Assembly: GCA_001403775.1 (NCBI GenBank)
Contig: CYUG01000011.1
Span: forward strand, 482,548 to 546,547
Reading direction: 5' to 3'
Length of the DNA stretch: 64,000 nt
From: Dermabacter indicis
Lineage (GTDB): Bacteria > Actinomycetota > Actinomycetes > Actinomycetales > Dermabacteraceae
Below the pieces are notes generated by a model. The model saw nothing but the letters and a program-made list of their open reading frames with translations, had not been told where the DNA came from and made no database searches. Every line of letters begins with the position of its first letter. Positions within the stretch are counted from its first letter, which is position 1. Of this stretch, positions 1 to 64,000 are shown in pieces. Made by a program: the position numbers and the translations under genes.

Positions 1-912
1 GACGAAACCGAGCGGGCCGTCGTGGGCAAGCGCGACGCCCTCACGAAGCTCCTTGCGGGCATTCTCGCGGGTGGGCACGTGCTCCTCGAGGACTACCCGG
101 GGCTCGGCAAGACCCTCACGGCCAGATCATTTGCCCTCGCGCTCGGCCTCGAGTTCCGGCGCGCCCAGTTCACACCCGACCTTCTGCCTGCTGACCTCAC
201 GGGCTCCGAGGTGTTCAACCAGCAAACGAGCGAGTTCGAGTTCCGGCCCGGACCCGTCTTCACAGGATTGCTGCTCGCCGATGAAATCAACCGCACGCCT
301 CCGAAAACGCAGGCCGCACTTCTCGAAGCGATGCAAGAGCACCAGGTGAGCATCGAGGGCACGACCCACGCTCTCCCGCGCCCCTTCCACGTGCTCGCGA
401 CCGCGAACCCCGTGGAGACCGAGGGTACCTATCCGCTCCCCGAAGCACAGCTCGACCGCTTCCTCATGCGCCTCACGTTTGGCTACCCGAGCGCCAACGA
501 CGAGTGGGACGTGATCGCGCGACGTCTCGAGCGCCGGGAGGAGAACATCGACGTTGCACGCGTGCTCGAGGATGGAGAGCTCGAAAGGCTCCAGCGCTCG
601 GTCGAAACAATCCACGTGAGCGAAGCCGTGGGACGCTACGCGGTCGCACTCGTGCGCGAGACCCGCGAGCACAGTGACACGGCGATGGGGTCCTCACCTC
701 GCGGTTCCCTCGCCCTGATTCAATGCGCACGCGCGCGTGCGCTCATCAACGGTCGCGAATTCGTGATCCCCGAAGACATCAAGGCACTCGCCCACGCATG
801 CCTCGAGCACCGCGTCGTGATCCGCCCCGAGCTGTGGCTGCAAAACATCTCCCCCGCGAGCGTGATCGACGCGATCCTCACGCGCATCGACGCTCCCGAG
901 GCGGCCGCCTAA
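1..912 (+). CDS. MoxR-family AAA+ ATPase (5' end outside the window)
   Basis: The reading frame is open from base 1, and residues before the GTG at 22 already match the family, so the true start lies upstream. The protein shows a Walker A segment EDYPGLGKT, Walker B LLLADEINRTPPKTQ, and the family stretch ANPVETEGTYPLPEAQLDRF. MoxR ATPases are thought to act as chaperones that mature or insert metal or other cofactors in partner proteins, usually with DUF58 and VWA partners. The DUF58 gene begins 2 bases after the stop, so the two are surely co-transcribed. A second MoxR-DUF58 pair lies at 9.5-11.5 kb on the other strand. Confidence 0.93.
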   Translation, partial: DETERAVVGKRDALTKLLAGILAGGHVLLEDYPGLGKTLTARSFALALGLEFRRAQFTPDLLPADLTGSEVFNQQTSEFEFRPGPVFTGLLLADEINRTPPKTQAALLEAMQEHQVSIEGTTHALPRPFHVLATANPVETEGTYPLPEAQLDRFLMRLTFGYPSANDEWDVIARRLERREENIDVARVLEDGELERLQRSVETIHVSEAVGRYAVALVRETREHSDTAMGSSPRGSLALIQCARARALINGREFVIPEDIKALAHACLEHRVVIRPELWLQNISPASVIDAILTRIDAPEAAA

Positions 913-914
913 GT

Positions 915-2141
915 ATGCGCAAAACTCAGGCCTACACGCGCGCGGTGCTCGCTTCAGCGGCATTCGTGCTGTACGGCGTTCTCGGCTCGCGGATCGATGC
1001 ACTCCTCGTCGGCTGCGCGCTGCTCGCGTGGGTCGCAATCGCGCATGCGCTTCGCCCGCGTGGCACGCAAGCGAGGCTCGAGGCCGCCGAGGCCAAGGTC
1101 AACGAGGGCGAATCGGTCACCGCGACCGCCCGGGGTGCTCGCGGCACGCTCGTCACTGTGGGCGTGCGTATGAAAGGCGGGCTTGAGTACTCACCTCGCT
1201 GGGCAGTCACGACCGACGTCGGCACCGCACGCGTGAGTGCAAAGCCGCGCGTGTGGGGCATGCACGAGTTCGGCCCGTTCACGGTGCAGGAAACGGATGC
1301 GCTCGGGGCGTTCCGACGCTACCAGCGCCACGAGGCTCGCAAGATTTCCGCGGTTGCGGGCGCAACGTCAAAACCGAAGTCTCTGAGCCTCAATCACGTC
1401 CTCGGGGTGAGCGGCCCTCACACCTCCCGTTCAAAAGGCGAGGGCACTGCGCTCGCCGATATTCGCCCGTACCGCCCGGGTGATCGGCTCAAGAAAATCA
1501 ACTGGCGCGTGACCTCGCGCCGCGGCGCCCTCTACACGAACGAGACGTTCTCGGAGCGCGACACCGATGTCCTCATCGTCGTCGACACCATGGCCGATAT
1601 CCGCCCGATCGGTGCCGAGCCCGGCGATGGCCGCGCCTCGAGCCTCGACATGAGCGTTGAGGCCGCGACTGTGCTCGCACGCCACTACCTCACGCTCGGC
1701 GACCGAGTGGGACTGCACGATGCGGGCACACTCATCGGCTCAATTCCCTTTGGCACCGGCGAGCGCCACATGCGGCGCATCCTTGAAGCGCTCTCCGGTG
1801 TCTCGCGCGAAAAGTCGGTGTCGTCGCGTTTGCCCCGCACGCCGCGCATCCGCTCGGGCACGCTCACGATCGCGTGCACGCCACTTCTCAGCGAAGAATT
1901 CATCGGGCAGATCGGCCTCATGCGCGCACACGGCGCGGACCTCACGATCATTGACACGCTCCCCTCCGAGCTCACGGAGATTTCTCGGCTCACGGGCGCG
2001 CCGATGAGACGCATCGACGGCATCGAGGACCCGCACCTGTGGGATGAAGCGTGGGCAATCCGCGGCTTCGAACGGCGCTTCGTGATCGCCGACCTCGAAC
2101 GCCGCGGGATCCCTGTGCGCACCCTCGAGGAGGCGCTGTGA
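915..2141 (+). CDS. DUF58-domain membrane-anchored protein, MoxR partner
   Basis: About 408 residues. The chosen ATG at 915 is 2 bases after the moxR stop. The in-frame extension to 723 would overlap moxR and is not used. Two hydrophobic stretches near the N-terminus (about residues 10-45) look like membrane segments. The DUF58 signature follows (YRPGDRLKKINWRVTSRRG, residues about 190-210), then a degenerate VWA-like region with IVVDTMADIRP. DUF58 proteins travel with MoxR ATPases; their biochemical role is not firmly known. The stop overlaps the GTG of the next gene (GTGA). Confidence 0.88.
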   Translation: MRKTQAYTRAVLASAAFVLYGVLGSRIDALLVGCALLAWVAIAHALRPRGTQARLEAAEAKVNEGESVTATARGARGTLVTVGVRMKGGLEYSPRWAVTTDVGTARVSAKPRVWGMHEFGPFTVQETDALGAFRRYQRHEARKISAVAGATSKPKSLSLNHVLGVSGPHTSRSKGEGTALADIRPYRPGDRLKKINWRVTSRRGALYTNETFSERDTDVLIVVDTMADIRPIGAEPGDGRASSLDMSVEAATVLARHYLTLGDRVGLHDAGTLIGSIPFGTGERHMRRILEALSGVSREKSVSSRLPRTPRIRSGTLTIACTPLLSEEFIGQIGLMRAHGADLTIIDTLPSELTEISRLTGAPMRRIDGIEDPHLWDEAWAIRGFERRFVIADLERRGIPVRTLEEAL

Positions 2142-2719
2142 TTCGAAACCTCACCGACCATCTGCTCGACGCACTCGACCTTCTTCGCGCGGTCTCGCAG
2201 ACCCAGTGGTGCACGAGGCTCGGCGCTCTCGCCGCCCAGATCGCGGCCGCGGTGCTCGTCGCGTCCGAGGCCACGCGCGGTTTCGCGGATCCGCTCACGA
2301 TGGGGCTCTTACTTCCGTTCATCGCGATCGCCGTGCTAAACCTCCTCCAATTCGCCCAGCCGGGATCCGAGGCGGGGCTCGTGACATTCGGGGCGTGGCT
2401 CTTCGCGCTGTGGGCGTCGCCCCCTCTCACGCTCGCGCCGTCAATCGGCCTCGCTGCCTTCGTCCTCGCCTCGCATTCCCTCTGGGCCATCGCGGCGCGC
2501 TCCCCCGCGCACGCACAGGCGAGCGGGCGCGCCATTGCATCCGAGCTTCGCGCCTTCGGCCTCGTGCTGTGTCTCGCCGCGGTGCTTCTCGCGCTCGCTC
2601 TCCTGCCGACCATGGTCATGCGCGCTCAGGCGATACCGAGCGTCATCATCCTCGTGGCGATTCTCGTCGTGTTTGGAGCCCTCTGGTGGCTTCTCGTGCC
2701 TCGCAAGGGCGAGGACTGA
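2138..2719 (+). CDS. Uncharacterised membrane protein of the MoxR-DUF58 operon
   Basis: 193 residues. The GTG at 2138 overlaps the TGA of the DUF58 gene, so translation is probably coupled. There are about five or six hydrophobic segments (roughly residues 25-45, 48-66, 72-110, 130-150, 160-185) and a short charged tail ending PRKGED. I recognise no domain. In other actinobacteria a large transglutaminase-like membrane protein often follows DUF58, but this protein is too short for that and shows no Cys-His-Asp triad. It is the last gene of the plus-strand operon; the next gene is convergent with only 28 bases between stops. Confidence 0.75.
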   Translation: MIRNLTDHLLDALDLLRAVSQTQWCTRLGALAAQIAAAVLVASEATRGFADPLTMGLLLPFIAIAVLNLLQFAQPGSEAGLVTFGAWLFALWASPPLTLAPSIGLAAFVLASHSLWAIAARSPAHAQASGRAIASELRAFGLVLCLAAVLLALALLPTMVMRAQAIPSVIILVAILVVFGALWWLLVPRKGED

Positions 2720-2747
2720 GCATTTGGACCGCCAGGTTTCGGGGTCG

Positions 2748-3836
2748 CTAGTCGCTTACGCGTTCGGCAAACGCCGGAGCGGCGTGCATGATTTCGTCCA
2801 TATCGCTCGCACGCACGTACGCAGCTGGGCCCTGTTCGCGCGCGGGATCGGCGGCCCTGCGTCTCGTCACGGCGAAGGCAAGCCCTCGCGCCTCGCGCGC
2901 CGAAAATCCGAGTTCGTGCCACGCGCCGAGCACGTGCCTCATCGTATTTTCGACCGCGCCGGCTGTCGCGAGGAAGCGAATATCGACGCCTTTCTCGCGC
3001 GCCTCGGCGAGTGCTTCCCACGCCCCGCCCACAGCTGCAAGATCGCGCGAAAGGGGGTCGAGGGCGATACTTTGCACCCCCGCATCGAGCGCCGCGCGTA
3101 CGATGCCGACGCGCGAATCCACCGCGAACGGAACCCTCTCACCGTCGATCCCGCGAGCCTTGGCCGCGCTTAGGCTTTCGGCGAAGAGGTCTGTGAGGAC
3201 CGTGCGGCCGATCGCGGGATGGAAGCGATAGCCGGAAGCCGTACGCACGCGCCCCTCCACCGCTCGAAGAGCGCCACGCTCGTCGAGCATGACGCGCGGC
3301 TTCGCGCCCGGGATACGATCACCGAGCAGTTCGGCTTCGGAGCCGATTCCCTCGGCAATCAGCGCGGGCATCTCGCGCAGGAGCCCCGCGTCGGCAAGCG
3401 CGAGCTCACCGTTGGACGTAAACACCGAGGACGCGAGCGCGACCGGGCCGAGTCGAGCGAAACTCAGTGGACCCTCGTAGCCGAAGAAGGCGAGCCGCGC
3501 AGCGTCAAGTCGCGAAAGAGCCTCGTCGTGGCTCGCGCGCCAGCGCGTTCCCTCCCCCGGACCGATCCGCCAGCCATAGGGCGCGAGATCACCCGAAACC
3601 GGAAGCATTGCGAGGCTCGCGGGGAGCACGTGATCAAAGGGACCCGCGCCGCCAAGCGCGAGAGACGGCTCCGCCTCGATGCCTGCCTCGAGGCTCGAGC
3701 CGAGCAGGGCACGCATGCGCTCGAAGCGCCCCATGAGCGGTCCCGCGCCGAGCGCGGCCGAGGCTTCGTTGAAGGCGAGGGTGCCGTCGGAAAATATTGT
3801 GAGGAGCGGGGCGGGCGCGCCCTCCGGTGCGCTCAT
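2748..3836 (-). CDS. MetE-like (cobalamin-independent methionine synthase superfamily) protein without zinc cysteines
   Basis: 362 residues, starting in a 4-bp ATGA overlap with the mnmA stop. It occupies the place where many actinobacteria carry a gene annotated as a vitamin-B12-independent methionine synthase family protein, downstream of mnmA. Faint barrel-like stretches support this (GPFDHVLPASLAML, GPLSFARLGPVALASSV, GVQSIALDPLSRDL). The translation contains no cysteine at all, so the Cys/His/Cys zinc site of true MetE is missing and methionine synthase activity is unlikely. The family assignment rests on weak similarity plus location; treat the function as unknown. Confidence 0.5.
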   Translation of the reverse strand: MSAPEGAPAPLLTIFSDGTLAFNEASAALGAGPLMGRFERMRALLGSSLEAGIEAEPSLALGGAGPFDHVLPASLAMLPVSGDLAPYGWRIGPGEGTRWRASHDEALSRLDAARLAFFGYEGPLSFARLGPVALASSVFTSNGELALADAGLLREMPALIAEGIGSEAELLGDRIPGAKPRVMLDERGALRAVEGRVRTASGYRFHPAIGRTVLTDLFAESLSAAKARGIDGERVPFAVDSRVGIVRAALDAGVQSIALDPLSRDLAAVGGAWEALAEAREKGVDIRFLATAGAVENTMRHVLGAWHELGFSAREARGLAFAVTRRRAADPAREQGPAAYVRASDMDEIMHAAPAFAERVSD

Positions 3837-4936
3837 GCGCGCGAATCGAGGGTCGCCGAGGCGAGAACGCGGTCGCCAGAGTAAAGCACGAGGGTCTGGC
3901 CGGGGGCGACACCGCGGATCGGCCTCGCGAGTTCGACCGTGAGGCCCGCGATGCCACTTTCGTGATCACTTCCGGACTCGACGTTCGTGATGACGCCCGG
4001 GATCGCATCGCCGTGCGCGCGAATCTGCGCCTCGACCTCGCGGCCCGAGTCCAGATCCTCGAACGGCACGACCTCGCTTGCGACGAGGGTGCGCGTCGAA
4101 AGCAGCTCCGCCGCGCCGACCACGACCTGGCGGGTTTCGGGCTTCACATCGAGCACGTAGCGCGGCTTGCCATCGGCGGCGGGGCGGCCCAGATTGAGGC
4201 CCTTGCGCTGGCCAACCGTAAAACCGTACGTGCCCGAATGCTCGCCGAGAACGCGGCCATCCGCATCAACGATCTCGCCGGGCTGCGCACCGAGTTCGCG
4301 CTCAAGGAAGCCTCGCGTATCGCCATCGGGAATGAAACAAATGTCGTAGCTATCGGGCTTGTGTCCCACGCCGAGCCCGCGGCGATCAGCCTCGGCGCGC
4401 ACCTCGGCCTTGTCAGCAAAACCTCCGAGCGGGAACACCGAGCGCGCGAGGCCCTCGGGGCCCATCACGGCGAGCACGTAGCTCTGATCCTTCTGCATAT
4501 TGGCGCTTCTGTGGAGCGAGCGTGCCCCTCCGGGGCCTTCGTTGCGCACCGACGCGTAGTGCCCCGTGCACACCGCATCAAAACCCAAAAGACGCGCGCG
4601 GTCCATGAGCGCCGCAAACTTGATCCGCTCATTGCAGCGCACACACGGGTTCGGGGTGCGGCCGCGCGAATACTCCTCGAGGAAGTCCTCGACCACGAGG
4701 TCGTGAAAATCGTTCGACAGGTCCCACACGTAGTACGGGATCCCGATGTGGTCAGCCGCGCGACGCGCATCCGAGGCATCCTCGACCGTGCAGCAGCCAC
4801 GCGAACCGTTGCGGGTCTGCTCACGATTCTTCGAGAGCGCCATGTGGACGCCCACGACGTCGTGCCCCTGCTCAACGGCAAGCGCCGCGGCCACGGCCGA
4901 ATCGACGCCGCCACTCATCGCGGCAAGAACCTTCAC
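3833..4936 (-). CDS. mnmA: tRNA-specific 2-thiouridylase MnmA
   Basis: 367 residues from a GTG at 4936, chosen because MKVLAAMSGGVDSAVAAAL is the family N-terminus and a GGAAGG ribosome site lies just upstream; the in-frame extension to 5005 is not needed. MnmA activates U34 of tRNA with ATP and transfers sulfur to give s2U. Visible motifs are the PP-loop SGGVDS, the first catalytic cysteine in TPNPCVRCN, ARLLGFDAVCTGHYA, DQSYVL, and the second cysteine in SYDICFIPDGD. The C-terminal RNA-binding domain includes YGFTVGQRKGL. A cysteine desulfurase gene, the likely sulfur source, lies immediately upstream on the same strand. Confidence 0.96.
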   Translation of the reverse strand: MKVLAAMSGGVDSAVAAALAVEQGHDVVGVHMALSKNREQTRNGSRGCCTVEDASDARRAADHIGIPYYVWDLSNDFHDLVVEDFLEEYSRGRTPNPCVRCNERIKFAALMDRARLLGFDAVCTGHYASVRNEGPGGARSLHRSANMQKDQSYVLAVMGPEGLARSVFPLGGFADKAEVRAEADRRGLGVGHKPDSYDICFIPDGDTRGFLERELGAQPGEIVDADGRVLGEHSGTYGFTVGQRKGLNLGRPAADGKPRYVLDVKPETRQVVVGAAELLSTRTLVASEVVPFEDLDSGREVEAQIRAHGDAIPGVITNVESGSDHESGIAGLTVELARPIRGVAPGQTLVLYSGDRVLASATLDSRA

Positions 4937-4991
4937 CTCGCACCTTCCATTCGAGCGTCTTGAAAACGCCCTCCACTGTACAAAGCACACA

Positions 4992-5016
4992 CCCCGCGCA
5001 CACACGTTGCGCGGGG
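4992..5016 (-). terminator. GC-rich hairpin between cysteine desulfurase and mnmA
   Basis: Perfect 9-bp arms CCCCGCGCA (4992-5000) and TGCGCGGGG (5008-5016) enclose a 7-base loop. There is no clear U-run on the minus strand, so it may attenuate or protect the 3' end of the upstream message rather than fully stop transcription. Confidence 0.5.
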
Positions 5017-5032
5017 CATCTCACGAAATTTT

Positions 5033-6166
5033 TCAACCATTCGAGGCGACGGCCCGCGCCTTTTCGAGGACACCCGGAAGAACTTTCACGAGTGCTTCGA
5101 CATCCGCCCTCGTGCTCGTCCACCCGAGCGAAAAGCGGATCGCGCCGCGCATGAGCGCATCCGAATAGCCCATCGCGCCGAGCACGTGCGACGCCTGCGT
5201 CACGCCCGCGTGGCACGCTGAACCCGCGGAGCAGTCAATGCCCTCCTGATCGAGGAGGAACAAAATCGCATCCTGATCCGCGCCCTCGAAACACACGTGC
5301 ACCACGTGCGGGGAGCGCGGCGCACTCTCGGCCGTGAAATGGGCGCGCGGATCGATACGGCGGATGTTCTCACGCAAGAGCTTCGCGAGCTCGTCGCGCT
5401 CAGCACCGCGAGTTTCGCGCTCCTCGACGCTCTCACGCAGTGCCACGGCGAGCGCCGCCGCGTGGGCAGCATCAAGCGTGCCCGAGCGGATTCCACGCTG
5501 TTGGCCGCCGCCCGTGCCAAAGGCCGCGAGTTTCACGGCCGGGTCGGCGACGAGCAAGCCCGCGCCCACGGGAGCGCCGAGCTTGTGACCCGTGATCGAA
5601 CACAGCGGAACCTTCGAGAAATCGGGCGCATCCATGTGCGCCATGGCCTGCACCGCATCGGTATGCACGAGAGTGCCGTAGCGCGAAGCGATCTGCGAGA
5701 GCGCCTCGAGGTCCTGGATGACCCCGGTCTCGTTGTTCACGAGGGCTGCGCTCACGAGGGCGGCGGCTTCACGTCCGTTGGAAGGAGCAAGAAGTTTCTC
5801 GGTCGCGACGAGGTCGAGGCGACCGTCGGAATCCACGGGCGCGAGGTCCCCGCCGAGCGCACGTACGGTATCCACAACGGCGGGGTGATCGGTCGAAAGA
5901 CCCACGACGCGGCCACGGACACCGCGCAAGGCGAGGTTATCCGCCTCCGTGCCGCCGGAGGTCATGATGATCCAGCTGCGCGGCACTCCGAGAATGTCGG
6001 CGATCTCGGCGACGGCGTCGTCGAAGATGCCCCGGACTCGTCGACCCGAAGCGTGCTGGCTCGACGGGTTACCGAGCGTGCGCGCAGCTTCCGCGTAGGC
6101 CTCGAGTGCACTCGGACGGATAGCGGTTGTAGCGGCGTGATCGAGATACACGCGGCCTTCTACCAT
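5033..6166 (-). CDS. Cysteine desulfurase (IscS/NifS family)
   Basis: 377 residues. This is a PLP enzyme that converts cysteine to alanine and leaves a persulfide on its own active-site cysteine. The sequence shows YLDHAATT at the N-terminus, TSGGTEADNLAL, LVNNETGVIQD, HTDAVQAMA (PLP aspartate region), SITGHKLGAPVGAGLL with the PLP lysine, RSGTLDA, and the catalytic-loop cysteine in GSACHAGV. The start overlaps the end of the TPR/membrane gene by 7 bases, making this the last gene of the Bat-like operon. mnmA follows, so the likely job is sulfur supply for tRNA thiolation; no IscU-like scaffold is nearby. Confidence 0.93.
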   Translation of the reverse strand: MVEGRVYLDHAATTAIRPSALEAYAEAARTLGNPSSQHASGRRVRGIFDDAVAEIADILGVPRSWIIMTSGGTEADNLALRGVRGRVVGLSTDHPAVVDTVRALGGDLAPVDSDGRLDLVATEKLLAPSNGREAAALVSAALVNNETGVIQDLEALSQIASRYGTLVHTDAVQAMAHMDAPDFSKVPLCSITGHKLGAPVGAGLLVADPAVKLAAFGTGGGQQRGIRSGTLDAAHAAALAVALRESVEERETRGAERDELAKLLRENIRRIDPRAHFTAESAPRSPHVVHVCFEGADQDAILFLLDQEGIDCSAGSACHAGVTQASHVLGAMGYSDALMRGAIRFSLGWTSTRADVEALVKVLPGVLEKARAVASNG

Positions 6167-7044
6167 GGTTTCGTTACTCCCTTATCGTCGCTCTCGCCAC
6201 CGTCGTCACCGTCACCGTTCGAGGGATCGTTGCCGCCGTTTTGCTTCTTGAGCTCTTCCTGCTTCTTCTGATCCTCGGGATCGGGCGTGGGGGTCTTGCC
6301 ATCCTTGCCGTCGCCGTTCGGGTCCGTCTTCTTAGGATCGTTTTCGGGGTTCTCCTTATCGTTCTTCCCCTTCTCGCTCGGTCCCTCGCGCTCGTCCTTA
6401 CCAGCCTCGCGGTCGGCCTCTTTGCGTTCTTCCTCAATCTGCTCGCCCGATTTGCCGGTCGATTCCTTATCTTCGTTTGAATCGGAGGCACTGCCGCCGT
6501 TCTGACATGGGGCGAGGACCTCTTCCGCTGAGTACAGGAGATCCCCGCGCTCGTCTGGATCCTTCATCCCGCGTGCCTCGCCCGCCATCGCTACCGCGAG
6601 GTTGTTGCGGATCTTGCACTCTGCATGCGGCGGTTTGTTGAGGTCCTTCCCCGTCATCCACTCGCTCAAGGCCTTTTCAAGCTCCCCTCTCGCCTCAGAA
6701 AACTTGTTCTCGCGTAGGTATGCGGTGCCTTTGGTGAGATGCGGGAGGTAGGGCTCGAAGATATTCACCGTTTCCACGGGACCTAAGCGACCACGTGCAT
6801 CGTCGTACTGCTCATTCGAGTAGGCGTTGAGCGCCCAGGCTTGCGTGAGCGGCATCGACACGAAGCGCACGATGCCCGCGGCAAGAACGAGCACGGGGAT
6901 CGCGATGAGGAGCGTGCCGACGAGGCGGAGCATGCGGAAGCGGCCGCGATCGATCCCGAAGTTGCGTCCCTTACGCGCTGAACGACGAAGGCCGAGGCGC
7001 TGGCTCCACGTGAGCTTCGCGTCGTCGTGCGTCTTCTTCGCCAT
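6160..7044 (-). CDS. Membrane-anchored TPR-like protein with charged tail (BatC-like position)
   Basis: 294 residues. A basic N-terminus of about 38 residues is followed by one membrane segment (about 39-62, LVGTLLIAIPVLVLAAGIV). A helical region comes next that reads like a tetratricopeptide unit (GTAYLRENKFSEARGELEKAL). The last 120 residues are low-complexity Lys/Asp/Glu/Gly/Pro, ending in short DPxNGDG-like runs. It follows two VWA genes, which is the place of BatC in Bacteroidetes/spirochaete aerotolerance operons. I infer an accessory scaffold; no catalytic motif is visible. Confidence 0.7.
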   Translation of the reverse strand: MAKKTHDDAKLTWSQRLGLRRSARKGRNFGIDRGRFRMLRLVGTLLIAIPVLVLAAGIVRFVSMPLTQAWALNAYSNEQYDDARGRLGPVETVNIFEPYLPHLTKGTAYLRENKFSEARGELEKALSEWMTGKDLNKPPHAECKIRNNLAVAMAGEARGMKDPDERGDLLYSAEEVLAPCQNGGSASDSNEDKESTGKSGEQIEEERKEADREAGKDEREGPSEKGKNDKENPENDPKKTDPNGDGKDGKTPTPDPEDQKKQEELKKQNGGNDPSNGDGDDGGESDDKGVTKPW

Positions 7045-7046
7045 GG

Positions 7047-8051
7047 CTATCTCCTTCCCGCGCGCGCGACATCAGCGCGGCTCAAGGTCTTCGGCAAGCG
7101 GAGCGTCAAGGCGGCAAGTTCCCAGACTGCGAGCAAGGTCAAGGCGATCGAGGCGATCCAGTACCAGTCCTCGAAACTCGGCACTGCCTGTTCCTCGGTC
7201 GTGTCGATGAGCGTGAGGTCGAGGCCTTTCCACGTCGTGTCGAGCCCCTCGTTTCCGGCCGTGCGGTGGAGGTAACTCACACCCATTTGCTGCGCGATGA
7301 ACTGGAGATTTTTCTCGTCGATCTTCGAAAGGCCCCGGCCGCCAGACGGGTCCTTGATGTACTGGCCGTCACTCTCGCCGCCAACGGCCTTCATGGGGCC
7401 GCCCTGGGCGGTGCCGTAGCCGAGTACGGCGCCGCCATCGACCTTTCCGCCAAGTGCCCCGAACGGCTCGGATTCTTTGTTGTCCGTGTTTTCACCGTCG
7501 CTGAGGAAGTACACGAGCACGTGCGAGTCCGGATCCTCCTCACGGGTGTGGTCCACGAGTTTTTGGAGCGCGCCGCGGGGGCGGTCAACATTGGAGCCAC
7601 GTGAGTAGTCGGTCAGTTCGGTGTGCGCCGTGTCGATCCACGCCTTGACCGCGCCCGCATCGGTCGTGAGCGGCAGCTGCGCGGAGGCACTCGAATCGAA
7701 CGTGATGATCGAGAACCGCGCCCCGTTCATGCCGTCCATGATTGTGCGGATGTCGGCTTTGGCGCCGTCGAGACGGGGCTTCGAACCGTCGTAGTCCTCG
7801 GCGTTCATGGAGCCCGTGAGGTCCACGACGAAGATGACGTTTGCGTTGAGTCGCTGCGTGCTGAGCCCTTCGTCGCCCGTGACGGGGCGGATTGCCACGA
7901 CGGCGAGCATGAGCACCATGAGCAGGCGGCGCAACCAATCGAGTCGCGCGCCCTTACGCACGCCGAGAAGCACAGCGCATGCGATCACGATCGGCACAAA
8001 GATCAGCGCAATCGCCCACCACGGCATAAGGGGGTGAATAGCGAGATTCAT
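7047..8051 (-). CDS. VWA-domain membrane protein (BatB-like)
   Basis: 334 residues from the ATG at 8051, preferred over the ATG at 8063 because GGAGG sits 5-6 bases upstream and the ATGA overlap with the previous stop is typical here. Two N-terminal membrane segments (about residues 8-30 and 42-58) precede a von Willebrand A domain with the metal site in VVDLTGS (a DxTxS form), TFDSSA and LSDGENTDN. A last membrane segment follows (about 292-315). VWA domains bind divalent metal and protein ligands. It is translationally coupled to the preceding VWA gene and probably pairs with it at the membrane. Confidence 0.86.
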   Translation of the reverse strand: MNLAIHPLMPWWAIALIFVPIVIACAVLLGVRKGARLDWLRRLLMVLMLAVVAIRPVTGDEGLSTQRLNANVIFVVDLTGSMNAEDYDGSKPRLDGAKADIRTIMDGMNGARFSIITFDSSASAQLPLTTDAGAVKAWIDTAHTELTDYSRGSNVDRPRGALQKLVDHTREEDPDSHVLVYFLSDGENTDNKESEPFGALGGKVDGGAVLGYGTAQGGPMKAVGGESDGQYIKDPSGGRGLSKIDEKNLQFIAQQMGVSYLHRTAGNEGLDTTWKGLDLTLIDTTEEQAVPSFEDWYWIASIALTLLAVWELAALTLRLPKTLSRADVARAGRR

Positions 8052-9070
8052 CGCTGCCTCCATCCCACGACGATCATGGCAAGAAGCACGATGAGCGAAA
8101 TCGTGAAGAACAACACCGGGTGGTCAGTGCGAATCACGCGTGGGATCGCCCCCATATCGGCGGCTTGGGCCTTTTGAATCTCGGCGATGATCGAAGGAAT
8201 CGCCCCGGGGTCTCCCGAAGCCCAGAACCTGCCGCCTGTGCGCTCGGTTTCGCTCTGGAGCTCTTCCGCGCAGTTGCCCGTGCACGAGGTCGCACCGGGA
8301 TAGAAGGTCCACATCGTGATGTCCCTGCTCATCAGGGTGTCGACCGCCTCGGGGAACTCGTAGATGCCCGTACCGCCCGGCTCATTGTCGGTCGCGAGCA
8401 CCATGAAGCGCGAGCGGTCCTCTTCCGCGTGATCGAAGAGCTGCCCGCACGAAGCGACGCCGTTGCCGATCAGCGAGGGCGGCAACGACTCGTCGTAGGT
8501 GCCGCCCACGAAATCCCAGAACTTCTCGATGTCCTTCTCGCTGTACTGCGCTGTACCCATGCGATGGGCCACGGGGTTGTATTTGAGCGCATCGATCCCT
8601 CGTTCGAGCTCTCGGCGGATAAGGCCGTAGTCGTTCGTGAGCGGGAAGACCGTGCGCGAGTTCGAGTTGAAGATCGAAAGCCCCACGCGCTCCCCCTTGA
8701 AGCCGTCGACGAGTTCGAGGTAGCTCTCGAGAATCTCGCGATCGAAGGGCAGCATCGAGCCGGAAATATCGAGGCACAGAACGATGTCGCGGTTTTTGAA
8801 TGAAGGGGTCTCTACGCGTTCGCTCGCGAGGCGACCCGAGAGGAGAGCGCCCGTGAGCACGAGAGTGCCCGCGAGCGCAACGCTCACGAGGCGCAGCACT
8901 CGCGAGGTCCGCTGCGCTCGGCGCACGCTCGGAAGGTGGTCGAGGTAGCTCGTGTTGCCCACGAAAATGGCGCGATTGCGCACCACTCGCCTATTGAGGT
9001 AGGCGAGTGCCCAGGCGATAAGCCCCGCGATCAGGAGGAGGCAGGACACCCACCAGAAACTCATCACCAT
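8048..9070 (-). CDS. VWA-domain membrane protein (BatA-like)
   Basis: 340 residues; the ATG at 9070 overlaps the upstream gene, and an ATG at 9064 (third residue) is an equally possible start. Two N-terminal membrane helices (about residues 5-22 and 58-80) are followed by a VWA domain with a canonical metal site CLDISGSM, then SIFNSNSR and VLATDNEPGG. A C-terminal membrane helix lies at about 318-337. Two CxxxC-like pairs (CTGNC near residue 285) could form disulfides outside the cell. It is the first of two adjacent VWA proteins in the MoxR operon. Confidence 0.87.
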   Translation of the reverse strand: MVMSFWWVSCLLLIAGLIAWALAYLNRRVVRNRAIFVGNTSYLDHLPSVRRAQRTSRVLRLVSVALAGTLVLTGALLSGRLASERVETPSFKNRDIVLCLDISGSMLPFDREILESYLELVDGFKGERVGLSIFNSNSRTVFPLTNDYGLIRRELERGIDALKYNPVAHRMGTAQYSEKDIEKFWDFVGGTYDESLPPSLIGNGVASCGQLFDHAEEDRSRFMVLATDNEPGGTGIYEFPEAVDTLMSRDITMWTFYPGATSCTGNCAEELQSETERTGGRFWASGDPGAIPSIIAEIQKAQAADMGAIPRVIRTDHPVLFFTISLIVLLAMIVVGWRQR

Positions 9071-9525
9071 GCGCGGACCACCGCCCTCGCTGCGTGGAGG
9101 CTCTCGGAAAGGCGCGTGCGGCTTTCGCGCGCATAACCCGCTTCGTGGGTGCGCGCCAGGAGGGTTCCGACGCTTGCCGTGCGCGGATCTGCCAGGACTC
9201 GCTCGAGAGGTTCTCGGCGAATATCAAGGCCCTCGCTGCGGAGTACGAAGACGCGCAAAACCGCTTCGAGCTCGCGGTGCCCGTCTCGGGCGGTCATGTT
9301 TCCGGCCTCCAGATCGTCGCCGATGGCGTTGATCGAGCGGAGGAACTCAGCTTTGAGCGCGTCTCGGGCGCCGGGGCGATGGCGATAGGCGTTGCGCTCC
9401 ACGAGCCATCTCGTGAGGCGAAGGAGCGCCACGATGAGCGCGATGATGACGATCGCGCACAGCACAGCGAGGATGAGCCACGCGATGGAGTATTGCGGCG
9501 GGTCAATGATCTCAAGGCCGTCCAT
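9064..9525 (-). CDS. Small single-pass membrane protein of the Bat-like operon
   Basis: 153 residues: a short outer N-terminus, one strong membrane helix (about residues 15-38, AWLILAVLCAIVIIALIVAL), and a helical cytoplasmic part with RDGHRELEAVLRVFVLRSEG. The position between DUF58 and the first VWA gene is that of DUF4381-type proteins in proteobacterial versions of this operon, but I cannot prove the family. It overlaps both neighbours by 7-14 bases, indicating tight coupling. Confidence 0.72.
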   Translation of the reverse strand: MDGLEIIDPPQYSIAWLILAVLCAIVIIALIVALLRLTRWLVERNAYRHRPGARDALKAEFLRSINAIGDDLEAGNMTARDGHRELEAVLRVFVLRSEGLDIRREPLERVLADPRTASVGTLLARTHEAGYARESRTRLSESLHAARAVVRAW

Positions 9526-10405
9526 TGCGCGCCCCCTGCCTGCGAAACATGGCGATCATGTCGTCGACGACGTGGTTGTCGCCGTCGGTGAGAGTGTGGA
9601 CAATCCCGAGCGAGTCGAGCATGGCTGTGATGTCGGCTTCGCGCCTCTCGCGAAAGGCATCGGCCTCTGCTTGCACGGCTTTCACCGTACGCGTGTGGCG
9701 GAGGATCTCGCGCGGGTAGCCGGGGTCGATGAGATCGGCTTCGAGATCCACGCGACCGAGCGGGTCAGCGTCGCGGACTCGCACCACGAGAACGTCGTGG
9801 CGTGTCATGAGGCGGCGCAGCACGCCCTCACATTCGGGCCCGGGATTCGCCTCGTCGGTGATGAGAAGCATGAGGCTCGAGCGGCGCGTGAGGCGTAGCG
9901 CTCGCGTGAGCGCCCACTCGACGTTTGCGGGGGGCCCGCCGAGAACGGTGTTCTTGTGAAGGGTGCGCAAAAGAAGTTCGAGATGGCCGCGCGACGAGCG
10001 AGCGGGAAGCTGGCGCTGATCGCCGGGCGTACCCGCGACGAGACCCACGAGATCGCCGTTCGTGTGGGCGAGGTAGCACAGGAATCCCGCGGCGGTCACG
10101 AGCGCGTCACGCTTCGATGTGCCGTCGGCGGCGGTCGCCGCCATCGCCCCGGAGGTATCGCCGATCACGCAGAGGTAGCGCACGCGCTCCTCGTTGAACT
10201 GGCGAATGAGCGGCTCCCCGCTTCGGGCGGTCGCCTTCCAGTCGATATCCGAGATCTTGTCGCCCGGCTGGTAGTACTTGAGGTCGTCGAAATCCTCGCC
10301 ACTGCCCTTGAACAGGGAGCGGCCGCGACCAGCGATGAGACCACGCACCTTTTTGGTGGTCGTGATCTCAACCTTGGCCTTGACCCTCGTGAGAAGCGAC
10401 GCCAA
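9512..10405 (-). CDS. DUF58-domain protein, partner of the downstream-operon MoxR
   Basis: 297 residues, no membrane helices. The DUF58 core is clear: DDLKYYQPGDKISDIDWKAT at about residues 39-58, then RQFNEERVRYLCVIGDTSGAM, where the VWA-like metal site is degenerate. Unlike the DUF58 at 915-2141 it lacks an N-terminal membrane anchor, which is the shorter cytosolic form found with MoxR and VWA (Bat) operons. It starts 8 bases after the moxR stop and overlaps the next gene by 14 bases. Confidence 0.9.
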   Translation of the reverse strand: MASLLTRVKAKVEITTTKKVRGLIAGRGRSLFKGSGEDFDDLKYYQPGDKISDIDWKATARSGEPLIRQFNEERVRYLCVIGDTSGAMAATAADGTSKRDALVTAAGFLCYLAHTNGDLVGLVAGTPGDQRQLPARSSRGHLELLLRTLHKNTVLGGPPANVEWALTRALRLTRRSSLMLLITDEANPGPECEGVLRRLMTRHDVLVVRVRDADPLGRVDLEADLIDPGYPREILRHTRTVKAVQAEADAFRERREADITAMLDSLGIVHTLTDGDNHVVDDMIAMFRRQGARNGRP

Positions 10406-10413
10406 AACGGCCC

Positions 10414-11481
10414 CTACGGAAGCGGAACCACGGAGAACACCGCGTCGATGATCGTCTCGGGCGTGATCCCGCTCGCGAGCGCATCGAAGGTGAGCACGAG
10501 GCGGTGACGAAGAACCGAGTAACGCAATGCGCGCACGTCGTCCGGAGTCGCGTAGTCGCGACCTTCGATGAGGGCGTGGGCCTGCGCGACGCGCATGAGC
10601 GCGAGCGAACCACGCGGAGACGCGCCCACGCGCACCGACTGCGTGAGGTTTTGGATGGGGCGCGGCCCCGAACCGCGAGTCGAGAACACGAGGTCGATAA
10701 TGTAGCGCTTGACCGCAGCATCCACGTACACGCGATCCACAGCGCGCTGAAGAAACTCGATGTCGTCGAGGCTCACGCTCGGTCGCACGTTCTTCGGAGC
10801 GGCGAGAGTGCCCGACGTCGAGCGGTCGAGAATTTCGTGCTCCTCCGCCGGCCTCGGGTACGTGAGGATCTCCTTCATGAGGAAGCGGTCCATCTGGGCC
10901 TCGGGAAGAACGTACGTGCCTTCTTCCTCGATCGGGTTCTGGGTCGCGAGCACCATGAACGGGTGAGGGAGACGGTACACCTCGCCGCCGATCGAGGTCT
11001 GGCGCTCCTGCATCGCCTCGAGCATCGCCGACTGAGTCTTCGCGCTCGAACGGTTAATCTCGTCGAGGAGCACGATGTTCGCGTGGACTGGGCCGAGCTG
11101 GGTCGTGAACTCGCCAGTGCCGTAGTTGAAGATCTGCGTGCCGATGATGTCGTTCGGCATGAGGTCAGGGGTGCACTGAATACGCCGGAAGGAACCGCCA
11201 ATCGCACTCGCGAGTGCCTGGGCCGCGGTCGTCTTCGCGAGGCCCGGAACGGATTCGAGAAGCACGTGACCACCGGCCGCGAGACTCGTGAGAAGCGCGA
11301 GCCTCAAGCGTTCCTGGCCCACCACGCGCGTACCAAATACGCCCGTGATGTTCTGGACGATGTGCGCCGCCCTCTCGCGCTCGGCTGGCCCAAGCACGGG
11401 GCTCTCCGGCTGAAACGTGCGCGTGTGGGAAGGCTGCTGGCCCACCGGACGCGGCGAGGGGGCCCCACCATTCATGCTCAT
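10414..11481 (-). CDS. MoxR-family AAA+ ATPase
   Basis: 355 residues from the ATG at 11481, selected because AGAGG stands 7 bases upstream; the frame stays open to 11640 but that region would cross the divergent glgX promoter area. The first 45 residues are Pro/Ser-rich. The ATPase follows with Walker A ESVPGLAKT (note Ala in place of the usual Gly before Lys-Thr), Walker B IVLLDEINRSSAKTQ, TQNPIEEEGTYVLPEAQMDR, and sensor GASPRGSLALMR. It heads the minus-strand operon moxR-DUF58-small TM-VWA-VWA-TPR-desulfurase. Its presumed role is ATP-driven chaperone action on the VWA proteins or their clients. Confidence 0.93.
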   Translation of the reverse strand: MSMNGGAPSPRPVGQQPSHTRTFQPESPVLGPAERERAAHIVQNITGVFGTRVVGQERLRLALLTSLAAGGHVLLESVPGLAKTTAAQALASAIGGSFRRIQCTPDLMPNDIIGTQIFNYGTGEFTTQLGPVHANIVLLDEINRSSAKTQSAMLEAMQERQTSIGGEVYRLPHPFMVLATQNPIEEEGTYVLPEAQMDRFLMKEILTYPRPAEEHEILDRSTSGTLAAPKNVRPSVSLDDIEFLQRAVDRVYVDAAVKRYIIDLVFSTRGSGPRPIQNLTQSVRVGASPRGSLALMRVAQAHALIEGRDYATPDDVRALRYSVLRHRLVLTFDALASGITPETIIDAVFSVVPLP

Positions 11482-11615
11482 GTACGTACCTCTTTTGCCG
11501 CTTCCCGATCGATCACACGTGCGCGAGGAGGCGCACCACGCCTCGACAATACCGAACCGCCCTCGAAAGCACGTCAAAAACACGGCAAACAACGGATGTC
11601 TGAAACAATGCCGTT
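11482..11615. promoter_or_regulatory. Divergent promoter region between moxR (-) and glgX (+)
   Basis: 134 bases separate the two starts. On the minus strand a TTGACG hexamer (complement of 11560-11565) is followed about 18-20 bases later by GGTATTGT, a plausible but imperfect promoter for the moxR operon. No convincing plus-strand promoter is visible in front of glgX, which begins with GTG and lacks a strong ribosome site. Confidence 0.3.
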
Positions 11616-13817
11616 GTGCCCCTTCCTCCCCCTCCCACAAATCCCGGCCTCACCGTGAACGCGGCAGGCGTCGGAACATATTCGATCCCCGCCCCGCGCG
11701 CCGAGCGCATCGACCTGTGCGTTTTCGAGGGCGGGCGCGAACGGCGTATTCCCCTCCCCCACGTCGATGCGGGCGTCCACTGGGGAGCCGTCGACGGGCT
11801 CACGGAAGGCACCCACTACGGCCTGCGCGCCTACGGCCCATGGGCACCAGAGCATGGGCTCGTTTTCAACCCCAACAAGCTGCTCATCGACCCTTACGCC
11901 CACGGCATCGACCATGCCTCCTCGCTCCTCGAATCGATGTTCGCGCATACGGTCGACTCGGGGCTGCGTCCCGTCGAACCCCTCCGTCTTGACCCGCACG
12001 ACAATGCCGACTCGGCCATCCACTCCGTCGTCACTCGCGTGAGGCCCGAACGCTTCGACCCCACGCTGCGCCCCCGAACTCCTCTTCGCGACACAATCCT
12101 CTACGAAGCGCACGTGCGCGGTTTCTCGAAGCTCAATCCCCACCTCCCGCCCGAGCTGCGGGGCACGTACGCCGGGCTCGCCCACGAGGCGTCGATCACC
12201 TACTTGCAAGACCTTGGCATCACCGCGATTGAGCTGCTCCCGATCCACGCGGCTCTCGACGAAGTCCACCTCACGCGCCTCGGTCTCACGAATTACTGGG
12301 GCTACAACACCCTGAGCTTTTTCGCCCCGAACCCGAGGTACGCGACCAAAGCGGCACGCGAACAAGGCCCCATCGCCGTTCTCGCCGAAGTGCAAGACAT
12401 GGTGAACGCCCTGCATGCCGCCGGGATCGAAGTCATCCTCGACGTCGTCTACAACCACACTGCCGAAGGTGCGAAAGACGGCCCCACGGTCTCCTTCCGC
12501 GGGCTCGATGCGCGCGAATACTACTGGCAGGATTCAGGCCACCTCGCCGACTTCACGGGCACGGGCAACACGCTCGATGCACGCAGTCCCTTTGTCGTGG
12601 ACCTCATCATGCGCTCGCTCAGGTTCTGGGCCACAGTGGTAGGAGTCGATGGATTCCGTTTCGACCTCGCCACGACCCTCGCACGCGCCGACCACGGCTT
12701 CGACCCCAAGCACCCGCTCCTCACCACCATGCGCACCGACCCCGCGCTCGCGGGCATCAAACTCATTGCCGAACCGTGGGACGTGGGCAGCTTCGGCTGG
12801 CAAACCGGCAATTTCCCCGCAGGCATGAGCGAGTGGAACGACTCCTACCGCGACGACATCCGCGGGTTTTGGCTCTCGAGTAATCGCGAACTGCGCGAAC
12901 ACGGGGCCCCCCAGCACCCGTATATTCGCGACCTCGCCACAAGGTTTGCGGGCTCCGCGGATGTATTCCGCCGCACCGATCCGCACGATCTTCCCTCGGG
13001 CCGCTCGATGCGCTCACCTCTCGCGTCGATCAATTTCGTGACCGCACACGACGGTTTCACTCTCGCCGACCTCACGAGCTACAACGACAAGCACAATGTC
13101 GATAACGGCGAGGACGGCCGGGACGGCACCGACAACAATCGCTCGTTCCACCACGGCACGGAAGGCCCCGATGCCGCGCTCGACGCGGTGCGCGACCGAA
13201 GCGCACGCAACCTTCTCGCCACCCTCCTCACGAGCGCGGGCGTGCCCATGATTACCGCGGGCGACGAGCGCCTTCGCACGCAAGAGGGCAATAACAACGC
13301 CTATTGCCACGACAGCGCCCTCACGTGGCTTTCGTGGGAGTCCAATGCGCGCACCGAGCGCCAGCTCGCCTTCACCAAGGAAGCGATCGCCGCACGCCGC
13401 GCACTCAGCGCTCTGCGCCCCTCGACCTTTTTCGACGAGGCAAGCCTCGAGGACCGCGACTCAGGCGGCATCACGTGGCTCAAGGGCGATGCTTCCCCCA
13501 TGAGCCACGGCGACTGGTTCAATCCCGAACGCCGACATTTGACGATCGCCATCCCTCACCGCGATGGTCTCACCGTCGTGGTCATGAGCAACGAACAGGG
13601 CCCGCGCGACGTGCAACTGCCCGCGAGCGCATGGGGCGCAGGGCCGCTCCGAATCGCGCTTGATTCGTCACTCGGCGGTGCGAAGCTCGATCGTGAAAAC
13701 GAACGCCTTCACCTCGATGGCCCAACGGTCACCGTCGTGCAATCCGACGGTTGGCGTGCGCCAAAATCAGGGTCGGGAGGTGCCGACAATCTCCCAGCGC
13801 ACCCCGATAAACTTTGA
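11616..13817 (+). CDS. glgX: Glycogen debranching enzyme GlgX (GH13 isoamylase type)
   Basis: 733 residues. An N-terminal carbohydrate-binding (CBM48-like) domain with YGLRAYGPWAPEHGLVFNPN precedes a GH13 barrel. The four GH13 regions are present: DVVYNHTAEG (I), GFRFDLATTL with the nucleophile Asp (II), IAEPWDVG with the acid Glu (III), and FVTAHDGFTL (IV), plus PNKLLIDPYAH typical of isoamylases. The enzyme hydrolyses alpha-1,6 branches of glycogen. The GTG start at 11616 has no strong ribosome site. glgE follows after 37 bases, so the three glg genes probably form one operon. Confidence 0.95.
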   Translation: MPLPPPPTNPGLTVNAAGVGTYSIPAPRAERIDLCVFEGGRERRIPLPHVDAGVHWGAVDGLTEGTHYGLRAYGPWAPEHGLVFNPNKLLIDPYAHGIDHASSLLESMFAHTVDSGLRPVEPLRLDPHDNADSAIHSVVTRVRPERFDPTLRPRTPLRDTILYEAHVRGFSKLNPHLPPELRGTYAGLAHEASITYLQDLGITAIELLPIHAALDEVHLTRLGLTNYWGYNTLSFFAPNPRYATKAAREQGPIAVLAEVQDMVNALHAAGIEVILDVVYNHTAEGAKDGPTVSFRGLDAREYYWQDSGHLADFTGTGNTLDARSPFVVDLIMRSLRFWATVVGVDGFRFDLATTLARADHGFDPKHPLLTTMRTDPALAGIKLIAEPWDVGSFGWQTGNFPAGMSEWNDSYRDDIRGFWLSSNRELREHGAPQHPYIRDLATRFAGSADVFRRTDPHDLPSGRSMRSPLASINFVTAHDGFTLADLTSYNDKHNVDNGEDGRDGTDNNRSFHHGTEGPDAALDAVRDRSARNLLATLLTSAGVPMITAGDERLRTQEGNNNAYCHDSALTWLSWESNARTERQLAFTKEAIAARRALSALRPSTFFDEASLEDRDSGGITWLKGDASPMSHGDWFNPERRHLTIAIPHRDGLTVVVMSNEQGPRDVQLPASAWGAGPLRIALDSSLGGAKLDRENERLHLDGPTVTVVQSDGWRAPKSGSGGADNLPAHPDKL

Positions 13818-13854
13818 GGCGCAGATCACGAGGACGCCGAGTTTGGGAGGCACA

Positions 13855-15873
13855 ATGGCCACGAGGGCGAAAGCAGCGATGACCACCGGGATCGGGCGCA
13901 TTCCGATCACGTCCGTCTCACCGAACGTGGACGGAGGTCGCTTCCCCGTCAAAGCGGTCGTGGGCGAGCGCGTTCGCGTGCACGCCACGAGCTTCCGCGA
14001 GGGCCACGATCAGATGGGCATGCAGCTCCTCGTCACCGATCCCGAAGGTGAAACCGTGCGCTCGTCGATGGTGTGCACGAACCCCGGTCTCGACCACTGG
14101 GAGGGCAGCTTCCGCCCGGATCGCGAGGGCGAGTGGGCGTATCGCGTAGAATCGTTTGACGCCCCGTACCTCACGTGGGCCCACAACGCCGAGGTCAAGA
14201 TCGCCGCGGGTGTCGACGAAGAGCTCATGTGCGCCGAGGGCGTGATCGTGCTCAAGGCCGCGCTCGCTGAGATCGCCAAGAAAACGAGGCCGATGACCCA
14301 CAGGGCCCGCCTCGAAGCGGCGATTGACGCCCTCACTAATACGAGCCTGCATCCGTCGGCCAGGATTGCCCCCGCCCTCGCCGCCGATTTGCGCGAGGCG
14401 ATGACCGCGTTCCCCTTGCGCCGTTGGCCCACGCGTTCCGCAAAGATCGCCGTGCGGGTTGAGCGCGAACGTGCCCTCTATGGTTCGTGGTACGAATTCT
14501 TCCCGCGCTCCGAGGGCGCACACTTCGACCCTGAGCACGGTGGCTGGGTCTCCGGCACCCTCGAAAGCTCCCTCCCGCAGCTCGAGCGCATCAAGCGTAT
14601 GGGCTTCGACGTCGCCTACCTCACGCCAATTCATCCGATTGGTACGACTCACCGCAAGGGCCGCAACAACACCCTCGAGGCCTTCGAGGGGGATCCGGGC
14701 TCGCCTTACGCGATCGGTTCTTCCGACGGCGGCCACGACGCCATCCACCCCGACCTCGGCACGATTGAGGATTTCGATCGCTTCGTCGCGCACGCGAAGA
14801 GTCTCGGGCTGGAGGTGGCCCTCGATATTGCGCTCCAGTGCTCGCCCGATCACCCGTGGGTGAAGGAGCACCCCGAGTGGTTCGTTGTGCGTGCGGACGG
14901 CTCGATTGCGTACGCGGAGAATCCCCCGAAGAAGTACCAGGATATTTACCCGCTGAGCTTCGACACCGACTACCGGGGGCTCTACAACGCCATCCGCGAT
15001 GTGCTGGAGTACTGGATTTCGCACGGCGTGACCCTCTTCCGCGTGGATAACCCGCACACGAAGCCCGTGCGCTTCTGGGAGGAGATCCTCGCCGAGTTCC
15101 ACGAAACCCACCCCGAAGTGCTCTTCCTCGCCGAGGCGTTCACGAAGCCCGCGATGATGCACACGCTCGCGAAGGTTGGCTACCACCAGTCGTACACGTA
15201 CTTTGCGTGGCGCCACAGCCCCGAAGAGCTGCGCGAGTATATGGAGGAGCTCAAGGCCTCCGCGCACTACATGCGCCCCAGCTTCTGGCCCACGACTCAC
15301 GACATCTTGACGCCGTTTATGTCGAATGGCGGCTGGAACGCGTTCCGCCTCCGCGCGATCCTCGCGGCCACCCTCTCGCCCACGTGGGGCATCTATTCCG
15401 GCTTCGAGCTCGTGGAGAGCACGCCGCGGCCGGGGGCGCAGGAGAACATCGACAACGAGAAGTACGAGTACAAGCCGCGCGATTACGAAGCGGCGCTGAA
15501 CTCGGGTCGCTCGCTCGAGCCGCTCCTCACTCGCCTCAACGAGGTTCGCCGTGCCTACCCCGCTCTCCAGACGCTCACGACAACCCACTTCCATGGCTCA
15601 GACGACGACCGCGTGCTCGTATTCTCCAAGCACGTCGAGGGACGCGACACCGAAAACGGGCTGGATGACACGATCATCGTCGTCTCGATGACCGAGGCAC
15701 ACGGCGGCACGTCAACCTGGGTGCACATCGACACCGAGGCGCTCAACATTCACTCCGACTACATGGTCGAAGATCTCCTCACGGGCGAGCAATTCCTGTG
15801 GGATCGCGACAACTACGTCGAGCTGAGCGCCGACTACCGCCCCGCCCACATCCTCCGCGTTATTCGCTACTAA
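13855..15873 (+). CDS. glgE: Alpha-1,4-glucan:maltose-1-phosphate maltosyltransferase GlgE
   Basis: 672 residues from the ATG at 13855, which has GGGAGG 4-5 bases upstream; the frame is open further upstream inside glgX but that is not used. GlgE elongates alpha-glucan using maltose 1-phosphate. It has an N-terminal domain starting near IGRIPITSVSPNVDGGRFPV, followed by a GH13-like barrel. Visible motifs are VAYLTPIHPIGTTHRKGRNN, DIALQCSPDHPWVKEHPEWF, LFRVDNPHTKPVRFWE with the nucleophile Asp, and VLFLAEAFTKPAMM with the acid Glu. The donor-making enzymes TreS/Pep2 or GlgM are not in the window. It lies between glgX and glgB. Confidence 0.96.
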   Translation: MATRAKAAMTTGIGRIPITSVSPNVDGGRFPVKAVVGERVRVHATSFREGHDQMGMQLLVTDPEGETVRSSMVCTNPGLDHWEGSFRPDREGEWAYRVESFDAPYLTWAHNAEVKIAAGVDEELMCAEGVIVLKAALAEIAKKTRPMTHRARLEAAIDALTNTSLHPSARIAPALAADLREAMTAFPLRRWPTRSAKIAVRVERERALYGSWYEFFPRSEGAHFDPEHGGWVSGTLESSLPQLERIKRMGFDVAYLTPIHPIGTTHRKGRNNTLEAFEGDPGSPYAIGSSDGGHDAIHPDLGTIEDFDRFVAHAKSLGLEVALDIALQCSPDHPWVKEHPEWFVVRADGSIAYAENPPKKYQDIYPLSFDTDYRGLYNAIRDVLEYWISHGVTLFRVDNPHTKPVRFWEEILAEFHETHPEVLFLAEAFTKPAMMHTLAKVGYHQSYTYFAWRHSPEELREYMEELKASAHYMRPSFWPTTHDILTPFMSNGGWNAFRLRAILAATLSPTWGIYSGFELVESTPRPGAQENIDNEKYEYKPRDYEAALNSGRSLEPLLTRLNEVRRAYPALQTLTTTHFHGSDDDRVLVFSKHVEGRDTENGLDDTIIVVSMTEAHGGTSTWVHIDTEALNIHSDYMVEDLLTGEQFLWDRDNYVELSADYRPAHILRVIRY

Positions 15874-15897
15874 GCGCCGTCACCAAAGGAGATAGAC

Positions 15898-18102
15898 ATG
15901 AGCGCAACGCCTCCCCTCCTCCCCGCGAGCGAGCACGAACTCGGCTCGGTCGCCACCGGCTCGTACTATTCGCCGCACTCGATCCTCGGCCTTCACGAGT
16001 ACGAGGGCGGGTACACGATCCGCACACTCAAGCCGTTCGCCGACAAGGTCGAAGCCCTCGTGCGGCTCGAGAATGGTGAGCGGCTCGAGATTGAGCTCGC
16101 CCACGAGTACAACGGCATCTTTAGCGGCGCCTTCGAGGCCCCCGATTCACCAATCGTGCTGCACCGCTTGCGCGTGACGTGGCCGGGCAGCGGCACGGAA
16201 ATCGTGGACGATCCCTACCGTTTTCTCCCCACCATCAGCGACTTTGACCTGCACCTCATTCGCGAGGGCCGCCACGAAGAGCTGTGGCGTGCGCTCGGCG
16301 CACACGTGCGTACTCTCGACGGTATCCAGGGCACGAGCTTTACCGTGTGGGCCCCGAATGCCGCCGCCGTCCAGGTGATCGGCGACTTTAACGGTTGGAA
16401 TGGCCGCCGCACCTCGATGCGTTCGCTCGGCGATTCGGGCGTGTGGGAGATCTTCTTGCCTGGCGTGCGCGCGGGTGCGGTCTACAAGTTCCGCATCCTC
16501 GGCGCCGACAAGGTGTGGCGCGAGAAAGCCGACCCGATGGCGCGGCTCGCCGAGGTCCCACCAGCAACCGGAAGCGTCGTGGTCGACTCGGATTTCGAAT
16601 GGAGCGACGACGCCTTCCTCGCCGAGCGGGCCGCGAAGAACCCGCTCGAATCGCAAATGTCGATCTACGAGGTACACCTCGCCTCGTGGCGCCCCTACGC
16701 TTCGTACCGCGATGTCGCCGAGCCGCTCGTGCAATACGTCAAGGGGATGGGTTACACGCACGTTGAGTTTCTCCCCCTCGCGGAGCACCCCTTCGGCGGT
16801 TCATGGGGCTACCAGGTCGCGGGCTACTACGCGCCCACCTCGCGCCTCGGCCACCCCGACGACCTGCGCTACCTCATCAACGCGCTTCACGAGGCCGGCA
16901 TCGGCGTCATCATGGACTGGGTGCCCGCGCACTTCCCGAAGGACGAGTGGGCGCTCGGCCGCTTCGACGGCACCGCGCTCTACGAGCACGCTGATCCGCG
17001 CAAGGGCGAGCACCCCGACTGGGGAACCTACATCTTCGACCTCGGCCGCACCGAGGTGCGAAACTTCCTCGTGGCGAACGCGTGCTACTGGCTCGAAGAG
17101 TTCCACGTCGATGGCCTCCGCGTGGATGCCGTGGCCTCGATGCTCTACCTCGACTACTCTCGCAACGAAGGCGAGTGGATCCCGAACGAATACGGCGGGC
17201 GCGAGAACCTCGAGGCGATCGATTTCCTCAAGGAGGTCAACGCGACCGCGTACAAGCGTGCGCCCGGCATCACGATGATCGCCGAGGAATCCACGTCCTT
17301 CCCGGGCGTCACGAAGCCCACCGACCAGGGCGGCCTCGGTTTCGGCTTCAAGTGGAACATGGGTTTTATGCACGACACGCTCGAGTACCTCGGCCAGGAT
17401 CCGATCTACCGCCAGTACCGCCACCACGAGCTCACATTCGCGATGGTCTACCAGTATTCGGAGAACTTCATTCTGCCGATCTCCCACGACGAGGTCGTGC
17501 ACGGCAAAGCCCCGCTCTTGCGGAAGGCCCCCGGCGATGATTGGCAGCAGGCCGCGAATCTGCGCGCCTACTTGAGCCTCATGTGGGCGCACCCTGGCAA
17601 GCAGCTTCTCTTCATGGGCTGCGACTTCGCGCAAGGTACGGAGTGGAACGAGAATCAGGCCCTCCCGTTTTGGCTTCTCGATTTCCCCCTCCACCAGGGC
17701 GTCAACGATTACGTGCGCGACCTCAACCGCGTGCAGCGCACCTACCCGGCGCTGTACGAGCTCGATCAAGAAGGCGCGGGCTTCCGCTGGCTTGACGCCG
17801 ATGCCGCGGGCCACAACCTCGTGGCGTTCGCGCGCTACGACCGCGAGGGCACCCCGGTCGTCGCGATCATTAACTTCTCCCCCGAGCCGTGGCGCGACTT
17901 CCGCATCGGTCTTCCCGAAGGCGGAGCGTGGACCGAAATTCTCAACTCCGACGCGGTGGCCTACGGCGGAAGCGGAGTGGGCAACCTCGGGCGTGTCCAG
18001 GCGGAGCCCGTCCCCTACGGCGGCCTCGACTACTCGGTGCGCGTGAGCGTCCCGCCGCTCGGCGCCGTGTTCTTCACCCCCGAACGCCACGTACAGGAGT
18101 AA
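15898..18102 (+). CDS. glgB: 1,4-alpha-glucan branching enzyme GlgB
   Basis: 734 residues; the ATG at 15898 follows an AAAGGAG ribosome site. An N-terminal extra domain (about 1-105), a CBM48 domain (about 110-220, TSFTVWAPNAAAVQVIGDFN) and a GH13 barrel are visible. Motifs: YTHVEFLPLAEHPFGGSWGY, DWVPAHFPKD, DGLRVDAVASMLYLDYSR (nucleophile Asp), MIAEESTSFPGV (acid Glu) and LPISHDEVVHGK. The enzyme cuts alpha-1,4 chains and re-joins them as alpha-1,6 branches, completing the GlgE pathway. It ends the operon; a two-way hairpin follows before the convergent gene. Confidence 0.97.
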   Translation: MSATPPLLPASEHELGSVATGSYYSPHSILGLHEYEGGYTIRTLKPFADKVEALVRLENGERLEIELAHEYNGIFSGAFEAPDSPIVLHRLRVTWPGSGTEIVDDPYRFLPTISDFDLHLIREGRHEELWRALGAHVRTLDGIQGTSFTVWAPNAAAVQVIGDFNGWNGRRTSMRSLGDSGVWEIFLPGVRAGAVYKFRILGADKVWREKADPMARLAEVPPATGSVVVDSDFEWSDDAFLAERAAKNPLESQMSIYEVHLASWRPYASYRDVAEPLVQYVKGMGYTHVEFLPLAEHPFGGSWGYQVAGYYAPTSRLGHPDDLRYLINALHEAGIGVIMDWVPAHFPKDEWALGRFDGTALYEHADPRKGEHPDWGTYIFDLGRTEVRNFLVANACYWLEEFHVDGLRVDAVASMLYLDYSRNEGEWIPNEYGGRENLEAIDFLKEVNATAYKRAPGITMIAEESTSFPGVTKPTDQGGLGFGFKWNMGFMHDTLEYLGQDPIYRQYRHHELTFAMVYQYSENFILPISHDEVVHGKAPLLRKAPGDDWQQAANLRAYLSLMWAHPGKQLLFMGCDFAQGTEWNENQALPFWLLDFPLHQGVNDYVRDLNRVQRTYPALYELDQEGAGFRWLDADAAGHNLVAFARYDREGTPVVAIINFSPEPWRDFRIGLPEGGAWTEILNSDAVAYGGSGVGNLGRVQAEPVPYGGLDYSVRVSVPPLGAVFFTPERHVQE

Positions 18103-18122
18103 CGGCACAGGCACTGAAAAAG

Positions 18123-18155
18123 AGGCGTGCGGTCCCCCAAGGGGATCGCACGCCT
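18123..18155. terminator. Bidirectional terminator between glgB and the thioredoxin-TPR gene
   Basis: 15-bp arms at 18123-18137 and 18141-18155 with one wobble pair and a 3-base loop. The stem is followed by CCTTTTC on the plus strand and by CTTTTTC (complement of 18116-18121) on the minus strand, so it can serve both convergent genes. Confidence 0.88.
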
Positions 18156-18182
18156 CCTTTTCTCGCGCTCGCGCGGCGCTTC

Positions 18183-19055
18183 TTAGAACATGAGGCGGCT
18201 GAGCTTCTTGCGCGCCTGGAGCACGCGGTCGTCTTCCGCTCCCACGACGTCGAAAAGCTCAAGCAATCGCGCGCGGATGCGGTCGCGCTCCGCGGGCGTA
18301 TCGCGGAAGGAGGTCAAAAGGCGCGCGAAGGAATCCTCAACGTGCCCGCCGAGAAGGTCGAGATCAGCGGCAACGAGCTGCGCATCGATGTCCTTCGGGT
18401 TCGAGGCGGCGGCATCCCGGCCGGCCTGCAGCTCAACACCTTGCGTACGTCGCATGAGGGCGATCACGGCGAGGCCCTTCTTCGCCTCGCTTTCGCCGGG
18501 ATGGTCCTCGAGGTACGCGGTAAACGCGGCCTCGGCGCCGTCCATGTCACCGCTCTCCATCGCCGTGTAGGCCTTCGCGAGCGCTTCGGGAAGCGCCGGC
18601 TGCTCGGCCTCCTCGCGCGGGGCCTCGGTGTGCATGCCTTCCTTCGCGGCAAGCGCGGCGAGTTCGTCCATGACGGGAGCGAGCTGCTCCTTCGTCACGA
18701 CGCCTTCGAAGAGGGGCTGGATCTGCCCCTTCATGAGAAGCACGGCCGTGGGGAGCGACTGGATGCGCAGCGCCGCGGCGACGCGCGGCTGCTGATCGGC
18801 GTCGAGGATCCCGAGACGAATCGTGCCGGCGTGCTTCGCGATCACCGAGCGGAGTTCGTCGGTGAAGGCCGCGCCACCGTTCACGCGCGCACTCGTCACG
18901 AACAGGATCGTGAGGTGCTGCTCGGAGTCCTTGATGAGGTTCTCGAGGTTGGCCTCGCTTACCGCAACTTCACCCTCGAGCGGGTCGGACGTGCCGCCGG
19001 TGTGGTTTTCCTTTTTGAGCGTGTTGAAGTCCATCACGCCGTATGAGCTCGTCAT
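18183..19055 (-). CDS. Thioredoxin-fold/TPR protein, YbbN (CnoX)-like, without redox cysteines
   Basis: 290 residues; a GGAG ribosome site precedes the ATG. The N-terminal 130 residues form a thioredoxin-like fold (VSEANLENLIKDSEQHLTILFVTSA, AGTIRLGILDADQQPRVAAALRIQSLPTAVLL). The C-terminal half has TPR-like helices (AYTAMESGDMDGAEAAFTAYLEDHP, VAADLDLLGGHVEDSFARLL). Where thioredoxins carry CxxC this protein has VNGGAA, so it cannot act as a disulfide oxidoreductase and fits a holdase/co-chaperone role. Actinobacterial relatives are commonly located near glg genes. It is the last gene of a three-gene minus-strand run. Confidence 0.85.
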   Translation of the reverse strand: MTSSYGVMDFNTLKKENHTGGTSDPLEGEVAVSEANLENLIKDSEQHLTILFVTSARVNGGAAFTDELRSVIAKHAGTIRLGILDADQQPRVAAALRIQSLPTAVLLMKGQIQPLFEGVVTKEQLAPVMDELAALAAKEGMHTEAPREEAEQPALPEALAKAYTAMESGDMDGAEAAFTAYLEDHPGESEAKKGLAVIALMRRTQGVELQAGRDAAASNPKDIDAQLVAADLDLLGGHVEDSFARLLTSFRDTPAERDRIRARLLELFDVVGAEDDRVLQARKKLSRLMF

Positions 19056-19087
19056 CGTTTCTCCTTCGTTGTCTGCCTTGTTTTCGC

Positions 19088-20122
19088 TCAGCTGCCGGAG
19101 ACCGAGAGAAGGACCTTGTAGGCCCCGATCGGCTGGATCTTCGCGCCCGAATCCGCAGCGGGGATATGCACGAGCACGGTCGTGCCGTACGTGCGCACGA
19201 GCTCTTTTTCGAACTTCTTGGTTCCCGCGAGTTTCGTGTAGAGGTTGTCCTCCGAATACGAGATCGAACCGGAGTTCACGCTCACACGGCGCGTCGACGT
19301 GAGCGTGCCCATGACGACGGCACCGCCTTCGGCCGTCGCGAGCCCGAGGAATTCACCTTCCTTGACCGCGTATTCTTCGCGCACGGAGGCGACCTCGTCC
19401 CAGTCCACTCCCTCGTTCATTTGCGCACGTTCGCCCTGGATTTCCGCGTGGGCGCTCTGCTGGAACGGGTCCTCGAGAATGAGGTCGTCGGGATCGGCAT
19501 TATCGTGCCCATCCGTGAGCACCGCCGCATACTTCGCGAGTGTCTCCTTCGGCGTTAGTACGAGACCTTGCTCTTCGATATCGATCTGCTTCGTCCCGGC
19601 CTCGGCGCTCGGCACGGTCGGCATCTCGATCCCTGCTGCCTGGCGAGCCCAGCCCCATGACGTGTAGTCGTAGCGGGCGTCCTTCTGTTCAAGGCCCACG
19701 AAGAAGCGCGCCTCCCCCGCGTTTGACGCGTCGTCAACGAGCGCGAGCGCGTAGCGCGGGAAACCCTCCGAGGTCGAGGAAATCGGCACGACGAGATTGT
19801 CGCTCGGACGCTGAAGAGCGCTTTCGTGTTCGGGAACCTTCGCGATGATGTCGTAGGTCGCACGGCGGAACTCCCCGGCACTCCCAGAGATTCGGGGGGC
19901 GAGGAGGTCCGCGTTCTTTTCCGCATCGGCTTTTTCCAGCGTGCTCGCATACTGCGTGAGAATCTCACCGAGCTTCGTTCCCGTGAGCTCCGGTGTGGGG
20001 CTCGCGAGCTTCGGGCCCGGGTCAGCCTTCGGCGGCTTCTTTTCACTTCCGCAGGCGCTCAGTGCGCCGGCGGCGGTGAGTGCGGTCAGTCCGAGGAGGC
20101 TGCGCCTCGAAAGTCCTGTCAT
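19088..20122 (-). CDS. Tat-type lipoprotein of unknown function
   Basis: 344 residues with a clear signal: SRRSLLGL (twin arginine) and lipobox LSAC with Cys24, so it is probably exported and lipid-anchored. The mature part has no domain I recognise. It contains conserved-looking stretches such as PRYALALVDDASNAGEARFFVGLEQKD (cut here into parts), LVLTPKETLAKYAAVLTDG and a C-terminal TTVLVHIPAADSGAKIQPIGAYK. Its ATG overlaps the stop of the upstream membrane protein (ATGA), and a GAGGAGG ribosome site is present, so the two products are probably made together and may interact at the membrane. Confidence 0.75.
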   Translation of the reverse strand: MTGLSRRSLLGLTALTAAGALSACGSEKKPPKADPGPKLASPTPELTGTKLGEILTQYASTLEKADAEKNADLLAPRISGSAGEFRRATYDIIAKVPEHESALQRPSDNLVVPISSTSEGFPRYALALVDDASNAGEARFFVGLEQKDARYDYTSWGWARQAAGIEMPTVPSAEAGTKQIDIEEQGLVLTPKETLAKYAAVLTDGHDNADPDDLILEDPFQQSAHAEIQGERAQMNEGVDWDEVASVREEYAVKEGEFLGLATAEGGAVVMGTLTSTRRVSVNSGSISYSEDNLYTKLAGTKKFEKELVRTYGTTVLVHIPAADSGAKIQPIGAYKVLLSVSGS

Positions 20123-21210
20123 CGTTCCTCCTCGATTCGTGTAGCAATGGGGTCTGTCATCGTCGTCGTGACATCGCTTCCGGCGGCGCGCCTGCGGCCA
20201 CGGCGAGTGCTCACGCCTTCGCCTTCGGTTGTTTCGGCTTGGTCGAGTTCGAGCGCCTTGAGGCGATCGGTCACGTCGTCCGGTTCGCCTCGGCGGCGCC
20301 CCTTGCGCGCGACCGTCACGGGAGTATCGGCGCCGGCAGTCGTGGCTGCAGGAACTGCTGGCGGAGCGTCGGTAGGCTCGGGCTCGGCTCCGTCAGTCTC
20401 GGCGGTCTCGCTCGTTCCGACGGCTGCCCCCGCCACATGCGAACCCTCTGCTTTGGGAGTTCCCGCGGGAGACACCTCGCCGTGAGAAGCATCGAGCCGA
20501 GCGGGGCTAGCGTCGGATTCCGCTTCCCCTTCTTCGAGAACCGGGCGATCCTTGATCGCTTCCTCAAGCTCCACATCACGCCTCGAGCGCGAGTTGGTTG
20601 CGATGAGCAGCAGCACGAGACCGATGATGAGCAGCACGGCGCCGGCCGCATACGCGTACGGGGTCCACGGATTCGAGGCGTTCGACGGCCACGTAATCTC
20701 GACCTCGGTGATGCTCGATGCATCGCCGTCATTCGCGAGGAGAATCGCGCGGTACGGTTGGCGTTTTTGCGGATCGAGCTCGCCCATTGACCACTCCTCG
20801 ATCGCGAAGGTCTCCCCCGACTTCTTCTGCGTGACATCGGTCCACAGGTCAGAGTTCTGAATGCCCGCGGTGCCCTCGCTCTTATCGGCGTTTTCGGTAC
20901 TCGTGGTGAGAGTCGACCAATTCGAGGCGCCCGTGATCGCCGTGTACTTCGACTTCGCGAGGTATTCCTTCACGGTGCCCTCGGGGGCGGAAATCATGTA
21001 GTAGTCATCGCTCGACGTGATCTTGACGGTGCCTTTTTGACCACCCACATAGAGCACGCCGGGATTGATGACGACGGCTGCTCCGGGGCTCGTCAAGCTC
21101 GCTTTCGCCGTGTGGTTCTCCTTCGGTGCCCACACAGTTTGGCCGGCCCATCCGAGTGCGAGTCCCGCAAGACCGAGGAGGATGAGGATGCCCGCTAACC
21201 ACTTTCGCAT
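20119..21210 (-). CDS. Two-pass membrane protein with outer domain and low-complexity cytoplasmic tail
   Basis: 363 residues from the ATG at 21210, chosen because MRKWLAGILILLGLAGLALG is an ideal membrane N-terminus; the frame extends to a GTG at 21267. An extracytoplasmic region of about 150 residues is followed by a second membrane helix (about 187-212, AYAAGAVLLIIGLVLLLIA). The cytoplasmic tail of about 150 residues is rich in Glu, Ala, Pro and Thr, with basic patches (KGRRRGE, RRGRRRAA). No known domain is recognised. It is first in an operon with the lipoprotein and the YbbN-like gene. Confidence 0.75.
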   Translation of the reverse strand: MRKWLAGILILLGLAGLALGWAGQTVWAPKENHTAKASLTSPGAAVVINPGVLYVGGQKGTVKITSSDDYYMISAPEGTVKEYLAKSKYTAITGASNWSTLTTSTENADKSEGTAGIQNSDLWTDVTQKKSGETFAIEEWSMGELDPQKRQPYRAILLANDGDASSITEVEITWPSNASNPWTPYAYAAGAVLLIIGLVLLLIATNSRSRRDVELEEAIKDRPVLEEGEAESDASPARLDASHGEVSPAGTPKAEGSHVAGAAVGTSETAETDGAEPEPTDAPPAVPAATTAGADTPVTVARKGRRRGEPDDVTDRLKALELDQAETTEGEGVSTRRGRRRAAGSDVTTTMTDPIATRIEEER

Positions 21211-21363
21211 GAGGACACGACCTTTCACTCTTCCGACGTCGACAACGCTGCTTTTCACAGTACCCACCTATTTTGGCGGAGTTTTCCGGCGATGGGCTGA
21301 AGGCTGCCATATCCAGTGGGCAGGTCAACATTTCATGTAAAGAGCGCTCAAAGGCCCATCACG

Positions 21364-21369
21364 TAGGCT
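21364..21369 (+). promoter_or_regulatory. Candidate -10 element giving a leaderless nucS message
   Basis: TAGGCT fits the actinobacterial TAnnnT -10 pattern, and the GTG start of nucS begins 6 bases after it, so transcription would start at or next to the start codon. There is no ribosome site in front of the GTG. No good -35 is visible. Confidence 0.35.
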
Positions 21370-21375
21370 TTACCG

Positions 21376-22059
21376 GTGCGATTAGTTCTAGCGGAATGCT
21401 CTGTCAATTACGTCGGGCGGCTCACGGCGCACCTCGCGCGCGCCCCTCGACTGCTCGTGGTCAAAGCCGACGGCAGCGTGCTCGTCCACTCCGATGGCGG
21501 CAGCTATAAGCCCCTCAACTGGATGGCACCGCCGTGCTCGCTCACGATTGAACCCGCCGAGGCCGAGGACGCTCTCGAGACCTGGAAAGTCACGCACAAG
21601 AAGACGGGTGACAGCCTCGAAATCACGGTCTTCGAAGTTTTCGATGAGATGAGCCGCGATCTCGGTGTCGATCCGGGCCTCGAAAAAGCCGGCGTTGAGG
21701 CACACCTCCAGGCCCTCCTCGCCGAAAACATGGCAAGCATCGGGGAGGGCTGGAAGCTCGTGCGCCGCGAGTACCCCACCGCTATCGGCCCCGTGGACAT
21801 TCTGGCGAAGAACCCCGAAGGCGGAACGGTCGCGATCGAAATCAAGCGCCGCGGCGAGATCGACGGAGTCGAGCAACTGACCCGCTACGTCGAGCTTCTC
21901 AACCGCGACCCGCTCCTCGCCCCCGTGACCGGGATGTTCGCCGCGCAGGAAATCAAGCCGCAGGCCCGCACGCTTGCGAAGGACCGCGGCTTCGAATGCC
22001 TCACCCTTGACTACGACGAACTTCGAGGTATCGACAACTCCGAATTGAGGCTCTTCTAA
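21376..22059 (+). CDS. nucS: Mismatch-specific endonuclease NucS (EndoMS)
   Basis: 227 residues, GTG start. NucS cleaves both strands at mismatches and replaces MutS/MutL repair in most actinobacteria. The N-terminal DNA-binding domain begins [20 protein letters not shown] and contains [19 protein letters not shown]. The C-terminal nuclease domain has the RecB-like set with [20 protein letters not shown] (Asp, Glu, Lys) and [12 protein letters not shown]. The C-terminus ends LRLF, which resembles the short hydrophobic tail through which NucS contacts the sliding clamp. nagA starts directly after the TAA stop. Confidence 0.95.
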
Positions 22060-23256
22060 ATGGCAACGCGCATCGACGGCACCGCTTTCCTCTCCGGAAT
22101 TTTCGTTCCGGACGCCGCCATCGTTCTTGACGGTGGCACAATCGCCTACGCCGGCCCGGCAAGCGAAGTTCCCCGTGGCCTCGATCCCCACGAGCACATG
22201 CGCCACGACGGGCTCATACTCCCCGGTCTCGTGGACGTCCACTGCCACGGCGGCGGCGGATTCTCCTTTCCCGACACCGAGAACCCCGAGCAGGCGGCGC
22301 CCGCGATCGCGGAGCATCGCGCGCACGGCACGACGAGCATCGTCGCCTCGCTCGTCACCGCGTCTCAAGAAATACTCCTCGCACGCGTGAGCGCGCTTCG
22401 CTCCCTCGTCGAGAGCGGCGAACTCGCGGGGATCCACCTCGAAGGCCCCTTCATTTCACACGCGCGCAAAGGCGCACACGATCCCCAGTTCATCGCGGAG
22501 GGCAACGCCGAGCGCACCCTTGCGCTGCTCGAGGCGGGCGGCGGCACGATCGCGACCATGACGATTGCACCCGAAACCGACCTCGACGGCGCCGTCTCCC
22601 ACGCCCTGATCACGAACGGGGCCCTCCCAAGCTACGGCCACACCGACTGCACCGGCGAGCAGATGGTCACCGCGATCCAAAAGGCGCGAGAGGGGCTCGC
22701 AAGCGTCGGACCAGATGCCCGCTCTTCCCTCCCCACCGCCACCCACCTGTTCAACGCGATGCGTCCCATCCACCACCGCGATGCCGGCCCTGCATTCGCC
22801 GCGATCGACCAGGCAGCGCAGGGCGCCGTGGTGACCGAACTCATTGCCGACGGCGTCCACACCTCCGCCGACACCGTGCGCTACACGTTCGATCTCGTCG
22901 GCGATGGTCAAATCATGCTCATCACCGACGCGATGGCCGCCACCGGCATGGCCGACGGCGGCTACGTACTCGGCTCGCTCCCCGTAACGGTCAAGAACGG
23001 CGTCGCAACCCTGACCGAGGGCGGGGCGATTGCGGGCGGTACCGCCCACCTTCTCGATGTCGTGCGCTTCGCCTGCCTCGAAGCGGGGGTACCGCTCGAA
23101 CGCGCTGTTCTCGCAGCAACCGCGACTCCCGCGAGCGTTCTCGGCCGTAACGATATCGGTCACCTCAGCGAGGGCGCTCGGGCCGATCTCGTACTCGTTG
23201 ACGCTGAGGACCTCTCCCCCGTTCGCGTCATGCACGGCGGAGACTGGGTGAACTAG
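22060..23256 (+). CDS. nagA: N-acetylglucosamine-6-phosphate deacetylase NagA
   Basis: 398 residues; the ATG directly follows the nucS TAA, so it is co-transcribed and probably coupled. NagA removes acetate from GlcNAc-6-P in amino-sugar recycling. It is an amidohydrolase barrel with LPGLVDVHCHGGGGFSF, HLEGPFISHARKGAH (metal Glu), YGHTDCTGEQ and THLFNAMRPIHHRDAG (His ligands and substrate loop), and LITDAMAATGMADG (catalytic Asp). No other nag genes or PTS genes are adjacent, so the nucS pairing looks like operon sharing rather than a shared pathway. Confidence 0.95.
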   Translation: MATRIDGTAFLSGIFVPDAAIVLDGGTIAYAGPASEVPRGLDPHEHMRHDGLILPGLVDVHCHGGGGFSFPDTENPEQAAPAIAEHRAHGTTSIVASLVTASQEILLARVSALRSLVESGELAGIHLEGPFISHARKGAHDPQFIAEGNAERTLALLEAGGGTIATMTIAPETDLDGAVSHALITNGALPSYGHTDCTGEQMVTAIQKAREGLASVGPDARSSLPTATHLFNAMRPIHHRDAGPAFAAIDQAAQGAVVTELIADGVHTSADTVRYTFDLVGDGQIMLITDAMAATGMADGGYVLGSLPVTVKNGVATLTEGGAIAGGTAHLLDVVRFACLEAGVPLERAVLAATATPASVLGRNDIGHLSEGARADLVLVDAEDLSPVRVMHGGDWVN

Positions 23257-23271
23257 CCCCGGGCATACGCA

Positions 23272-23304
23272 AAGACCCCACCTGCACGCGGCAGGTGGGG
23301 TCTT
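23272..23304. terminator. Bidirectional terminator between nagA and atpC
   Basis: Perfect 14-bp arms AAGACCCCACCTGC (23272-23285) and GCAGGTGGGGTCTT (23291-23304), with a 5-base loop, lie between convergent genes. Confidence 0.92.
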
Positions 23305-23329
23305 CTGCGATAGGAAGTCTCGCGAATGC

Positions 23330-25164
<1,835 letters not shown>

Positions 25165-26082
25165 TCAGCGTTCTTTCCTGCCGGAGGCATTGAGGGCGTC
25201 CGCACCGCCCACGATCTCCGTGATTTCCTGGGTGATCTCTGCCTGGCGAGCGGAGTTTGCGAGGCGAGTGAACTTCTGGATCTGCGTTTCCGCGTTGTCG
25301 GTCGCGGTCTTCATCGCCTTCTGCCTGCTTGCGTGTTCCGACGCAATCGACTGGAGAAGGATGTTGATGATGCGCGACTCCACGTAGCGCGGCACGAGCT
25401 CTTCGAAGACCTCGTCGGCGCTCGGTGTGTACTCGTACAGCGGGTACTGCTTCGTCAATCGGCTCTCGGCCCCTCCGGCGTTGAGCTGGAGCGGCACGAG
25501 ACGCACGACGTTCACGTCCTGGCGGAAGCGGTTCGTGAACCGGTGCCCCACAACGTAAAGCTCGTCGAGGTGCTCCTCGACCTCTTCGGAAAGCAGTGCC
25601 TCGCGAAAGAGCGCCGAGATTTCGCGGCCGAGCTTCGGAAGTTCTTCTTCCTTGACGCCCACCCACGCCTTCTCGGCGGGGCGATTACGGAATCGATAGT
25701 ACGAGTCGCCTTTGCGGCCAACGACGTAAAGGATCGGCTGCTTGCCTTCTTCGCGGAGCTTGTTCGTGAGGTGCTCGGCCTCGCGGATCGCGCTCGGCGA
25801 GTATGAACCCGCCATGCCGCGATCCGAGGTAATGAGGAGAACACCGACGCGGTTCGAGAAGGTGCGATCCGCTTCAAGGAACGGGTGGTTCGCCTCTTCC
25901 GAGTGCTGCACGACCGAGGCGATCGCGTTCGTGATCGCCTGTGCGTAGGGGGTCGTGGCCTGCACGCGCGCGTGCGCCTTCGAGATTCGGGCAGCCGCGA
26001 TCATTTCCTGGGCCTGGAAGATTTTCTTCATGCCCTTCGCGGAGCCGATCCGCTTCTTGTATTCCCTTTGCTGGGCTCCCAT
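25165..26082 (-). CDS. atpG: ATP synthase gamma subunit
   Basis: 305 residues. This is the rotating central stalk. The N-terminal helix MGAQQREYKKRIGSAKGMKK and AAARISKAHARV, the Rossmann-like middle (GVLLITSDRGMAGSYSPSAI, ILYVVGRKGDSYYR) and the C-terminal helix ARQAEITQEITEIVGGADAL are characteristic. The ATG has a GGGAGAG ribosome site. It lies between atpA and atpD as expected. Confidence 0.97.
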   Translation of the reverse strand: MGAQQREYKKRIGSAKGMKKIFQAQEMIAAARISKAHARVQATTPYAQAITNAIASVVQHSEEANHPFLEADRTFSNRVGVLLITSDRGMAGSYSPSAIREAEHLTNKLREEGKQPILYVVGRKGDSYYRFRNRPAEKAWVGVKEEELPKLGREISALFREALLSEEVEEHLDELYVVGHRFTNRFRQDVNVVRLVPLQLNAGGAESRLTKQYPLYEYTPSADEVFEELVPRYVESRIINILLQSIASEHASRQKAMKTATDNAETQIQKFTRLANSARQAEITQEITEIVGGADALNASGRKER

Positions 26083-26126
26083 ATCTCTCCCTCGTGACTA
26101 ACGTTCTCTTACTCGAACATCCGCCA

Positions 26127-27755
26127 CTACTTGGAGGACTTGAGGATCGACTCTTGCTCGATTGACTCGTCCTCGATCACGCCATCGTTGTCGTACACGG
26201 CATCCTTCTGCTTTTCAGCGAAGTAGTCGCGCTTGACGTTCTCGATCACGGTGTCGAGCTCAGCTTCGGTGTCCGGCGAGAACTTCTTGGTCTCGCGGAT
26301 CGTCTCGAGGATCGTGCCGTTGTGGCGCAGGTACTCGTGCAGGCGCTCCTCGAACTCGAGGATGTCGTCCACCTCGATTTCGTCGAGCTTGCCGCGCGTG
26401 CCGGCCCAGATCGAGACAACCTGTTCTTCGAACGGCATCGGCTTTGCCTGGCCCTGCTTGAGGAGCTCGGTGAGGCGAGCGCCACGCGCGAGCTGCTGCT
26501 TCGAGGCGGCATCCAGATCCGAGGCGAACATCGCGAAGGCCTCGAGGTCGCGGTACTGCGCGAGCGAGATCTTGAGCGTGCCGGAGACACCCTTCATCGC
26601 CTTGGTCTGCGCCGAACCACCCACGCGCGACACCGAGATGCCGACGTCCACGGCGGGGCGCTGGTTGGCGCTGAAGAGGTCCGACTGCAGGAAGCACTGG
26701 CCGTCGGTAATCGAAATGACGTTCGTGGGAATGTACGCCGAGACGTCGTTCGCCTTCGTTTCGATGATCGGAAGGCCGGTCATCGAGCCGCCGCCCATCT
26801 CGTCGGAGAGCTTTGCGCAGCGCTCAAGGAGACGCGAGTGGAGGAAGAAGACGTCGCCCGGGTATGCCTCGCGGCCCGGCGGACGGCGCAGGAGAAGCGA
26901 CACGGCACGGTAGGCTTCGGCCTGCTTCGAGAGGTCATCGAACACGATGAGAACGTGCTTGCCCTCGTACATCCAGTGCTGACCGATGGCCGAGCCGGCG
27001 TAGGGGGCGATGTACTTGAAGCCCGCGGGATCGGAAGCGGGAGCCGCAACGATCGTCGTGTAGTCGAGCGCGCCGTTCTCCTCGAGGGTTGCACGCACCG
27101 AGGCGATGGTCGAGCCCTTCTGGCCCACGGCGACGTAGATGCAGCGCACCTGCTGATCCGGGTCGCCCGTTTCCCAGTTGGCCTTCTGGTTGAGGATCGT
27201 GTCCACGGCGATCGTGGTCTTGCCGGTCTGGCGGTCGCCAATGATGAGCTGGCGCTGGCCGCGGCCGATCGGGGTCATCGAGTCGATGGCCTTGATGCCG
27301 GTCTGGAGCGGTTCCTTCACGCTCTTGCGCTGCATCACGCTCGGCGCCTGGAGTTCGAGGGCGCGGCGGCCTGTGGTCTCGATGTCGCCGAGGCCGTCGA
27401 TGGGGCGGCCCATCGGGTCAACGACGCGCCCGAGGTAACCGTCGCCAACGGGGACCGAAAGGACTTCCCCGGTGCGGCGCACCTCTTGGCCTTCTTCGAT
27501 GCCGGTGAATTCGCCGAGTACGACGACGCCGACCTCGCGAAGCTCAAGGTTGAGGGCGAGGCCGAGGGTGCCGTCCTCGAAGCGCACGAGCTCGTTTGCC
27601 ATGAGGTTCGGCAGACCCGAGACGCGTGCAATGCCATCTGCTGATTCGGTGACGCGGCCGATTTCTTCGCGACCTGCGTTCTGGGGCTGATAGTTCGACA
27701 CCGCAGTGTCGAGTGCGTCCCGGATGTCCTCGGGACGAATGGTGAGCTCGGCCAT
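26127..27755 (-). CDS. atpA: ATP synthase alpha subunit
   Basis: 542 residues. Non-catalytic nucleotide-binding F1 subunit with Walker A GDRQTGKT at 173-180, and [20 protein letters not shown] followed by [20 protein letters not shown]. The C-terminal tail after about residue 510 is acidic ([20 protein letters not shown]), as in several actinobacteria. A GGAG-type ribosome site precedes the ATG. It lies between atpH and atpG. Confidence 0.98.
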
Positions 27756-27825
27756 CGCGCTCCGCTTCCTTCTTGGTCATTCCCGGCGGCGCCGGGAGGG
27801 GTGTTCGTGTTCTCGTTGGTGATTC

Positions 27826-28638
27826 TTAGGCGGAAATGCGTTCGCGAGCATCGCGAACACGGCCGAAGATCGTGGCGTCGTAGAGGTCGTCACCGATCGT
27901 GATGCGGAGGCCGCCAATCACGCTCGGGTCGATCTCGTAGTTCAGGCTTAGCTCGCCGCCGTAGCGGGCGGAGAGGATGCGCGTGAGGCGTTCTTGCTGC
28001 TCGGGGGTCAGCGCTACCGCGCTCGTGACCACGCCGGAGCGGCGGTCGCGCTCAGCGCTCGCGAAGTGCGCGAACTCGAGGAGCCGGGCGGGAACCTTCG
28101 CAGCGGCCTCGAAGCTCACCGCTTGCGCGGCAATTCCGACGGTTGCCTGGTCCACCTTGCCACTCAGGAGCTTCTCGATGATCCCCACGCGCGCCGGTAC
28201 GTCGTCGCGCTTGGAATCGAATGCTTCGGAGAGCTCCGGGGTGTCCTCAACGAGGCGCGCGACCTGGAAGAGTTCTTCTTCCACGGTGTGCGCCGCACCG
28301 CGACCTCGAGCTTCGTCGAGAACGAGGGCCACACCCGCGAATTCGATTCCTTCGAGGAGGTGGTTTTGCTCCGACCAGGTGCACCGCGATGCCTCAAGGA
28401 GCACCTCGAGGCCGGCTTCGCTCACGCGGCCGCCGAAGAGGCGCCGCACGACATCGGCCTTGAGGTCCTCGTCGCGACCGGGGTCGCTCAAGAGGCGAAC
28501 GAGCTGATTGCTCGAGTCGATCACGCGCACGGCTTCGAAGAGCTCGCTCGCGATCTCGGTGCTGGGGGCGTTCGCCGAGGTGGTCTCCGAGGCGCGCCTG
28601 AGCACGCTTTGGAGCGACGTGGCGGAAACTCCGCGCAT
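27826..28638 (-). CDS. atpH: ATP synthase delta subunit
   Basis: 270 residues. Delta joins the peripheral stalk to the top of F1. The N-terminal helical region (SELFEAVRVIDSSNQLVRLL, LKADVVRRLFGGRVSEAGLE) and the C-terminal family signature SLNYEIDPSVIGGLRITIGD are visible. It is longer than the ~180 residues of many bacteria because actinobacterial delta carries extra sequence; here it is separate from atpF, unlike the fused form of mycobacteria. Confidence 0.93.
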   Translation of the reverse strand: MRGVSATSLQSVLRRASETTSANAPSTEIASELFEAVRVIDSSNQLVRLLSDPGRDEDLKADVVRRLFGGRVSEAGLEVLLEASRCTWSEQNHLLEGIEFAGVALVLDEARGRGAAHTVEEELFQVARLVEDTPELSEAFDSKRDDVPARVGIIEKLLSGKVDQATVGIAAQAVSFEAAAKVPARLLEFAHFASAERDRRSGVVTSAVALTPEQQERLTRILSARYGGELSLNYEIDPSVIGGLRITIGDDLYDATIFGRVRDARERISA

Positions 28639-28652
28639 GTGCTGTGCCTTCC

Positions 28653-29195
28653 TTACTTCGCCGCGGTCGACGATTCGAGCTCGTCGAGGAACCGATCGAT
28701 CACGCGGTGCGAGCGCTCATCGTCGCTGAGCGACTCGCCAACGATCTTCGAGGCGAGCGTGCTGGCGAGCGAGCCGACTTCGCCGCGAAGCTCGGCGCTT
28801 GCTTGCGCCTGCTCAGCCGCGATCTGCTGCTTGCCCGCACCGATCATGCGTTCGGTCTCAAGGCTTGCACGCGTGCGGGCCTCTTCGATGATGCGCGAGC
28901 CCTCTTCGCGGGCCTTTTCGCGCATCTCAGCGGCTTCACGGCGTGCGGCAGCGAGTTCGCTTTCCTGCTCAGCCTTGAGGCGATCGGCCTCGTACTGGGC
29001 TTCTTCCGCTTTACGGATGCCACCCTCGATCTTTTCGGCGCGTTCGTCCAGGACCCGGTTGAGCTTCGGGAGCACGAACTTCATGAACACGACGGCAAAG
29101 ATGAGGATGAAGATGAAGCTCCAGATAATTTCGGAAACTTCGGGGATCAGCAGGGCGTACTTGCTGACCTCTCCTTCTCCACTTGCCAGATACAT
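28653..29195 (-). CDS. atpF: ATP synthase b subunit
   Basis: 180 residues: a short outer N-terminus, one membrane helix (about residues 20-42, EIIWSFIFILIFAVVFMKFV), then a long charged coiled coil rich in Ala, Glu and Arg (for example LDERAEKIEGGIRKAEEAQY) that forms the peripheral stalk. The C-terminal part LASKIVGESLSDDERSHRVI is typical. It lies between atpE and atpH. Confidence 0.95.
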   Translation of the reverse strand: MYLASGEGEVSKYALLIPEVSEIIWSFIFILIFAVVFMKFVLPKLNRVLDERAEKIEGGIRKAEEAQYEADRLKAEQESELAAARREAAEMREKAREEGSRIIEEARTRASLETERMIGAGKQQIAAEQAQASAELRGEVGSLASTLASKIVGESLSDDERSHRVIDRFLDELESSTAAK

Positions 29196-29207
29196 GGGGA
29201 ATTAACC

Positions 29208-29438
29208 TCAGGAGAAGAGGAGGCCGGTCACGATCGCGAGAAGCGCGATGATCTCGACAAATGCGATGGCGATAATCATGGTCGTCTGGAGCGAGCCGCG
29301 AATTTCGGGCTGGCGCGCCATCGACTCGACGGTCTTCGCGCCGATCATGCCGATGCCGAGGGCCGGGCCGATGGCCGCGACGCCGTAGCTAAGCGAGGAG
29401 AGGTTACCGGTGATTTCAGCGAGAATGGTGGTGCCCAC
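29208..29438 (-). CDS. atpE: ATP synthase c subunit
   Basis: 76 residues from a GTG at 29438, chosen over an ATG 30 bases upstream because AAAGGA stands about 9 bases before the GTG and the resulting length matches the family. Two membrane helices form a hairpin with the polar loop ARQPEIRG. The ion-binding acidic residue is Glu62 in AIAFVEIIALLAIV. No sodium-type ligand set is obvious in the first helix, so proton coupling is likely. Confidence 0.95.
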   Translation of the reverse strand: MGTTILAEITGNLSSLSYGVAAIGPALGIGMIGAKTVESMARQPEIRGSLQTTMIIAIAFVEIIALLAIVTGLLFS

Positions 29439-29530
29439 GTGGGTATTCCTTTCGGTTTTCTGCCGCATTGCCGGGCAGGGTTTCGGTTGTGAGCCGAAGC
29501 TCTAAGGGAAAATCTAGGTGACTCGGGTGG

Positions 29531-30337
29531 TCAGTGGCTTTCGCTCGTGGCCATGTTGATGTACACGGACGCGAGGATCGTGAAGATGAAGGCCTGGAGG
29601 AGGGCAACAAAGACTTCGAAGCCGTAGATGCCGAGGGCGAAGACGCCCGCGAACGGGCTCGCGATCATGAGCAGCGATCCGGAGAGCAAGAGTGCTTGCG
29701 TGAGCGAGATGAACACGACGAGCATCATGTGGCCCGCGACCATGTTGGCGAGGAGACGGATGGTTAGCGAGAACCAGCGCACGAGTGCAAGCTGAAGAAA
29801 TTCGATGGGCACGAGCAGGAAGTACACGGGCTTCGGAACGCCCGGGGGCATAGTTTCGTGCTTGATGTAGCCGAGTACACCGTGCTGCTTCATGCCGCAG
29901 ATGACGTAGGTGGCGAAGGTCCACAGCGCGAGCATGAGGGGCATGCCGATCACGGAGGTGCCCGCGAGGTTGAGACCGGGGGTGACGCCCGCGAGGTTCA
30001 TCGAAAGAACGAGGAAGAAGAGCGTGTAGAGCATGGGCGCGAAACGTCGGCCCTTGGACTTGCCAAGTACGGGTTCGATCGCGTTGTCGCGAATAAAGCC
30101 CATGAACAGTTCGAAAATGCTCTGGATGCGGCCGGGCACGATCTTTGCGCGCGAGGCGATTGCGTAGGTGATGGCGAGGCAGCCCACCACGACAATGAGG
30201 CGCACGAGTTGCACGCGGTTGAACTCAAACGGGGTGCCTGCAAAGAGGATCGCGTCGGGGAAGAAGTCGGCAAGGGAAGGGGTATGGAAATCCAGCCCAC
30301 TTTCAGCGACGAGACGAGTAGTTTCGCTAGGAATCAA
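29531..30337 (-). CDS. atpB: ATP synthase a subunit
   Basis: 268 residues with five to six membrane helices. The essential arginine is Arg194 in WFSLTIRLLANMVAGHMMLV; GYEVFVALLQAFIFTILASV-like sequence (here GFEVFVALLQAFIFTILASV) forms the last helix. It provides the proton half-channels next to the c ring. A 186-base gap with a candidate promoter lies upstream, so transcription of atpBEFHAGDC may restart here. Confidence 0.96.
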   Translation of the reverse strand: MIPSETTRLVAESGLDFHTPSLADFFPDAILFAGTPFEFNRVQLVRLIVVVGCLAITYAIASRAKIVPGRIQSIFELFMGFIRDNAIEPVLGKSKGRRFAPMLYTLFFLVLSMNLAGVTPGLNLAGTSVIGMPLMLALWTFATYVICGMKQHGVLGYIKHETMPPGVPKPVYFLLVPIEFLQLALVRWFSLTIRLLANMVAGHMMLVVFISLTQALLLSGSLLMIASPFAGVFALGIYGFEVFVALLQAFIFTILASVYINMATSESH

Positions 30338-30478
30338 CTGCTCTTACTCCAGAGTTCTCGGCTCACGCTTGGCGTGTGCCACGGGCACGGGACGGTCTGT
30401 TCGAAACGGCTTCGATGCCGTGCACGCGCTCTCAGCACCCGTGCAGACTTCGCCGCTTTTCGTTCAGCATTCTGAATC

Positions 30479-30484
30479 AATATA
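30479..30484 (-). promoter_or_regulatory. Candidate extended -10 promoter for the atp structural genes
   Basis: On the minus strand TGC-TATATT forms an extended -10 element (hexamer TATATT is the complement of 30479-30484) about 140 bases upstream of atpB. No good -35 is seen, which is acceptable for an extended -10. The surrounding 30338-30523 gap is unusually AT-rich for this window. Confidence 0.5.
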
Positions 30485-30523
30485 GCAGAGGACGAGCCGA
30501 GTTTTTGACTCAGGATAAGCGCG

Positions 30524-30943
30524 CTATACCTCAATTTTCGGGCGCGTGCGCGCGAGAAGCACACCTTCGACCGCGATCGGCGCTACTGCCCCGAAGAGAA
30601 GCGCAATTCCCACCCACGGCATGGACAGCCAAGGCGCACCGCGCAGCACGATCAGGATCAGAATCAGCACGATCATCTTGAGTGTCCACGTGAGTAGTAC
30701 GGTGCCGAACATGAGAGTGGGGCTCTGCTTCACGCCCCAGTAGGCGACGATGAGCGACGGCAGGGTAATCACGAGCGAAAGTCCCGCCCCCACGAGCGCG
30801 CCGTTGCATGCATGCGCGTCGAACCCCAGCCACGCGACCATCACGACGATCGCGGAGATCACGATGCCAACGAGGACCGAAGTGACCGCGCCTTTTTGCA
30901 CGAGGGCGTTGTTGTGCGCACGGTTCTTTTCGGCGGTGCTCAT
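30524..30943 (-). CDS. Small four-helix membrane protein, AtpI-like
   Basis: 139 residues with four membrane helices (about 20-40, 47-68, 78-98, 105-127). It sits where atpI lies, just before atpB, and overlaps the end of the wecA-like gene by ATGA. AtpI proteins assist c-ring assembly or Mg uptake, but sequence conservation is low and I rely mostly on position, size and topology. Confidence 0.72.
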   Translation of the reverse strand: MSTAEKNRAHNNALVQKGAVTSVLVGIVISAIVVMVAWLGFDAHACNGALVGAGLSLVITLPSLIVAYWGVKQSPTLMFGTVLLTWTLKMIVLILILIVLRGAPWLSMPWVGIALLFGAVAPIAVEGVLLARTRPKIEV

Positions 30944-32064
30944 GCGTTGTTCTCCACGTCGTGGGCTTTACGGGCGCGTTTGAGCGCGCGCAGGGGGTCA
31001 AGGGTCACGACTATAGCCACGACGAGCGAGCCGAGCCAAATGATCGTCGCGGTCTTCGCTGCGAAGAATACGGGGGCGAGGAGGCACAGGCACACGAGCG
31101 CCGTCCAGGTGTACATAATCAGCACGGCGCCGAGTTTCGAGTGGCCGAGGTTGAGCAAGCGATGGTGGAGATGGCGGCGGTCGGCGTGAAAGGGAGATTT
31201 CCCGCTTCCCACGCGTCGCACGACCGCGAGCACCATGTCGAGAGCGGGCAAGATCATGACGCCCACGGGCATGAGGATCGGGAGCAGCTGGCCGAGCGCA
31301 TCGACAGGCGCGAGGCGCGCGGGATCGACCTGGCCCGTGACGGCAATCGTGGCCGAGACGAGGAGGAGGCCAAGGAAGAGGGCGCCCGAATCCCCCATGA
31401 AGATGCGCGCCTTCGAGAAGTTATGCGGAAGAAAACCGAGGCACGCCCCGATCATGACCGCCGTGATGAGCGCCGCCATCGACGAGTAGTCGGTCGACGA
31501 GACGTCGCGCGTGAGCAGGTAGGCGTAGATGAAGAACGCCGCCCCGCCGATCGCCATCACGCCTGAAGCGAGGCCGTCGAGCCCGTCGATAAAGTTCACG
31601 GCATTCATCGCGGCCACGATCACGATGACCGTGAGAATGAGCGCCGAGCGCGCCGAAATAAGAGTGAGGCCGCCTATGGGAAGGGTCGTAAGTTGCACGC
31701 CCTGCGAGGCAACAAAGAGCGCGATGAGCACCTGACCCGCGAGTTTCGTGAGCCAGTCAAGGTCAAACTTGTCGTCGAGCCCGCCGAGTAAGCAGATGAG
31801 CCCGCCCGCGATGAGGATCGACCACACCTTGAAGGAGCTGCGGAAAATGGGTTCGAGGAACGGAACGTTCGACGCGAGAATCATCGCGACCGCGACACCC
31901 GCGAACATGGCCACGCCACCGAGCCGAGGAGTGACGTCCTGATGCACGTCGCGCGCACGCACGGCGGTCATCGCGCCGATGCGCCGCGCAACGACGCGCG
32001 CCGCGGGCGTCACGAGATAGGTGACGGCCGCGGCGATCAGGAGGAGGAAGAGGTAAACCCTCAA
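30940..32064 (-). CDS. Polyprenyl-phosphate N-acetylhexosamine-1-phosphate transferase (WecA/MraY family)
   Basis: 374 residues, about eleven membrane helices. The start codon appears to be TTG at 32064, overlapping the tsaC stop (TTGA). Family motifs are present: the Asp pair in GGLDDKFDL (97-98), NAVNFIDGLDGLASG (157-171), ARIFMGDSGALFLG, and the cytoplasmic HADRRHLHH (293-301), which is the WecA-type carbohydrate-recognition loop rather than the MraY form. It likely transfers GlcNAc-1-P to decaprenyl phosphate at the start of wall-polymer linkage synthesis, as the actinobacterial Rfe gene next to atp does. Confidence 0.9.
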   Translation of the reverse strand: MRVYLFLLLIAAAVTYLVTPAARVVARRIGAMTAVRARDVHQDVTPRLGGVAMFAGVAVAMILASNVPFLEPIFRSSFKVWSILIAGGLICLLGGLDDKFDLDWLTKLAGQVLIALFVASQGVQLTTLPIGGLTLISARSALILTVIVIVAAMNAVNFIDGLDGLASGVMAIGGAAFFIYAYLLTRDVSSTDYSSMAALITAVMIGACLGFLPHNFSKARIFMGDSGALFLGLLLVSATIAVTGQVDPARLAPVDALGQLLPILMPVGVMILPALDMVLAVVRRVGSGKSPFHADRRHLHHRLLNLGHSKLGAVLIMYTWTALVCLCLLAPVFFAAKTATIIWLGSLVVAIVVTLDPLRALKRARKAHDVENNA

Positions 32065-32789
32065 GCGTCGGCCTTATCCTCGCCGGCCGTGGGCTGAGCT
32101 TCGTCTGAGGCTTCCGCGTCCTCGGTTTCCTCAGGCACCTCGGGCGTGAAAATCTCGCCGAACTTGTCGACGATCTCTTCTTCGCTCAGCGCGCCATGGC
32201 GGAGAATCTCGGGCGGGTTCACGGTCGCGTCGATAATCGTCGAGGATTCACCGATACGTGAGGGGCCGCCGTCGAGGTACACCTCGACCGCGTCGCCGAG
32301 TTGCACGGCCGCGTCCATGACGGACTTTGCGGGATCGCCGCCGTGCTTATTGGCGCTCGAGACGGCGAGCGGGCCGGTCTTCTTGAGAAGTGCGATCGCC
32401 GCTTCGTGATCGGGCATGCGAAGCGCGACCGTGCCTTTCGTTTCGCCGAGATCCCAGTGCAGGGAGGGCTGCGCCTTGACGATCACGGTGAGCGCGCCGG
32501 GCCAGTACTCGTCCACGAGATCTTCGATGATCGGCGGGATATCGAGGCCGAGGGCGTGCATGACGTTCGGGTCGCCGATCAGCACGGGCGGCGGAAACTG
32601 GCGGCCGCGGCCCTTCGCGTCGAGGAGTGCTTGCACGGCATCCTTATTGAACGCATCGGCGCCGATCCCGTACACGGTGTCGGTGGGCAACACGAGGAGT
32701 TTGCCGTCTTTGACGGCGGTGGCGGCGGCCTCGAGGGCTTCGTCGCGCGTGGATTCGTCGGTGTAGTCGTAAACGCTCACGTGCCTCAT
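32061..32789 (-). CDS. Threonylcarbamoyl-AMP synthase (TsaC/Sua5/YrdC family)
   Basis: 242 residues. The enzyme makes threonylcarbamoyl-AMP from Thr, bicarbonate and ATP for tRNA t6A37. Motifs: LLVLPTDTVYGIGADAFN, KGRGRQFPPPVLIGD, WPGALTVIVKAQ, TVALRMPDHE, GPLAVSSANKHGGDP and IGESSTIIDAT. The last 35 residues are an acidic tail (EVPEETEDAEASDEAQ) not seen in the core fold. It has no full Sua5 C-terminal domain. It overlaps prmC by ATGA. The partner enzyme TsaD is encoded at 53.5-54.6 kb. Confidence 0.94.
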   Translation of the reverse strand: MRHVSVYDYTDESTRDEALEAAATAVKDGKLLVLPTDTVYGIGADAFNKDAVQALLDAKGRGRQFPPPVLIGDPNVMHALGLDIPPIIEDLVDEYWPGALTVIVKAQPSLHWDLGETKGTVALRMPDHEAAIALLKKTGPLAVSSANKHGGDPAKSVMDAAVQLGDAVEVYLDGGPSRIGESSTIIDATVNPPEILRHGALSEEEIVDKFGEIFTPEVPEETEDAEASDEAQPTAGEDKADA

Positions 32790-33703
32790 TCTTTCACTTG
32801 TTGTGCGCGGCGCGCCACGAGGAAGCGATCGCGCCCCGTGAGATCGCGCGCTGTGCGGATCTTCTCGAACTCTCCCCCACGCTCGGCAATCGCGCGCGTC
32901 GCGTCACCTTGGCTTTCGTCGTGCTCCATGACGAGGAGGCCACCCGGTCGCAGGGTGCGGGCGGCGAGTGCGATCACGGCGCGGGGAACGTCGAGGCCCT
33001 TCTCTCCTCCCCCAAACAGCGCCTCTCGGGGGTCGAACTCGCGCACCTCAGGATCGACAGGGATGTCAGATTCGGGGATGTAGGGCGGGTTCGCGAGGAG
33101 ACAATCGAGCGGGACCTCGGGAACATATGTGCGCACGAAAGCGTCCAGCTCCGCTTCACTCGTGGGCAGTTCGGCGCGGAACACTCGCGAGCGTCCCGGC
33201 CCTGCGTTTTCGCAGTTCCGCCTGGCAAGTTCCACGGCGCGCTCGTTCAGGTCAAACGCACTCACGCGGGCGGCGGGGAACTCGTCGAGGATCGCAGCGG
33301 CGAGGGTTCCGCTTCCGGTGCAAGCATCGAGGGCCCGCAGGGGGTCCGACGCTTGACGGCCTTCCTCGCGCACCCAGTAGTGGGCGATGTCGAGCGCCAC
33401 TTCGGTCTCGGGTCGCGGGATGAAAACGCCGTGTGCGGTTTCCAGCGTGAGCCGGCGAAAGGGCGCTTCACCGAGGATTAATTGGAGGGGTTCGCGCTTT
33501 TCGCGGCGCGCGAGCACGGCTTCGAGATCCGCCTCGAATGTTTCGGGAAGGTCATCAAGGAGCACGAGTGAGGTGCGAGCTCTCGCCGCGTGAGAAACGA
33601 TGACCCGCGCTTCGGCCGCGGCTGAGTCAATGCCCGCGGCTTCCAGTCGAGCGCGGGCCTCGCGGCGAGCAAGGGTCACGCGCTGCGACACGCTCAATTT
33701 CAC
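32786..33703 (-). CDS. prmC: Release factor glutamine methyltransferase PrmC
   Basis: 305 residues from the GTG at 33703; this start fits the family N-terminus (RVTLARREARARLEAAGIDS), though the ribosome site is weak and a GTG at 33796 is also in frame. PrmC methylates the Gln of the GGQ motif in release factors. A helical N-terminal domain is followed by FIPRPETEVALD, the SAM site DACTGSGTLAAAI and the catalytic LLANPPYIPESD. It lies 100 bases downstream of prfA, its substrate gene, and overlaps tsaC. Confidence 0.93.
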   Translation of the reverse strand: MKLSVSQRVTLARREARARLEAAGIDSAAAEARVIVSHAARARTSLVLLDDLPETFEADLEAVLARREKREPLQLILGEAPFRRLTLETAHGVFIPRPETEVALDIAHYWVREEGRQASDPLRALDACTGSGTLAAAILDEFPAARVSAFDLNERAVELARRNCENAGPGRSRVFRAELPTSEAELDAFVRTYVPEVPLDCLLANPPYIPESDIPVDPEVREFDPREALFGGGEKGLDVPRAVIALAARTLRPGGLLVMEHDESQGDATRAIAERGGEFEKIRTARDLTGRDRFLVARRAQQVKE

Positions 33704-33802
33704 GTGGGCACCGTGCTCACCGCGAGCCTCCAAAACATCGCCGGGGGTGCGGCAACCGTCGGAATCGCGCGCTTCCTGCGCGCCGAGCGAGCCCACGAAT
33801 CT

Positions 33803-34900
33803 TTACTCGTTCGAGCCCGCGGCGGCGAGCATGGCCTCGCGATCGGCGTCCATGAGGGACTTCACGACCGCCTCGAGATCGCCGTTCAGCACTTGATCGA
33901 GGTTGTTCGCCTTGTAGCCGGTGCGGTGGTCGGCGATGCGGTTCTCGGGGAAGTTGTACGTGCGGATGCGTTCGGAGCGGTCCACGGTACGTACCTGGGA
34001 GCGGCGAGTCGCGGAAGCCTCGGCCTCCTGCTCGGCATGTACGGCATCGAGCAAGCGCGAACGGAGGATGCGCATGGCCTGCTCTTTGTTCTGAAGCTGG
34101 CTCTTTTCGTTCTGGCAGCTCACCACGAGGCCCGTGGGAAGGTGCGTGATGCGCACGGCCGAGTCGGTCGTGTTCACGCTCTGGCCGCCGGGACCGGACG
34201 AGCGGTACACGTCGATGCGCAGGTTGTTCGGGTGGAGCTGCTCGGCGAGGAACTCGTCTTCATCTGCCTCGTCGGCCTCGGGCACCACGAGAACGCCCAC
34301 GGCTGACGTGTGGATGCGGCCCTGAGATTCGGTCACGGGAACGCGCTGCACGCGGTGCACACCGCCCTCGTATTTGAGGTGCGCCCACACGCCTTCGGCG
34401 GGACCGACGTTGCCGCGCGTGCGGATCGACATCGAGAGGTCCTTGTAGCCGCCGAGGTCGTTCTCGGTTTCGGTGATGATTTCGGTGCTCCAGCCGTTCC
34501 TGGTCGCGTAGGCCTCATACATGCGCACGAGATCCGCGGCGAACAGCGCGGACTCATCGCCGCCAGCGCCGGCCTTCACTTCGAGGATCACGTCGCGCGC
34601 ATCGTTGGGGTCACGCGGGGCGAGCAGATCCTCGAGCTTCGCCGTGAGGTCCTCGCGCTTCGCTTCAAGGGACTTCGCCTCCTCTGCCATCGAGGGGTCC
34701 TCATCGGCGAACTCGCGCGCCGTGTCGAGGTCCTCCCCCGTCGCGAGCCATTCGCGGTACGTGCTCACCACGGGGCCGAGCTCAGCGTAGCGGCGCCCCA
34801 CCCGCTTGGCCTTGTTGTGGTCGTTGTGAAGCGCGGGATCGGCCATCTGCTGCTCGAGGGCCGAGTATTCATCAACGAGCGAGGACACATTCTCAAACAT
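33803..34900 (-). CDS. prfA: Peptide chain release factor 1
   Basis: 365 residues from the ATG at 34900 ([20 protein letters not shown]); upstream in-frame sequence belongs to the rpmE terminator region. RF1 reads UAA/UAG. Seen: [20 protein letters not shown], the domain carrying the PxT-type recognition segment ([20 protein letters not shown] region), and the catalytic [20 protein letters not shown] with GGQ. The downstream prmC encodes the methylase for that Gln. Confidence 0.97.
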
Positions 34901-34952
34901 GAGGGTCTTTCTTGGCGTGGTGGGGCGGGCGTTGAGGGTTTTACGTACGCGA

Positions 34953-34998
34953 AAGCGGCGCTGGCATCCCACATGGAGGCGGGGTGCCAGCGCCGCTT
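34953..34998 (-). terminator. Hairpin after rpmE
   Basis: 18-base arms (34953-34970 and 34981-34998) with a single wobble and a 10-base loop lie just past the rpmE stop on the minus strand. The U-tract is poor (CTTTCGCG), so it may only partly separate rpmE from prfA. Confidence 0.65.
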
Positions 34999-35005
34999 TG
35001 AAAAG

Positions 35006-35218
35006 CTACTTCTTGCGCTTGCCGTAGCGTGCTTCGAAGCGGGCCACGCGGCCACCGGTATCGAGAATCTTCTGCTTGCCGGTGTAGAACGGGTGGCAGG
35101 CTGAGCACACCTCGGAATTAATCTTTCCGTCGGCCTTCGTGCTGCGGGTCACGAACGTGTTGCCACAGGTGCAGGTCACCGTGGTTTCCACGTATTCGGG
35201 GTGGATCCCCTTCTTCAT
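35006..35218 (-). CDS. rpmE: 50S ribosomal protein L31
   Basis: 70 residues. The zinc-binding (C+) form: VTCTCGNTF and [20 protein letters not shown] provide the cysteines. This is the zinc-dependent paralogue usually swapped for a cysteine-free L31 under zinc starvation. A strong AAAGGAG site precedes the ATG. It lies between rho and prfA as in many actinobacteria. Confidence 0.97.
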
Positions 35219-35324
35219 GTGATGTCTCCTTTTCGATCATGGCCGCTGGGTCGGCACCGCGGTGCGGGCCGTGAACCAGAGCCGTCGTCCAGTTTCCCAC
35301 GAAAGGAAGCCGGAGCTCCAGTGC

Positions 35325-35352
35325 GCGGCCTGTAACTCTGCTTACAGGCCGC
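35325..35352 (-). terminator. Hairpin after rho
   Basis: Perfect 11-bp arms GCGGCCTGTAA (35325-35335) and TTACAGGCCGC (35342-35352) with a 6-base loop lie 23 bases beyond the rho stop. No U-run follows on the minus strand. Confidence 0.6.
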
Positions 35353-35374
35353 ACATCACGACCGTTGACTCGAA

Positions 35375-37312
35375 TTACTCGCCCTGGCGGGGAACCTTCG
35401 GGGTGGACTTCGACACGGCGAGCAGGAACTCCCCGTTGTTCTGCGACTTCTTGAGGCGCTCGAGGAGAAGCTCGATCGCTTGCTGCTGCTCGAGTTGGCT
35501 GAGAACACGGCGAAGCTTCCACATGATGGCGAGCTCTTCGTTGCCCATGAGTTCCTCTTCGCGGCGCGTGCCTGACGCGTTGACGTCGACGGCCGGGAAG
35601 ATGCGGCGCTCGGAGAGCTTGCGGTCGAGCTTGAGCTCCCAGTTGCCGGTGCCCTTGAACTCCTCGAAGATCACTTCGTCCATCTTCGAGCCTGTGTCCA
35701 CGAGCGCGGTCGCGAGGATCGTGAGCGAGCCGCCGTTTTCGACGTTGCGGGCCGCACCGAAGAAGCGCTTCGGCGGGTAAAGCGCCGAGGAATCGACACC
35801 GCCCGAGAGGATACGACCCGAGGCAGGAGCCGCGAGGTTGTAGGCGCGGCCGAGGCGCGTGATCGAGTCGAGGAGAACAACAACGTCGCGTCCCATCTCG
35901 ACGAGGCGCTTTGCGCGCTCGATCGCGAGTTCGGCGACGGTCGTATGGTCGTCGGCGGGGCGGTCGAAGGTCGAGGCAATGACCTCGCCCTTGACCGTGC
36001 GTTGCATGTCGGTGACTTCCTCGGGGCGCTCGTCCACGAGCACAACCATGAGGTGAACCTCGGGGTTGTTCTGCGTGATCGCGTCGGCGACCTGCTGGAG
36101 GATGATGGTCTTACCGGCCTTCGGCGGCGCGACGATGAGTCCGCGCTGACCCTTGCCCACGGGGGCAACGAGGTCGATGATGCGCGGCGTGAAGTTGGTG
36201 GCCTTGTTCTCAAGGCGCAGGCGCGTGTCGGGGTACAGCGGCGTGAGCTTGTTGAACTCGACGCGAGCTTTGGCCTTCTCGGGGGTCATGCCGTTCACGG
36301 TGTCGACGCTCACGAGGGCCGCGAACTTCGAGTGGGCCTTGTTGTTGCGACCGCGCCCGCGGCCACCGCCACCGTGGTGGAAGTCCTGGTGGCGCTGCTG
36401 CTCTTCGCCGTCCTTGGGGGCCTTGACCTGACCCACGATCGCATCGCCCTTGCGCAGGCCGTACTTGCGCACCTGGTTCATCGACACGTAGATGTCGCTC
36501 GGGCCGGGAAGGTAGCCCGTCGTGCGCACGAACGCGTAGTTGTCGCGAATGTCGAGAATGCCGGCGACTTTGACGAGCACGTCGTCTTCGCGCACCTGTG
36601 GCTCGCCGTTGTTGTCGTTGTCGCGGCGGTTGCGATTGCGGTTGCGTTCGCGACCGCGCGAGCGGCGGCCTCGGCGATCGTTGTTGTTGTCGTCCCCATC
36701 GCCGCGGTTGTTGCGTCGATCGCGGCGACCTTCGCCATCGCGATTCTTCTGTTCGGAGTCGTGATTGCCCTGCCCGCGGTCATTGCGGCGGTCGCGGCGG
36801 TCCTCGCGGTCGCCTTTGCGGCGCTCGCGCGTGGCTTCCGAATCGGGAAGTTCGATGTCTTCGACGCGGCGGGGGCGATCGCTCCGGCGGCGGTCCTGGC
36901 GATCGCCTCGGTCGTTGGTGTCGTTGCCGGCATTGCCGCGGGTGCGCTCTTCGGCGTCACGATCCTTATTTTCGCTCTGGGAATCGCGAGCGTCGCGCTT
37001 CGAGTCCTTCTCGGCGTTCGGCTTTTCGCCCTCGCTCACACGCGAGCGAGCGGGCTTCTCTGCCTGCTCGGTGCTCGGAGCGCTTTCGGTGGTCGCGGGG
37101 GCAGATTCGGCAGTGCTGGAGTTTTCAGCGGCGCTCGCCTTGGCGGTACGCGCGGCGGGGGCCGACGGCACTGTGCCCGTGCTGATGGCTTCGATCAGCT
37201 CGCCTTTGCGGAGCTTGCGCACCCCGCGGATGCCCATGGAAGTGGCGATGGCCTGAAGCTCCGGAAGCCTCTTTGCCGAGAGTTCGGCGGCGTCGATGTT
37301 GTTGTCGTTCAC
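35375..37312 (-). CDS. rho: Transcription termination factor Rho with long charged insertion
   Basis: 645 residues from the GTG at 37312, which has AAAGGA 8 bases upstream. An N-terminal SAP-like Rho_N domain (about 8-45, [20 protein letters not shown]) is followed by a low-complexity region (about 50-238) of Ala/Ser/Pro, then Arg/Asp/Asn repeats ([13 protein letters not shown]). The cold-shock RNA-binding domain comes next ([40 protein letters not shown]). The RecA-like ATPase carries [23 protein letters not shown] and [11 protein letters not shown] (Q/R-loop region). The insertion is an actinobacterial trait that adds RNA-binding capacity. A likely promoter lies about 285 bases upstream, leaving a long leader. 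Confidence 0.96.
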
Positions 37313-37591
37313 CCGGGGTCCTTTCTGAGGTGTGTGTCCCGTGGTTGTTCTCAGTTTCGTGAGGTGACGGTGCTCTTTTCGGGGAAAAACGCGCGCTCGG
37401 GCGCTTGGGCGGGAGGCTTGTGACGCGTTCACGCCGAAGGAGGGGCACCAATCGGTGTCAGGAATACTCGACCGCCATGAGAATGACTCGTGTGCGAGCG
37501 CCTACCGCCGAGGGAAGGATCGTGGCTCTACGCGGTGGCGGTTCGCCAGCCTTCAACGAGGGCGGGGCCACGTTGGCGCGGCCGAGCACCC

Positions 37592-38521
37592 TCACGATAA
37601 CACAGTACGAATGCCCTCTTGTGCAAGGGGCACGCGCGCGAGGCGCCAGCTATCCGGGTCCTCGACCACGTCGCCCACGATACGCGCAATGTCGCCGGGG
37701 GCATCGGCGGGGATGAGTACCGTCGGACCCGCCCCCGAGATCACGGCCGGCACGCCCTGCGAGCGCAGCACGTGCACGAGACTCACGCTCTGGGGCATCT
37801 GCCCGCTCCGGGCGTCCTGGTGAAGGCGATCGGCGGTGGCTGCGAAGAGGCGTGAGGGATCCTCCGCGAGGGCATGGACGAGCAGGGCGGAGCGGGCGAT
37901 GTTGTGGGTCGCGTCGCTTCGGCTCACCTCGGGGCTCAGAATCGCGCGCGCCGTGGTTGTCGGAGAGGTGAGGCTTGGGGTAATGATGAGCGGGCGTAGA
38001 ACGGGCTGGCCGTCGGCGGCGTTCGCGACGCGCAGGCGCACGGCGTGGGCAGTTTCGCCTTCCATGTAGCCGAGGCACACGCCGCCGTGGATGCCGGCGG
38101 CGACACTATCGGGGTGCCCTTCGATCGAGGCGGCGATCTCGAGCATCTCCTGATCATCAATGGCGCTCGGGTCCTGGAGAATCGCTCTCGCGAGGGCGAT
38201 GCCGCCCACGATTGCCGCTGCGCTCGCGCCGAGCCCTCTGCCCTGGGGGATGAGGTTCGTGCACGTGAGTCGCACACCGATTTGGGGCGCGCCCACCCAT
38301 TCGAGGCTTTCGCGCAGGGTGCGCACCACGAGGTTCGTGTCGTCGGTGGGCAGCTCCCCAGCGCCCTCGCCGCGAATGATGACTTCGGTGGGACCGGTCG
38401 TGACCTCAAGCGTGTAGCGGTCGCGAAGGTCGAGGGCGAGGCCCAGGGTGTCGAAGCCGGGGCCGAGGTTAGCACTTGTCGCACACGGCTGCACCGTGAC
38501 GCGTTCTTTCGCGATTCTCAC
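37592..38521 (-). CDS. thrB: Homoserine kinase
   Basis: 309 residues from the GTG at 38521 with AAAGGG about 6 bases upstream; in-frame sequence further upstream is not family-like. A GHMP kinase: VQPCATSANLGPGFDTLGLA at the N-terminus, the ATP loop LIPQGRGLGASAAAIVGGIA, EGHPDSVAAGIHGGVCLGY, and C-terminal GVPAVISGAGPTVLIPA. It phosphorylates homoserine in threonine synthesis. In most actinobacteria hom and thrC lie between lysA and thrB; here only 138 bases separate lysA and thrB and those genes are absent. Confidence 0.95.
   Translation of the reverse strand: MRIAKERVTVQPCATSANLGPGFDTLGLALDLRDRYTLEVTTGPTEVIIRGEGAGELPTDDTNLVVRTLRESLEWVGAPQIGVRLTCTNLIPQGRGLGASAAAIVGGIALARAILQDPSAIDDQEMLEIAASIEGHPDSVAAGIHGGVCLGYMEGETAHAVRLRVANAADGQPVLRPLIITPSLTSPTTTARAILSPEVSRSDATHNIARSALLVHALAEDPSRLFAATADRLHQDARSGQMPQSVSLVHVLRSQGVPAVISGAGPTVLIPADAPGDIARIVGDVVEDPDSWRLARVPLAQEGIRTVLS
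37597..37626 (-). promoter_or_regulatory. Candidate rho promoter overlapping the 3' end of thrB
   Basis: On the minus strand TTGCAC (complement of 37621-37626) and TGTTAT (complement of 37597-37602) are 18 bases apart. Transcription would begin near 37590, giving a leader of about 280 bases before the rho GTG. Such long leaders often serve Rho autoregulation. The 37313-37591 gap holds no convincing gene. Confidence 0.45.
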
Positions 38522-38659
38522 AGATCCCTTTCTGGCGCGCGAGGTGGCATGTGGAGGCGCTCGACTTCCCCACTCGCACGGGCTTCTCGCGCTCGTGCGT
38601 CGACACAAACGTAGCGATCATCGGGTGTGGGGAGTCCGACGGTTGCCGCTCCCCCGCCG

Positions 38660-40072
38660 TTACCCGAGGTCCCTCGCGAGGAGATCCTCGATTGTTTCGC
38701 GCCGGATCATCTCGGTAATCTCGCCGTCCTTCACGGAAACGACGGCGGGCCTCAGCGCGCTGTTGTAGTTGGAGGCGAGCGCGTAGCAGTAGGCACCCGT
38801 CACGGGCACGGAGATGAGGTCGCCTCGCTTCACATCGCCGGGCAGGTACTCGTCTTTCACCACGATGTCGCCGCTTTCGCAGTGCTTGCCCACGACGCGC
38901 ACGATGCGCGGCTCCACCTCGGAGGTGCGGTTAGAGAGCAGGCATGAGTAGTCGGCGTCGTAGAGGGCGGTGCGAACGTTGTCGCTCATGCCGCCATCGA
39001 TCGAGACGTACAGGCGCTTTTGGCCAGCGCCGAGTTCGACATCCTTGAGCGTGCCCACCGTATAGAGGGTCTGCGTGGAGGGCCCGGCGATCGCGCGCCC
39101 GGGCTCGAAGCCGAGTCTTGGGATCTCCAGCTCGAGTGTGCGGCAGGAGTTTTCGACGATCGCGGCGAGCTGTTCGGCCAGTTGCTCGGCCGTTCGGGGT
39201 GTGTTTTGGGTCGTGTACATCACGCCGAAGCCACCGCCAAGAACGATGTGAGTAAGGGGGCGGCCAATCGCGTCGCGCCCTTCCTTTGCAAGGGCAAGCA
39301 CGCGCCTCGCCGCGACTTCGAAACCGTTGGTATCGAAAATTTGTGAACCGATGTGCGAGTGGAGACCGTCGAGCGCGAGGGCTTCCGCGGCTTCTACGCG
39401 CCGGATCGCGTCGAGGGCCTCCCCCGTGGCGATCGAGATGCCGAACTTCTGATCCTCGTGGGCCGTCGAGATGAACTCGTGCGTGTGCGCCTCCACGCCC
39501 GAGGTGACGCGCAGGAGCACGCGTTGACGTACGCCCTTCGCCCCGGCGATGTCGTTCACGCGGTCGATCTCCTCGAGGGAATCGATTACAATGCGCCCCA
39601 CCCCGGCCGCGATCGCGAGGGAAAGCTCGGCATCGCTCTTGTTATTGCCGTGGAACGTGAGCCGGCTAGCGTCGGACCCCGCGCGAAGCGCAATCGCGAG
39701 CTCCCCACCCGAGCACACATCGAGACCGAGCCCTTCTTCGCGCACCCACCGCGCGACCGCGGTCGAAAGAAAGGCCTTGCCCGCATAGCTCATGTCCACG
39801 CCAGCAAGCGACGCGAAGACTCGCTCGAACGTGTCACGGAAAAGCCGGGCGCGTTGGCGGAAATCTTCTTCGTCGATCACGAACGTGGGCGTGCCGAACC
39901 GTTCCTTGATCTCCCGAACGCTTACGCCGGCGACCTCGACCTCTCCGCGTGCGTTGCGTGTCGTGTTCGCACTCCAGAGCCCTTCGATGAGGTGGTTGAC
40001 GTCGCTTGGATAGGGCAGCCACTGGGGAACGAGATCATTCCCGTGAAGAGCTCCTGCCTCGTGTGCGCGCAT
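38660..40072 (-). CDS. lysA: Diaminopimelate decarboxylase
   Basis: 470 residues from the ATG at 40072 (MRAHEAGALHGNDLVPQWLP), backed by an AAGGAG site 6 bases upstream. A PLP barrel enzyme of fold III: FGTPTFVIDEEDFRQRAR, the PLP lysine in MSYAGKAFLSTAVARWV, GLGLDVCSGGELAIAL, HGNNKSDAELSLAI, HSHIGSQIFD, GGGFGVMYT, LGFEPGRAIAGPSTQTLY and CESGDIV with the catalytic Cys. It makes lysine from meso-diaminopimelate. It is divergent from otsAB and followed by thrB. Confidence 0.96.
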   Translation of the reverse strand: MRAHEAGALHGNDLVPQWLPYPSDVNHLIEGLWSANTTRNARGEVEVAGVSVREIKERFGTPTFVIDEEDFRQRARLFRDTFERVFASLAGVDMSYAGKAFLSTAVARWVREEGLGLDVCSGGELAIALRAGSDASRLTFHGNNKSDAELSLAIAAGVGRIVIDSLEEIDRVNDIAGAKGVRQRVLLRVTSGVEAHTHEFISTAHEDQKFGISIATGEALDAIRRVEAAEALALDGLHSHIGSQIFDTNGFEVAARRVLALAKEGRDAIGRPLTHIVLGGGFGVMYTTQNTPRTAEQLAEQLAAIVENSCRTLELEIPRLGFEPGRAIAGPSTQTLYTVGTLKDVELGAGQKRLYVSIDGGMSDNVRTALYDADYSCLLSNRTSEVEPRIVRVVGKHCESGDIVVKDEYLPGDVKRGDLISVPVTGAYCYALASNYNSALRPAVVSVKDGEITEMIRRETIEDLLARDLG

Positions 40073-40236
40073 GCCTACTCCTTGCTCGTGGATGGCGTTC
40101 CGTAGGCAAAACCCTAGGTGGCAGGCCTTCGCGAGCGCGCGAGTGTCCACGTGGAAAGATGCGAAACTTTACGCGAGCGCCCATTCAGAATTGATAGCGT
40201 TCAGAGGTGAAGCACGTGATTTCGTAAAGGAGCATC

Positions 40237-42498
40237 ATGTCCCGCGCATCCCTCGTTGTCGTTGCCAATCGCCTCCCTGTTGATCGCAAAACAGCCCCCG
40301 ATGGCTCGACCGAGTGGGTGACGAGCCCCGGCGGTCTCGTGACCGCGATGGAGTCGGTCATGCGCAACGCGGATTCAGCCGCCTGGGTGGGCTGGGCCGG
40401 CGGCGCTGACGAGGACATCGCCCCGTCTGACATCGACACGATGCATCTCGTGCCCGTGACGCTCACGGCCGAGGAAGTCGAAAAGTATTACGAGGGATTC
40501 TCGAACGACACCCTGTGGCCGCTGTACCACGACGTGATCGCCGACCCGAACTTCCACCGCACGTGGTGGGACGTGTACGTCGAGGCAAACCGCAAGTTCG
40601 CGAAAGCCGCGGCTGCCGCGACGGCTGAGGGCGGCACGATCTGGGTGCACGACTACCAGCTCCAGCTCGTTCCCGAGATGATCCGTAGCCTCCGCCCGGA
40701 TGTGACGATCGGCTGGTTCAACCACATCCCCTTCCCGCCGTTTGAGCTTTTCGCGCAGCTGCCAAAGCGCGACTCGGTTCTGCGGGGCCTGCTCGGCGCG
40801 GATCTGCTCGGCTTCCAGCGCGAGCGCGATGCCATCAACTTCACGACGTGCGTGCGGCAGATCCTCGGTTACCGCGCGAACGAGCACCAGATCATCGTCC
40901 CGGGCCTCGGCCTTGAAGACGACCGTACGGTCGAAGCGCGCTGCTTCCCGATCTCCATTGACGTGAGCGTGTACGACGAGCTCACGAAGGACCCGGCAGT
41001 GCTCGCGCGGGCAAAGGAAATTCGCGAGCAGCTCGGCAACCCGAAGAAGGTCGTGCTCGGCGTGGATCGCCTCGATTACACGAAAGGCATCCGCCACCGC
41101 CTCAAGGCCTACGGCGAACTCCTCAACGACGGCGCCATCGACCCGCACGAGGTCACGATGATCCAGGTTGCGACCCCGTCGCGCGAAAGGGTCGATGCCT
41201 ACAAGCAGCTGCGCGATGAGATCGAGCTAACCGTCGGGCGCCTCAACGGTGACTTTGCCCCGATTGGCCGCCCCGCAATCTCGTACATGCACCGCACGTT
41301 CCCCCGCACCGACATGACCGCGCTTTACATGTGCGCGGATGTGGTGCTCGTGACGAGCCTTCGTGACGGCATGAACCTTGTCGCGAAGGAATACATCGCC
41401 TCGCGCGTTGATGAGCGCGGCGTTCTCGTGCTTTCGGAGTTCACGGGCGCGGCCGATGAGCTTCGCGCCGCGACCCTCGTCAACCCACACGACATTGACG
41501 AGCTCAAGTCGGCGATCCTCCACGCGCTCGCGATGAGCGAGGAGGAGCAGCAGGACAACATGCGTTCGCTTCGCCGCCAGGTGTTCGATCACGATGTGCA
41601 GCGGTGGGCGTCAGACTTCCTCGAGTCGCTCGAGCGCGTGGGTGGGGATCGCAGTGCGGAAGCCAGGAAGGCTCCGGCTCGCCCCACTCTCAGTGCCGAC
41701 GCCTGCCCGCCGCGCGCCGAGCTCGATTCTGCACTCGAGGCTTTCGCCGCAACGCCGCGCGTGCTGGTCGCTTCTGATTTCGACGGGGTTCTCGCACCGA
41801 TCGTCGCGAACCGCGATGAGGCGCGCGCCCTTCCCGAATCGCTTCAGGCGCTTCGCTCCCTTTCGGGCCTCGACGGCACGAACGTTGCCCTCGTATCGGG
41901 CCGTTCTCTCGAAGATCTCGATTCGCTCACGGAAATGCCGAGCTCGGTGGTGCTGATCGGCTCGCACGGCGCCGAGGTGGGTGCGCTTCCCGAGAGCATG
42001 GATGCGGGAATTCTCGATTCGTCATCGCTTTCGATGACGGATGAGCGCCGCTCGCAGCTCGCCTCAATCACGGCGTCCCTCGAGCGAATTTCCCGCAAGT
42101 ACCCGGGTACCGAGGTAGAAAAAAAGCCCACGGCCGCCGTGCTCCACACGCGCAACGCGAAGGGCCGCGGCGCTGCGAACGCGACCGAAGAGGCCCTCGA
42201 GTATGCGCGCTCGATTCGCCACGCGAAGGTCACGCCCGGCAAGGCCGTCGTGGAGTTCTCCGTAATCCCCGCGACGAAGGGCGAAGCGATCGAGGCCCTC
42301 GCCCGCGCGTGCGCGTGCGACGCGTGGCTCTACCTCGGTGACGACGTGACCGACGAGTCCGTGTTCCACCGCGCCGGCGATAGCGACCTCACGATCAAGG
42401 TCGGCGGCGGCGGCGAGACTGCGGCGAGCTTCCGCATCGCGGACCCAGAGGAAGTCACGGAACTGCTCGCGCAGCTGCTCGCGAAGCGCGCGGGGTAA
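40237..42498 (+). CDS. Fused trehalose-6-phosphate synthase/phosphatase (OtsA-OtsB)
   Basis: 753 residues; AAAGGAG precedes the ATG. Residues 1 to about 475 are a GT20 synthase: VVVANRLPVDRK, IWVHDYQLQLVPEM, WFNHIPFPPFE, LGVDRLDYTKGIRHR, SLRDGMNLVAKEY and the end LVNPHDIDELKSAI. After a linker (about 476-505) a HAD phosphatase follows: VASDFDGVLAPI (catalytic Asp pair), LVSGRSLEDL, IGSHGAEVG and YLGDDVTDESVFHR. One polypeptide would make trehalose from UDP/GDP-glucose and glucose-6-P. Fusions like this are familiar from eukaryotes; many actinobacteria encode the two halves separately. Confidence 0.95.
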   Translation: MSRASLVVVANRLPVDRKTAPDGSTEWVTSPGGLVTAMESVMRNADSAAWVGWAGGADEDIAPSDIDTMHLVPVTLTAEEVEKYYEGFSNDTLWPLYHDVIADPNFHRTWWDVYVEANRKFAKAAAAATAEGGTIWVHDYQLQLVPEMIRSLRPDVTIGWFNHIPFPPFELFAQLPKRDSVLRGLLGADLLGFQRERDAINFTTCVRQILGYRANEHQIIVPGLGLEDDRTVEARCFPISIDVSVYDELTKDPAVLARAKEIREQLGNPKKVVLGVDRLDYTKGIRHRLKAYGELLNDGAIDPHEVTMIQVATPSRERVDAYKQLRDEIELTVGRLNGDFAPIGRPAISYMHRTFPRTDMTALYMCADVVLVTSLRDGMNLVAKEYIASRVDERGVLVLSEFTGAADELRAATLVNPHDIDELKSAILHALAMSEEEQQDNMRSLRRQVFDHDVQRWASDFLESLERVGGDRSAEARKAPARPTLSADACPPRAELDSALEAFAATPRVLVASDFDGVLAPIVANRDEARALPESLQALRSLSGLDGTNVALVSGRSLEDLDSLTEMPSSVVLIGSHGAEVGALPESMDAGILDSSSLSMTDERRSQLASITASLERISRKYPGTEVEKKPTAAVLHTRNAKGRGAANATEEALEYARSIRHAKVTPGKAVVEFSVIPATKGEAIEALARACACDAWLYLGDDVTDESVFHRAGDSDLTIKVGGGGETAASFRIADPEEVTELLAQLLAKRAG

Positions 42499-42571
42499 GT
42501 CCAAGCGGCATCACCACCGCTCCGGGGGACTCCGACGGCGTGTCGGGCGGCCCTACAAGCGAGGACAGCTA

Positions 42572-45562
42572 TCAGTCTTCGCGGTTGAGGCGTGCGTGAA
42601 TCAACGGGAGGAGAACCCGGTCCACATCGGCCCTAAACTGCGGATCCGACAGATACTTGATAGCGAAGTCTTGGTTCTGGTTCATCCGGTCGAGCACGAT
42701 GTCTTGGATGCGTTCGGCGTACACGATAGAGAACATGTCGAGAGAGTTGTGGGCACGGGACTTGACTTCAGCATCTTCGACCATATCCTCGGTGAGCTGC
42801 TCAATCACCTTGTCCATATGGGTGAACTCAGTGCCCCACCGGTCATTGAAAGTGGAGATGATGTTGGACAGATTGTCCTTCTCGCCGCCGCTCCCACCGC
42901 CGGTGTCGGGGTTATTCGACAGCTGCCCTTGCTCATCAACCAGGTCGATGGAACCTTCGTAGACCTGCTGGATGCGGTAGTACTGCAGTGCAACCTCGTC
43001 TTCCAAATGTGGGGCGGGGTCGCCCTCAATGTGGAGCTTGCGCACCAAGAGCTTGGCGTAGGCCGCGAAGCGGTGAAGTCGCTCGTCGTCGTAGCGGATG
43101 ATATGGGTCAGGAAGTCGTAATTGCGGTTGAACTTATTCATCCGCGCCCGCACCTCAAGCTTGTCCTCGTTGGGCAGTTCATCAAACCGGGCGACGGCAG
43201 GATCAAGGTAAGCATTGAGACGGCTGAAGTCGAGGTTCGTTTGCTTCATCTGCTCGGTGAAGAACACCTTGGTAAAGCCCTCGATCTCTTTGTCCGTCCA
43301 CAAATGGTAGGAAGCGAGGGCGTGGTAGAGGTCGTAGACGATGTTCGGGTCTGTCTCCTCGGTGATCCCGGTGGAAATGTAGTAGTCCTGGAACGACTTC
43401 TGGATATCTTCTGCGGTGTTGACGAAGTCGAGCACGAACGTGTCGGTCTTACCCGGATGCATACGGTTGATCCGCGAGAGGGTCTGTACCGCTTTGACCC
43501 CGTGGAGTTTCTTGTCCACATACATCGTGTGCAGAAGCGGTTGATCGAAGCCCGTCTGATACTTCTCAGCCACCAGCATCAGTTGGTACTCGCCAGTGGC
43601 GAATTTCTCCGGCAACTCCGCTTCGGGGATCCGGTTGAGCTGTTCCTCGGTGTAGTCGGCACCCTTGTCCTCGACCGTTCCTGAGAACGCCACCAGCACG
43701 CCAAGATCCGTATACCCCATCTGTTTGATGTAGTCACGGAAGGCGAAGTAGTAGCGCACCGCATGCAGGCGGGAACCAGTCACCAGCATTGCCTTAGCGT
43801 TACCGCCGATCTTGTGGGCGACGTTGGCGCGGAAGTGCTCGATGATGATCTCGGCCTTTTGCCTCAGGTTATAAGGATGCAGACTCAAGTATTTGCCGAG
43901 CGCCTTGTTGGCTTGCTTGGTCGAGTATTCTGGATCGTCCGCAATAGCTTTCCCGACCCGGTAAAAGGCCTGGTAGGTGGTGTAGTTCTTCAGCACGTCA
44001 AGAATGAAGCCTTCTTCGATGGCTTGACGCATCGAATACACGTGGAACGGGACCGGGGTGGCGTCAGGAACCGGGGTGCCAAAGATCTCGAGCGTCTTCT
44101 GCTTCGGGGTCGCAGTAAACGCGAAGAACGACAGGTTGGGCTGGCGGCCCTGCGTGCGTAGTTGCTCGGCGATCTGTTCATCGATCTCTAGCTGTTCGGC
44201 CTCCACCTGCGCTTCGGCAGCAGCGTAACGGTCCAGCAAGTCCTCCTCGGATTCCTTTCCCGCCGTAGCTGCATCCGCGAGCACCTGCTTGAGCTTTTCC
44301 GAGGCCTCACCGGTCTGAGACGAATGCGCCTCGTCTACGATTACCGCGAACCGCTTACCAGTAGTAGCGACCTTGCTGACATCAACGAACGGGAATTTCT
44401 GCAGGGTGGAGATGATGATCTTCACTCCATCAGCGATCGCCTCGGTGAGCTGTCGAGCATTCTTGTCGACCTTGACCACCACGCCAGCGGTGTGATCCAT
44501 CGCGTAAATCGTGTCCTGCAACTGCTTATCCAGCACCCGCCGGTCGGTGATCACAACGATCGAATCAAACACCGCCCGCTGCTGTTCGTCATGCAGATTA
44601 GATAGATGGTGGGCCAGCCAGGCGATCGTGTTCGACTTACCTGAGCCCGCCGAGTGCTGCACCAAATAGTTCTTCCCCGCACCACGAATCTTGGCGTCGG
44701 CAACGAGTGCACGCACGGCATCGAGCTGGTGGTAGCGCGGGAAGATCAACTTATCCTTCCGCCGGTCGCTCTCGTGCGGGAGGAACTGAACGAATCGATG
44801 CAAAATGTCGAGCAGAGAATCTTTGGCCAGCACCTCTTCCCACAGGTAAGATGTCTTGTACTTACCTGCCACCGGCGGGTTACCAGCACCATTCTCAAAA
44901 CCACGGTTGAACGGCAAGAAGACCGTGTCCATCCCTGCGAGCTTGGTGGTCATCCATGCCTCGTCAGTATCGACCGCAAAATGCACCACCGCACGCCGGT
45001 TCAACCCAAACAGCACCTCATTGGCTGGGCGGGACCGCTTGTACTGGTCAATCGCGTTCCGATAGGTCTGCCCGGTCAGTTGATTCTTCAACTCCAACGT
45101 CACAACCGGAATACCGTTAACGAACAGCACCGTGTCGACAGAGTTGTCGTTTTTTGTCGAGTACCGCAGCTGGCGCACCACCGTCATCCGGTTCGCCCAA
45201 TACTTCTCCGCCAACAGCTCGTTCAAATCCGAACCAGGAGCAAAGAACACCAGCTTGAAGCGTGCTCCCAGATCCTCCACGCCACGACGCAGAACCTCGA
45301 CAACGCCGCGCCGATCCAGCTCGCGAGCCACCCGCTTGCAAAACTTCTCGCCAGCCTTCGCCCCGTGGATGCGCTCCAAACGCTCCCACTGCTGCGCTTG
45401 CGTATCTCGCACGAAGTCGAGCAAATCTTGCGGATACAGGCCCAAGTAGCGGTCATACCCGGCAGGGCTTCGCGACTCGTAAAAGTCAAGCTCCGTGGGA
45501 CCAACATGCGTCAGCGCGTACTCAATCTCATCTTCAAATCTGCGCTCAGACGTATCCATCAC
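42572..45562 (-). CDS. hsdR: Type I restriction endonuclease subunit R (HsdR)
   Basis: About 996 residues; GTG at 45562 or ATG at 45559, both overlapping the hsdS stop. The N-terminal nuclease domain shows VDTVLFVNGIPVVTLELKNQ with Glu157 and Lys159 of the PD-ExK core. A superfamily 2 translocase follows with HSAGSGKS (303-310), DEAH at 410-413, and FAFTATPKQKTLE. The C-terminal helical part has a Gly/Ser linker (PDTGGGSGGEKDN). It cuts DNA far from the recognition site after ATP-driven translocation. All motifs look intact. It is the last gene of hsdM-hsdS-hsdR, convergent with otsAB. Confidence 0.96.
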   Translation of the reverse strand: MMDTSERRFEDEIEYALTHVGPTELDFYESRSPAGYDRYLGLYPQDLLDFVRDTQAQQWERLERIHGAKAGEKFCKRVARELDRRGVVEVLRRGVEDLGARFKLVFFAPGSDLNELLAEKYWANRMTVVRQLRYSTKNDNSVDTVLFVNGIPVVTLELKNQLTGQTYRNAIDQYKRSRPANEVLFGLNRRAVVHFAVDTDEAWMTTKLAGMDTVFLPFNRGFENGAGNPPVAGKYKTSYLWEEVLAKDSLLDILHRFVQFLPHESDRRKDKLIFPRYHQLDAVRALVADAKIRGAGKNYLVQHSAGSGKSNTIAWLAHHLSNLHDEQQRAVFDSIVVITDRRVLDKQLQDTIYAMDHTAGVVVKVDKNARQLTEAIADGVKIIISTLQKFPFVDVSKVATTGKRFAVIVDEAHSSQTGEASEKLKQVLADAATAGKESEEDLLDRYAAAEAQVEAEQLEIDEQIAEQLRTQGRQPNLSFFAFTATPKQKTLEIFGTPVPDATPVPFHVYSMRQAIEEGFILDVLKNYTTYQAFYRVGKAIADDPEYSTKQANKALGKYLSLHPYNLRQKAEIIIEHFRANVAHKIGGNAKAMLVTGSRLHAVRYYFAFRDYIKQMGYTDLGVLVAFSGTVEDKGADYTEEQLNRIPEAELPEKFATGEYQLMLVAEKYQTGFDQPLLHTMYVDKKLHGVKAVQTLSRINRMHPGKTDTFVLDFVNTAEDIQKSFQDYYISTGITEETDPNIVYDLYHALASYHLWTDKEIEGFTKVFFTEQMKQTNLDFSRLNAYLDPAVARFDELPNEDKLEVRARMNKFNRNYDFLTHIIRYDDERLHRFAAYAKLLVRKLHIEGDPAPHLEDEVALQYYRIQQVYEGSIDLVDEQGQLSNNPDTGGGSGGEKDNLSNIISTFNDRWGTEFTHMDKVIEQLTEDMVEDAEVKSRAHNSLDMFSIVYAERIQDIVLDRMNQNQDFAIKYLSDPQFRADVDRVLLPLIHARLNRED

Positions 45563-46860
45563 GCCACCTCGCCCACACGAACCTTGCCCGTTACGACATC
45601 ATTAATAACCTGCTTGCGATACTTACCTAGAAGCTCAATCTGCCTATTGATACCCTCAATGATCGAATCAATCTGGGCTGACTTTTCTTCGAGAAAATCG
45701 ACGATATTCTGTTGCTCTTCCATCGAGGGGACGAGAATCGGAATCTTGCCGATTTCCTTGTAGCTTGCGGATTGACGAACGCCTCCGCCGAGCGAGTAAA
45801 ACACCTTTGCAAGGTCATAACACCGCAGTAGCCATGCAAGATATTCATTGAGGATTGGCCCGCGGGCCTTAAGGCTGATGTATGCGCTGGTGATGATTCC
45901 ACGCTCCTTGGCGAGCGCGCTTCGGAGACTGCGTTTATCGTTTTGCAGATCAGTCATTCGAAGGACGATGTCGCCGGGCTCGACGATTTGATAAGAATCG
46001 AAGGAGGCTGGAAGTAAACCAAATGCTAGGTCGATATCTTTGCGAATGATTCGGCCATAACTAAGGCTGAGCAGATTCTTCTCTGACAGATCTGCATTCT
46101 TGACCCTATTCTCATCGGTAACAACCGAGATCGAAGCCGTTTTCCAGACTGCTGGGGCCATGCCAATCCAGTCGATCCCGCTGTCGCGCATCGGCACATC
46201 CGGATCTAGGCCACGAGTCACCGTGCGGGCGATCAACTCCCGCCGATACCGCTCCAACAAGTCAACCTCACGGGCCATCCTCTCAATCAATCCATCAATT
46301 TCAGTGGTCTTGGATTTCAAGAATTCAGCTATAGTGCGTTGCTCTTCGAATGGAGGCTGAAGAATTGTGACATCGTTAAATAGGCGCTGCGTGACGCTGT
46401 ATACCTTTACCCCTTGAACAGACCGTTGGATCTGTTGCCGCCAGACGGGCGAAATCATTTGGTATGCCATGTATTCGTGACGGAAACCTGGACTTGGTCG
46501 TGCAATGAGTGTGTGGTACCCCGCGTACAGCGCATCCTCACCTGCTGCACGAACCATGTTTCCCGCGCCTTCGATATCTTCACTCGTATCAGCAAAAACG
46601 ATGTCGCCCTCATCCAGGAGAGCTCGCTCAACCTGTGATTCCTTGACGAACTCTTCAGGGATGTAGCGAATATGGGGGCCCGAAACACACACGCCGGGGT
46701 TATCTTTAGCGTGTATTTGTCCGTAGCTGATCACTGGTAATCCGTGATCGCTTAAATTTTGCTTCTTGATGTCTAGCCCCCGATAAAACCTATAGACCTT
46801 CGAGAACCTCACAAGATCCCAGTTATCTGGGAATACATCCACCCAGTTTTTGTCACTCAT
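45559..46860 (-). CDS. hsdS: Type I restriction specificity subunit (HsdS)
   Basis: 433 residues with the usual two target-recognition domains and two helical spacers. The first spacer is around residues 168-215 (PPFEEQRTIAEFLKSKTTEI, LLERYRRELIARTVTRGLD). The second is near the C-terminus (SMEEQQNIVDFLEEKSAQID, LLGKYRKQVINDVVTGKVRV). The recognition domains are visibly less GC-rich than the rest of the operon, as expected for sequences exchanged between systems. The start overlaps the hsdM stop (TAATG). Confidence 0.93.
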   Translation of the reverse strand: MSDKNWVDVFPDNWDLVRFSKVYRFYRGLDIKKQNLSDHGLPVISYGQIHAKDNPGVCVSGPHIRYIPEEFVKESQVERALLDEGDIVFADTSEDIEGAGNMVRAAGEDALYAGYHTLIARPSPGFRHEYMAYQMISPVWRQQIQRSVQGVKVYSVTQRLFNDVTILQPPFEEQRTIAEFLKSKTTEIDGLIERMAREVDLLERYRRELIARTVTRGLDPDVPMRDSGIDWIGMAPAVWKTASISVVTDENRVKNADLSEKNLLSLSYGRIIRKDIDLAFGLLPASFDSYQIVEPGDIVLRMTDLQNDKRSLRSALAKERGIITSAYISLKARGPILNEYLAWLLRCYDLAKVFYSLGGGVRQSASYKEIGKIPILVPSMEEQQNIVDFLEEKSAQIDSIIEGINRQIELLGKYRKQVINDVVTGKVRVGEVA

Positions 46861-48929
46861 TAATTCACCTGCTCACTGAAGAGTTTGGCGATGTCGGCTT
46901 GGATGCTTGCGGAGAGCGTCTGAATCTCAGCGAGAGTTTCTACTGGGTCGCCGAGTTCTTCGTATTTGTAGAAGTAGCGGGTGAAGGGGATCTCGTAACC
47001 GACCTTGGTTTTGTCATGGTCGATCCAGGCGTCGGAAGCGTAGGGGATGACTTCGCGCTGGAAATACGCCCCAATGTCCTCGAGGAACGGGATCTGCTCA
47101 GTGTCGCGTAGATCAGTGTCTGGCTCCGGGTTCCCTTTCGAATCCACACAGATGTCTGCGTCGGGGTTCTTGGTGCCGAGTTCAGCGACAATCTCGCGTA
47201 GCGCTGCGATGCGGATCTTCTCGCCACGGTCTTTGATGCCTTCTCGGAGTAGGTCGGTGAATTCGTCCCGGTTGAGGTACACGTGTTCAGCATCGAGTGC
47301 CTCGAGGGTAGCGATGATCGCATTCTGCACTCGCTTGCCTGCCTCGATTTCTTCGCTGCGTGCTGGCTCGCTGCGCTTTGTCGACGTGGCAAGGCCCACG
47401 AATGGTTTGGACTGTTTGAGTACTTCGATCGAGTCTGGGGCGGTTTGGAAGCTCAGCCTTAGCGGGCGTTCCACGACAACCTCATGGTAAGCAAAGTCTT
47501 CGGTGGCGAAGATCTTCGACTCTTCGGTTTCTTGGAACGTGCCATATATACGAGTGATGTCGGCAATGTTGTCGTCGGTGAGTTCCTTGCGCTTTTCACC
47601 CAAGGGTTTACGCATCCGCTGGAAATAGGGGGTCGCATCGATCAGTTGCACCTTGTTCTTGCGTCGGCGCTCCTTCTTGTTCGACAGCACCCAGATGTAG
47701 GTGAGAATTCCGGTGTTGTAAAACATTTGATCAGGCAGCGCGATGATCGCTTCCAGCCAGTCGTTCTCAAGGATCCAACGGCGGATCTCTGATTCGCCTT
47801 GACCAGCCCCACCCGTGAAGAGAGGCGAGCCGTTGAACACGATCCCGATTCGTGTGCCAGGGGCATTCACAAGATCCTTGGGGTCATAAGGCTTCATCTT
47901 CGAGATCATGTGTTGCAAGAAGAGGAAGGAGCCATCCGACACACGCGGCGTTCCCGCTCCGAAGCGACCCTGGTAGCCCTGGCGTTCAGCCTCGTCACGA
48001 ATCGGGTCGGCGTACTTCTTCCAGTCCACGCCAAAGGGCGGATTGCACAGCATGTAGTCAAACCGCATCCCTGCCGTCTTGTCGTTCGTCAGCGTATTGC
48101 CAAAGTAGATGCGCTCTTGGCGTTCACCCTTAATCATGATGTCGGACTTCGCCACCGCATAGGTTTGCGGATTGAGCTCTTGACCGTACACCTCGAGGCG
48201 AGCAGTGCTATTCAGCTCATCGACGTGCTGGGCGGCTATGGAAAGCATGCCGCCGGTGCCGACCCCTGGGTCATACAGCGAGGCCATGGCTCCGTCCGCA
48301 CAAAGCCGGTTGATATCTTCCTCAGGGTTGAACAAGAGGTTAACCATGAGGCTAATGACCTCACGCGGGGTGAAGTGTTCACCGGCGGTCTCATTCGACA
48401 ATTCAGAGAACCTGCGGATAAGTTCTTCGAAGATGTAGCCCATCTGGTCGTTACTCACCACGTCAGGGTGGAGGTTGACCTTCGCGGAAGTGAACTCACT
48501 GAGCACGTAATACAGCAGGTTGGCCTCATCGAGGCGCTCGATCACGTTGTAAAAATTGTAGGCCTCCATCACCTCACGCGCAGCAGGCGCAAACGCCTGC
48601 ACATAGTAGGTCAGGTTCTGCTCAAGGTTGTCCGCATCGTCGAGCAACGTCTTCAGCGTGAAGTTCGAGGTATTCCAAAACGGATACCCCGTCGCCTTCG
48701 CGTACTGCAGTTCCTTGACCTGTGAGGGCACCGAGGTGCCCTTGATGTTTAACACCGCCTGCTTCGTGTCGACCAGGACTGAATCGAGGCGGGTGAGCAC
48801 CGTGAAGGGCAAGACCACGTCGCCGTATTCGTGCACCTTGTAATCGCCGCGCAAAATCTCGGCGATCTTCCAGATCAGGGACACATGACTCGTTAGTTTC
48901 TGAGTGCTCACTTGGGTCAATTCCTTCAT
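46860..48929 (-). CDS. hsdM: Type I DNA methyltransferase subunit (HsdM)
   Basis: 689 residues. N-terminal HsdM domain (KIAEILRGDYKVHEYGDVVL), then an N6-adenine methylase with the SAM site DPGVGTGGM (220-228) and catalytic NPPF (296-299). A GTG at residue 7 with AAGGA in front is an alternative start. The long C-terminal part (after about 480) includes ESKIFATEDFAYHEVVVERP and is typical of the larger HsdM class. With HsdS it protects host DNA; with HsdR it restricts unmodified DNA. Confidence 0.96.
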   Translation of the reverse strand: MKELTQVSTQKLTSHVSLIWKIAEILRGDYKVHEYGDVVLPFTVLTRLDSVLVDTKQAVLNIKGTSVPSQVKELQYAKATGYPFWNTSNFTLKTLLDDADNLEQNLTYYVQAFAPAAREVMEAYNFYNVIERLDEANLLYYVLSEFTSAKVNLHPDVVSNDQMGYIFEELIRRFSELSNETAGEHFTPREVISLMVNLLFNPEEDINRLCADGAMASLYDPGVGTGGMLSIAAQHVDELNSTARLEVYGQELNPQTYAVAKSDIMIKGERQERIYFGNTLTNDKTAGMRFDYMLCNPPFGVDWKKYADPIRDEAERQGYQGRFGAGTPRVSDGSFLFLQHMISKMKPYDPKDLVNAPGTRIGIVFNGSPLFTGGAGQGESEIRRWILENDWLEAIIALPDQMFYNTGILTYIWVLSNKKERRRKNKVQLIDATPYFQRMRKPLGEKRKELTDDNIADITRIYGTFQETEESKIFATEDFAYHEVVVERPLRLSFQTAPDSIEVLKQSKPFVGLATSTKRSEPARSEEIEAGKRVQNAIIATLEALDAEHVYLNRDEFTDLLREGIKDRGEKIRIAALREIVAELGTKNPDADICVDSKGNPEPDTDLRDTEQIPFLEDIGAYFQREVIPYASDAWIDHDKTKVGYEIPFTRYFYKYEELGDPVETLAEIQTLSASIQADIAKLFSEQVN

Positions 48930-48948
48930 CCAACAGTCGCTCGTAGCG

Positions 48949-49107
48949 CTAATCGGAGATCAACACTGCGATCGGTTTGTCGTAACACAGTCCGTAGACG
49001 GGTTCATCCTTCTCAGCAACCCCTTTGATCAGGCGAAATGCCTAACCTCGTGAGAGCTCGCCGATGCTGATGTGACGCATCAGAATCTTGCGTCGTTTCG
49101 CCGCCAT
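48949..49107 (-). pseudogene. Relic of a Phd/YefM-type antitoxin with in-frame stop
   Basis: Reading from an ATG at 49107 (another at 49116), the frame gives MAAKRRKILMRHISIGELSR-G, a TAG at 49042-49044, then AFRLIKGVAEKDEPVYGLCY and DKPIAVLISD before a final TAG at 48949-48951. The pattern ISIGELSR..RLIKGVAE..EPVY....KPIAVLIS matches the N-terminal DNA-binding part of Phd/YefM antitoxins. The amber codon interrupts it without a frameshift. No toxin gene is adjacent, so this is probably a decayed solitary antitoxin. Lower confidence on family because only about 50 residues remain. Confidence 0.55.
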
Positions 49108-49430
49108 GGCCTCCATGCCGCTCGAACAAGTCCCGTCAAGCTTCCCATACACACGCCTCAGTCGGTGCCACAACACGGCAACTTCTTAGTGTGAATTCCA
49201 GCGGCCAACTACATGAAGGACTACATGCAGATTTACCCGCGTCGGTTTGCCTAGGGCGGTCGGGGTAAGACACAAACGGGTTCTCATGCCCCTCACATTG
49301 AACCCGCCAAGTCTGAGCACATTCCGTCCCCCTCGAAGACCAGCGGCGCGTCACTTCGGCGCACATCAGCTTTCCTGGCGGCGCCTTGAAGCGGCGCGCT
49401 CACCGCGACAACCGACTCCAGAAACGACAA
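49108..49430. other. Non-coding stretch between antitoxin relic and HsdM fragment
   Basis: About 320 bases with mixed composition and no open frame that resembles a protein. It contains no repeat or RNA structure I can support. It probably represents decayed or deleted island sequence. Confidence 0.5.
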
Positions 49431-49451
49431 AACCCCTGGCCAATAGGGGTT
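49431..49451 (-). terminator. Terminator of the HsdM fragment
   Basis: Arms AACCCCT (49431-49437) and AGGGGTT (49445-49451) with a 7-base loop. On the minus strand the stem is followed by TTTTG. It overlaps the stop codon of the fragment at 49450. Confidence 0.75.
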
Positions 49452-50169
49452 AGGAGGCCGGGGTAGGTCTTATCAAATCCGAGGTCTTTGTCTCATACAC
49501 ACGCTGCACGCTGTCCTTACCGATGACGGTTAAGCGCGCCAGCAGCTCGCTGACTTCCTGCGGCGTGTAGTACTCACCGCCAGACTTACCGGCTTGCGAG
49601 GCGTACATCTGCATCAGGAACTCGTAAGCGTCACCGAACATGTCGATGCCCTCATCGTGTCGCTCGCCCATGTCCAGGTCGCCGATCGCGTTGAGGAGCC
49701 TGCGCAGCTTCTCGTTGCGGCGCTCCACCGTATTGCCCAGGCGAGGCGAGTTCACATCAAGCTCATTGAAGAGACCCTTTAGGTCATCTTCACTCGCATG
49801 CCCCACCGAAGACCCTTCGATGCTCTGGAACACCTTCTCTAGGGTTTCGTTGAGGTTCTCATCCTGCGCTGCCCGCGCCCGCACGTTCTCGAACAGCTGC
49901 GACGGGAGGATGAAGAATCCCTTCTCATCCACCATCATGTCCCGGATCGGTTCCGCCTGCTCATCCGTGAGTTTCGCGTAGCTGAAACCTTCGCCCTCGT
50001 TCTTTTCGATGAAGCTCGCGAGATTCTCCGAAATAAAGCGATAGAACAACATACCGAGCACATAGCTCTTGAAGTCCCATCCGTCCACGGAGCCGCGAAG
50101 CTCGTTCGCGACCTCCCAAATAGTCCGATGCAAACGATTCCGCTGAGCCTCACGCGGCAAAGAACTCAT
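49450..50169 (-). pseudogene. Truncated HsdM of a second type I system
   Basis: 239 residues. The N-terminal HsdM domain is intact (RNRLHRTIWEVANELRGSVD, VLGMLFYRFISENLA) and the methylase domain begins normally with GGEYYTPQEVSELLARLTVI. After VQRVY (residue 225), where the family has the SAM motif DPxCGSGS, the sequence switches to ETKTSDLIRPTPAS and stops. The catalytic half is therefore missing and the protein cannot methylate. It differs from the intact HsdM at 46.9-48.9 kb (different N-terminus), so it is a remnant of an older system. A GAGGGG ribosome site precedes the ATG and a terminator follows, so it may still be expressed. Confidence 0.85.
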
Positions 50170-50229
50170 AACAACCCCTCATATACGGGCATGCGGAAAC
50201 AGCCCGAAAACCACTTCTTCCAGGATACG

Positions 50230-51585
50230 TCAGACCTCGTCGGCTGAAGAGGTGCCACGAGCGACGGCGAGCGGCACTGGCCTCCGCGGCGGGCTCATGC
50301 GTGTATCAAACTGCGTGCTAGCCCATTTTCGCTGGGTGGAGTTAAGCAGGTCGAATAGCTCACTGCACACGAATCCGCGCGTACCCTTTCCGATGTTCCT
50401 TTCGTCGAGCACCCCCGCAGCCTCGAGATATTCCAATGCCTTATGCGCGGCAGTGCGACTACTCCCCGTCAGGTGAGCAGAAGCGTTGATCGATAACGCC
50501 GGAAGTTTCGGCAAGACCTCCACGATCTTCCACACGGTTGAGTCGCTTCGAGGAGGAGCAGCGCCAACGCTCTTCGCGTACTCAACGACTAATTGTCGGC
50601 TGTGAACGTCAAAACGATCGAGTTCATGTTTCAGGTCGAGAGCGAGGTCCACGGCAGAATCTGCCGCCCCAATGAAGTGTCCGAGCCAAGCGTTGATCCC
50701 CTCGTTGAGGCTCAGAGATCGCTTTGGCTCAACCTCGCTCGTCAATAATGCACCCGCCGGAATGCCGCGATAGGCCATGAGGGCGGTGACATACTCGTCC
50801 GACCGAGTCAGCAACACCTGGCTCAAGGGCAAAACGGCTCCCTGCGTCAAACCCGTTCGGGCGAGAACCGTGTGGATGAGTGCACGACCAATTCGCCCGT
50901 TGCCATCAGCAAATGGATGCAGCGTTTCAAACTGTGCGTGGGCGATCCCGGCTTGGATAAGTGGACCGCTGGAGGAGCCGTTAAGGAACGCGCTGAGGTC
51001 TTCGAGTGCCGGTTCTAGATCGTCGGGGCTTGGAGGAATGAACTCCGCCTCCCCAGGGTGGAAGCTGTTTCCACCCACCCAGTTTTGCCGATCACGCGTG
51101 CCGAGATTGCTACGCCCTGGAAGCAGTTCGCGTTGGAGCTTTTCAATATCGCTCCATTCGATGCGCTCTGCGTTGCCTAACTCTCCAACGGCGCGGGTCA
51201 GGGCATCGATGTTCCCCACGATTTCGGCTTCAGCGGTGATGCTTACACTACGCGCTCCGGTCCCGGAGCCATATTCTTCGCGCTTGAGTTCCTCTAGGGC
51301 AATCTTTCGCGCGCTGGACTGCACCCCCTCGATGAACGAACTCGACACGGCTTCGCTGCGGAGTAGGTAGCGCGAGAGGGCCTCCATTCTTCCGGCCGAT
51401 TCGCGGAGATTGAGGTGACGGATGCGCCGCTCCACCCGTGCAGCTTCCTGCGACACGTGCGGATCGATTCGCCATTCGGGGCTCGCGAGGGCAAAAGGGA
51501 CATATGACCAGTAGGTGCCTCCCCACCGGTCCCGAGGACGGCGACCGAGTTCCGAGGGAGACCACGTTTGAACCTTCCACGACAT
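50230..51585 (-). CDS. Fic-domain protein with N-terminal inhibitory helix and C-terminal winged helix
   Basis: 451 residues from the ATG at 51585 (AAAGG about 9 bases upstream); an ATG at 51612 would add nine residues. The Fic active site HPFADGNGRIGR is complete (about 223-234 in this numbering), so AMP transfer or another phosphotransfer is likely. The class II inhibitory motif SSFIEG with Glu86 is upstream in the same chain, so the enzyme should be self-inhibited. The C-terminal 120 residues contain a winged helix (LSINASAHLTGSSRTAAHKA, LEYLEAAGVLDERNIGKGTR). A perfect palindrome sits at its promoter, which suggests autoregulation. Confidence 0.9.
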   Translation of the reverse strand: MSWKVQTWSPSELGRRPRDRWGGTYWSYVPFALASPEWRIDPHVSQEAARVERRIRHLNLRESAGRMEALSRYLLRSEAVSSSFIEGVQSSARKIALEELKREEYGSGTGARSVSITAEAEIVGNIDALTRAVGELGNAERIEWSDIEKLQRELLPGRSNLGTRDRQNWVGGNSFHPGEAEFIPPSPDDLEPALEDLSAFLNGSSSGPLIQAGIAHAQFETLHPFADGNGRIGRALIHTVLARTGLTQGAVLPLSQVLLTRSDEYVTALMAYRGIPAGALLTSEVEPKRSLSLNEGINAWLGHFIGAADSAVDLALDLKHELDRFDVHSRQLVVEYAKSVGAAPPRSDSTVWKIVEVLPKLPALSINASAHLTGSSRTAAHKALEYLEAAGVLDERNIGKGTRGFVCSELFDLLNSTQRKWASTQFDTRMSPPRRPVPLAVARGTSSADEV

Positions 51586-51619
51586 CGCCACTAACCTTTC
51601 ACTCGAAGCCATTTTGCGC

Positions 51620-51638
51620 CACTTTAGCTCCTAAAGTG
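51620..51638. promoter_or_regulatory. Palindromic operator candidate of the fic gene
   Basis: CACTTTAG-CTC-CTAAAGTG: perfect 8-bp arms with a 3-base spacer. It lies 35-53 bases before the chosen fic ATG. A -10-like TATTTT on the minus strand (complement of 51643-51648) is 4 bases away, so the palindrome would cover the transcription start. A symmetric site here fits a dimeric winged-helix repressor, possibly the Fic protein itself. Confidence 0.6.
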
Positions 51639-51648
51639 ACACAAAATA

Positions 51649-51885
51649 GGGTCTTACGAAAGTTTAGAGGGAAACATTGCAGCAGTGCAGGAGGTACGCG
51701 ACCGATACGTTCGCCATGACGTCTCAGAACTCAAGCTCTTGACCCGGCGCACAATCGAGAATCATCACTTCGCGGGTGTAGGAATCGAAGATGAGGGCGG
51801 CTTCTGCTGCGGTACAGACGTCTTCGAGATAAACCTAGGCACTCTCGAAGCTACTGCGTACTGACTGCGTACTCAGGGCAAAGCG
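51649..51885. other. Region upstream of fic without a recognisable gene
   Basis: About 240 bases. Short open frames exist on both strands (plus 51685-51864 ending LGTLEATAY; minus 51837-51724 ending CAPGQELEF), but neither matches a family I know and neither has a good ribosome site. It may hold a gene remnant. Confidence 0.4.
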
Positions 51886-51928
51886 AAGGCCCTGGCTTGA
51901 AAGTAAATACCTCTCTCACCAGGGCCTT
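51886..51928. terminator. Hairpin beside the IS, probably the original tRNA-Arg terminator
   Basis: Perfect 10-bp arms AAGGCCCTGG (51886-51895) and CCAGGGCCTT (51919-51928) with a 23-base loop. If the IS and one copy of the flanking repeat are removed, this hairpin falls directly downstream of tRNA-Arg on the minus strand. Confidence 0.55.
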
Positions 51929-51930
51929 TG

Positions 51931-51946
51931 TTCGCGCCCGCGACAG
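51931..51946. repeat. Left copy of the 16-bp direct repeat flanking the IS
   Basis: TTCGCGCCCGCGACAG, identical to 53379-53394. It ends exactly where the left terminal repeat of the IS begins. The sequence equals the 3' end of tRNA-Arg (minus strand) plus 4 downstream bases. Confidence 0.9.
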
Positions 51947-51973
51947 TGTCCGAGGTCATGACATATTTGACGG
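51947..51973 (+). repeat. Left terminal inverted repeat of the IS (motif copy L1)
   Basis: 27 positions starting TGTC and ending with TTTGACGG; 17 of 27 match the right terminus 53378-53352 read on the other strand. Confidence 0.7.
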
Positions 51974-52004
51974 GGTGTGCCTGGGGAAGGCGTTGTGATC
52001 CTTG

Positions 52005-52031
52005 ACAGGTCAGTCGCGTCACTGTTGACAC
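52005..52031 (+). repeat. Internal terminal-motif copy L2
   Basis: Shares AGTCGCGTCA and TTGAC at the same spacing as the right terminus. It lies exactly 60 bp before copy L3. Confidence 0.8.
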
Positions 52032-52064
52032 TTAGGGTTACCTCACTCGTGTCGGTGACGCTTG

Positions 52065-52091
52065 ACTGGTGAGTCGGGACATGGTTGACAC
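52065..52091 (+). repeat. Internal terminal-motif copy L3, directly before the transposase start
   Basis: Shares GGTGAGTCG, GACATG and TTGACAC with the other copies. It ends one base before the ATG at 52093, so transposase binding here could repress its own expression. Confidence 0.8.
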
Positions 52092-52092
52092 C

Positions 52093-53286
52093 ATGAACAG
52101 TCCCAACCGCAACCTCGCCATCGTCAGAGCCGTTCAAAACCAAGGCGGCACACCCACCAACGTCGCCAAACGCTTTGGCATCTCACGCCAACGCGTCCAC
52201 CAGATACTCAACGCCTACGACGCAGGCGGCGCCGAGGCAATCGCACCGAAATCACGTGCCCCTCACACCCACCCACACGCGGTACCGGACGCGTTGCGCA
52301 ACGAAATCATCGATATCCGCAAACAGCTCACCCGGCACGGACTTGACGCAGGACCCGAAACCATCGCCTACCACCTCGAACAGGCCGGCAAACGCACCCC
52401 GTCAACTTCGACGATCCGTCGCATCCTCACCAACGAAGGCCTGATCACCCCGCAGCCGCAAAAGAAGCCAAAAAGCTCCTACATCCGCTTCGAGGCCGCA
52501 ATGCCCAACGAATGCTGGCAAGCCGACATCACCCACCTCTTCCTTGCCGACAACACACGCATTGAAGTCCTCGACTTCCTCGATGACCACTCGCGATACC
52601 TGTTGTCAATCACCGCGGCCGCCGCATTCACAGGCCCCGCCGTCGCCGCCGAACTCACACGCTTAATCCACACATACGACCCGCCAGCATCCACGCTTAC
52701 GGACAACGCACTGGTATTCACCGCACGCCTAGCCGGACGCAAAGGTGGGAGAAACGCTTTCGAAAAAGTGCTCGTCGCACACAAAATCCAACAGAAAAAC
52801 GGCCGGCCAGGCCACCCTCAAACCCAAGGAAAAATTGAGCGGTTCCACCAAACCCTCAAAAAATGGATTAAAGCCCGACCCCCAGCACAAAACATTGATG
52901 AGCTGCAACAACTCCTCAATGAGTTTCGCCAATACTACAACTGCACCCGACCCCACCGCGCCCTGGGCAGACGCACCCCACAGCAGGCATACACCACCGG
53001 AGTCAAAGCCACACCCAACAACAACCCCAAAGAAGAATGGCGAACCCGAAACGACACAATCGACAAAAACGGCAAAGTCAGCGTGCGCTACGCCGGCAAA
53101 CTTTTCCACCTCGGCATCGGACGCGCCTACAAACACAAGAAAATTCTCATGGTCATCACCGACAACCACATCATCACATCACTGGTTGAAACCGGAGAAG
53201 TACTCACCGAGCACTACATCGACACCGCCCGCGACTACCAAAAGGCCTACTGGAAACACGGCGACCCACCGCTCTACCCCAAATGA
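52093..53286 (+). CDS. IS481-family transposase (DDE)
   Basis: 397 residues from the ATG at 52093; the frame is open to a GTG at 52069, but that lies inside motif copy L3. N-terminal helix-turn-helix (TPTNVAKRFGISRQRVHQIL), a second one (STSTIRRILTNEGL), then the integrase core with Asp in CWQADITHLFLADN, Asp in STLTDNALVFTA, and Glu in HPQTQGKIERFHQTLKKW. The DDE triad is complete and the frame unbroken, so it may be active. Codon use is more A-rich (many ACA, CCA, AAA) than in backbone genes, showing recent acquisition. Confidence 0.93.
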   Translation: MNSPNRNLAIVRAVQNQGGTPTNVAKRFGISRQRVHQILNAYDAGGAEAIAPKSRAPHTHPHAVPDALRNEIIDIRKQLTRHGLDAGPETIAYHLEQAGKRTPSTSTIRRILTNEGLITPQPQKKPKSSYIRFEAAMPNECWQADITHLFLADNTRIEVLDFLDDHSRYLLSITAAAAFTGPAVAAELTRLIHTYDPPASTLTDNALVFTARLAGRKGGRNAFEKVLVAHKIQQKNGRPGHPQTQGKIERFHQTLKKWIKARPPAQNIDELQQLLNEFRQYYNCTRPHRALGRRTPQQAYTTGVKATPNNNPKEEWRTRNDTIDKNGKVSVRYAGKLFHLGIGRAYKHKKILMVITDNHIITSLVETGEVLTEHYIDTARDYQKAYWKHGDPPLYPK

Positions 53287-53292
53287 ACAAAA

Positions 53293-53327
53293 CCGGCACC
53301 CCAGAACAAAAACAACTGGGATGCCGG
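53293..53327. terminator. Hairpin after the transposase
   Basis: 12-base arms at 53293-53304 and 53316-53327 with one wobble and an 11-base A-rich loop, 7 bases after the stop. No U-run follows. Confidence 0.55.
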
Positions 53328-53328
53328 C

Positions 53329-53355
53329 CCGTCCAGCATGTCGCGACTCATGCGT
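53329..53355 (-). repeat. Internal terminal-motif copy R2
   Basis: Minus-strand copy ATGAGTCGCGACATGC then TGGAC, about 23 bp inside the right terminus. It overlaps the last bases of copy R1. Confidence 0.75.
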
Positions 53356-53378
53356 CAAGCATGACGCGACTCATGACA
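53352..53378 (-). repeat. Right terminal inverted repeat of the IS (motif copy R1)
   Basis: Minus strand: TGTCATGAGTCGCGTCATGC followed by TTGACGC. It abuts the right copy of the 16-bp direct repeat. Confidence 0.75.
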
Positions 53379-53394
53379 TTCGCGCCCGCGACAG
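53379..53394. repeat. Right copy of the 16-bp direct repeat, inside the tRNA-Arg 3' end
   Basis: TTCGCGCCCGCGACAG; positions 53383-53394 are the last 12 bases of the tRNA gene (minus strand). Identical to 51931-51946. Confidence 0.9.
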
Positions 53395-53455
53395 GATTCG
53401 AACCTACGACCTTCTGCTCCGGAGGCAGACGCTCTATCCACTGAGCTACGCGGGC
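53383..53455 (-). tRNA. tRNA-Arg, anticodon CCG
   Basis: 73 nt cloverleaf on the minus strand. Acceptor GCCCGCG pairs with CGCGGGC plus discriminator G; D-arm GCTCAGTGGATAGAGC; anticodon stem-loop TCTGC-CTCCGGA-GCAGA; T-arm with GGTTCGAATCC. The 3' CCA is not encoded. The gene remains complete despite the IS next to its 3' end, because the repeat next to the IS restores it. Confidence 0.97.
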
Positions 53456-53517
53456 AACCGTGCCAGTTTAGCAAGATCAGGCACGGGGCGCGCCCTCGGG
53501 GCGCTTAACGTGACGCG

Positions 53518-54570
53518 CTAGGCGGGAACGGGAAGTTGGGCGCCGTGCAAAACTGCCGACGGATCCGCCGCAATACCGAGCGTGTTCGGCGTGGCTCCGC
53601 TACGCACGAGGAGATCGCCGACGGCGGCAATCATCGCGCCGTTGTCGGTGCACAGGCTCGGCGGTGGCACGCGAAGCTCGATGCCGAGCTTGTCGCACTG
53701 CTCCTGGGCCTTCTGGCGAAGATGACGGTTCGCGGCAACGCCACCCACGATCACGAGGGTGCCAAGCTGCTTCTCCTGGCACGCCTTCACGGCCTTGGTC
53801 ACAAGCACGTCCACAACCGCGTCCTCGAACGACGCGGCGATGTCGGCAACGGGAACGGCGGCGCCCGTGCGCTCGATCTGTTCCACGGTGCGGGCCACGG
53901 CGGTTTTCACGCCCGAGAACGAGAACGTGTACGGGTGATCGCCCGCGCGGAGCATCGCGCGCGGGAAACGGAACGCCTCACGATCGCCCTCGAGGGCAGC
54001 CTTCGAAATCGCGGGGCCACCGGGATAACCGAGGCCCAGGAGCCGCGAAACCTTATCGAACGCTTCGCCGGCGGCGTCATCGAGCGTGTCACCGAGGTGC
54101 ACGATCGGGTCACGCACGAGGTCGCGGACCTCGAGGATCGACGTGTGGCCGCCCGAGACGATCAGGATGATGCTGTGCTCGGGAAGGGGGCCGTGTTCGA
54201 GCGTATCCGCCGCCGCGTGACCGGCGAGATGATGCACCCCGTACAGCGGCTTATCGAGGGCCCACGCGATCGACTTCGCTGCCGCGAGTCCCACGTGCAC
54301 GGCGGTGGCGAGGCCAGGGCCGGACGTCGCGGCCACGTGCGTGATGTCTTGCGGCTCCACACCGGCATCCTTGAGAGCGATCTGGAGGGTAGGCACGACC
54401 GCGTCCAGATGTGCGCGCGCGGCGATCTCAGGAACCACTCCCCCAAATTCCGCGTGCTTCGATGCGGACGAAGCGAGGCCCTGGCCTAGAAGCTTTCCTT
54501 CGCTGACGATGCCGAAGCCGGTCTCGTCACACGAGGACTCGACTCCAAGAACGACGGGGCTCAACGCCAC
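53518..54570 (-). CDS. tsaD: tRNA N6-adenosine threonylcarbamoyltransferase TsaD
   Basis: 350 residues; the GTG at 54570 overlaps the end of the M23 gene by 10 bases. TsaD transfers the threonylcarbamoyl group to A37 of ANN-decoding tRNAs. Motifs: VLGVESSCDETG, KHAEFGGVVPEIAARAHLD with the metal His pair (HLDAVVP, HHLAGHA), ILIVSGGHTSIL, GDTLDDAAGEAFDKVSRLLG, GGVAANRHLR and LCTDNGAMIA. TsaC is encoded at 32-33 kb; TsaB and TsaE are not in the window. Confidence 0.96.
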   Translation of the reverse strand: MALSPVVLGVESSCDETGFGIVSEGKLLGQGLASSASKHAEFGGVVPEIAARAHLDAVVPTLQIALKDAGVEPQDITHVAATSGPGLATAVHVGLAAAKSIAWALDKPLYGVHHLAGHAAADTLEHGPLPEHSIILIVSGGHTSILEVRDLVRDPIVHLGDTLDDAAGEAFDKVSRLLGLGYPGGPAISKAALEGDREAFRFPRAMLRAGDHPYTFSFSGVKTAVARTVEQIERTGAAVPVADIAASFEDAVVDVLVTKAVKACQEKQLGTLVIVGGVAANRHLRQKAQEQCDKLGIELRVPPPSLCTDNGAMIAAVGDLLVRSGATPNTLGIAADPSAVLHGAQLPVPA

Positions 54571-55373
54571 AGCGACATCGGATTGACGTGGCCTTCGCCC
54601 TTCTTGAGGCCGAAGTGAAGGTGGCAGCCAGTCGAGCGGCCGGTGGAGCCAACCTTGCCCACCTGCTGGCCCTTCTCGACCGTGTCGCCCACGCTCACGG
54701 ACTCAGAAGAGAGGTGGTAGTACTCGGTCTGAACACCGTTGCCGTGATCGACCACGACGGCATTGCCGCTCCCAGAGCTCTTGTAACCGGAGATCTCCAC
54801 GGTGCCGGACTCGGCCGCATACACGGGCGTGCCGCAGTTCGCGCCGAAATCGGTGCCATCGTGCATCTTGCGGTAGCCGAGGGTCGGGTGAACGCGGTAA
54901 CCGAACGGGGATGTCACTGGAGCGCCTGGCGTGGGCTTTTGCCACTCGCCATCGCCAGCAACCTCACCAAGGCCCGCAACTTCAACCTCGGATTCCGGGG
55001 TCTCAGCCTCGAGGTTACCCTCGATCGCGGTATCCGCGTAGCTGATCTGGTCGCTCTGCACGGCTGCGGGAAGCGCAGCGCTCTGCACAACGGTCGTTTC
55101 CACGGCAGCTTCCTGCTGCTGCGAAACGGTGGCGTCCGGTGTGGCTTCAACGCTCGACGGGAGGGTCGTTCCCTGATCGGCGGCAGCAGCGGCGAGAGGA
55201 ACGGCAATCGTGGCCGTGGCGAGGGCGCCCACAACACCGACCTTGACGACCGAACTTGCGGCCTCCGTGTTGCGCCTTGTCCCCTGTGCCAGCTGGAGCG
55301 GCCTCGGTTGAGCCCGTCCAGCTGCGCGATGCTTCGCCACGTCGTTCGTCCTTTTGCCACTTGGAATGTTCAT
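54561..55373 (-). CDS. M23-family peptidoglycan endopeptidase (secreted)
   Basis: 270 residues. A basic N-terminus of about 42 residues precedes a signal-type hydrophobic helix (about 43-64, VKVGVVGALATATIAVPLAA). A Glu/Val/Ala-rich linker leads to the catalytic domain (about 150-270) with the zinc ligands in KMHDGTDFGANCG and CHLHFGLKKGEG, preceded by VTSPFGYRVHPTLGYR. It probably cleaves peptide cross-bridges in the wall. Its ATG overlaps the stop of a 31-codon leader ORF (ATGA) and has no ribosome site of its own, so its translation appears to depend on that leader. Confidence 0.9.
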   Translation of the reverse strand: MNIPSGKRTNDVAKHRAAGRAQPRPLQLAQGTRRNTEAASSVVKVGVVGALATATIAVPLAAAAADQGTTLPSSVEATPDATVSQQQEAAVETTVVQSAALPAAVQSDQISYADTAIEGNLEAETPESEVEVAGLGEVAGDGEWQKPTPGAPVTSPFGYRVHPTLGYRKMHDGTDFGANCGTPVYAAESGTVEISGYKSSGSGNAVVVDHGNGVQTEYYHLSSESVSVGDTVEKGQQVGKVGSTGRSTGCHLHFGLKKGEGHVNPMSLWR

Positions 55374-55465
55374 TCGTTCGCGCGAGCTTCTCGCGCTGGT
55401 CCATGCGAATGGGGAAGCTTCGCTTTGCGAACCACTACTAACGTAGGCCCGCGAAAGACCTCCAT
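55370..55465 (-). CDS. 31-codon leader ORF coupled to the M23 gene
   Basis: ATG at 55465 with AGGAGG 4 bases upstream, the best ribosome site in this stretch. The product begins MEVFRGPTLVVVRKAKLPHS and ends AREARANE; it matches nothing I know. Its TGA overlaps the ATG of the M23 gene. A perfect hairpin (55380-55396) lies within it, just before the M23 start. I infer a translational coupling device. Whether the peptide matters itself is unknown. Confidence 0.5.
   Translation of the reverse strand: MEVFRGPTLVVVRKAKLPHSHGPAREARANE
55380..55396 (-). promoter_or_regulatory. Hairpin six bases before the M23 start codon
   Basis: Arms GCGCGAG (55380-55386) and CTCGCGC (55390-55396) with a 3-base loop, perfect. 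In the message it lies where a ribosome site should be, and would be opened by ribosomes translating the leader ORF. Confidence 0.5.
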
Positions 55466-55551
55466 CGCGCCTCCTGAACGAGTGATTGCCGAATCTTTAC
55501 TGTCCGCGTCTCGCGCGTCACGCTCCAGGCGTGCGCTCGCCCCACACAGCA

Positions 55552-55583
55552 ACGCGCTGCACACATCTTGGTGTGCAGCGCGT
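55552..55583. terminator. Hairpin between the CBS/CorC gene and the M23 leader
   Basis: Perfect 13-bp arms ACGCGCTGCACAC (55552-55564) and GTGTGCAGCGCGT (55571-55583) with a 6-base loop, 41 bases past the stop of the minus-strand CBS gene. The U-tract is weak. Confidence 0.7.
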
Positions 55584-55623
55584 CACATCTCTTTACTGTG
55601 TTTTCTAGGCTTTCGCGGGTTTT

Positions 55624-56706
55624 CTACGCTTTCGCGGGCGCGGGACGCGCGCCGGCAAGGCGCTGGCGCTGCATGACGTCGTTGACCTCGCCCACAAGTT
55701 CCTCGAGAACGTCTTCGAGGAACACCGCGCCCACGCTCCTGTGGTTCGCAGAATCAACGCGGGCCATGTGCGCGCCGTTGTACTGCATGGCGCGCAGCAC
55801 CTCTTCCACGTCGTCGTCGTCGGCAACCGACACGACCGCGCGCACTTTCCCCGGACTCACCGGAGCCGTGTACACGGCGGGGTCTTCGCCATCGAGAACG
55901 ATCATGTCTTTGAGGTGCAGGTATCCCACGAGATCTCCCGCGTCGTTCTTCACGCCGAGACGGCTAAAGCCCGTGCGCGCCACGATCTCCTCGAACATCT
56001 GCGGAGTCACGTCGTAGCCAACCGTCACCACATCGCTCATGGGGACCATGACGTCGCCCGCGACGTGATCGGAGAACTGGATCGCTCCCTTGAGCAGGCC
56101 CTGCTCGTCGTCAAGGAGCCCCTCGCGTTCGGATTCGTCCACGATCGCGGCGATGTCTTCAGCAGTGAACTGCGCAGAAACCTCATCCTGAGGCTCCACA
56201 CCGAGGAGGCGCAGCGCGGCATTGGCCGTCGCGTTGAGAAGCCAAATCACGGGGCGCAGGATCTTCGTGAGCCACACGAGCGGCGGGGCAAGGAAACGGG
56301 CCGCGCCAACTGGCAGGGCAATCGAGAGGTTCTTCGGCACCATCTCGCCGAGCACCACGTGCAGGTAGCTCGCGATCAACAGCGCGATCGTGAACGAGAT
56401 CGGGTGCACGAGCGCCTCCGGGACACCGAAGCTCTCAAAGATCGGTTCAATGAGGTGCGCGATCGCGGGTTCGGCAACCGCACCGAGGGTCACCGAGCAC
56501 ACGGTCACGCCGAACTGTGCGGTCGCGAGCATGAGCGAGACGTGCTGAATGGCCCACAGGGCAGTCTTCGCGCCCGGCTTGCCTTCATCCGCGAGTGGCT
56601 CGAGCTGGCTGCGACGCACGCTCATGACCGCGAACTCCGCGCCCACGAAGAATGCGTTGCCCACGAGCATCGCGAGGCCAATGAGAAGTGCGGTCAGGTC
56701 ACTCAT
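55624..56706 (-). CDS. CBS-domain membrane protein, HlyC/CorC (DUF21) family, second of a pair
   Basis: 360 residues from the ATG at 56706 with GGAGGAG upstream; the frame extends to 56748 inside the previous gene. DUF21 membrane domain (about 1-190) with FFVGAEFAVMSVRRSQLEPL, ATAQFGVTVCSVTLGAVAEP and GEMVPKNLSIALP, then two CBS motifs (VMVPMSDVVTVGYD, VEEVLRAMQYNGAHMARVDS). The final CorC_HlyC transporter-associated domain appears missing or very short: the protein ends about 25 residues after LEDVLEELVGEVND. Family members are linked to divalent cation export. It overlaps the paralogue upstream by 8 bases. Confidence 0.9.
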   Translation of the reverse strand: MSDLTALLIGLAMLVGNAFFVGAEFAVMSVRRSQLEPLADEGKPGAKTALWAIQHVSLMLATAQFGVTVCSVTLGAVAEPAIAHLIEPIFESFGVPEALVHPISFTIALLIASYLHVVLGEMVPKNLSIALPVGAARFLAPPLVWLTKILRPVIWLLNATANAALRLLGVEPQDEVSAQFTAEDIAAIVDESEREGLLDDEQGLLKGAIQFSDHVAGDVMVPMSDVVTVGYDVTPQMFEEIVARTGFSRLGVKNDAGDLVGYLHLKDMIVLDGEDPAVYTAPVSPGKVRAVVSVADDDDVEEVLRAMQYNGAHMARVDSANHRSVGAVFLEDVLEELVGEVNDVMQRQRLAGARPAPAKA

Positions 56707-58045
56707 TGTCGCCCTCCTCCTCATCTTCCGTGCGCGCACGCGCTTCATCGGAAAATAGCTTCATCTCCACGGTGTCCACGCGGCGACCATCGAGGCTCAC
56801 GACCCCGAAGCGCACGCCGGGCACCTCCACCACGTCGCCAACCTCGGGGAGCCGCTCGAGGCGGTCCATAATGAGGCCACCGAGGGTTTCATAGTCGGGA
56901 GATTCAGGGATGATGACCCCCATGTCGCGGCGAATCTCGTCGGGGCGCATGAGTCCCGAGACCGTCCACTCGTCAATGCCTCCCTGCGCGAAGCGCTCGG
57001 GCTCATCGGTGTCGTGTTCGTCGGAAACTTCGCCCACGATCTCTTCAATCACGTCTTCGAGCGTGACGATCCCGGCCGTGCCGCCGTACTCGTCGATGAC
57101 GACGGCGAGCTGCGCGCCCTGGGCGCGGAGATCCTCGAGAAGCGAATCGAGACCCACGGTTTCGGGTACGCGCACAACCTCGCTCATGATGTCCTTCACG
57201 CTCGTGCTTGAGCGTTCAGAACGGGAAAGTTTGATCGCCTGGCGCGCCTGCACGATGCCCACCACGTCATCTTCGCTTTCGTCGATCACGGGAAAGCGCG
57301 ATTTGCCAGATTCGGCGGTGAGGGCGAGCACTTCCGACGCCGGCTCGCTCATATCGATGCTAATCATCGCACCGCGATGCGTCATCACGTCGGCAGCGGT
57401 GCGATCGGCGAGCTGTAGCGTGCGGGAAAGAAGAATCGCCGTACCCTCATCGAGCGTGCCCGCTTGTGCCGAGTGGCGCACGAGTGAGTCGAGCTCGGCG
57501 GGTGAGCGCGCGGCCGAAAGCTCTTCTTGCGGTTCAACACCGAGGAGGCGAAGGAAGAAGTTCGCGGTCGCGTTGAACATCATGATGAGCGGTTTGAAGG
57601 CGATCGTGAAGCCGTGCTGCATGGGCGCCACGATTTTTGCCGTCTCGAACGGCGCGGCGATCGCGAGGTTCTTCGGGATGAGCTCACCGAACACGACTGA
57701 AAAGCCGTAGGAGAGCACCATCGCAAGGGCAAGCGCAGTCGTGGACACCACCGAGGGTTCGAGTCCCGTGAAGCCGAGGAGGCTCGAGAGCACCTCGGTG
57801 AGCGGATCCTTCACCGCGAAACCGAAGATGAGGGTCGTGATCGTAATGCCCACCTGCGCACCCGAAAGGTTCGTGGAGAGATGGGTAAGGGCGCTCATGA
57901 CGCCCTTCGCGCCTTTATCACCGCGCTCCACGGCCTTTTCGACCGTGTGCTTATCGAGCGCTACGAGGGAGAATTCTGAGGCCACGAAAATGGCCGTTCC
58001 GGCCGTAAGAAGAAGCCCTACGCCGAGGAGGATCCAGGTCATCAT
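56699..58045 (-). CDS. CBS-domain membrane protein, HlyC/CorC (DUF21) family, first of a pair
   Basis: 448 residues. DUF21 domain (about 1-200) with FVASEFSLVALDKHTVEKAV, GAQVGITITTLIFGFAV and VFGELIPKNLAIAAP; two CBS motifs (VMTHRGAMISIDMSEP, IMSEVVRVPETVGLDSLLED, VVIDEYGGTAGIVTLEDVIE); and a complete C-terminal CorC_HlyC domain (DEWTVSGLMRPDEIRRDMGV to GVRFGVVSLDGRRVDTVEMK). It ends in an acidic tail. A tandem pair with the shorter paralogue suggests a heteromer. Divergent from the two-component system. Confidence 0.93.
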   Translation of the reverse strand: MMTWILLGVGLLLTAGTAIFVASEFSLVALDKHTVEKAVERGDKGAKGVMSALTHLSTNLSGAQVGITITTLIFGFAVKDPLTEVLSSLLGFTGLEPSVVSTTALALAMVLSYGFSVVFGELIPKNLAIAAPFETAKIVAPMQHGFTIAFKPLIMMFNATANFFLRLLGVEPQEELSAARSPAELDSLVRHSAQAGTLDEGTAILLSRTLQLADRTAADVMTHRGAMISIDMSEPASEVLALTAESGKSRFPVIDESEDDVVGIVQARQAIKLSRSERSSTSVKDIMSEVVRVPETVGLDSLLEDLRAQGAQLAVVIDEYGGTAGIVTLEDVIEEIVGEVSDEHDTDEPERFAQGGIDEWTVSGLMRPDEIRRDMGVIIPESPDYETLGGLIMDRLERLPEVGDVVEVPGVRFGVVSLDGRRVDTVEMKLFSDEARARTEDEEEGDNE

Positions 58046-58152
58046 GCCCGCTCACCGCCCGCATACATGAAAGCTAGGGTGCCGCACGAACGGCAAAGGT
58101 GAGGGGGCACGGAACTTCGAGGTGGTGAATCGTTTTCGTTCATCGTACGCGC

Positions 58153-58162
58153 CACTATAGTG
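58153..58162. promoter_or_regulatory. Palindrome in the divergent region before the CBS genes and the response regulator
   Basis: CACTATAGTG, a 10-bp perfect palindrome containing TATAGT on both strands, lies about 108 bases before the CBS gene and about 50 before the response regulator. It could provide -10 elements in both directions. Confidence 0.35.
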
Positions 58163-58211
58163 CACAAAACCTTCACAGCGACGTGGTGGTTTGCGCAATA
58201 GGGTTGAGATC

Positions 58212-58952
58212 ATGATGAGTACCTCAAACGCCCCCGCGAGGCACGCGGAGCCACACGCCAGAATCGTCGTTGTGGAGGATGAGCGCACCATTGCGCGCAC
58301 GATCAGCGACCGCCTCAGCGCGGAAGGCTGGGCCGTCGCGATCGCCCACGATGGCCCCTCGGGCGTGGCAACAATCGAGAACTTCAAACCTGATGCGGTG
58401 GTGCTCGACGTCATGCTCCCCGGCTTCGACGGACTCGAAGTATGCCGTCGCGTGAGAGGCCTCGGCGAGTTCGGGGTCCTCATGCTGACGGCCCGCGACG
58501 AAGAATCAGACATGCTCGTGGGCCTCGGCGTGGGCGCGGATGACTACATGACCAAACCGTTCTCGATGCGCGAACTCGTGGCACGCCTCAAGGCGCTCGT
58601 GCGGCGCGTGCGGCGGAGTATTACCACAGCCGAGGCAGCCGACGCTCCCGCGAAAATTGAGTTCGGGGACCTCGTGATCGACCGCGACTCTAGGCGCGTG
58701 ACGCGCGGCGGAACCGAAGCGCACCTCACCCCCACCGAATACGACCTGCTCGTGTGCCTCGCGCTCGCACCGGGAACGGTCCTCACACGCGAACAGCTCC
58801 TCGAGGACGTGTGGGACTGGGTCGATGCGACCGGCACGCGCACGGTGGATTCCCACGTCAAGGCGCTTCGCCGCAAGCTCGGAAGCGATCTCGTGCGGAC
58901 CGTCCACGGGGTGGGGTACGCCCTCGAGGTTCCGGCGGGAGGGCTCGCGTGA
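58212..58952 (+). CDS. OmpR/PhoB-type response regulator
   Basis: 246 residues from the ATG at 58212 (a second ATG follows at 58215). The receiver domain (about 17-130) has the acidic pocket VVVEDERT, phosphoacceptor Asp in AVVLDVMLPGFDG, Thr/Ser in LMLTARDEE and Lys in YMTKPFS. The winged-helix DNA-binding domain (about 150-240) has LTPTEYDLLVCLALAPGTVL, RTVDSHVKALRRKLG and VRTVHGVGYAL. It overlaps the histidine kinase start (GTGA), so they form one operon. Confidence 0.95.
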   Translation: MMSTSNAPARHAEPHARIVVVEDERTIARTISDRLSAEGWAVAIAHDGPSGVATIENFKPDAVVLDVMLPGFDGLEVCRRVRGLGEFGVLMLTARDEESDMLVGLGVGADDYMTKPFSMRELVARLKALVRRVRRSITTAEAADAPAKIEFGDLVIDRDSRRVTRGGTEAHLTPTEYDLLVCLALAPGTVLTREQLLEDVWDWVDATGTRTVDSHVKALRRKLGSDLVRTVHGVGYALEVPAGGLA

Positions 58953-60007
58953 GGGTTCCGACGCAGGCCCTCGACCTCTCGCCCCTTCAGCGGTTTGGCT
59001 CGTTCAAGGTCAAACTCGGCGTCATCGTCGCCGTGTCCGTGCTCGTTGCCGCTCTGCTCGGCTGGGCCGGTTCGGCCGCGGGTTTGAGCCCACTTCTGTT
59101 CATTCCGCTCACGGTTCTCGCGGCCCTCGTGGTCACGCAAATCCTCGCGCGCGGCATGACGCGCCCCTTGCGCGAAATGACCGTCGCGGCGAAGGCCATG
59201 GCGCTCGGTGATTACGGCAGGCGCGTCACCACGAAATCCCGCGACGAGGTGGGCCAGCTGGCGTCGGCCTTTAATACGATGTCCGCCGAACTTGCCCGCA
59301 CGGACCAGCTTCGCCGCGATCTCGTGGCGAACGTGTCCCACGAGCTGCGCACGCCTGTCGCGGCGCTGCGCGGCCAACTCGAGAACATGGTCGATGGCGT
59401 CACCCCCGCGACGACCGAGAGCCTCGAGATCGCCCTCGGCGAGACCGAGCGTCTCACGCGGCTCGTCACGCACCTCCTCGATCTTTCGCGACTCGAGGCG
59501 GGAGTCGTGGATATTGAGCGCGAGCGCATCGCCCTCACCCCGTTCCTCCACGAGGCCGTGGACAGTGCCCAACTCGCCGCGCGCGTGCAAGAGCGCGACG
59601 TGCGCTTCGTCATCGACGTTCGGCCGCAAGAATTGAGCGTAACGGCTGATCCTTCGCGCATTCACCAGGTCATCGCGAATCTGCTCGACAACGCCTCGCG
59701 GCACTCGCCGAGTGGCGGCACGATCTACGTGAGCGCGTGGGCACTCAAAGCCGCAGAGTCGGTCGCGATCGAGGTGCGCGACCAGGGCCCCGGCATCGCC
59801 GAAGCCGACCGCGAAGCCGTGTTCGAACGCTTCGAGCGCGGCGGAAGCCCCGATCAGAGCGGCGGCACGGGCCTCGGTCTCGCGATCGCACGCTGGGCCG
59901 TGGAACTTCACGGCGGCACAATCGAGGTCATCGACCACCCCGGTCGCGGCTCCGCCGACCCTAGCTCGACCATCAGGGTCGTGCTGCCGAACACCCCCAC
60001 GGTTTAA
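58949..60007 (+). CDS. Sensor histidine kinase
   Basis: 352 residues from the GTG at 58949, overlapping the regulator stop, with GGGAGGG upstream. Two membrane helices (about 20-40 and 45-65) have only a few residues between them, so there is hardly any outer sensor domain. A HAMP domain follows (TRPLREMTVAAKAMALGDYG), then HisKA with the phospho-His in NVSHELRTPVAALRGQ and HATPase with NLLDNASRHSPSGG (N box), VRDQGPGIAE (G1), FERFERGG (F) and GGTGLGLAIARW (G2). The layout is that of intramembrane-sensing kinases, often used for envelope stress. Confidence 0.94.
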   Translation: MRVPTQALDLSPLQRFGSFKVKLGVIVAVSVLVAALLGWAGSAAGLSPLLFIPLTVLAALVVTQILARGMTRPLREMTVAAKAMALGDYGRRVTTKSRDEVGQLASAFNTMSAELARTDQLRRDLVANVSHELRTPVAALRGQLENMVDGVTPATTESLEIALGETERLTRLVTHLLDLSRLEAGVVDIERERIALTPFLHEAVDSAQLAARVQERDVRFVIDVRPQELSVTADPSRIHQVIANLLDNASRHSPSGGTIYVSAWALKAAESVAIEVRDQGPGIAEADREAVFERFERGGSPDQSGGTGLGLAIARWAVELHGGTIEVIDHPGRGSADPSSTIRVVLPNTPTV

Positions 60008-60069
60008 AGACGGCGCTCCGTTAGTCTTACGAACTAGAAGTTTTCTCGAGTCGAAAGAGGCGATGGTCC

Positions 60070-63000
60070 GTGCACGAGGCCCAAGAACCAGCATCGGGAG
60101 AATCCTTCGGGCCTAACCAGTGGCTCGTTGACGAGCTTCGCGCGCAGTTCGAGAACGACCCTCACAGCGTCGACCCGTCGTGGGCTGCCTACTTCACCGC
60201 CCACCCGCAAACGGCGAAGGCGACGAAGAGCGATGCCGCGCCGGCACCAGCACCCGCACCGGAGCAGGCACCTGCACCTGCACCTGCACCTGCACCAGAG
60301 TCGCACGCGAAATCTGAAACTTCCGAGCCCGCAGCCGAACCCGCCGAGCGATGCACACGCGAGAAAGACACGATGGTCACCCACAGCCACAGCGGAATCT
60401 CGTCAGCGTCGGACCGCCCCCGCACCCCCACGACCGAGCTTCCCGCTCTCGCGCCCTTCGAACCGACCGAACCGGAGCCGAGCCGCATGCGCGGCCCCGC
60501 CGCCGCCATCGTCAAAAACATGGACGAATCGCTCACGATCCCCACCGCCACGAGCGTGCGCGACATTCCCGTCAAGCTCATGTTCGACAATCGCGAGGTC
60601 ATCAACGGGCACCTTCGCCGCATGCGCGATGGCAAAGTGAGCTTCACCCACCTCATCGGCTATGCCATGGTCGAAGCGATCAGCGAAGTCACCGACATGA
60701 ACAACGGCTTCGACATGCGCGACGGCAAACCCACGCTGCTCACGCGCGAGGACATCAACTTCGGCCTCGCGATCGATATTCGAAGGGCCGACGGTCGCCG
60801 CGGCCTCGTGGTGCCCAATATTAAGGGTGCTCAGCGCCTTTCGTTTCGGCAATTCCGCCGCGAATACGACAAGATCGTGAAGCGCGCCCGCAACGGGAAA
60901 CTCACGATCGCCGATTTTGAAGACACGACCGTGTCGCTCACGAACCCCGGCGGAATCGGCACCGTGCACTCGGTTCCACGCCTCATGAAGGGCCAGGGCG
61001 TGATCGTGGGCGTGGGTGCCATGAACTACCCCGCCGCCTTCCAGGGCGCGAGCCCCGAAACCCTCGCCCAACTCGCCGTCTCCAAGGTCATGACGCTCAC
61101 CTCGACGTACGACCACCGCGTGATCCAGGGGGCCACCTCGGGCGAGTTCCTGCGCGTCATGGCGAACAAGCTCATGGGCCTCGATGGCTTCTACGAGCGA
61201 ATCTTCACCTCGATGCGCGTGCCATACGAGCCGATCCAGTGGGTGCCCGACAACCCGCTCAAGGATTCCGAGCAGGAAAAGTTCGCGCACGTCATGGACC
61301 TCATCCACGCGTATCGCACGCGCGGGCACCTCGTCGCCGATATCGACCCCCTCCAGTACCGCCAGCGCAAGCACCCCGATCTTGATGTGTCGACCTACGG
61401 GCTCACGCTTTGGGACCTCGATCGCACCTTCCCCACGCGCGGCTTCGGTGGGACCGAGCGCGCGACCCTGCGCGACATCATCGAAAAGCTGCGCGACGCA
61501 TACTCGCGCACGACGGGTGTCGAGTACATGCACCTCACCGACCCCGAAGAGCGCCTCTGGTTCCAGGCGCAGATCGAGCGCCCGCGCGAGCCGTTCACTA
61601 AGCAAGAACTCACCCACATCATGGACCGCCTGAACGCCGCCGAGGCGTTCGAGCAGTTCCTCCAAACGAAATACGTGGGCCAGCGCCGCTTCTCCCTCGA
61701 GGGCGGCGAAGCCATGATTCCCCTGCTCGACGCGGTTATGTCAGCTGCCGCGCGCTCGGGCATGAACGAGGTGTGCATCGGCATGTCCCACCGAGGCAGG
61801 CTCAACGTGCTCGCAAACCTCGCCGGCAAGAGCCACGCCCAGATCTTCCAGGAGTTCGAGGGCACCGAAGACGTCGACGAGCTCGGCTCTGGCGACGTCA
61901 AGTACCACCTCGGCACCGAGGGCACGTTCACGTCGTGGGACGGCCACAGCACGAAGGTGTATCTCGCGGCGAACCCGAGCCACCTCGAGGCCGTCAACCC
62001 CGTGCTCGAAGGCATCGTGCGCGCGAAACAAGATCGCGCGCGGGGTCACGCACTCGAGTTCCCGATTCTGCCGATCCTCGTGCACGGCGATGCCGCATTC
62101 GCCGGCCAGGGCGTCGTGACTGAAACGCTCAACCTCTCCGAGCTTCGCGGCTACCGCACAGGCGGCACGATCCACGTAGTCATCAACAACCAGATCGGGT
62201 TCACGACCTCCCCCGATTCCTCGCGCAGCTCCTTCTACTCGACCGACATCGCCAAGGGCACGCAGCTGCCAATCTTCCACGTCAACGGCGATGACCCGGA
62301 GGCCGTCGTTCGCGCCGCTGAGATCGCCTTCGCCTACCGCCAACGCTTCCACCGCGACATCGTGATCGACATGGTGTGCTACCGCCGCCGCGGCCACAAT
62401 GAGGGCGACGACCCCTCGATGACCCAGCCGCTCATGTATCGGATCATCGAGAACAAACCGAGCGTGCGCAACCTCTTTACGCAGACCCTTCTCGAGCGCG
62501 GCGACCTCTCCGACGACGAACTCCAAGGTGTCGTCGAAAACTTCCACACCCACCTCGAAAACGCCTTCGCGGGCTCGCGCGCGGGCGCCGACGTGCACGG
62601 CGCGAGCGTACGTGGCCTCGAGCTGCCCGACTCGCAGCAAAAGAGCGAACCTGCACACGAGTCCTCCGCATTCGACACGGGCGTGAAGCGCAAAATCCTC
62701 GAACGGATCGCCGATGCACACACCGCCTACCCAGACGACTTCACGCCGCACCCGAAGATCGCGCAGCTCGCGACGAGGCGCGTCGCGATGAGCCGCCAGG
62801 GCGGAATCGACTGGGGCTTCGGCGAGATCCTCGCGTTCGGCTCGCTTCTCATGGAAGGCTGCCCCGTGCGCCTCGCGGGCCAGGACTCCAGGCGCGGCAC
62901 CTTCACACAGCGCCACGCCGTGTTCATCGACGGCAAAACCCAAGACACGTGGACCCCGCTCCAGCACGTCGACCGCCACCAGGCGACCTTCAGCGTGTTC

Positions 63001-63837
63001 GACTCCTCGCTGAGCGAATTCGCGGCCCTCGGCTTCGAATACGGTTACTCGGTCGAAGCGCTCGACTCACTCGTGCTGTGGGAAGCGCAGTTCGGCGACT
63101 TCGCGAACGGTGCGCAAACGATCATCGACGAATTCATCGCGAGCAGCGAGCAAAAATGGGGCCAGCGCTCCGGCGTGACGCTGCTCCTCCCCCACGGCTT
63201 TGAAGGCCAGGGCCCCGACCACAGCTCGGCGCGCCCCGAGCGGCTCCTGCAGCTGTGCGCGGAGAGCAACATGCGCGTCGCCGCACCCTCGACCCCCGCG
63301 AACTACTTCCACCTCCTCCGCCGCCAGGCCAAGCGGCCGCGCAAGCGCCCCCTCATCGTGCTCACGCCAAAATCGATGCTGCGCAACAAGGCTGCCGCCA
63401 GCAGCGTCGAGGAGTTCCTCTCCGGCACGTTCATGCCGGTCATCCCCGACCAAGGCCGCGACAGCTCGCGCGTGAAGCGCGTTCTTCTCTGCTCCGGGAA
63501 AATTTACTGGGAGCTCGAAAAAGAACGCCAGAGCAGGGGCGACGAGGCGACTGCGATCGTGCGCCTCGAGCAACTCGCCCCCCTCCCAAGCGACGCCCTG
63601 CGCGAGGTTCTCGCTCCCTACGGCGACGTGCCGCTCACGTGGATCCAGGAAGAGCCCCTCAACCAAGGCGCCTGGGGGCACCTCGCGATGAACCTCCCGC
63701 GCGACATCTCAAGCCGCCTCCACGTGCTCACGCGCCCCGCCTCGGCAAGCCCGGCAGCGGGTACCATGAAGAGGCACATCGTTGAGCAACGCGAACTTCT
63801 CGAGCGCGCCTTCTCCAAGGAAACACTCGAAAGGTAG
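60070..63837 (+). CDS. kgd: Multifunctional 2-oxoglutarate dehydrogenase E1 / decarboxylase with fused E2 catalytic domain (Kgd/OdhA type)
   Basis: 1255 residues, GTG start. Domain order: N-terminal E1-like helix (about 10-45, NQWLVDELRAQFENDPHSVD), an Ala-Pro linker (about 57-77), an E2 acyltransferase domain without lipoyl domain (about 120-365; DHR at 348-350), then the thiamine-diphosphate E1 (about 390-1255). E1 motifs: GMSHRGRLNVLANLAGK, LVHGDAAFAGQGVVTETLNL, VINNQIGFTTSPD (GD...NN ThDP fold), GHNEGDDPSMTQPLMY and LVLWEAQFGDFANGAQ. It feeds carbon from 2-oxoglutarate into the TCA cycle. The lipoyl function must come from another E2. Confidence 0.96.
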   Translation: MHEAQEPASGESFGPNQWLVDELRAQFENDPHSVDPSWAAYFTAHPQTAKATKSDAAPAPAPAPEQAPAPAPAPAPESHAKSETSEPAAEPAERCTREKDTMVTHSHSGISSASDRPRTPTTELPALAPFEPTEPEPSRMRGPAAAIVKNMDESLTIPTATSVRDIPVKLMFDNREVINGHLRRMRDGKVSFTHLIGYAMVEAISEVTDMNNGFDMRDGKPTLLTREDINFGLAIDIRRADGRRGLVVPNIKGAQRLSFRQFRREYDKIVKRARNGKLTIADFEDTTVSLTNPGGIGTVHSVPRLMKGQGVIVGVGAMNYPAAFQGASPETLAQLAVSKVMTLTSTYDHRVIQGATSGEFLRVMANKLMGLDGFYERIFTSMRVPYEPIQWVPDNPLKDSEQEKFAHVMDLIHAYRTRGHLVADIDPLQYRQRKHPDLDVSTYGLTLWDLDRTFPTRGFGGTERATLRDIIEKLRDAYSRTTGVEYMHLTDPEERLWFQAQIERPREPFTKQELTHIMDRLNAAEAFEQFLQTKYVGQRRFSLEGGEAMIPLLDAVMSAAARSGMNEVCIGMSHRGRLNVLANLAGKSHAQIFQEFEGTEDVDELGSGDVKYHLGTEGTFTSWDGHSTKVYLAANPSHLEAVNPVLEGIVRAKQDRARGHALEFPILPILVHGDAAFAGQGVVTETLNLSELRGYRTGGTIHVVINNQIGFTTSPDSSRSSFYSTDIAKGTQLPIFHVNGDDPEAVVRAAEIAFAYRQRFHRDIVIDMVCYRRRGHNEGDDPSMTQPLMYRIIENKPSVRNLFTQTLLERGDLSDDELQGVVENFHTHLENAFAGSRAGADVHGASVRGLELPDSQQKSEPAHESSAFDTGVKRKILERIADAHTAYPDDFTPHPKIAQLATRRVAMSRQGGIDWGFGEILAFGSLLMEGCPVRLAGQDSRRGTFTQRHAVFIDGKTQDTWTPLQHVDRHQATFSVFDSSLSEFAALGFEYGYSVEALDSLVLWEAQFGDFANGAQTIIDEFIASSEQKWGQRSGVTLLLPHGFEGQGPDHSSARPERLLQLCAESNMRVAAPSTPANYFHLLRRQAKRPRKRPLIVLTPKSMLRNKAAASSVEEFLSGTFMPVIPDQGRDSSRVKRVLLCSGKIYWELEKERQSRGDEATAIVRLEQLAPLPSDALREVLAPYGDVPLTWIQEEPLNQGAWGHLAMNLPRDISSRLHVLTRPASASPAAGTMKRHIVEQRELLERAFSKETLER

Positions 63838-63945
63838 CGCGAACGCCGCTCGCCCCGAAGCACCAATGACGCGCGGGCAAGCGTCGGAAACCGCTCCCGC
63901 CCACGCCACCTACACCGCCACTGAAGCCAACCGAAGGGACCGCAC

Positions 63946-64000
63946 GTGACTTCCTCCCCCGCCCCCGCACAGCCGCGCGTACGCGTCATCGCCCTCGGCG
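63946..64000 (+). CDS. Start of a gene running off the window
   Basis: A GTG at 63946 with GAAGGGA about 7 bases upstream opens a frame that reads MTSSPAPAQPRVRVIALG to the window end. A Ser/Pro/Ala start followed by VRVIALG would fit a metallo-beta-lactamase RNase (RNase J type) or another alpha/beta enzyme, but 18 residues cannot decide. Confidence 0.45.
   Translation, partial: MTSSPAPAQPRVRVIALG

Follow-up and report, generated by a model that had tools for sequence, protein, structure and literature searches.

A candidate four-half-site operator before a SoFic-like fic gene of Dermabacter indicis

Our analysis of a 64,000-nucleotide stretch of Dermabacter indicis DNA (the window) suggests that a short palindrome before a fic gene forms the centre of a four-half-site operator; the Fic protein would bind it with its winged helices and repress its own gene. 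We give this reading a probability of roughly 0.8. A self-repressing Fic protein with a helix-turn-helix is already known (CccR), and the four-half-site operator is what is new here. Little is known about the control of such winged-helix Fic proteins (SoFic-like defence candidates), and among the three described in the available portions of the papers cited below, one has been shown to repress itself. Constant spacing with changing letters offers a quick route to predicting the operators of these genes, and the spacing rule allows testing of how two dimers sit on DNA.

The operator before fic

A perfect palindrome had been reported in the earlier note at positions 51620 to 51638, and it was found exactly there as CACTTTAGCTCCTAAAGTG, with two perfect 8-bp arms and a 3-bp spacer. 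Even with up to three mismatches allowed this was the sole match in the window, where shuffles expect 0.03. The 2.23-Mb genome holds exactly one mismatch-free copy of the palindrome core, CTTTAGnnnCTAAAG, at fic; with one or two mismatches, the places found in the same genome did not exceed those in a backward-read control. An insertion-sequence end as the origin of the palindrome was considered and rejected, as the ORF of the nearby transposase, which we take to be IS481-like, begins at 52069 and is thus separated from the palindrome by over 400 bp.

The reported palindrome is only the central part of a larger operator (Table 1). A half-site matrix was built from 16 hand-picked, clear central palindromes of relatives, with the window left out, and was used to rank 340 half-sites of the fic promoter. 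Outer half-site R' came first, at −40, and outer half-site L' second, at +40; each of them outscores the central halves and ranks among the best 0.02 % of the window's 9-mers. The genome was also searched with the two-half-site pattern CTAAASTT-N21-CACTTTAG, allowing up to three mismatches. This returned the R'-L unit without mismatch and its mirror, R-L', with one mismatch, both at fic, followed, each with three mismatches, by the opposite-strand reading of the first place and by one place elsewhere. At up to three mismatches there were 3 + 1 matches (forward and reverse) vs 4 + 2 in the backward-read control, and therefore only the matches with no or one mismatch carry weight. The R'-L and R-L' units agree by eye at 27 of 37 positions, so the whole can be read as a 77-bp imperfect palindrome, which spans the presumed promoter, transcription start site and ribosome-binding site.

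The palindrome had also been placed between a −10-like TATTTT and the start of fic. The TATTTT is present, yet the start that this placement assumed is probably not the true one. The sequence GAAAGG recurs 8–9 bases 5' of a downstream ATG in L006, L007 and L152, and because of this arrangement the true start of fic is likely to be the second ATG, at 51585. The palindrome would therefore lie in the presumed transcription-start and leader region. A consensus scan of the fic promoter returned no sigma-70-type pair and did not pick up the TATTTT.

This position raises the question of whether the inverted repeat acts instead as a hairpin in the leader RNA, controlling translation or transcript stability, with the DNA unbound by protein. 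In favour of this, the repeat comes after the presumed start site and before the ribosome-binding site, and the computed fold of the leader RNA is a stem of 15 pairs, two of them G-U (−22.7 kcal/mol, z −3.97). However, a hairpin does not predict half-sites at −40 and +40, and R' lies upstream of the presumed start site. The 29 internal mismatches of close palindromes comprise 10 G-U and 6 A-C, with no clear preference for wobble pairs over the other product of transitions, and some palindromes, L154 and L156 among them, lie 75–109 bp upstream of the expected start. Taken together, we consider the hairpin quite improbable.

Table 1. Features of the fic locus and its neighbourhood in the window
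Feature	Position	Strand	Basis or remark
fic, class II Fic protein with C-terminal winged helix	50230..51612	−	ORF as listed; likely start 51585
Winged-helix domain codons (residues 359–416)	50365..50538	−	AlphaFold2 model
Ribosome-binding site GAAAGG (51600–51595) and likely start ATG (51585–51583)	51583..51600	−	presumed; arranged as in L006, L007 and L152
Outer half-site L' AAAGGTTAG	51591..51599	−	second of 340; exactly 40 bp from L; overlaps ribosome-binding site
Half-site R CTAAAGTGG, right palindrome arm	51619..51627	−	sequence and relatives' matrix
Half-site L TCACTTTAG, left palindrome arm	51631..51639	−	sequence and relatives' matrix
−10-like TATTTT, presumed promoter element	51643..51648	−	read from sequence
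Outer half-site R' CTAAACTTT	51659..51667	−	top of 340 by relatives' matrix; exactly 40 bp from R
Whole putative operator, 77-bp imperfect palindrome centred on 51629	51591..51667	−	matrix and two-half-site pattern
hsdM fragment, N-terminal, 239 aa	49450–50169	−	TIGR00497 9.3e-88; 60 bp behind fic
Longer hsdM	46860–48929		beyond hsdM fragment
hsdS	45559–46860		type I restriction system
hsdR	42572–45562		type I restriction system
Transposase, integrase core and HTH	52069–53286	+	other side of fic

Palindromes and spacing before homologous fic genes

Homologues were gathered from searches of relatives, class, order and phylum, a named-genome scan and further stretches, with the named collections covering genome contigs and plasmids. 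The best palindrome between −110 and +25 of the expected gene start was scored for fic and for other ORF starts of the same loci. In the scored set, which comprised 135 of the 138 loci L005–L142 and includes the window's own copy and near-duplicates, a score of at least 9 was reached by 49/135 fic genes vs 11/369 control ORF starts (Mann–Whitney p 1e-19), and the best palindrome beat all 40 shuffles in 56/135 vs 20/369. Close homologues (at least 150 bits) gave 28/59 vs 3/80 at the same score. Examples are CCAAGGATAATGCTTATCCTTGG (L007), CAACTTTAAGAGTTAAAGTTG (L016), GTCGACTTAACGCTTAAGTCGAC (L013) and CCTACTTTAAGGACTAAAGTAGG (L153). Short palindromes are common, and at a score of at least 7 the fic count of 69/135 stands beside 41/369 control ORF starts; the palindrome could thus in principle be a chance product of an AT-rich intergenic stretch. 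The excess at fic over controls, the window shuffles and the genome-unique unit with no or one mismatch all oppose this, and we regard it as refuted by the outer half-sites lying exactly at −40 and +40 in the window and by the hold-out described below, which leaves it scarcely credible.

The letters themselves are poorly kept. A search for the identical CTTTAGnnnCTAAAG before homologous genes had been proposed as a check, and read literally this check fails: across 222 loci the sequence matched only at L001 and L005, both of which are the window's own site. The relaxed form CTTTARnnnYTAAAG precedes fic in six more loci (L010, L016, L020, L153, L154 and L156); L147 is a repeat of L010, and the match in L093 is ~2.9 kb from its fic. 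Within the stretch from −110 to +25, no palindrome scoring at least 7 was seen in 25/59 close homologues. In some of these homology begins far inside the protein, so the start is misplaced (L009, L024 and L032), and L012, L041, L045, L047, L052 and L062 appear bare by eye. Orthologous promoters lacking the palindrome, the outcome held to count against self-regulation, are therefore real for the literal letters and for these 25 close homologues, whereas other relatives carry palindromes of their own. Four of the close homologues without a clear palindrome (L045, L047, L052 and L062) have a similar GGAATCCGGCGATGGG at the start instead.

Whole palindromes repeat at 40 bp in L006–L008 and L013, and half-sites alone do so in L035–L037; because of these repeats the half-sites were compared with their flanks at all offsets. 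In the first comparison, which excluded L051, L065, L166, L170, L019 and L163, the inner-facing outer halves matched better (R at −40, 4.16; L at +40, 4.41) than the far outer halves (L at −40, 2.80; R at +40, 3.57). A shuffle-controlled test then used all 85 rows with a palindrome of at least 6.5, minus 4 redundant rows, and its counts describe only loci having such a palindrome. In the 47 non-redundant close loci the mean match was 4.21 of 9 for L at +40 and 3.96 for R at −40; the highest value that any offset reached in 200 shuffles was 2.96. Of the 47, 26 carry an outer half-site at 40 or 41, whereas control offset pairs averaged 1.3 and reached at most 6. The 34 distant loci, many of which are outside Actinomycetota by title, peaked at L+41 (3.91 vs a null of 3.38), with R at −41 at 2.97, below that shuffle null. 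They also gave weak hints of 31- and 51-bp registers, which would be one-turn shifts of 40–41 bp. Part of the L+40 signal may reflect AAAGG kept for translation, since L' and the ribosome-binding site share bases; the R−40 signal is free of that.

The loci from which the register was first read (L006–L008, L013 and L035–L037) are part of both register sets and absent from the hold-out and paralogue sets. In the hold-out of 15 later loci, 5 scored at least 9 and 8 had a palindrome of at least 6.5. L+40 and R−40 were the two best offsets, and the pre-set statistic of 4.56 exceeded the 3.06 that shuffling reached at most (p=0.0033, the lowest value that 300 shuffles allow). What the relatives share, judged from these comparisons, is the spacing rule R'-N19-L-N3-R-N19-L' and not fixed letters.

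The Fic protein and its predicted self-repression

The fic ORF comprises 460 codons, and its protein matches the Pfam Fic family at 3.3e-16 and carries the active-site motif HPFx[D/E]GNGRxxR as HPFADGNGRIGR at residues 232–243. The N-terminal inhibitory motif SSFIEG, read by the earlier note, is present as S91xxxE95G96 and fits [S/T]xxxE[G/N]; S91, E95 and G96 are invariant across 29 aligned sequences. The C-terminal winged helix named in the same place was likewise seen, at residues 359–416 of an AlphaFold2 model for which the input was the window protein and 14 related-locus sequences. The predicted fold has helices at 359–366, 375–382 and 386–398 and strands at 403–406 and 412–415, with a pLDDT of 87–98 in this block and a whole-model mean of 79. 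Pfam HTH models gave no match above cut-off on the window protein (HVO_A0114, at 0.047, fell below it), and MarR_2 matched 13 of 29 family members at E ≤1.

The PADLOC Sofic anti-phage profile PDLC03963 matched residues 33–424 at 3.6e-66, in a table without a cut-off. The cut-offs of the NCBIfam SoFic equivalog NF046030 (61.4 of 550 bits) and of Pfam SoFic-like_C PF21248 (12.6 of 27 bits) were not reached. We term the protein SoFic-like because PADLOC calls SoFic and the NCBIfam equivalog cut-off is unmet. The closest solved structure was the Mycobacterium marinum Fic protein 7cb8 (Z 38.9 over 371 residues, 29 % identity), for which a literature search found no paper, followed by SoFic 3eqx (Z 36.3 over 350 residues), the alignment of which extends to residue 426. 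Further neighbours reaching the C-terminal part were CbFic2 8cil (Z 26.5) and 7xux (Z 24.8, 19 % identity), which may be CccR, its entry title being silent on this; 4rgl (Z 25.1) covers only residues 41–327. In the VIA-align list few rows extend to the winged helix, and most cover the Fic part. Newer SoFic entries in the PDB are 9tch, 9tc4, 9tcl and 9tb0.

Operator distance correlated with winged-helix distance once the Fic core was removed (partial r 0.24, p 0.0005), and did not correlate with the Fic core once the winged helix was removed (−0.02, p 0.65). With all 52 rows the N-terminal stretch 70–119 (0.225) stood slightly above the winged helix (0.214); the latter came first with 48 rows, a set from which L051, L065, L166 and L170, with doubtful palindromes, had been dropped after the result was seen. 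The operator letters therefore seem to follow the winged helix to a modest extent.

The half-sites could in principle suit another dimeric regulator, either a chromosomal one or one that came with the restriction-modification genes, Fic as the binder being something we infer. However, the exact core and the two-half-site unit with no or one mismatch occur in the genome only at fic. The repeats also persist where neighbours differ: the family scans, which covered the neighbourhoods of the window and L143, gave, for seven ORFs scanned around the L143 fic, a permease, a beta-lactamase-like protein, DUF2268, MerR/TipAS, CobW, an IrrE-type protein and one unmatched ORF, with no restriction protein among the seven. 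Furthermore, the half-site letters vary between clades and paralogues while the register stays. We consider another factor unlikely, although a little less so than the hairpin. The suggestion that Fic regulates itself is well supported by inference from the greater frequency of palindromes before homologous fic genes, the 40-bp register, the differing neighbourhoods and the letters that modestly track the winged helix.

There is also an experimental precedent, which supports self-repression by the window Fic. In the literature searched, CccR was the only Fic protein with demonstrated binding to a mapped site in the promoter of its own gene. According to the available text of PMC9755527, CccR of Yersinia pseudotuberculosis, a secreted effector, is a Fic protein that carries a C-terminal HTH; repression of its own promoter requires the dimer and was seen by footprint, gel shift and lacZ derepression. 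Its catalytic mutant H192A still represses, so catalysis is not required there. The coupling suggested in the earlier note, in which AMP transfer or auto-modification would alter repression, found no support in the present sequence comparisons. As described there, CccR's inverted half-sites lie near −35/−10, and the window fic similarly has inverted half-sites over its own presumed promoter. In several of the relatives examined here, GGATAA half-sites are similar to the CccR half-site given in that text, AGATAATCAT. Unlike the CccR site of the same account, which has two half-sites and a 26-bp spacer, the window has R'-N19-L-N3-R-N19-L' with its 40-bp register.

In the self-repression that we favour, the operator would most likely carry two Fic dimers. 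The first would span R' and L, the second R and L', each pair with its centres 28 bp apart, and the dimers would meet at the central dyad. This pairing is favoured because the outer halves nearest the centre are better kept than the far halves. It also fits the spacing of the CccR helices, which lie 70 Å apart in the apo structure according to the text available (PMC9755527), since this is far for one small palindrome with half-site centres 12 bp apart (~41 Å in straight DNA). The dimers would cover the presumed promoter, start site and ribosome-binding site, and the resulting low basal expression would limit the amount of an AMP-transferase that may be toxic; once the dimers left the DNA, Fic synthesis would rise.

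Two further class II Fic proteins bear on this. SoFic/EcSofic, an anti-phage Fic in the portions seen of PMC12249575, shares with the window protein its class, an N-terminal inhibitory motif and a C-terminal domain; DNA binding by SoFic had not been demonstrated as of 2023, as stated in the available part of PMC10628234. CbFic2 of Coxiella burnetii, in the same part of PMC10628234, is likewise a class II Fic with a C-terminal winged helix, and its helix binds DNA in a dimer-linked manner. CbFic2 was assayed there with random DNA and no operator was identified, whereas the window has a predicted one, and whether DNA binding holds the enzyme inactive becomes addressable with defined DNA. Its authors propose, in the text available, that DNA binding switches an AMPylating monomer to a deAMPylating dimer. 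This runs opposite to the idea that AMP transfer changes repression, in that the DNA changes the enzyme. More speculatively, and in our view doubtful at present, winged-helix Fic proteins across phyla might share one operator architecture set by the quaternary structure of the enzyme, with two dimers on four half-sites at 40–41 bp; a single switch would then set both the occupancy of the DNA and the dimer state governing AMP transfer or removal, and the promoter would also hold the defence enzyme in a safe dimeric form.

Further fic genes and the neighbourhood

A second Fic gene of this genome (contig 17, 24493–25695; L173/L192) is ~30 % identical and keeps the C-terminal extension. It is preceded by a different palindrome, TTACGATCACTTTTCAAAGAAACTGATCGTAA, which is identical in another species of the genus. 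In this paralogous family of winged-helix Fic proteins 17 of 30 score at least 9, and the best offsets over 21 rows were L+41 and R−41. As far as these sequences indicate, the letters differ and the register is nearly the same.

Before an Enterobacter plasmid Fic gene (L222, 1144–2295) repeats of the TATTAAAG type stand ahead of the start, ~31 bp apart by eye. They do not follow the 40-bp register by eye, and the register there is possibly one turn shorter. In the window, a broken extra hsdM adjoins the type I restriction system behind fic.
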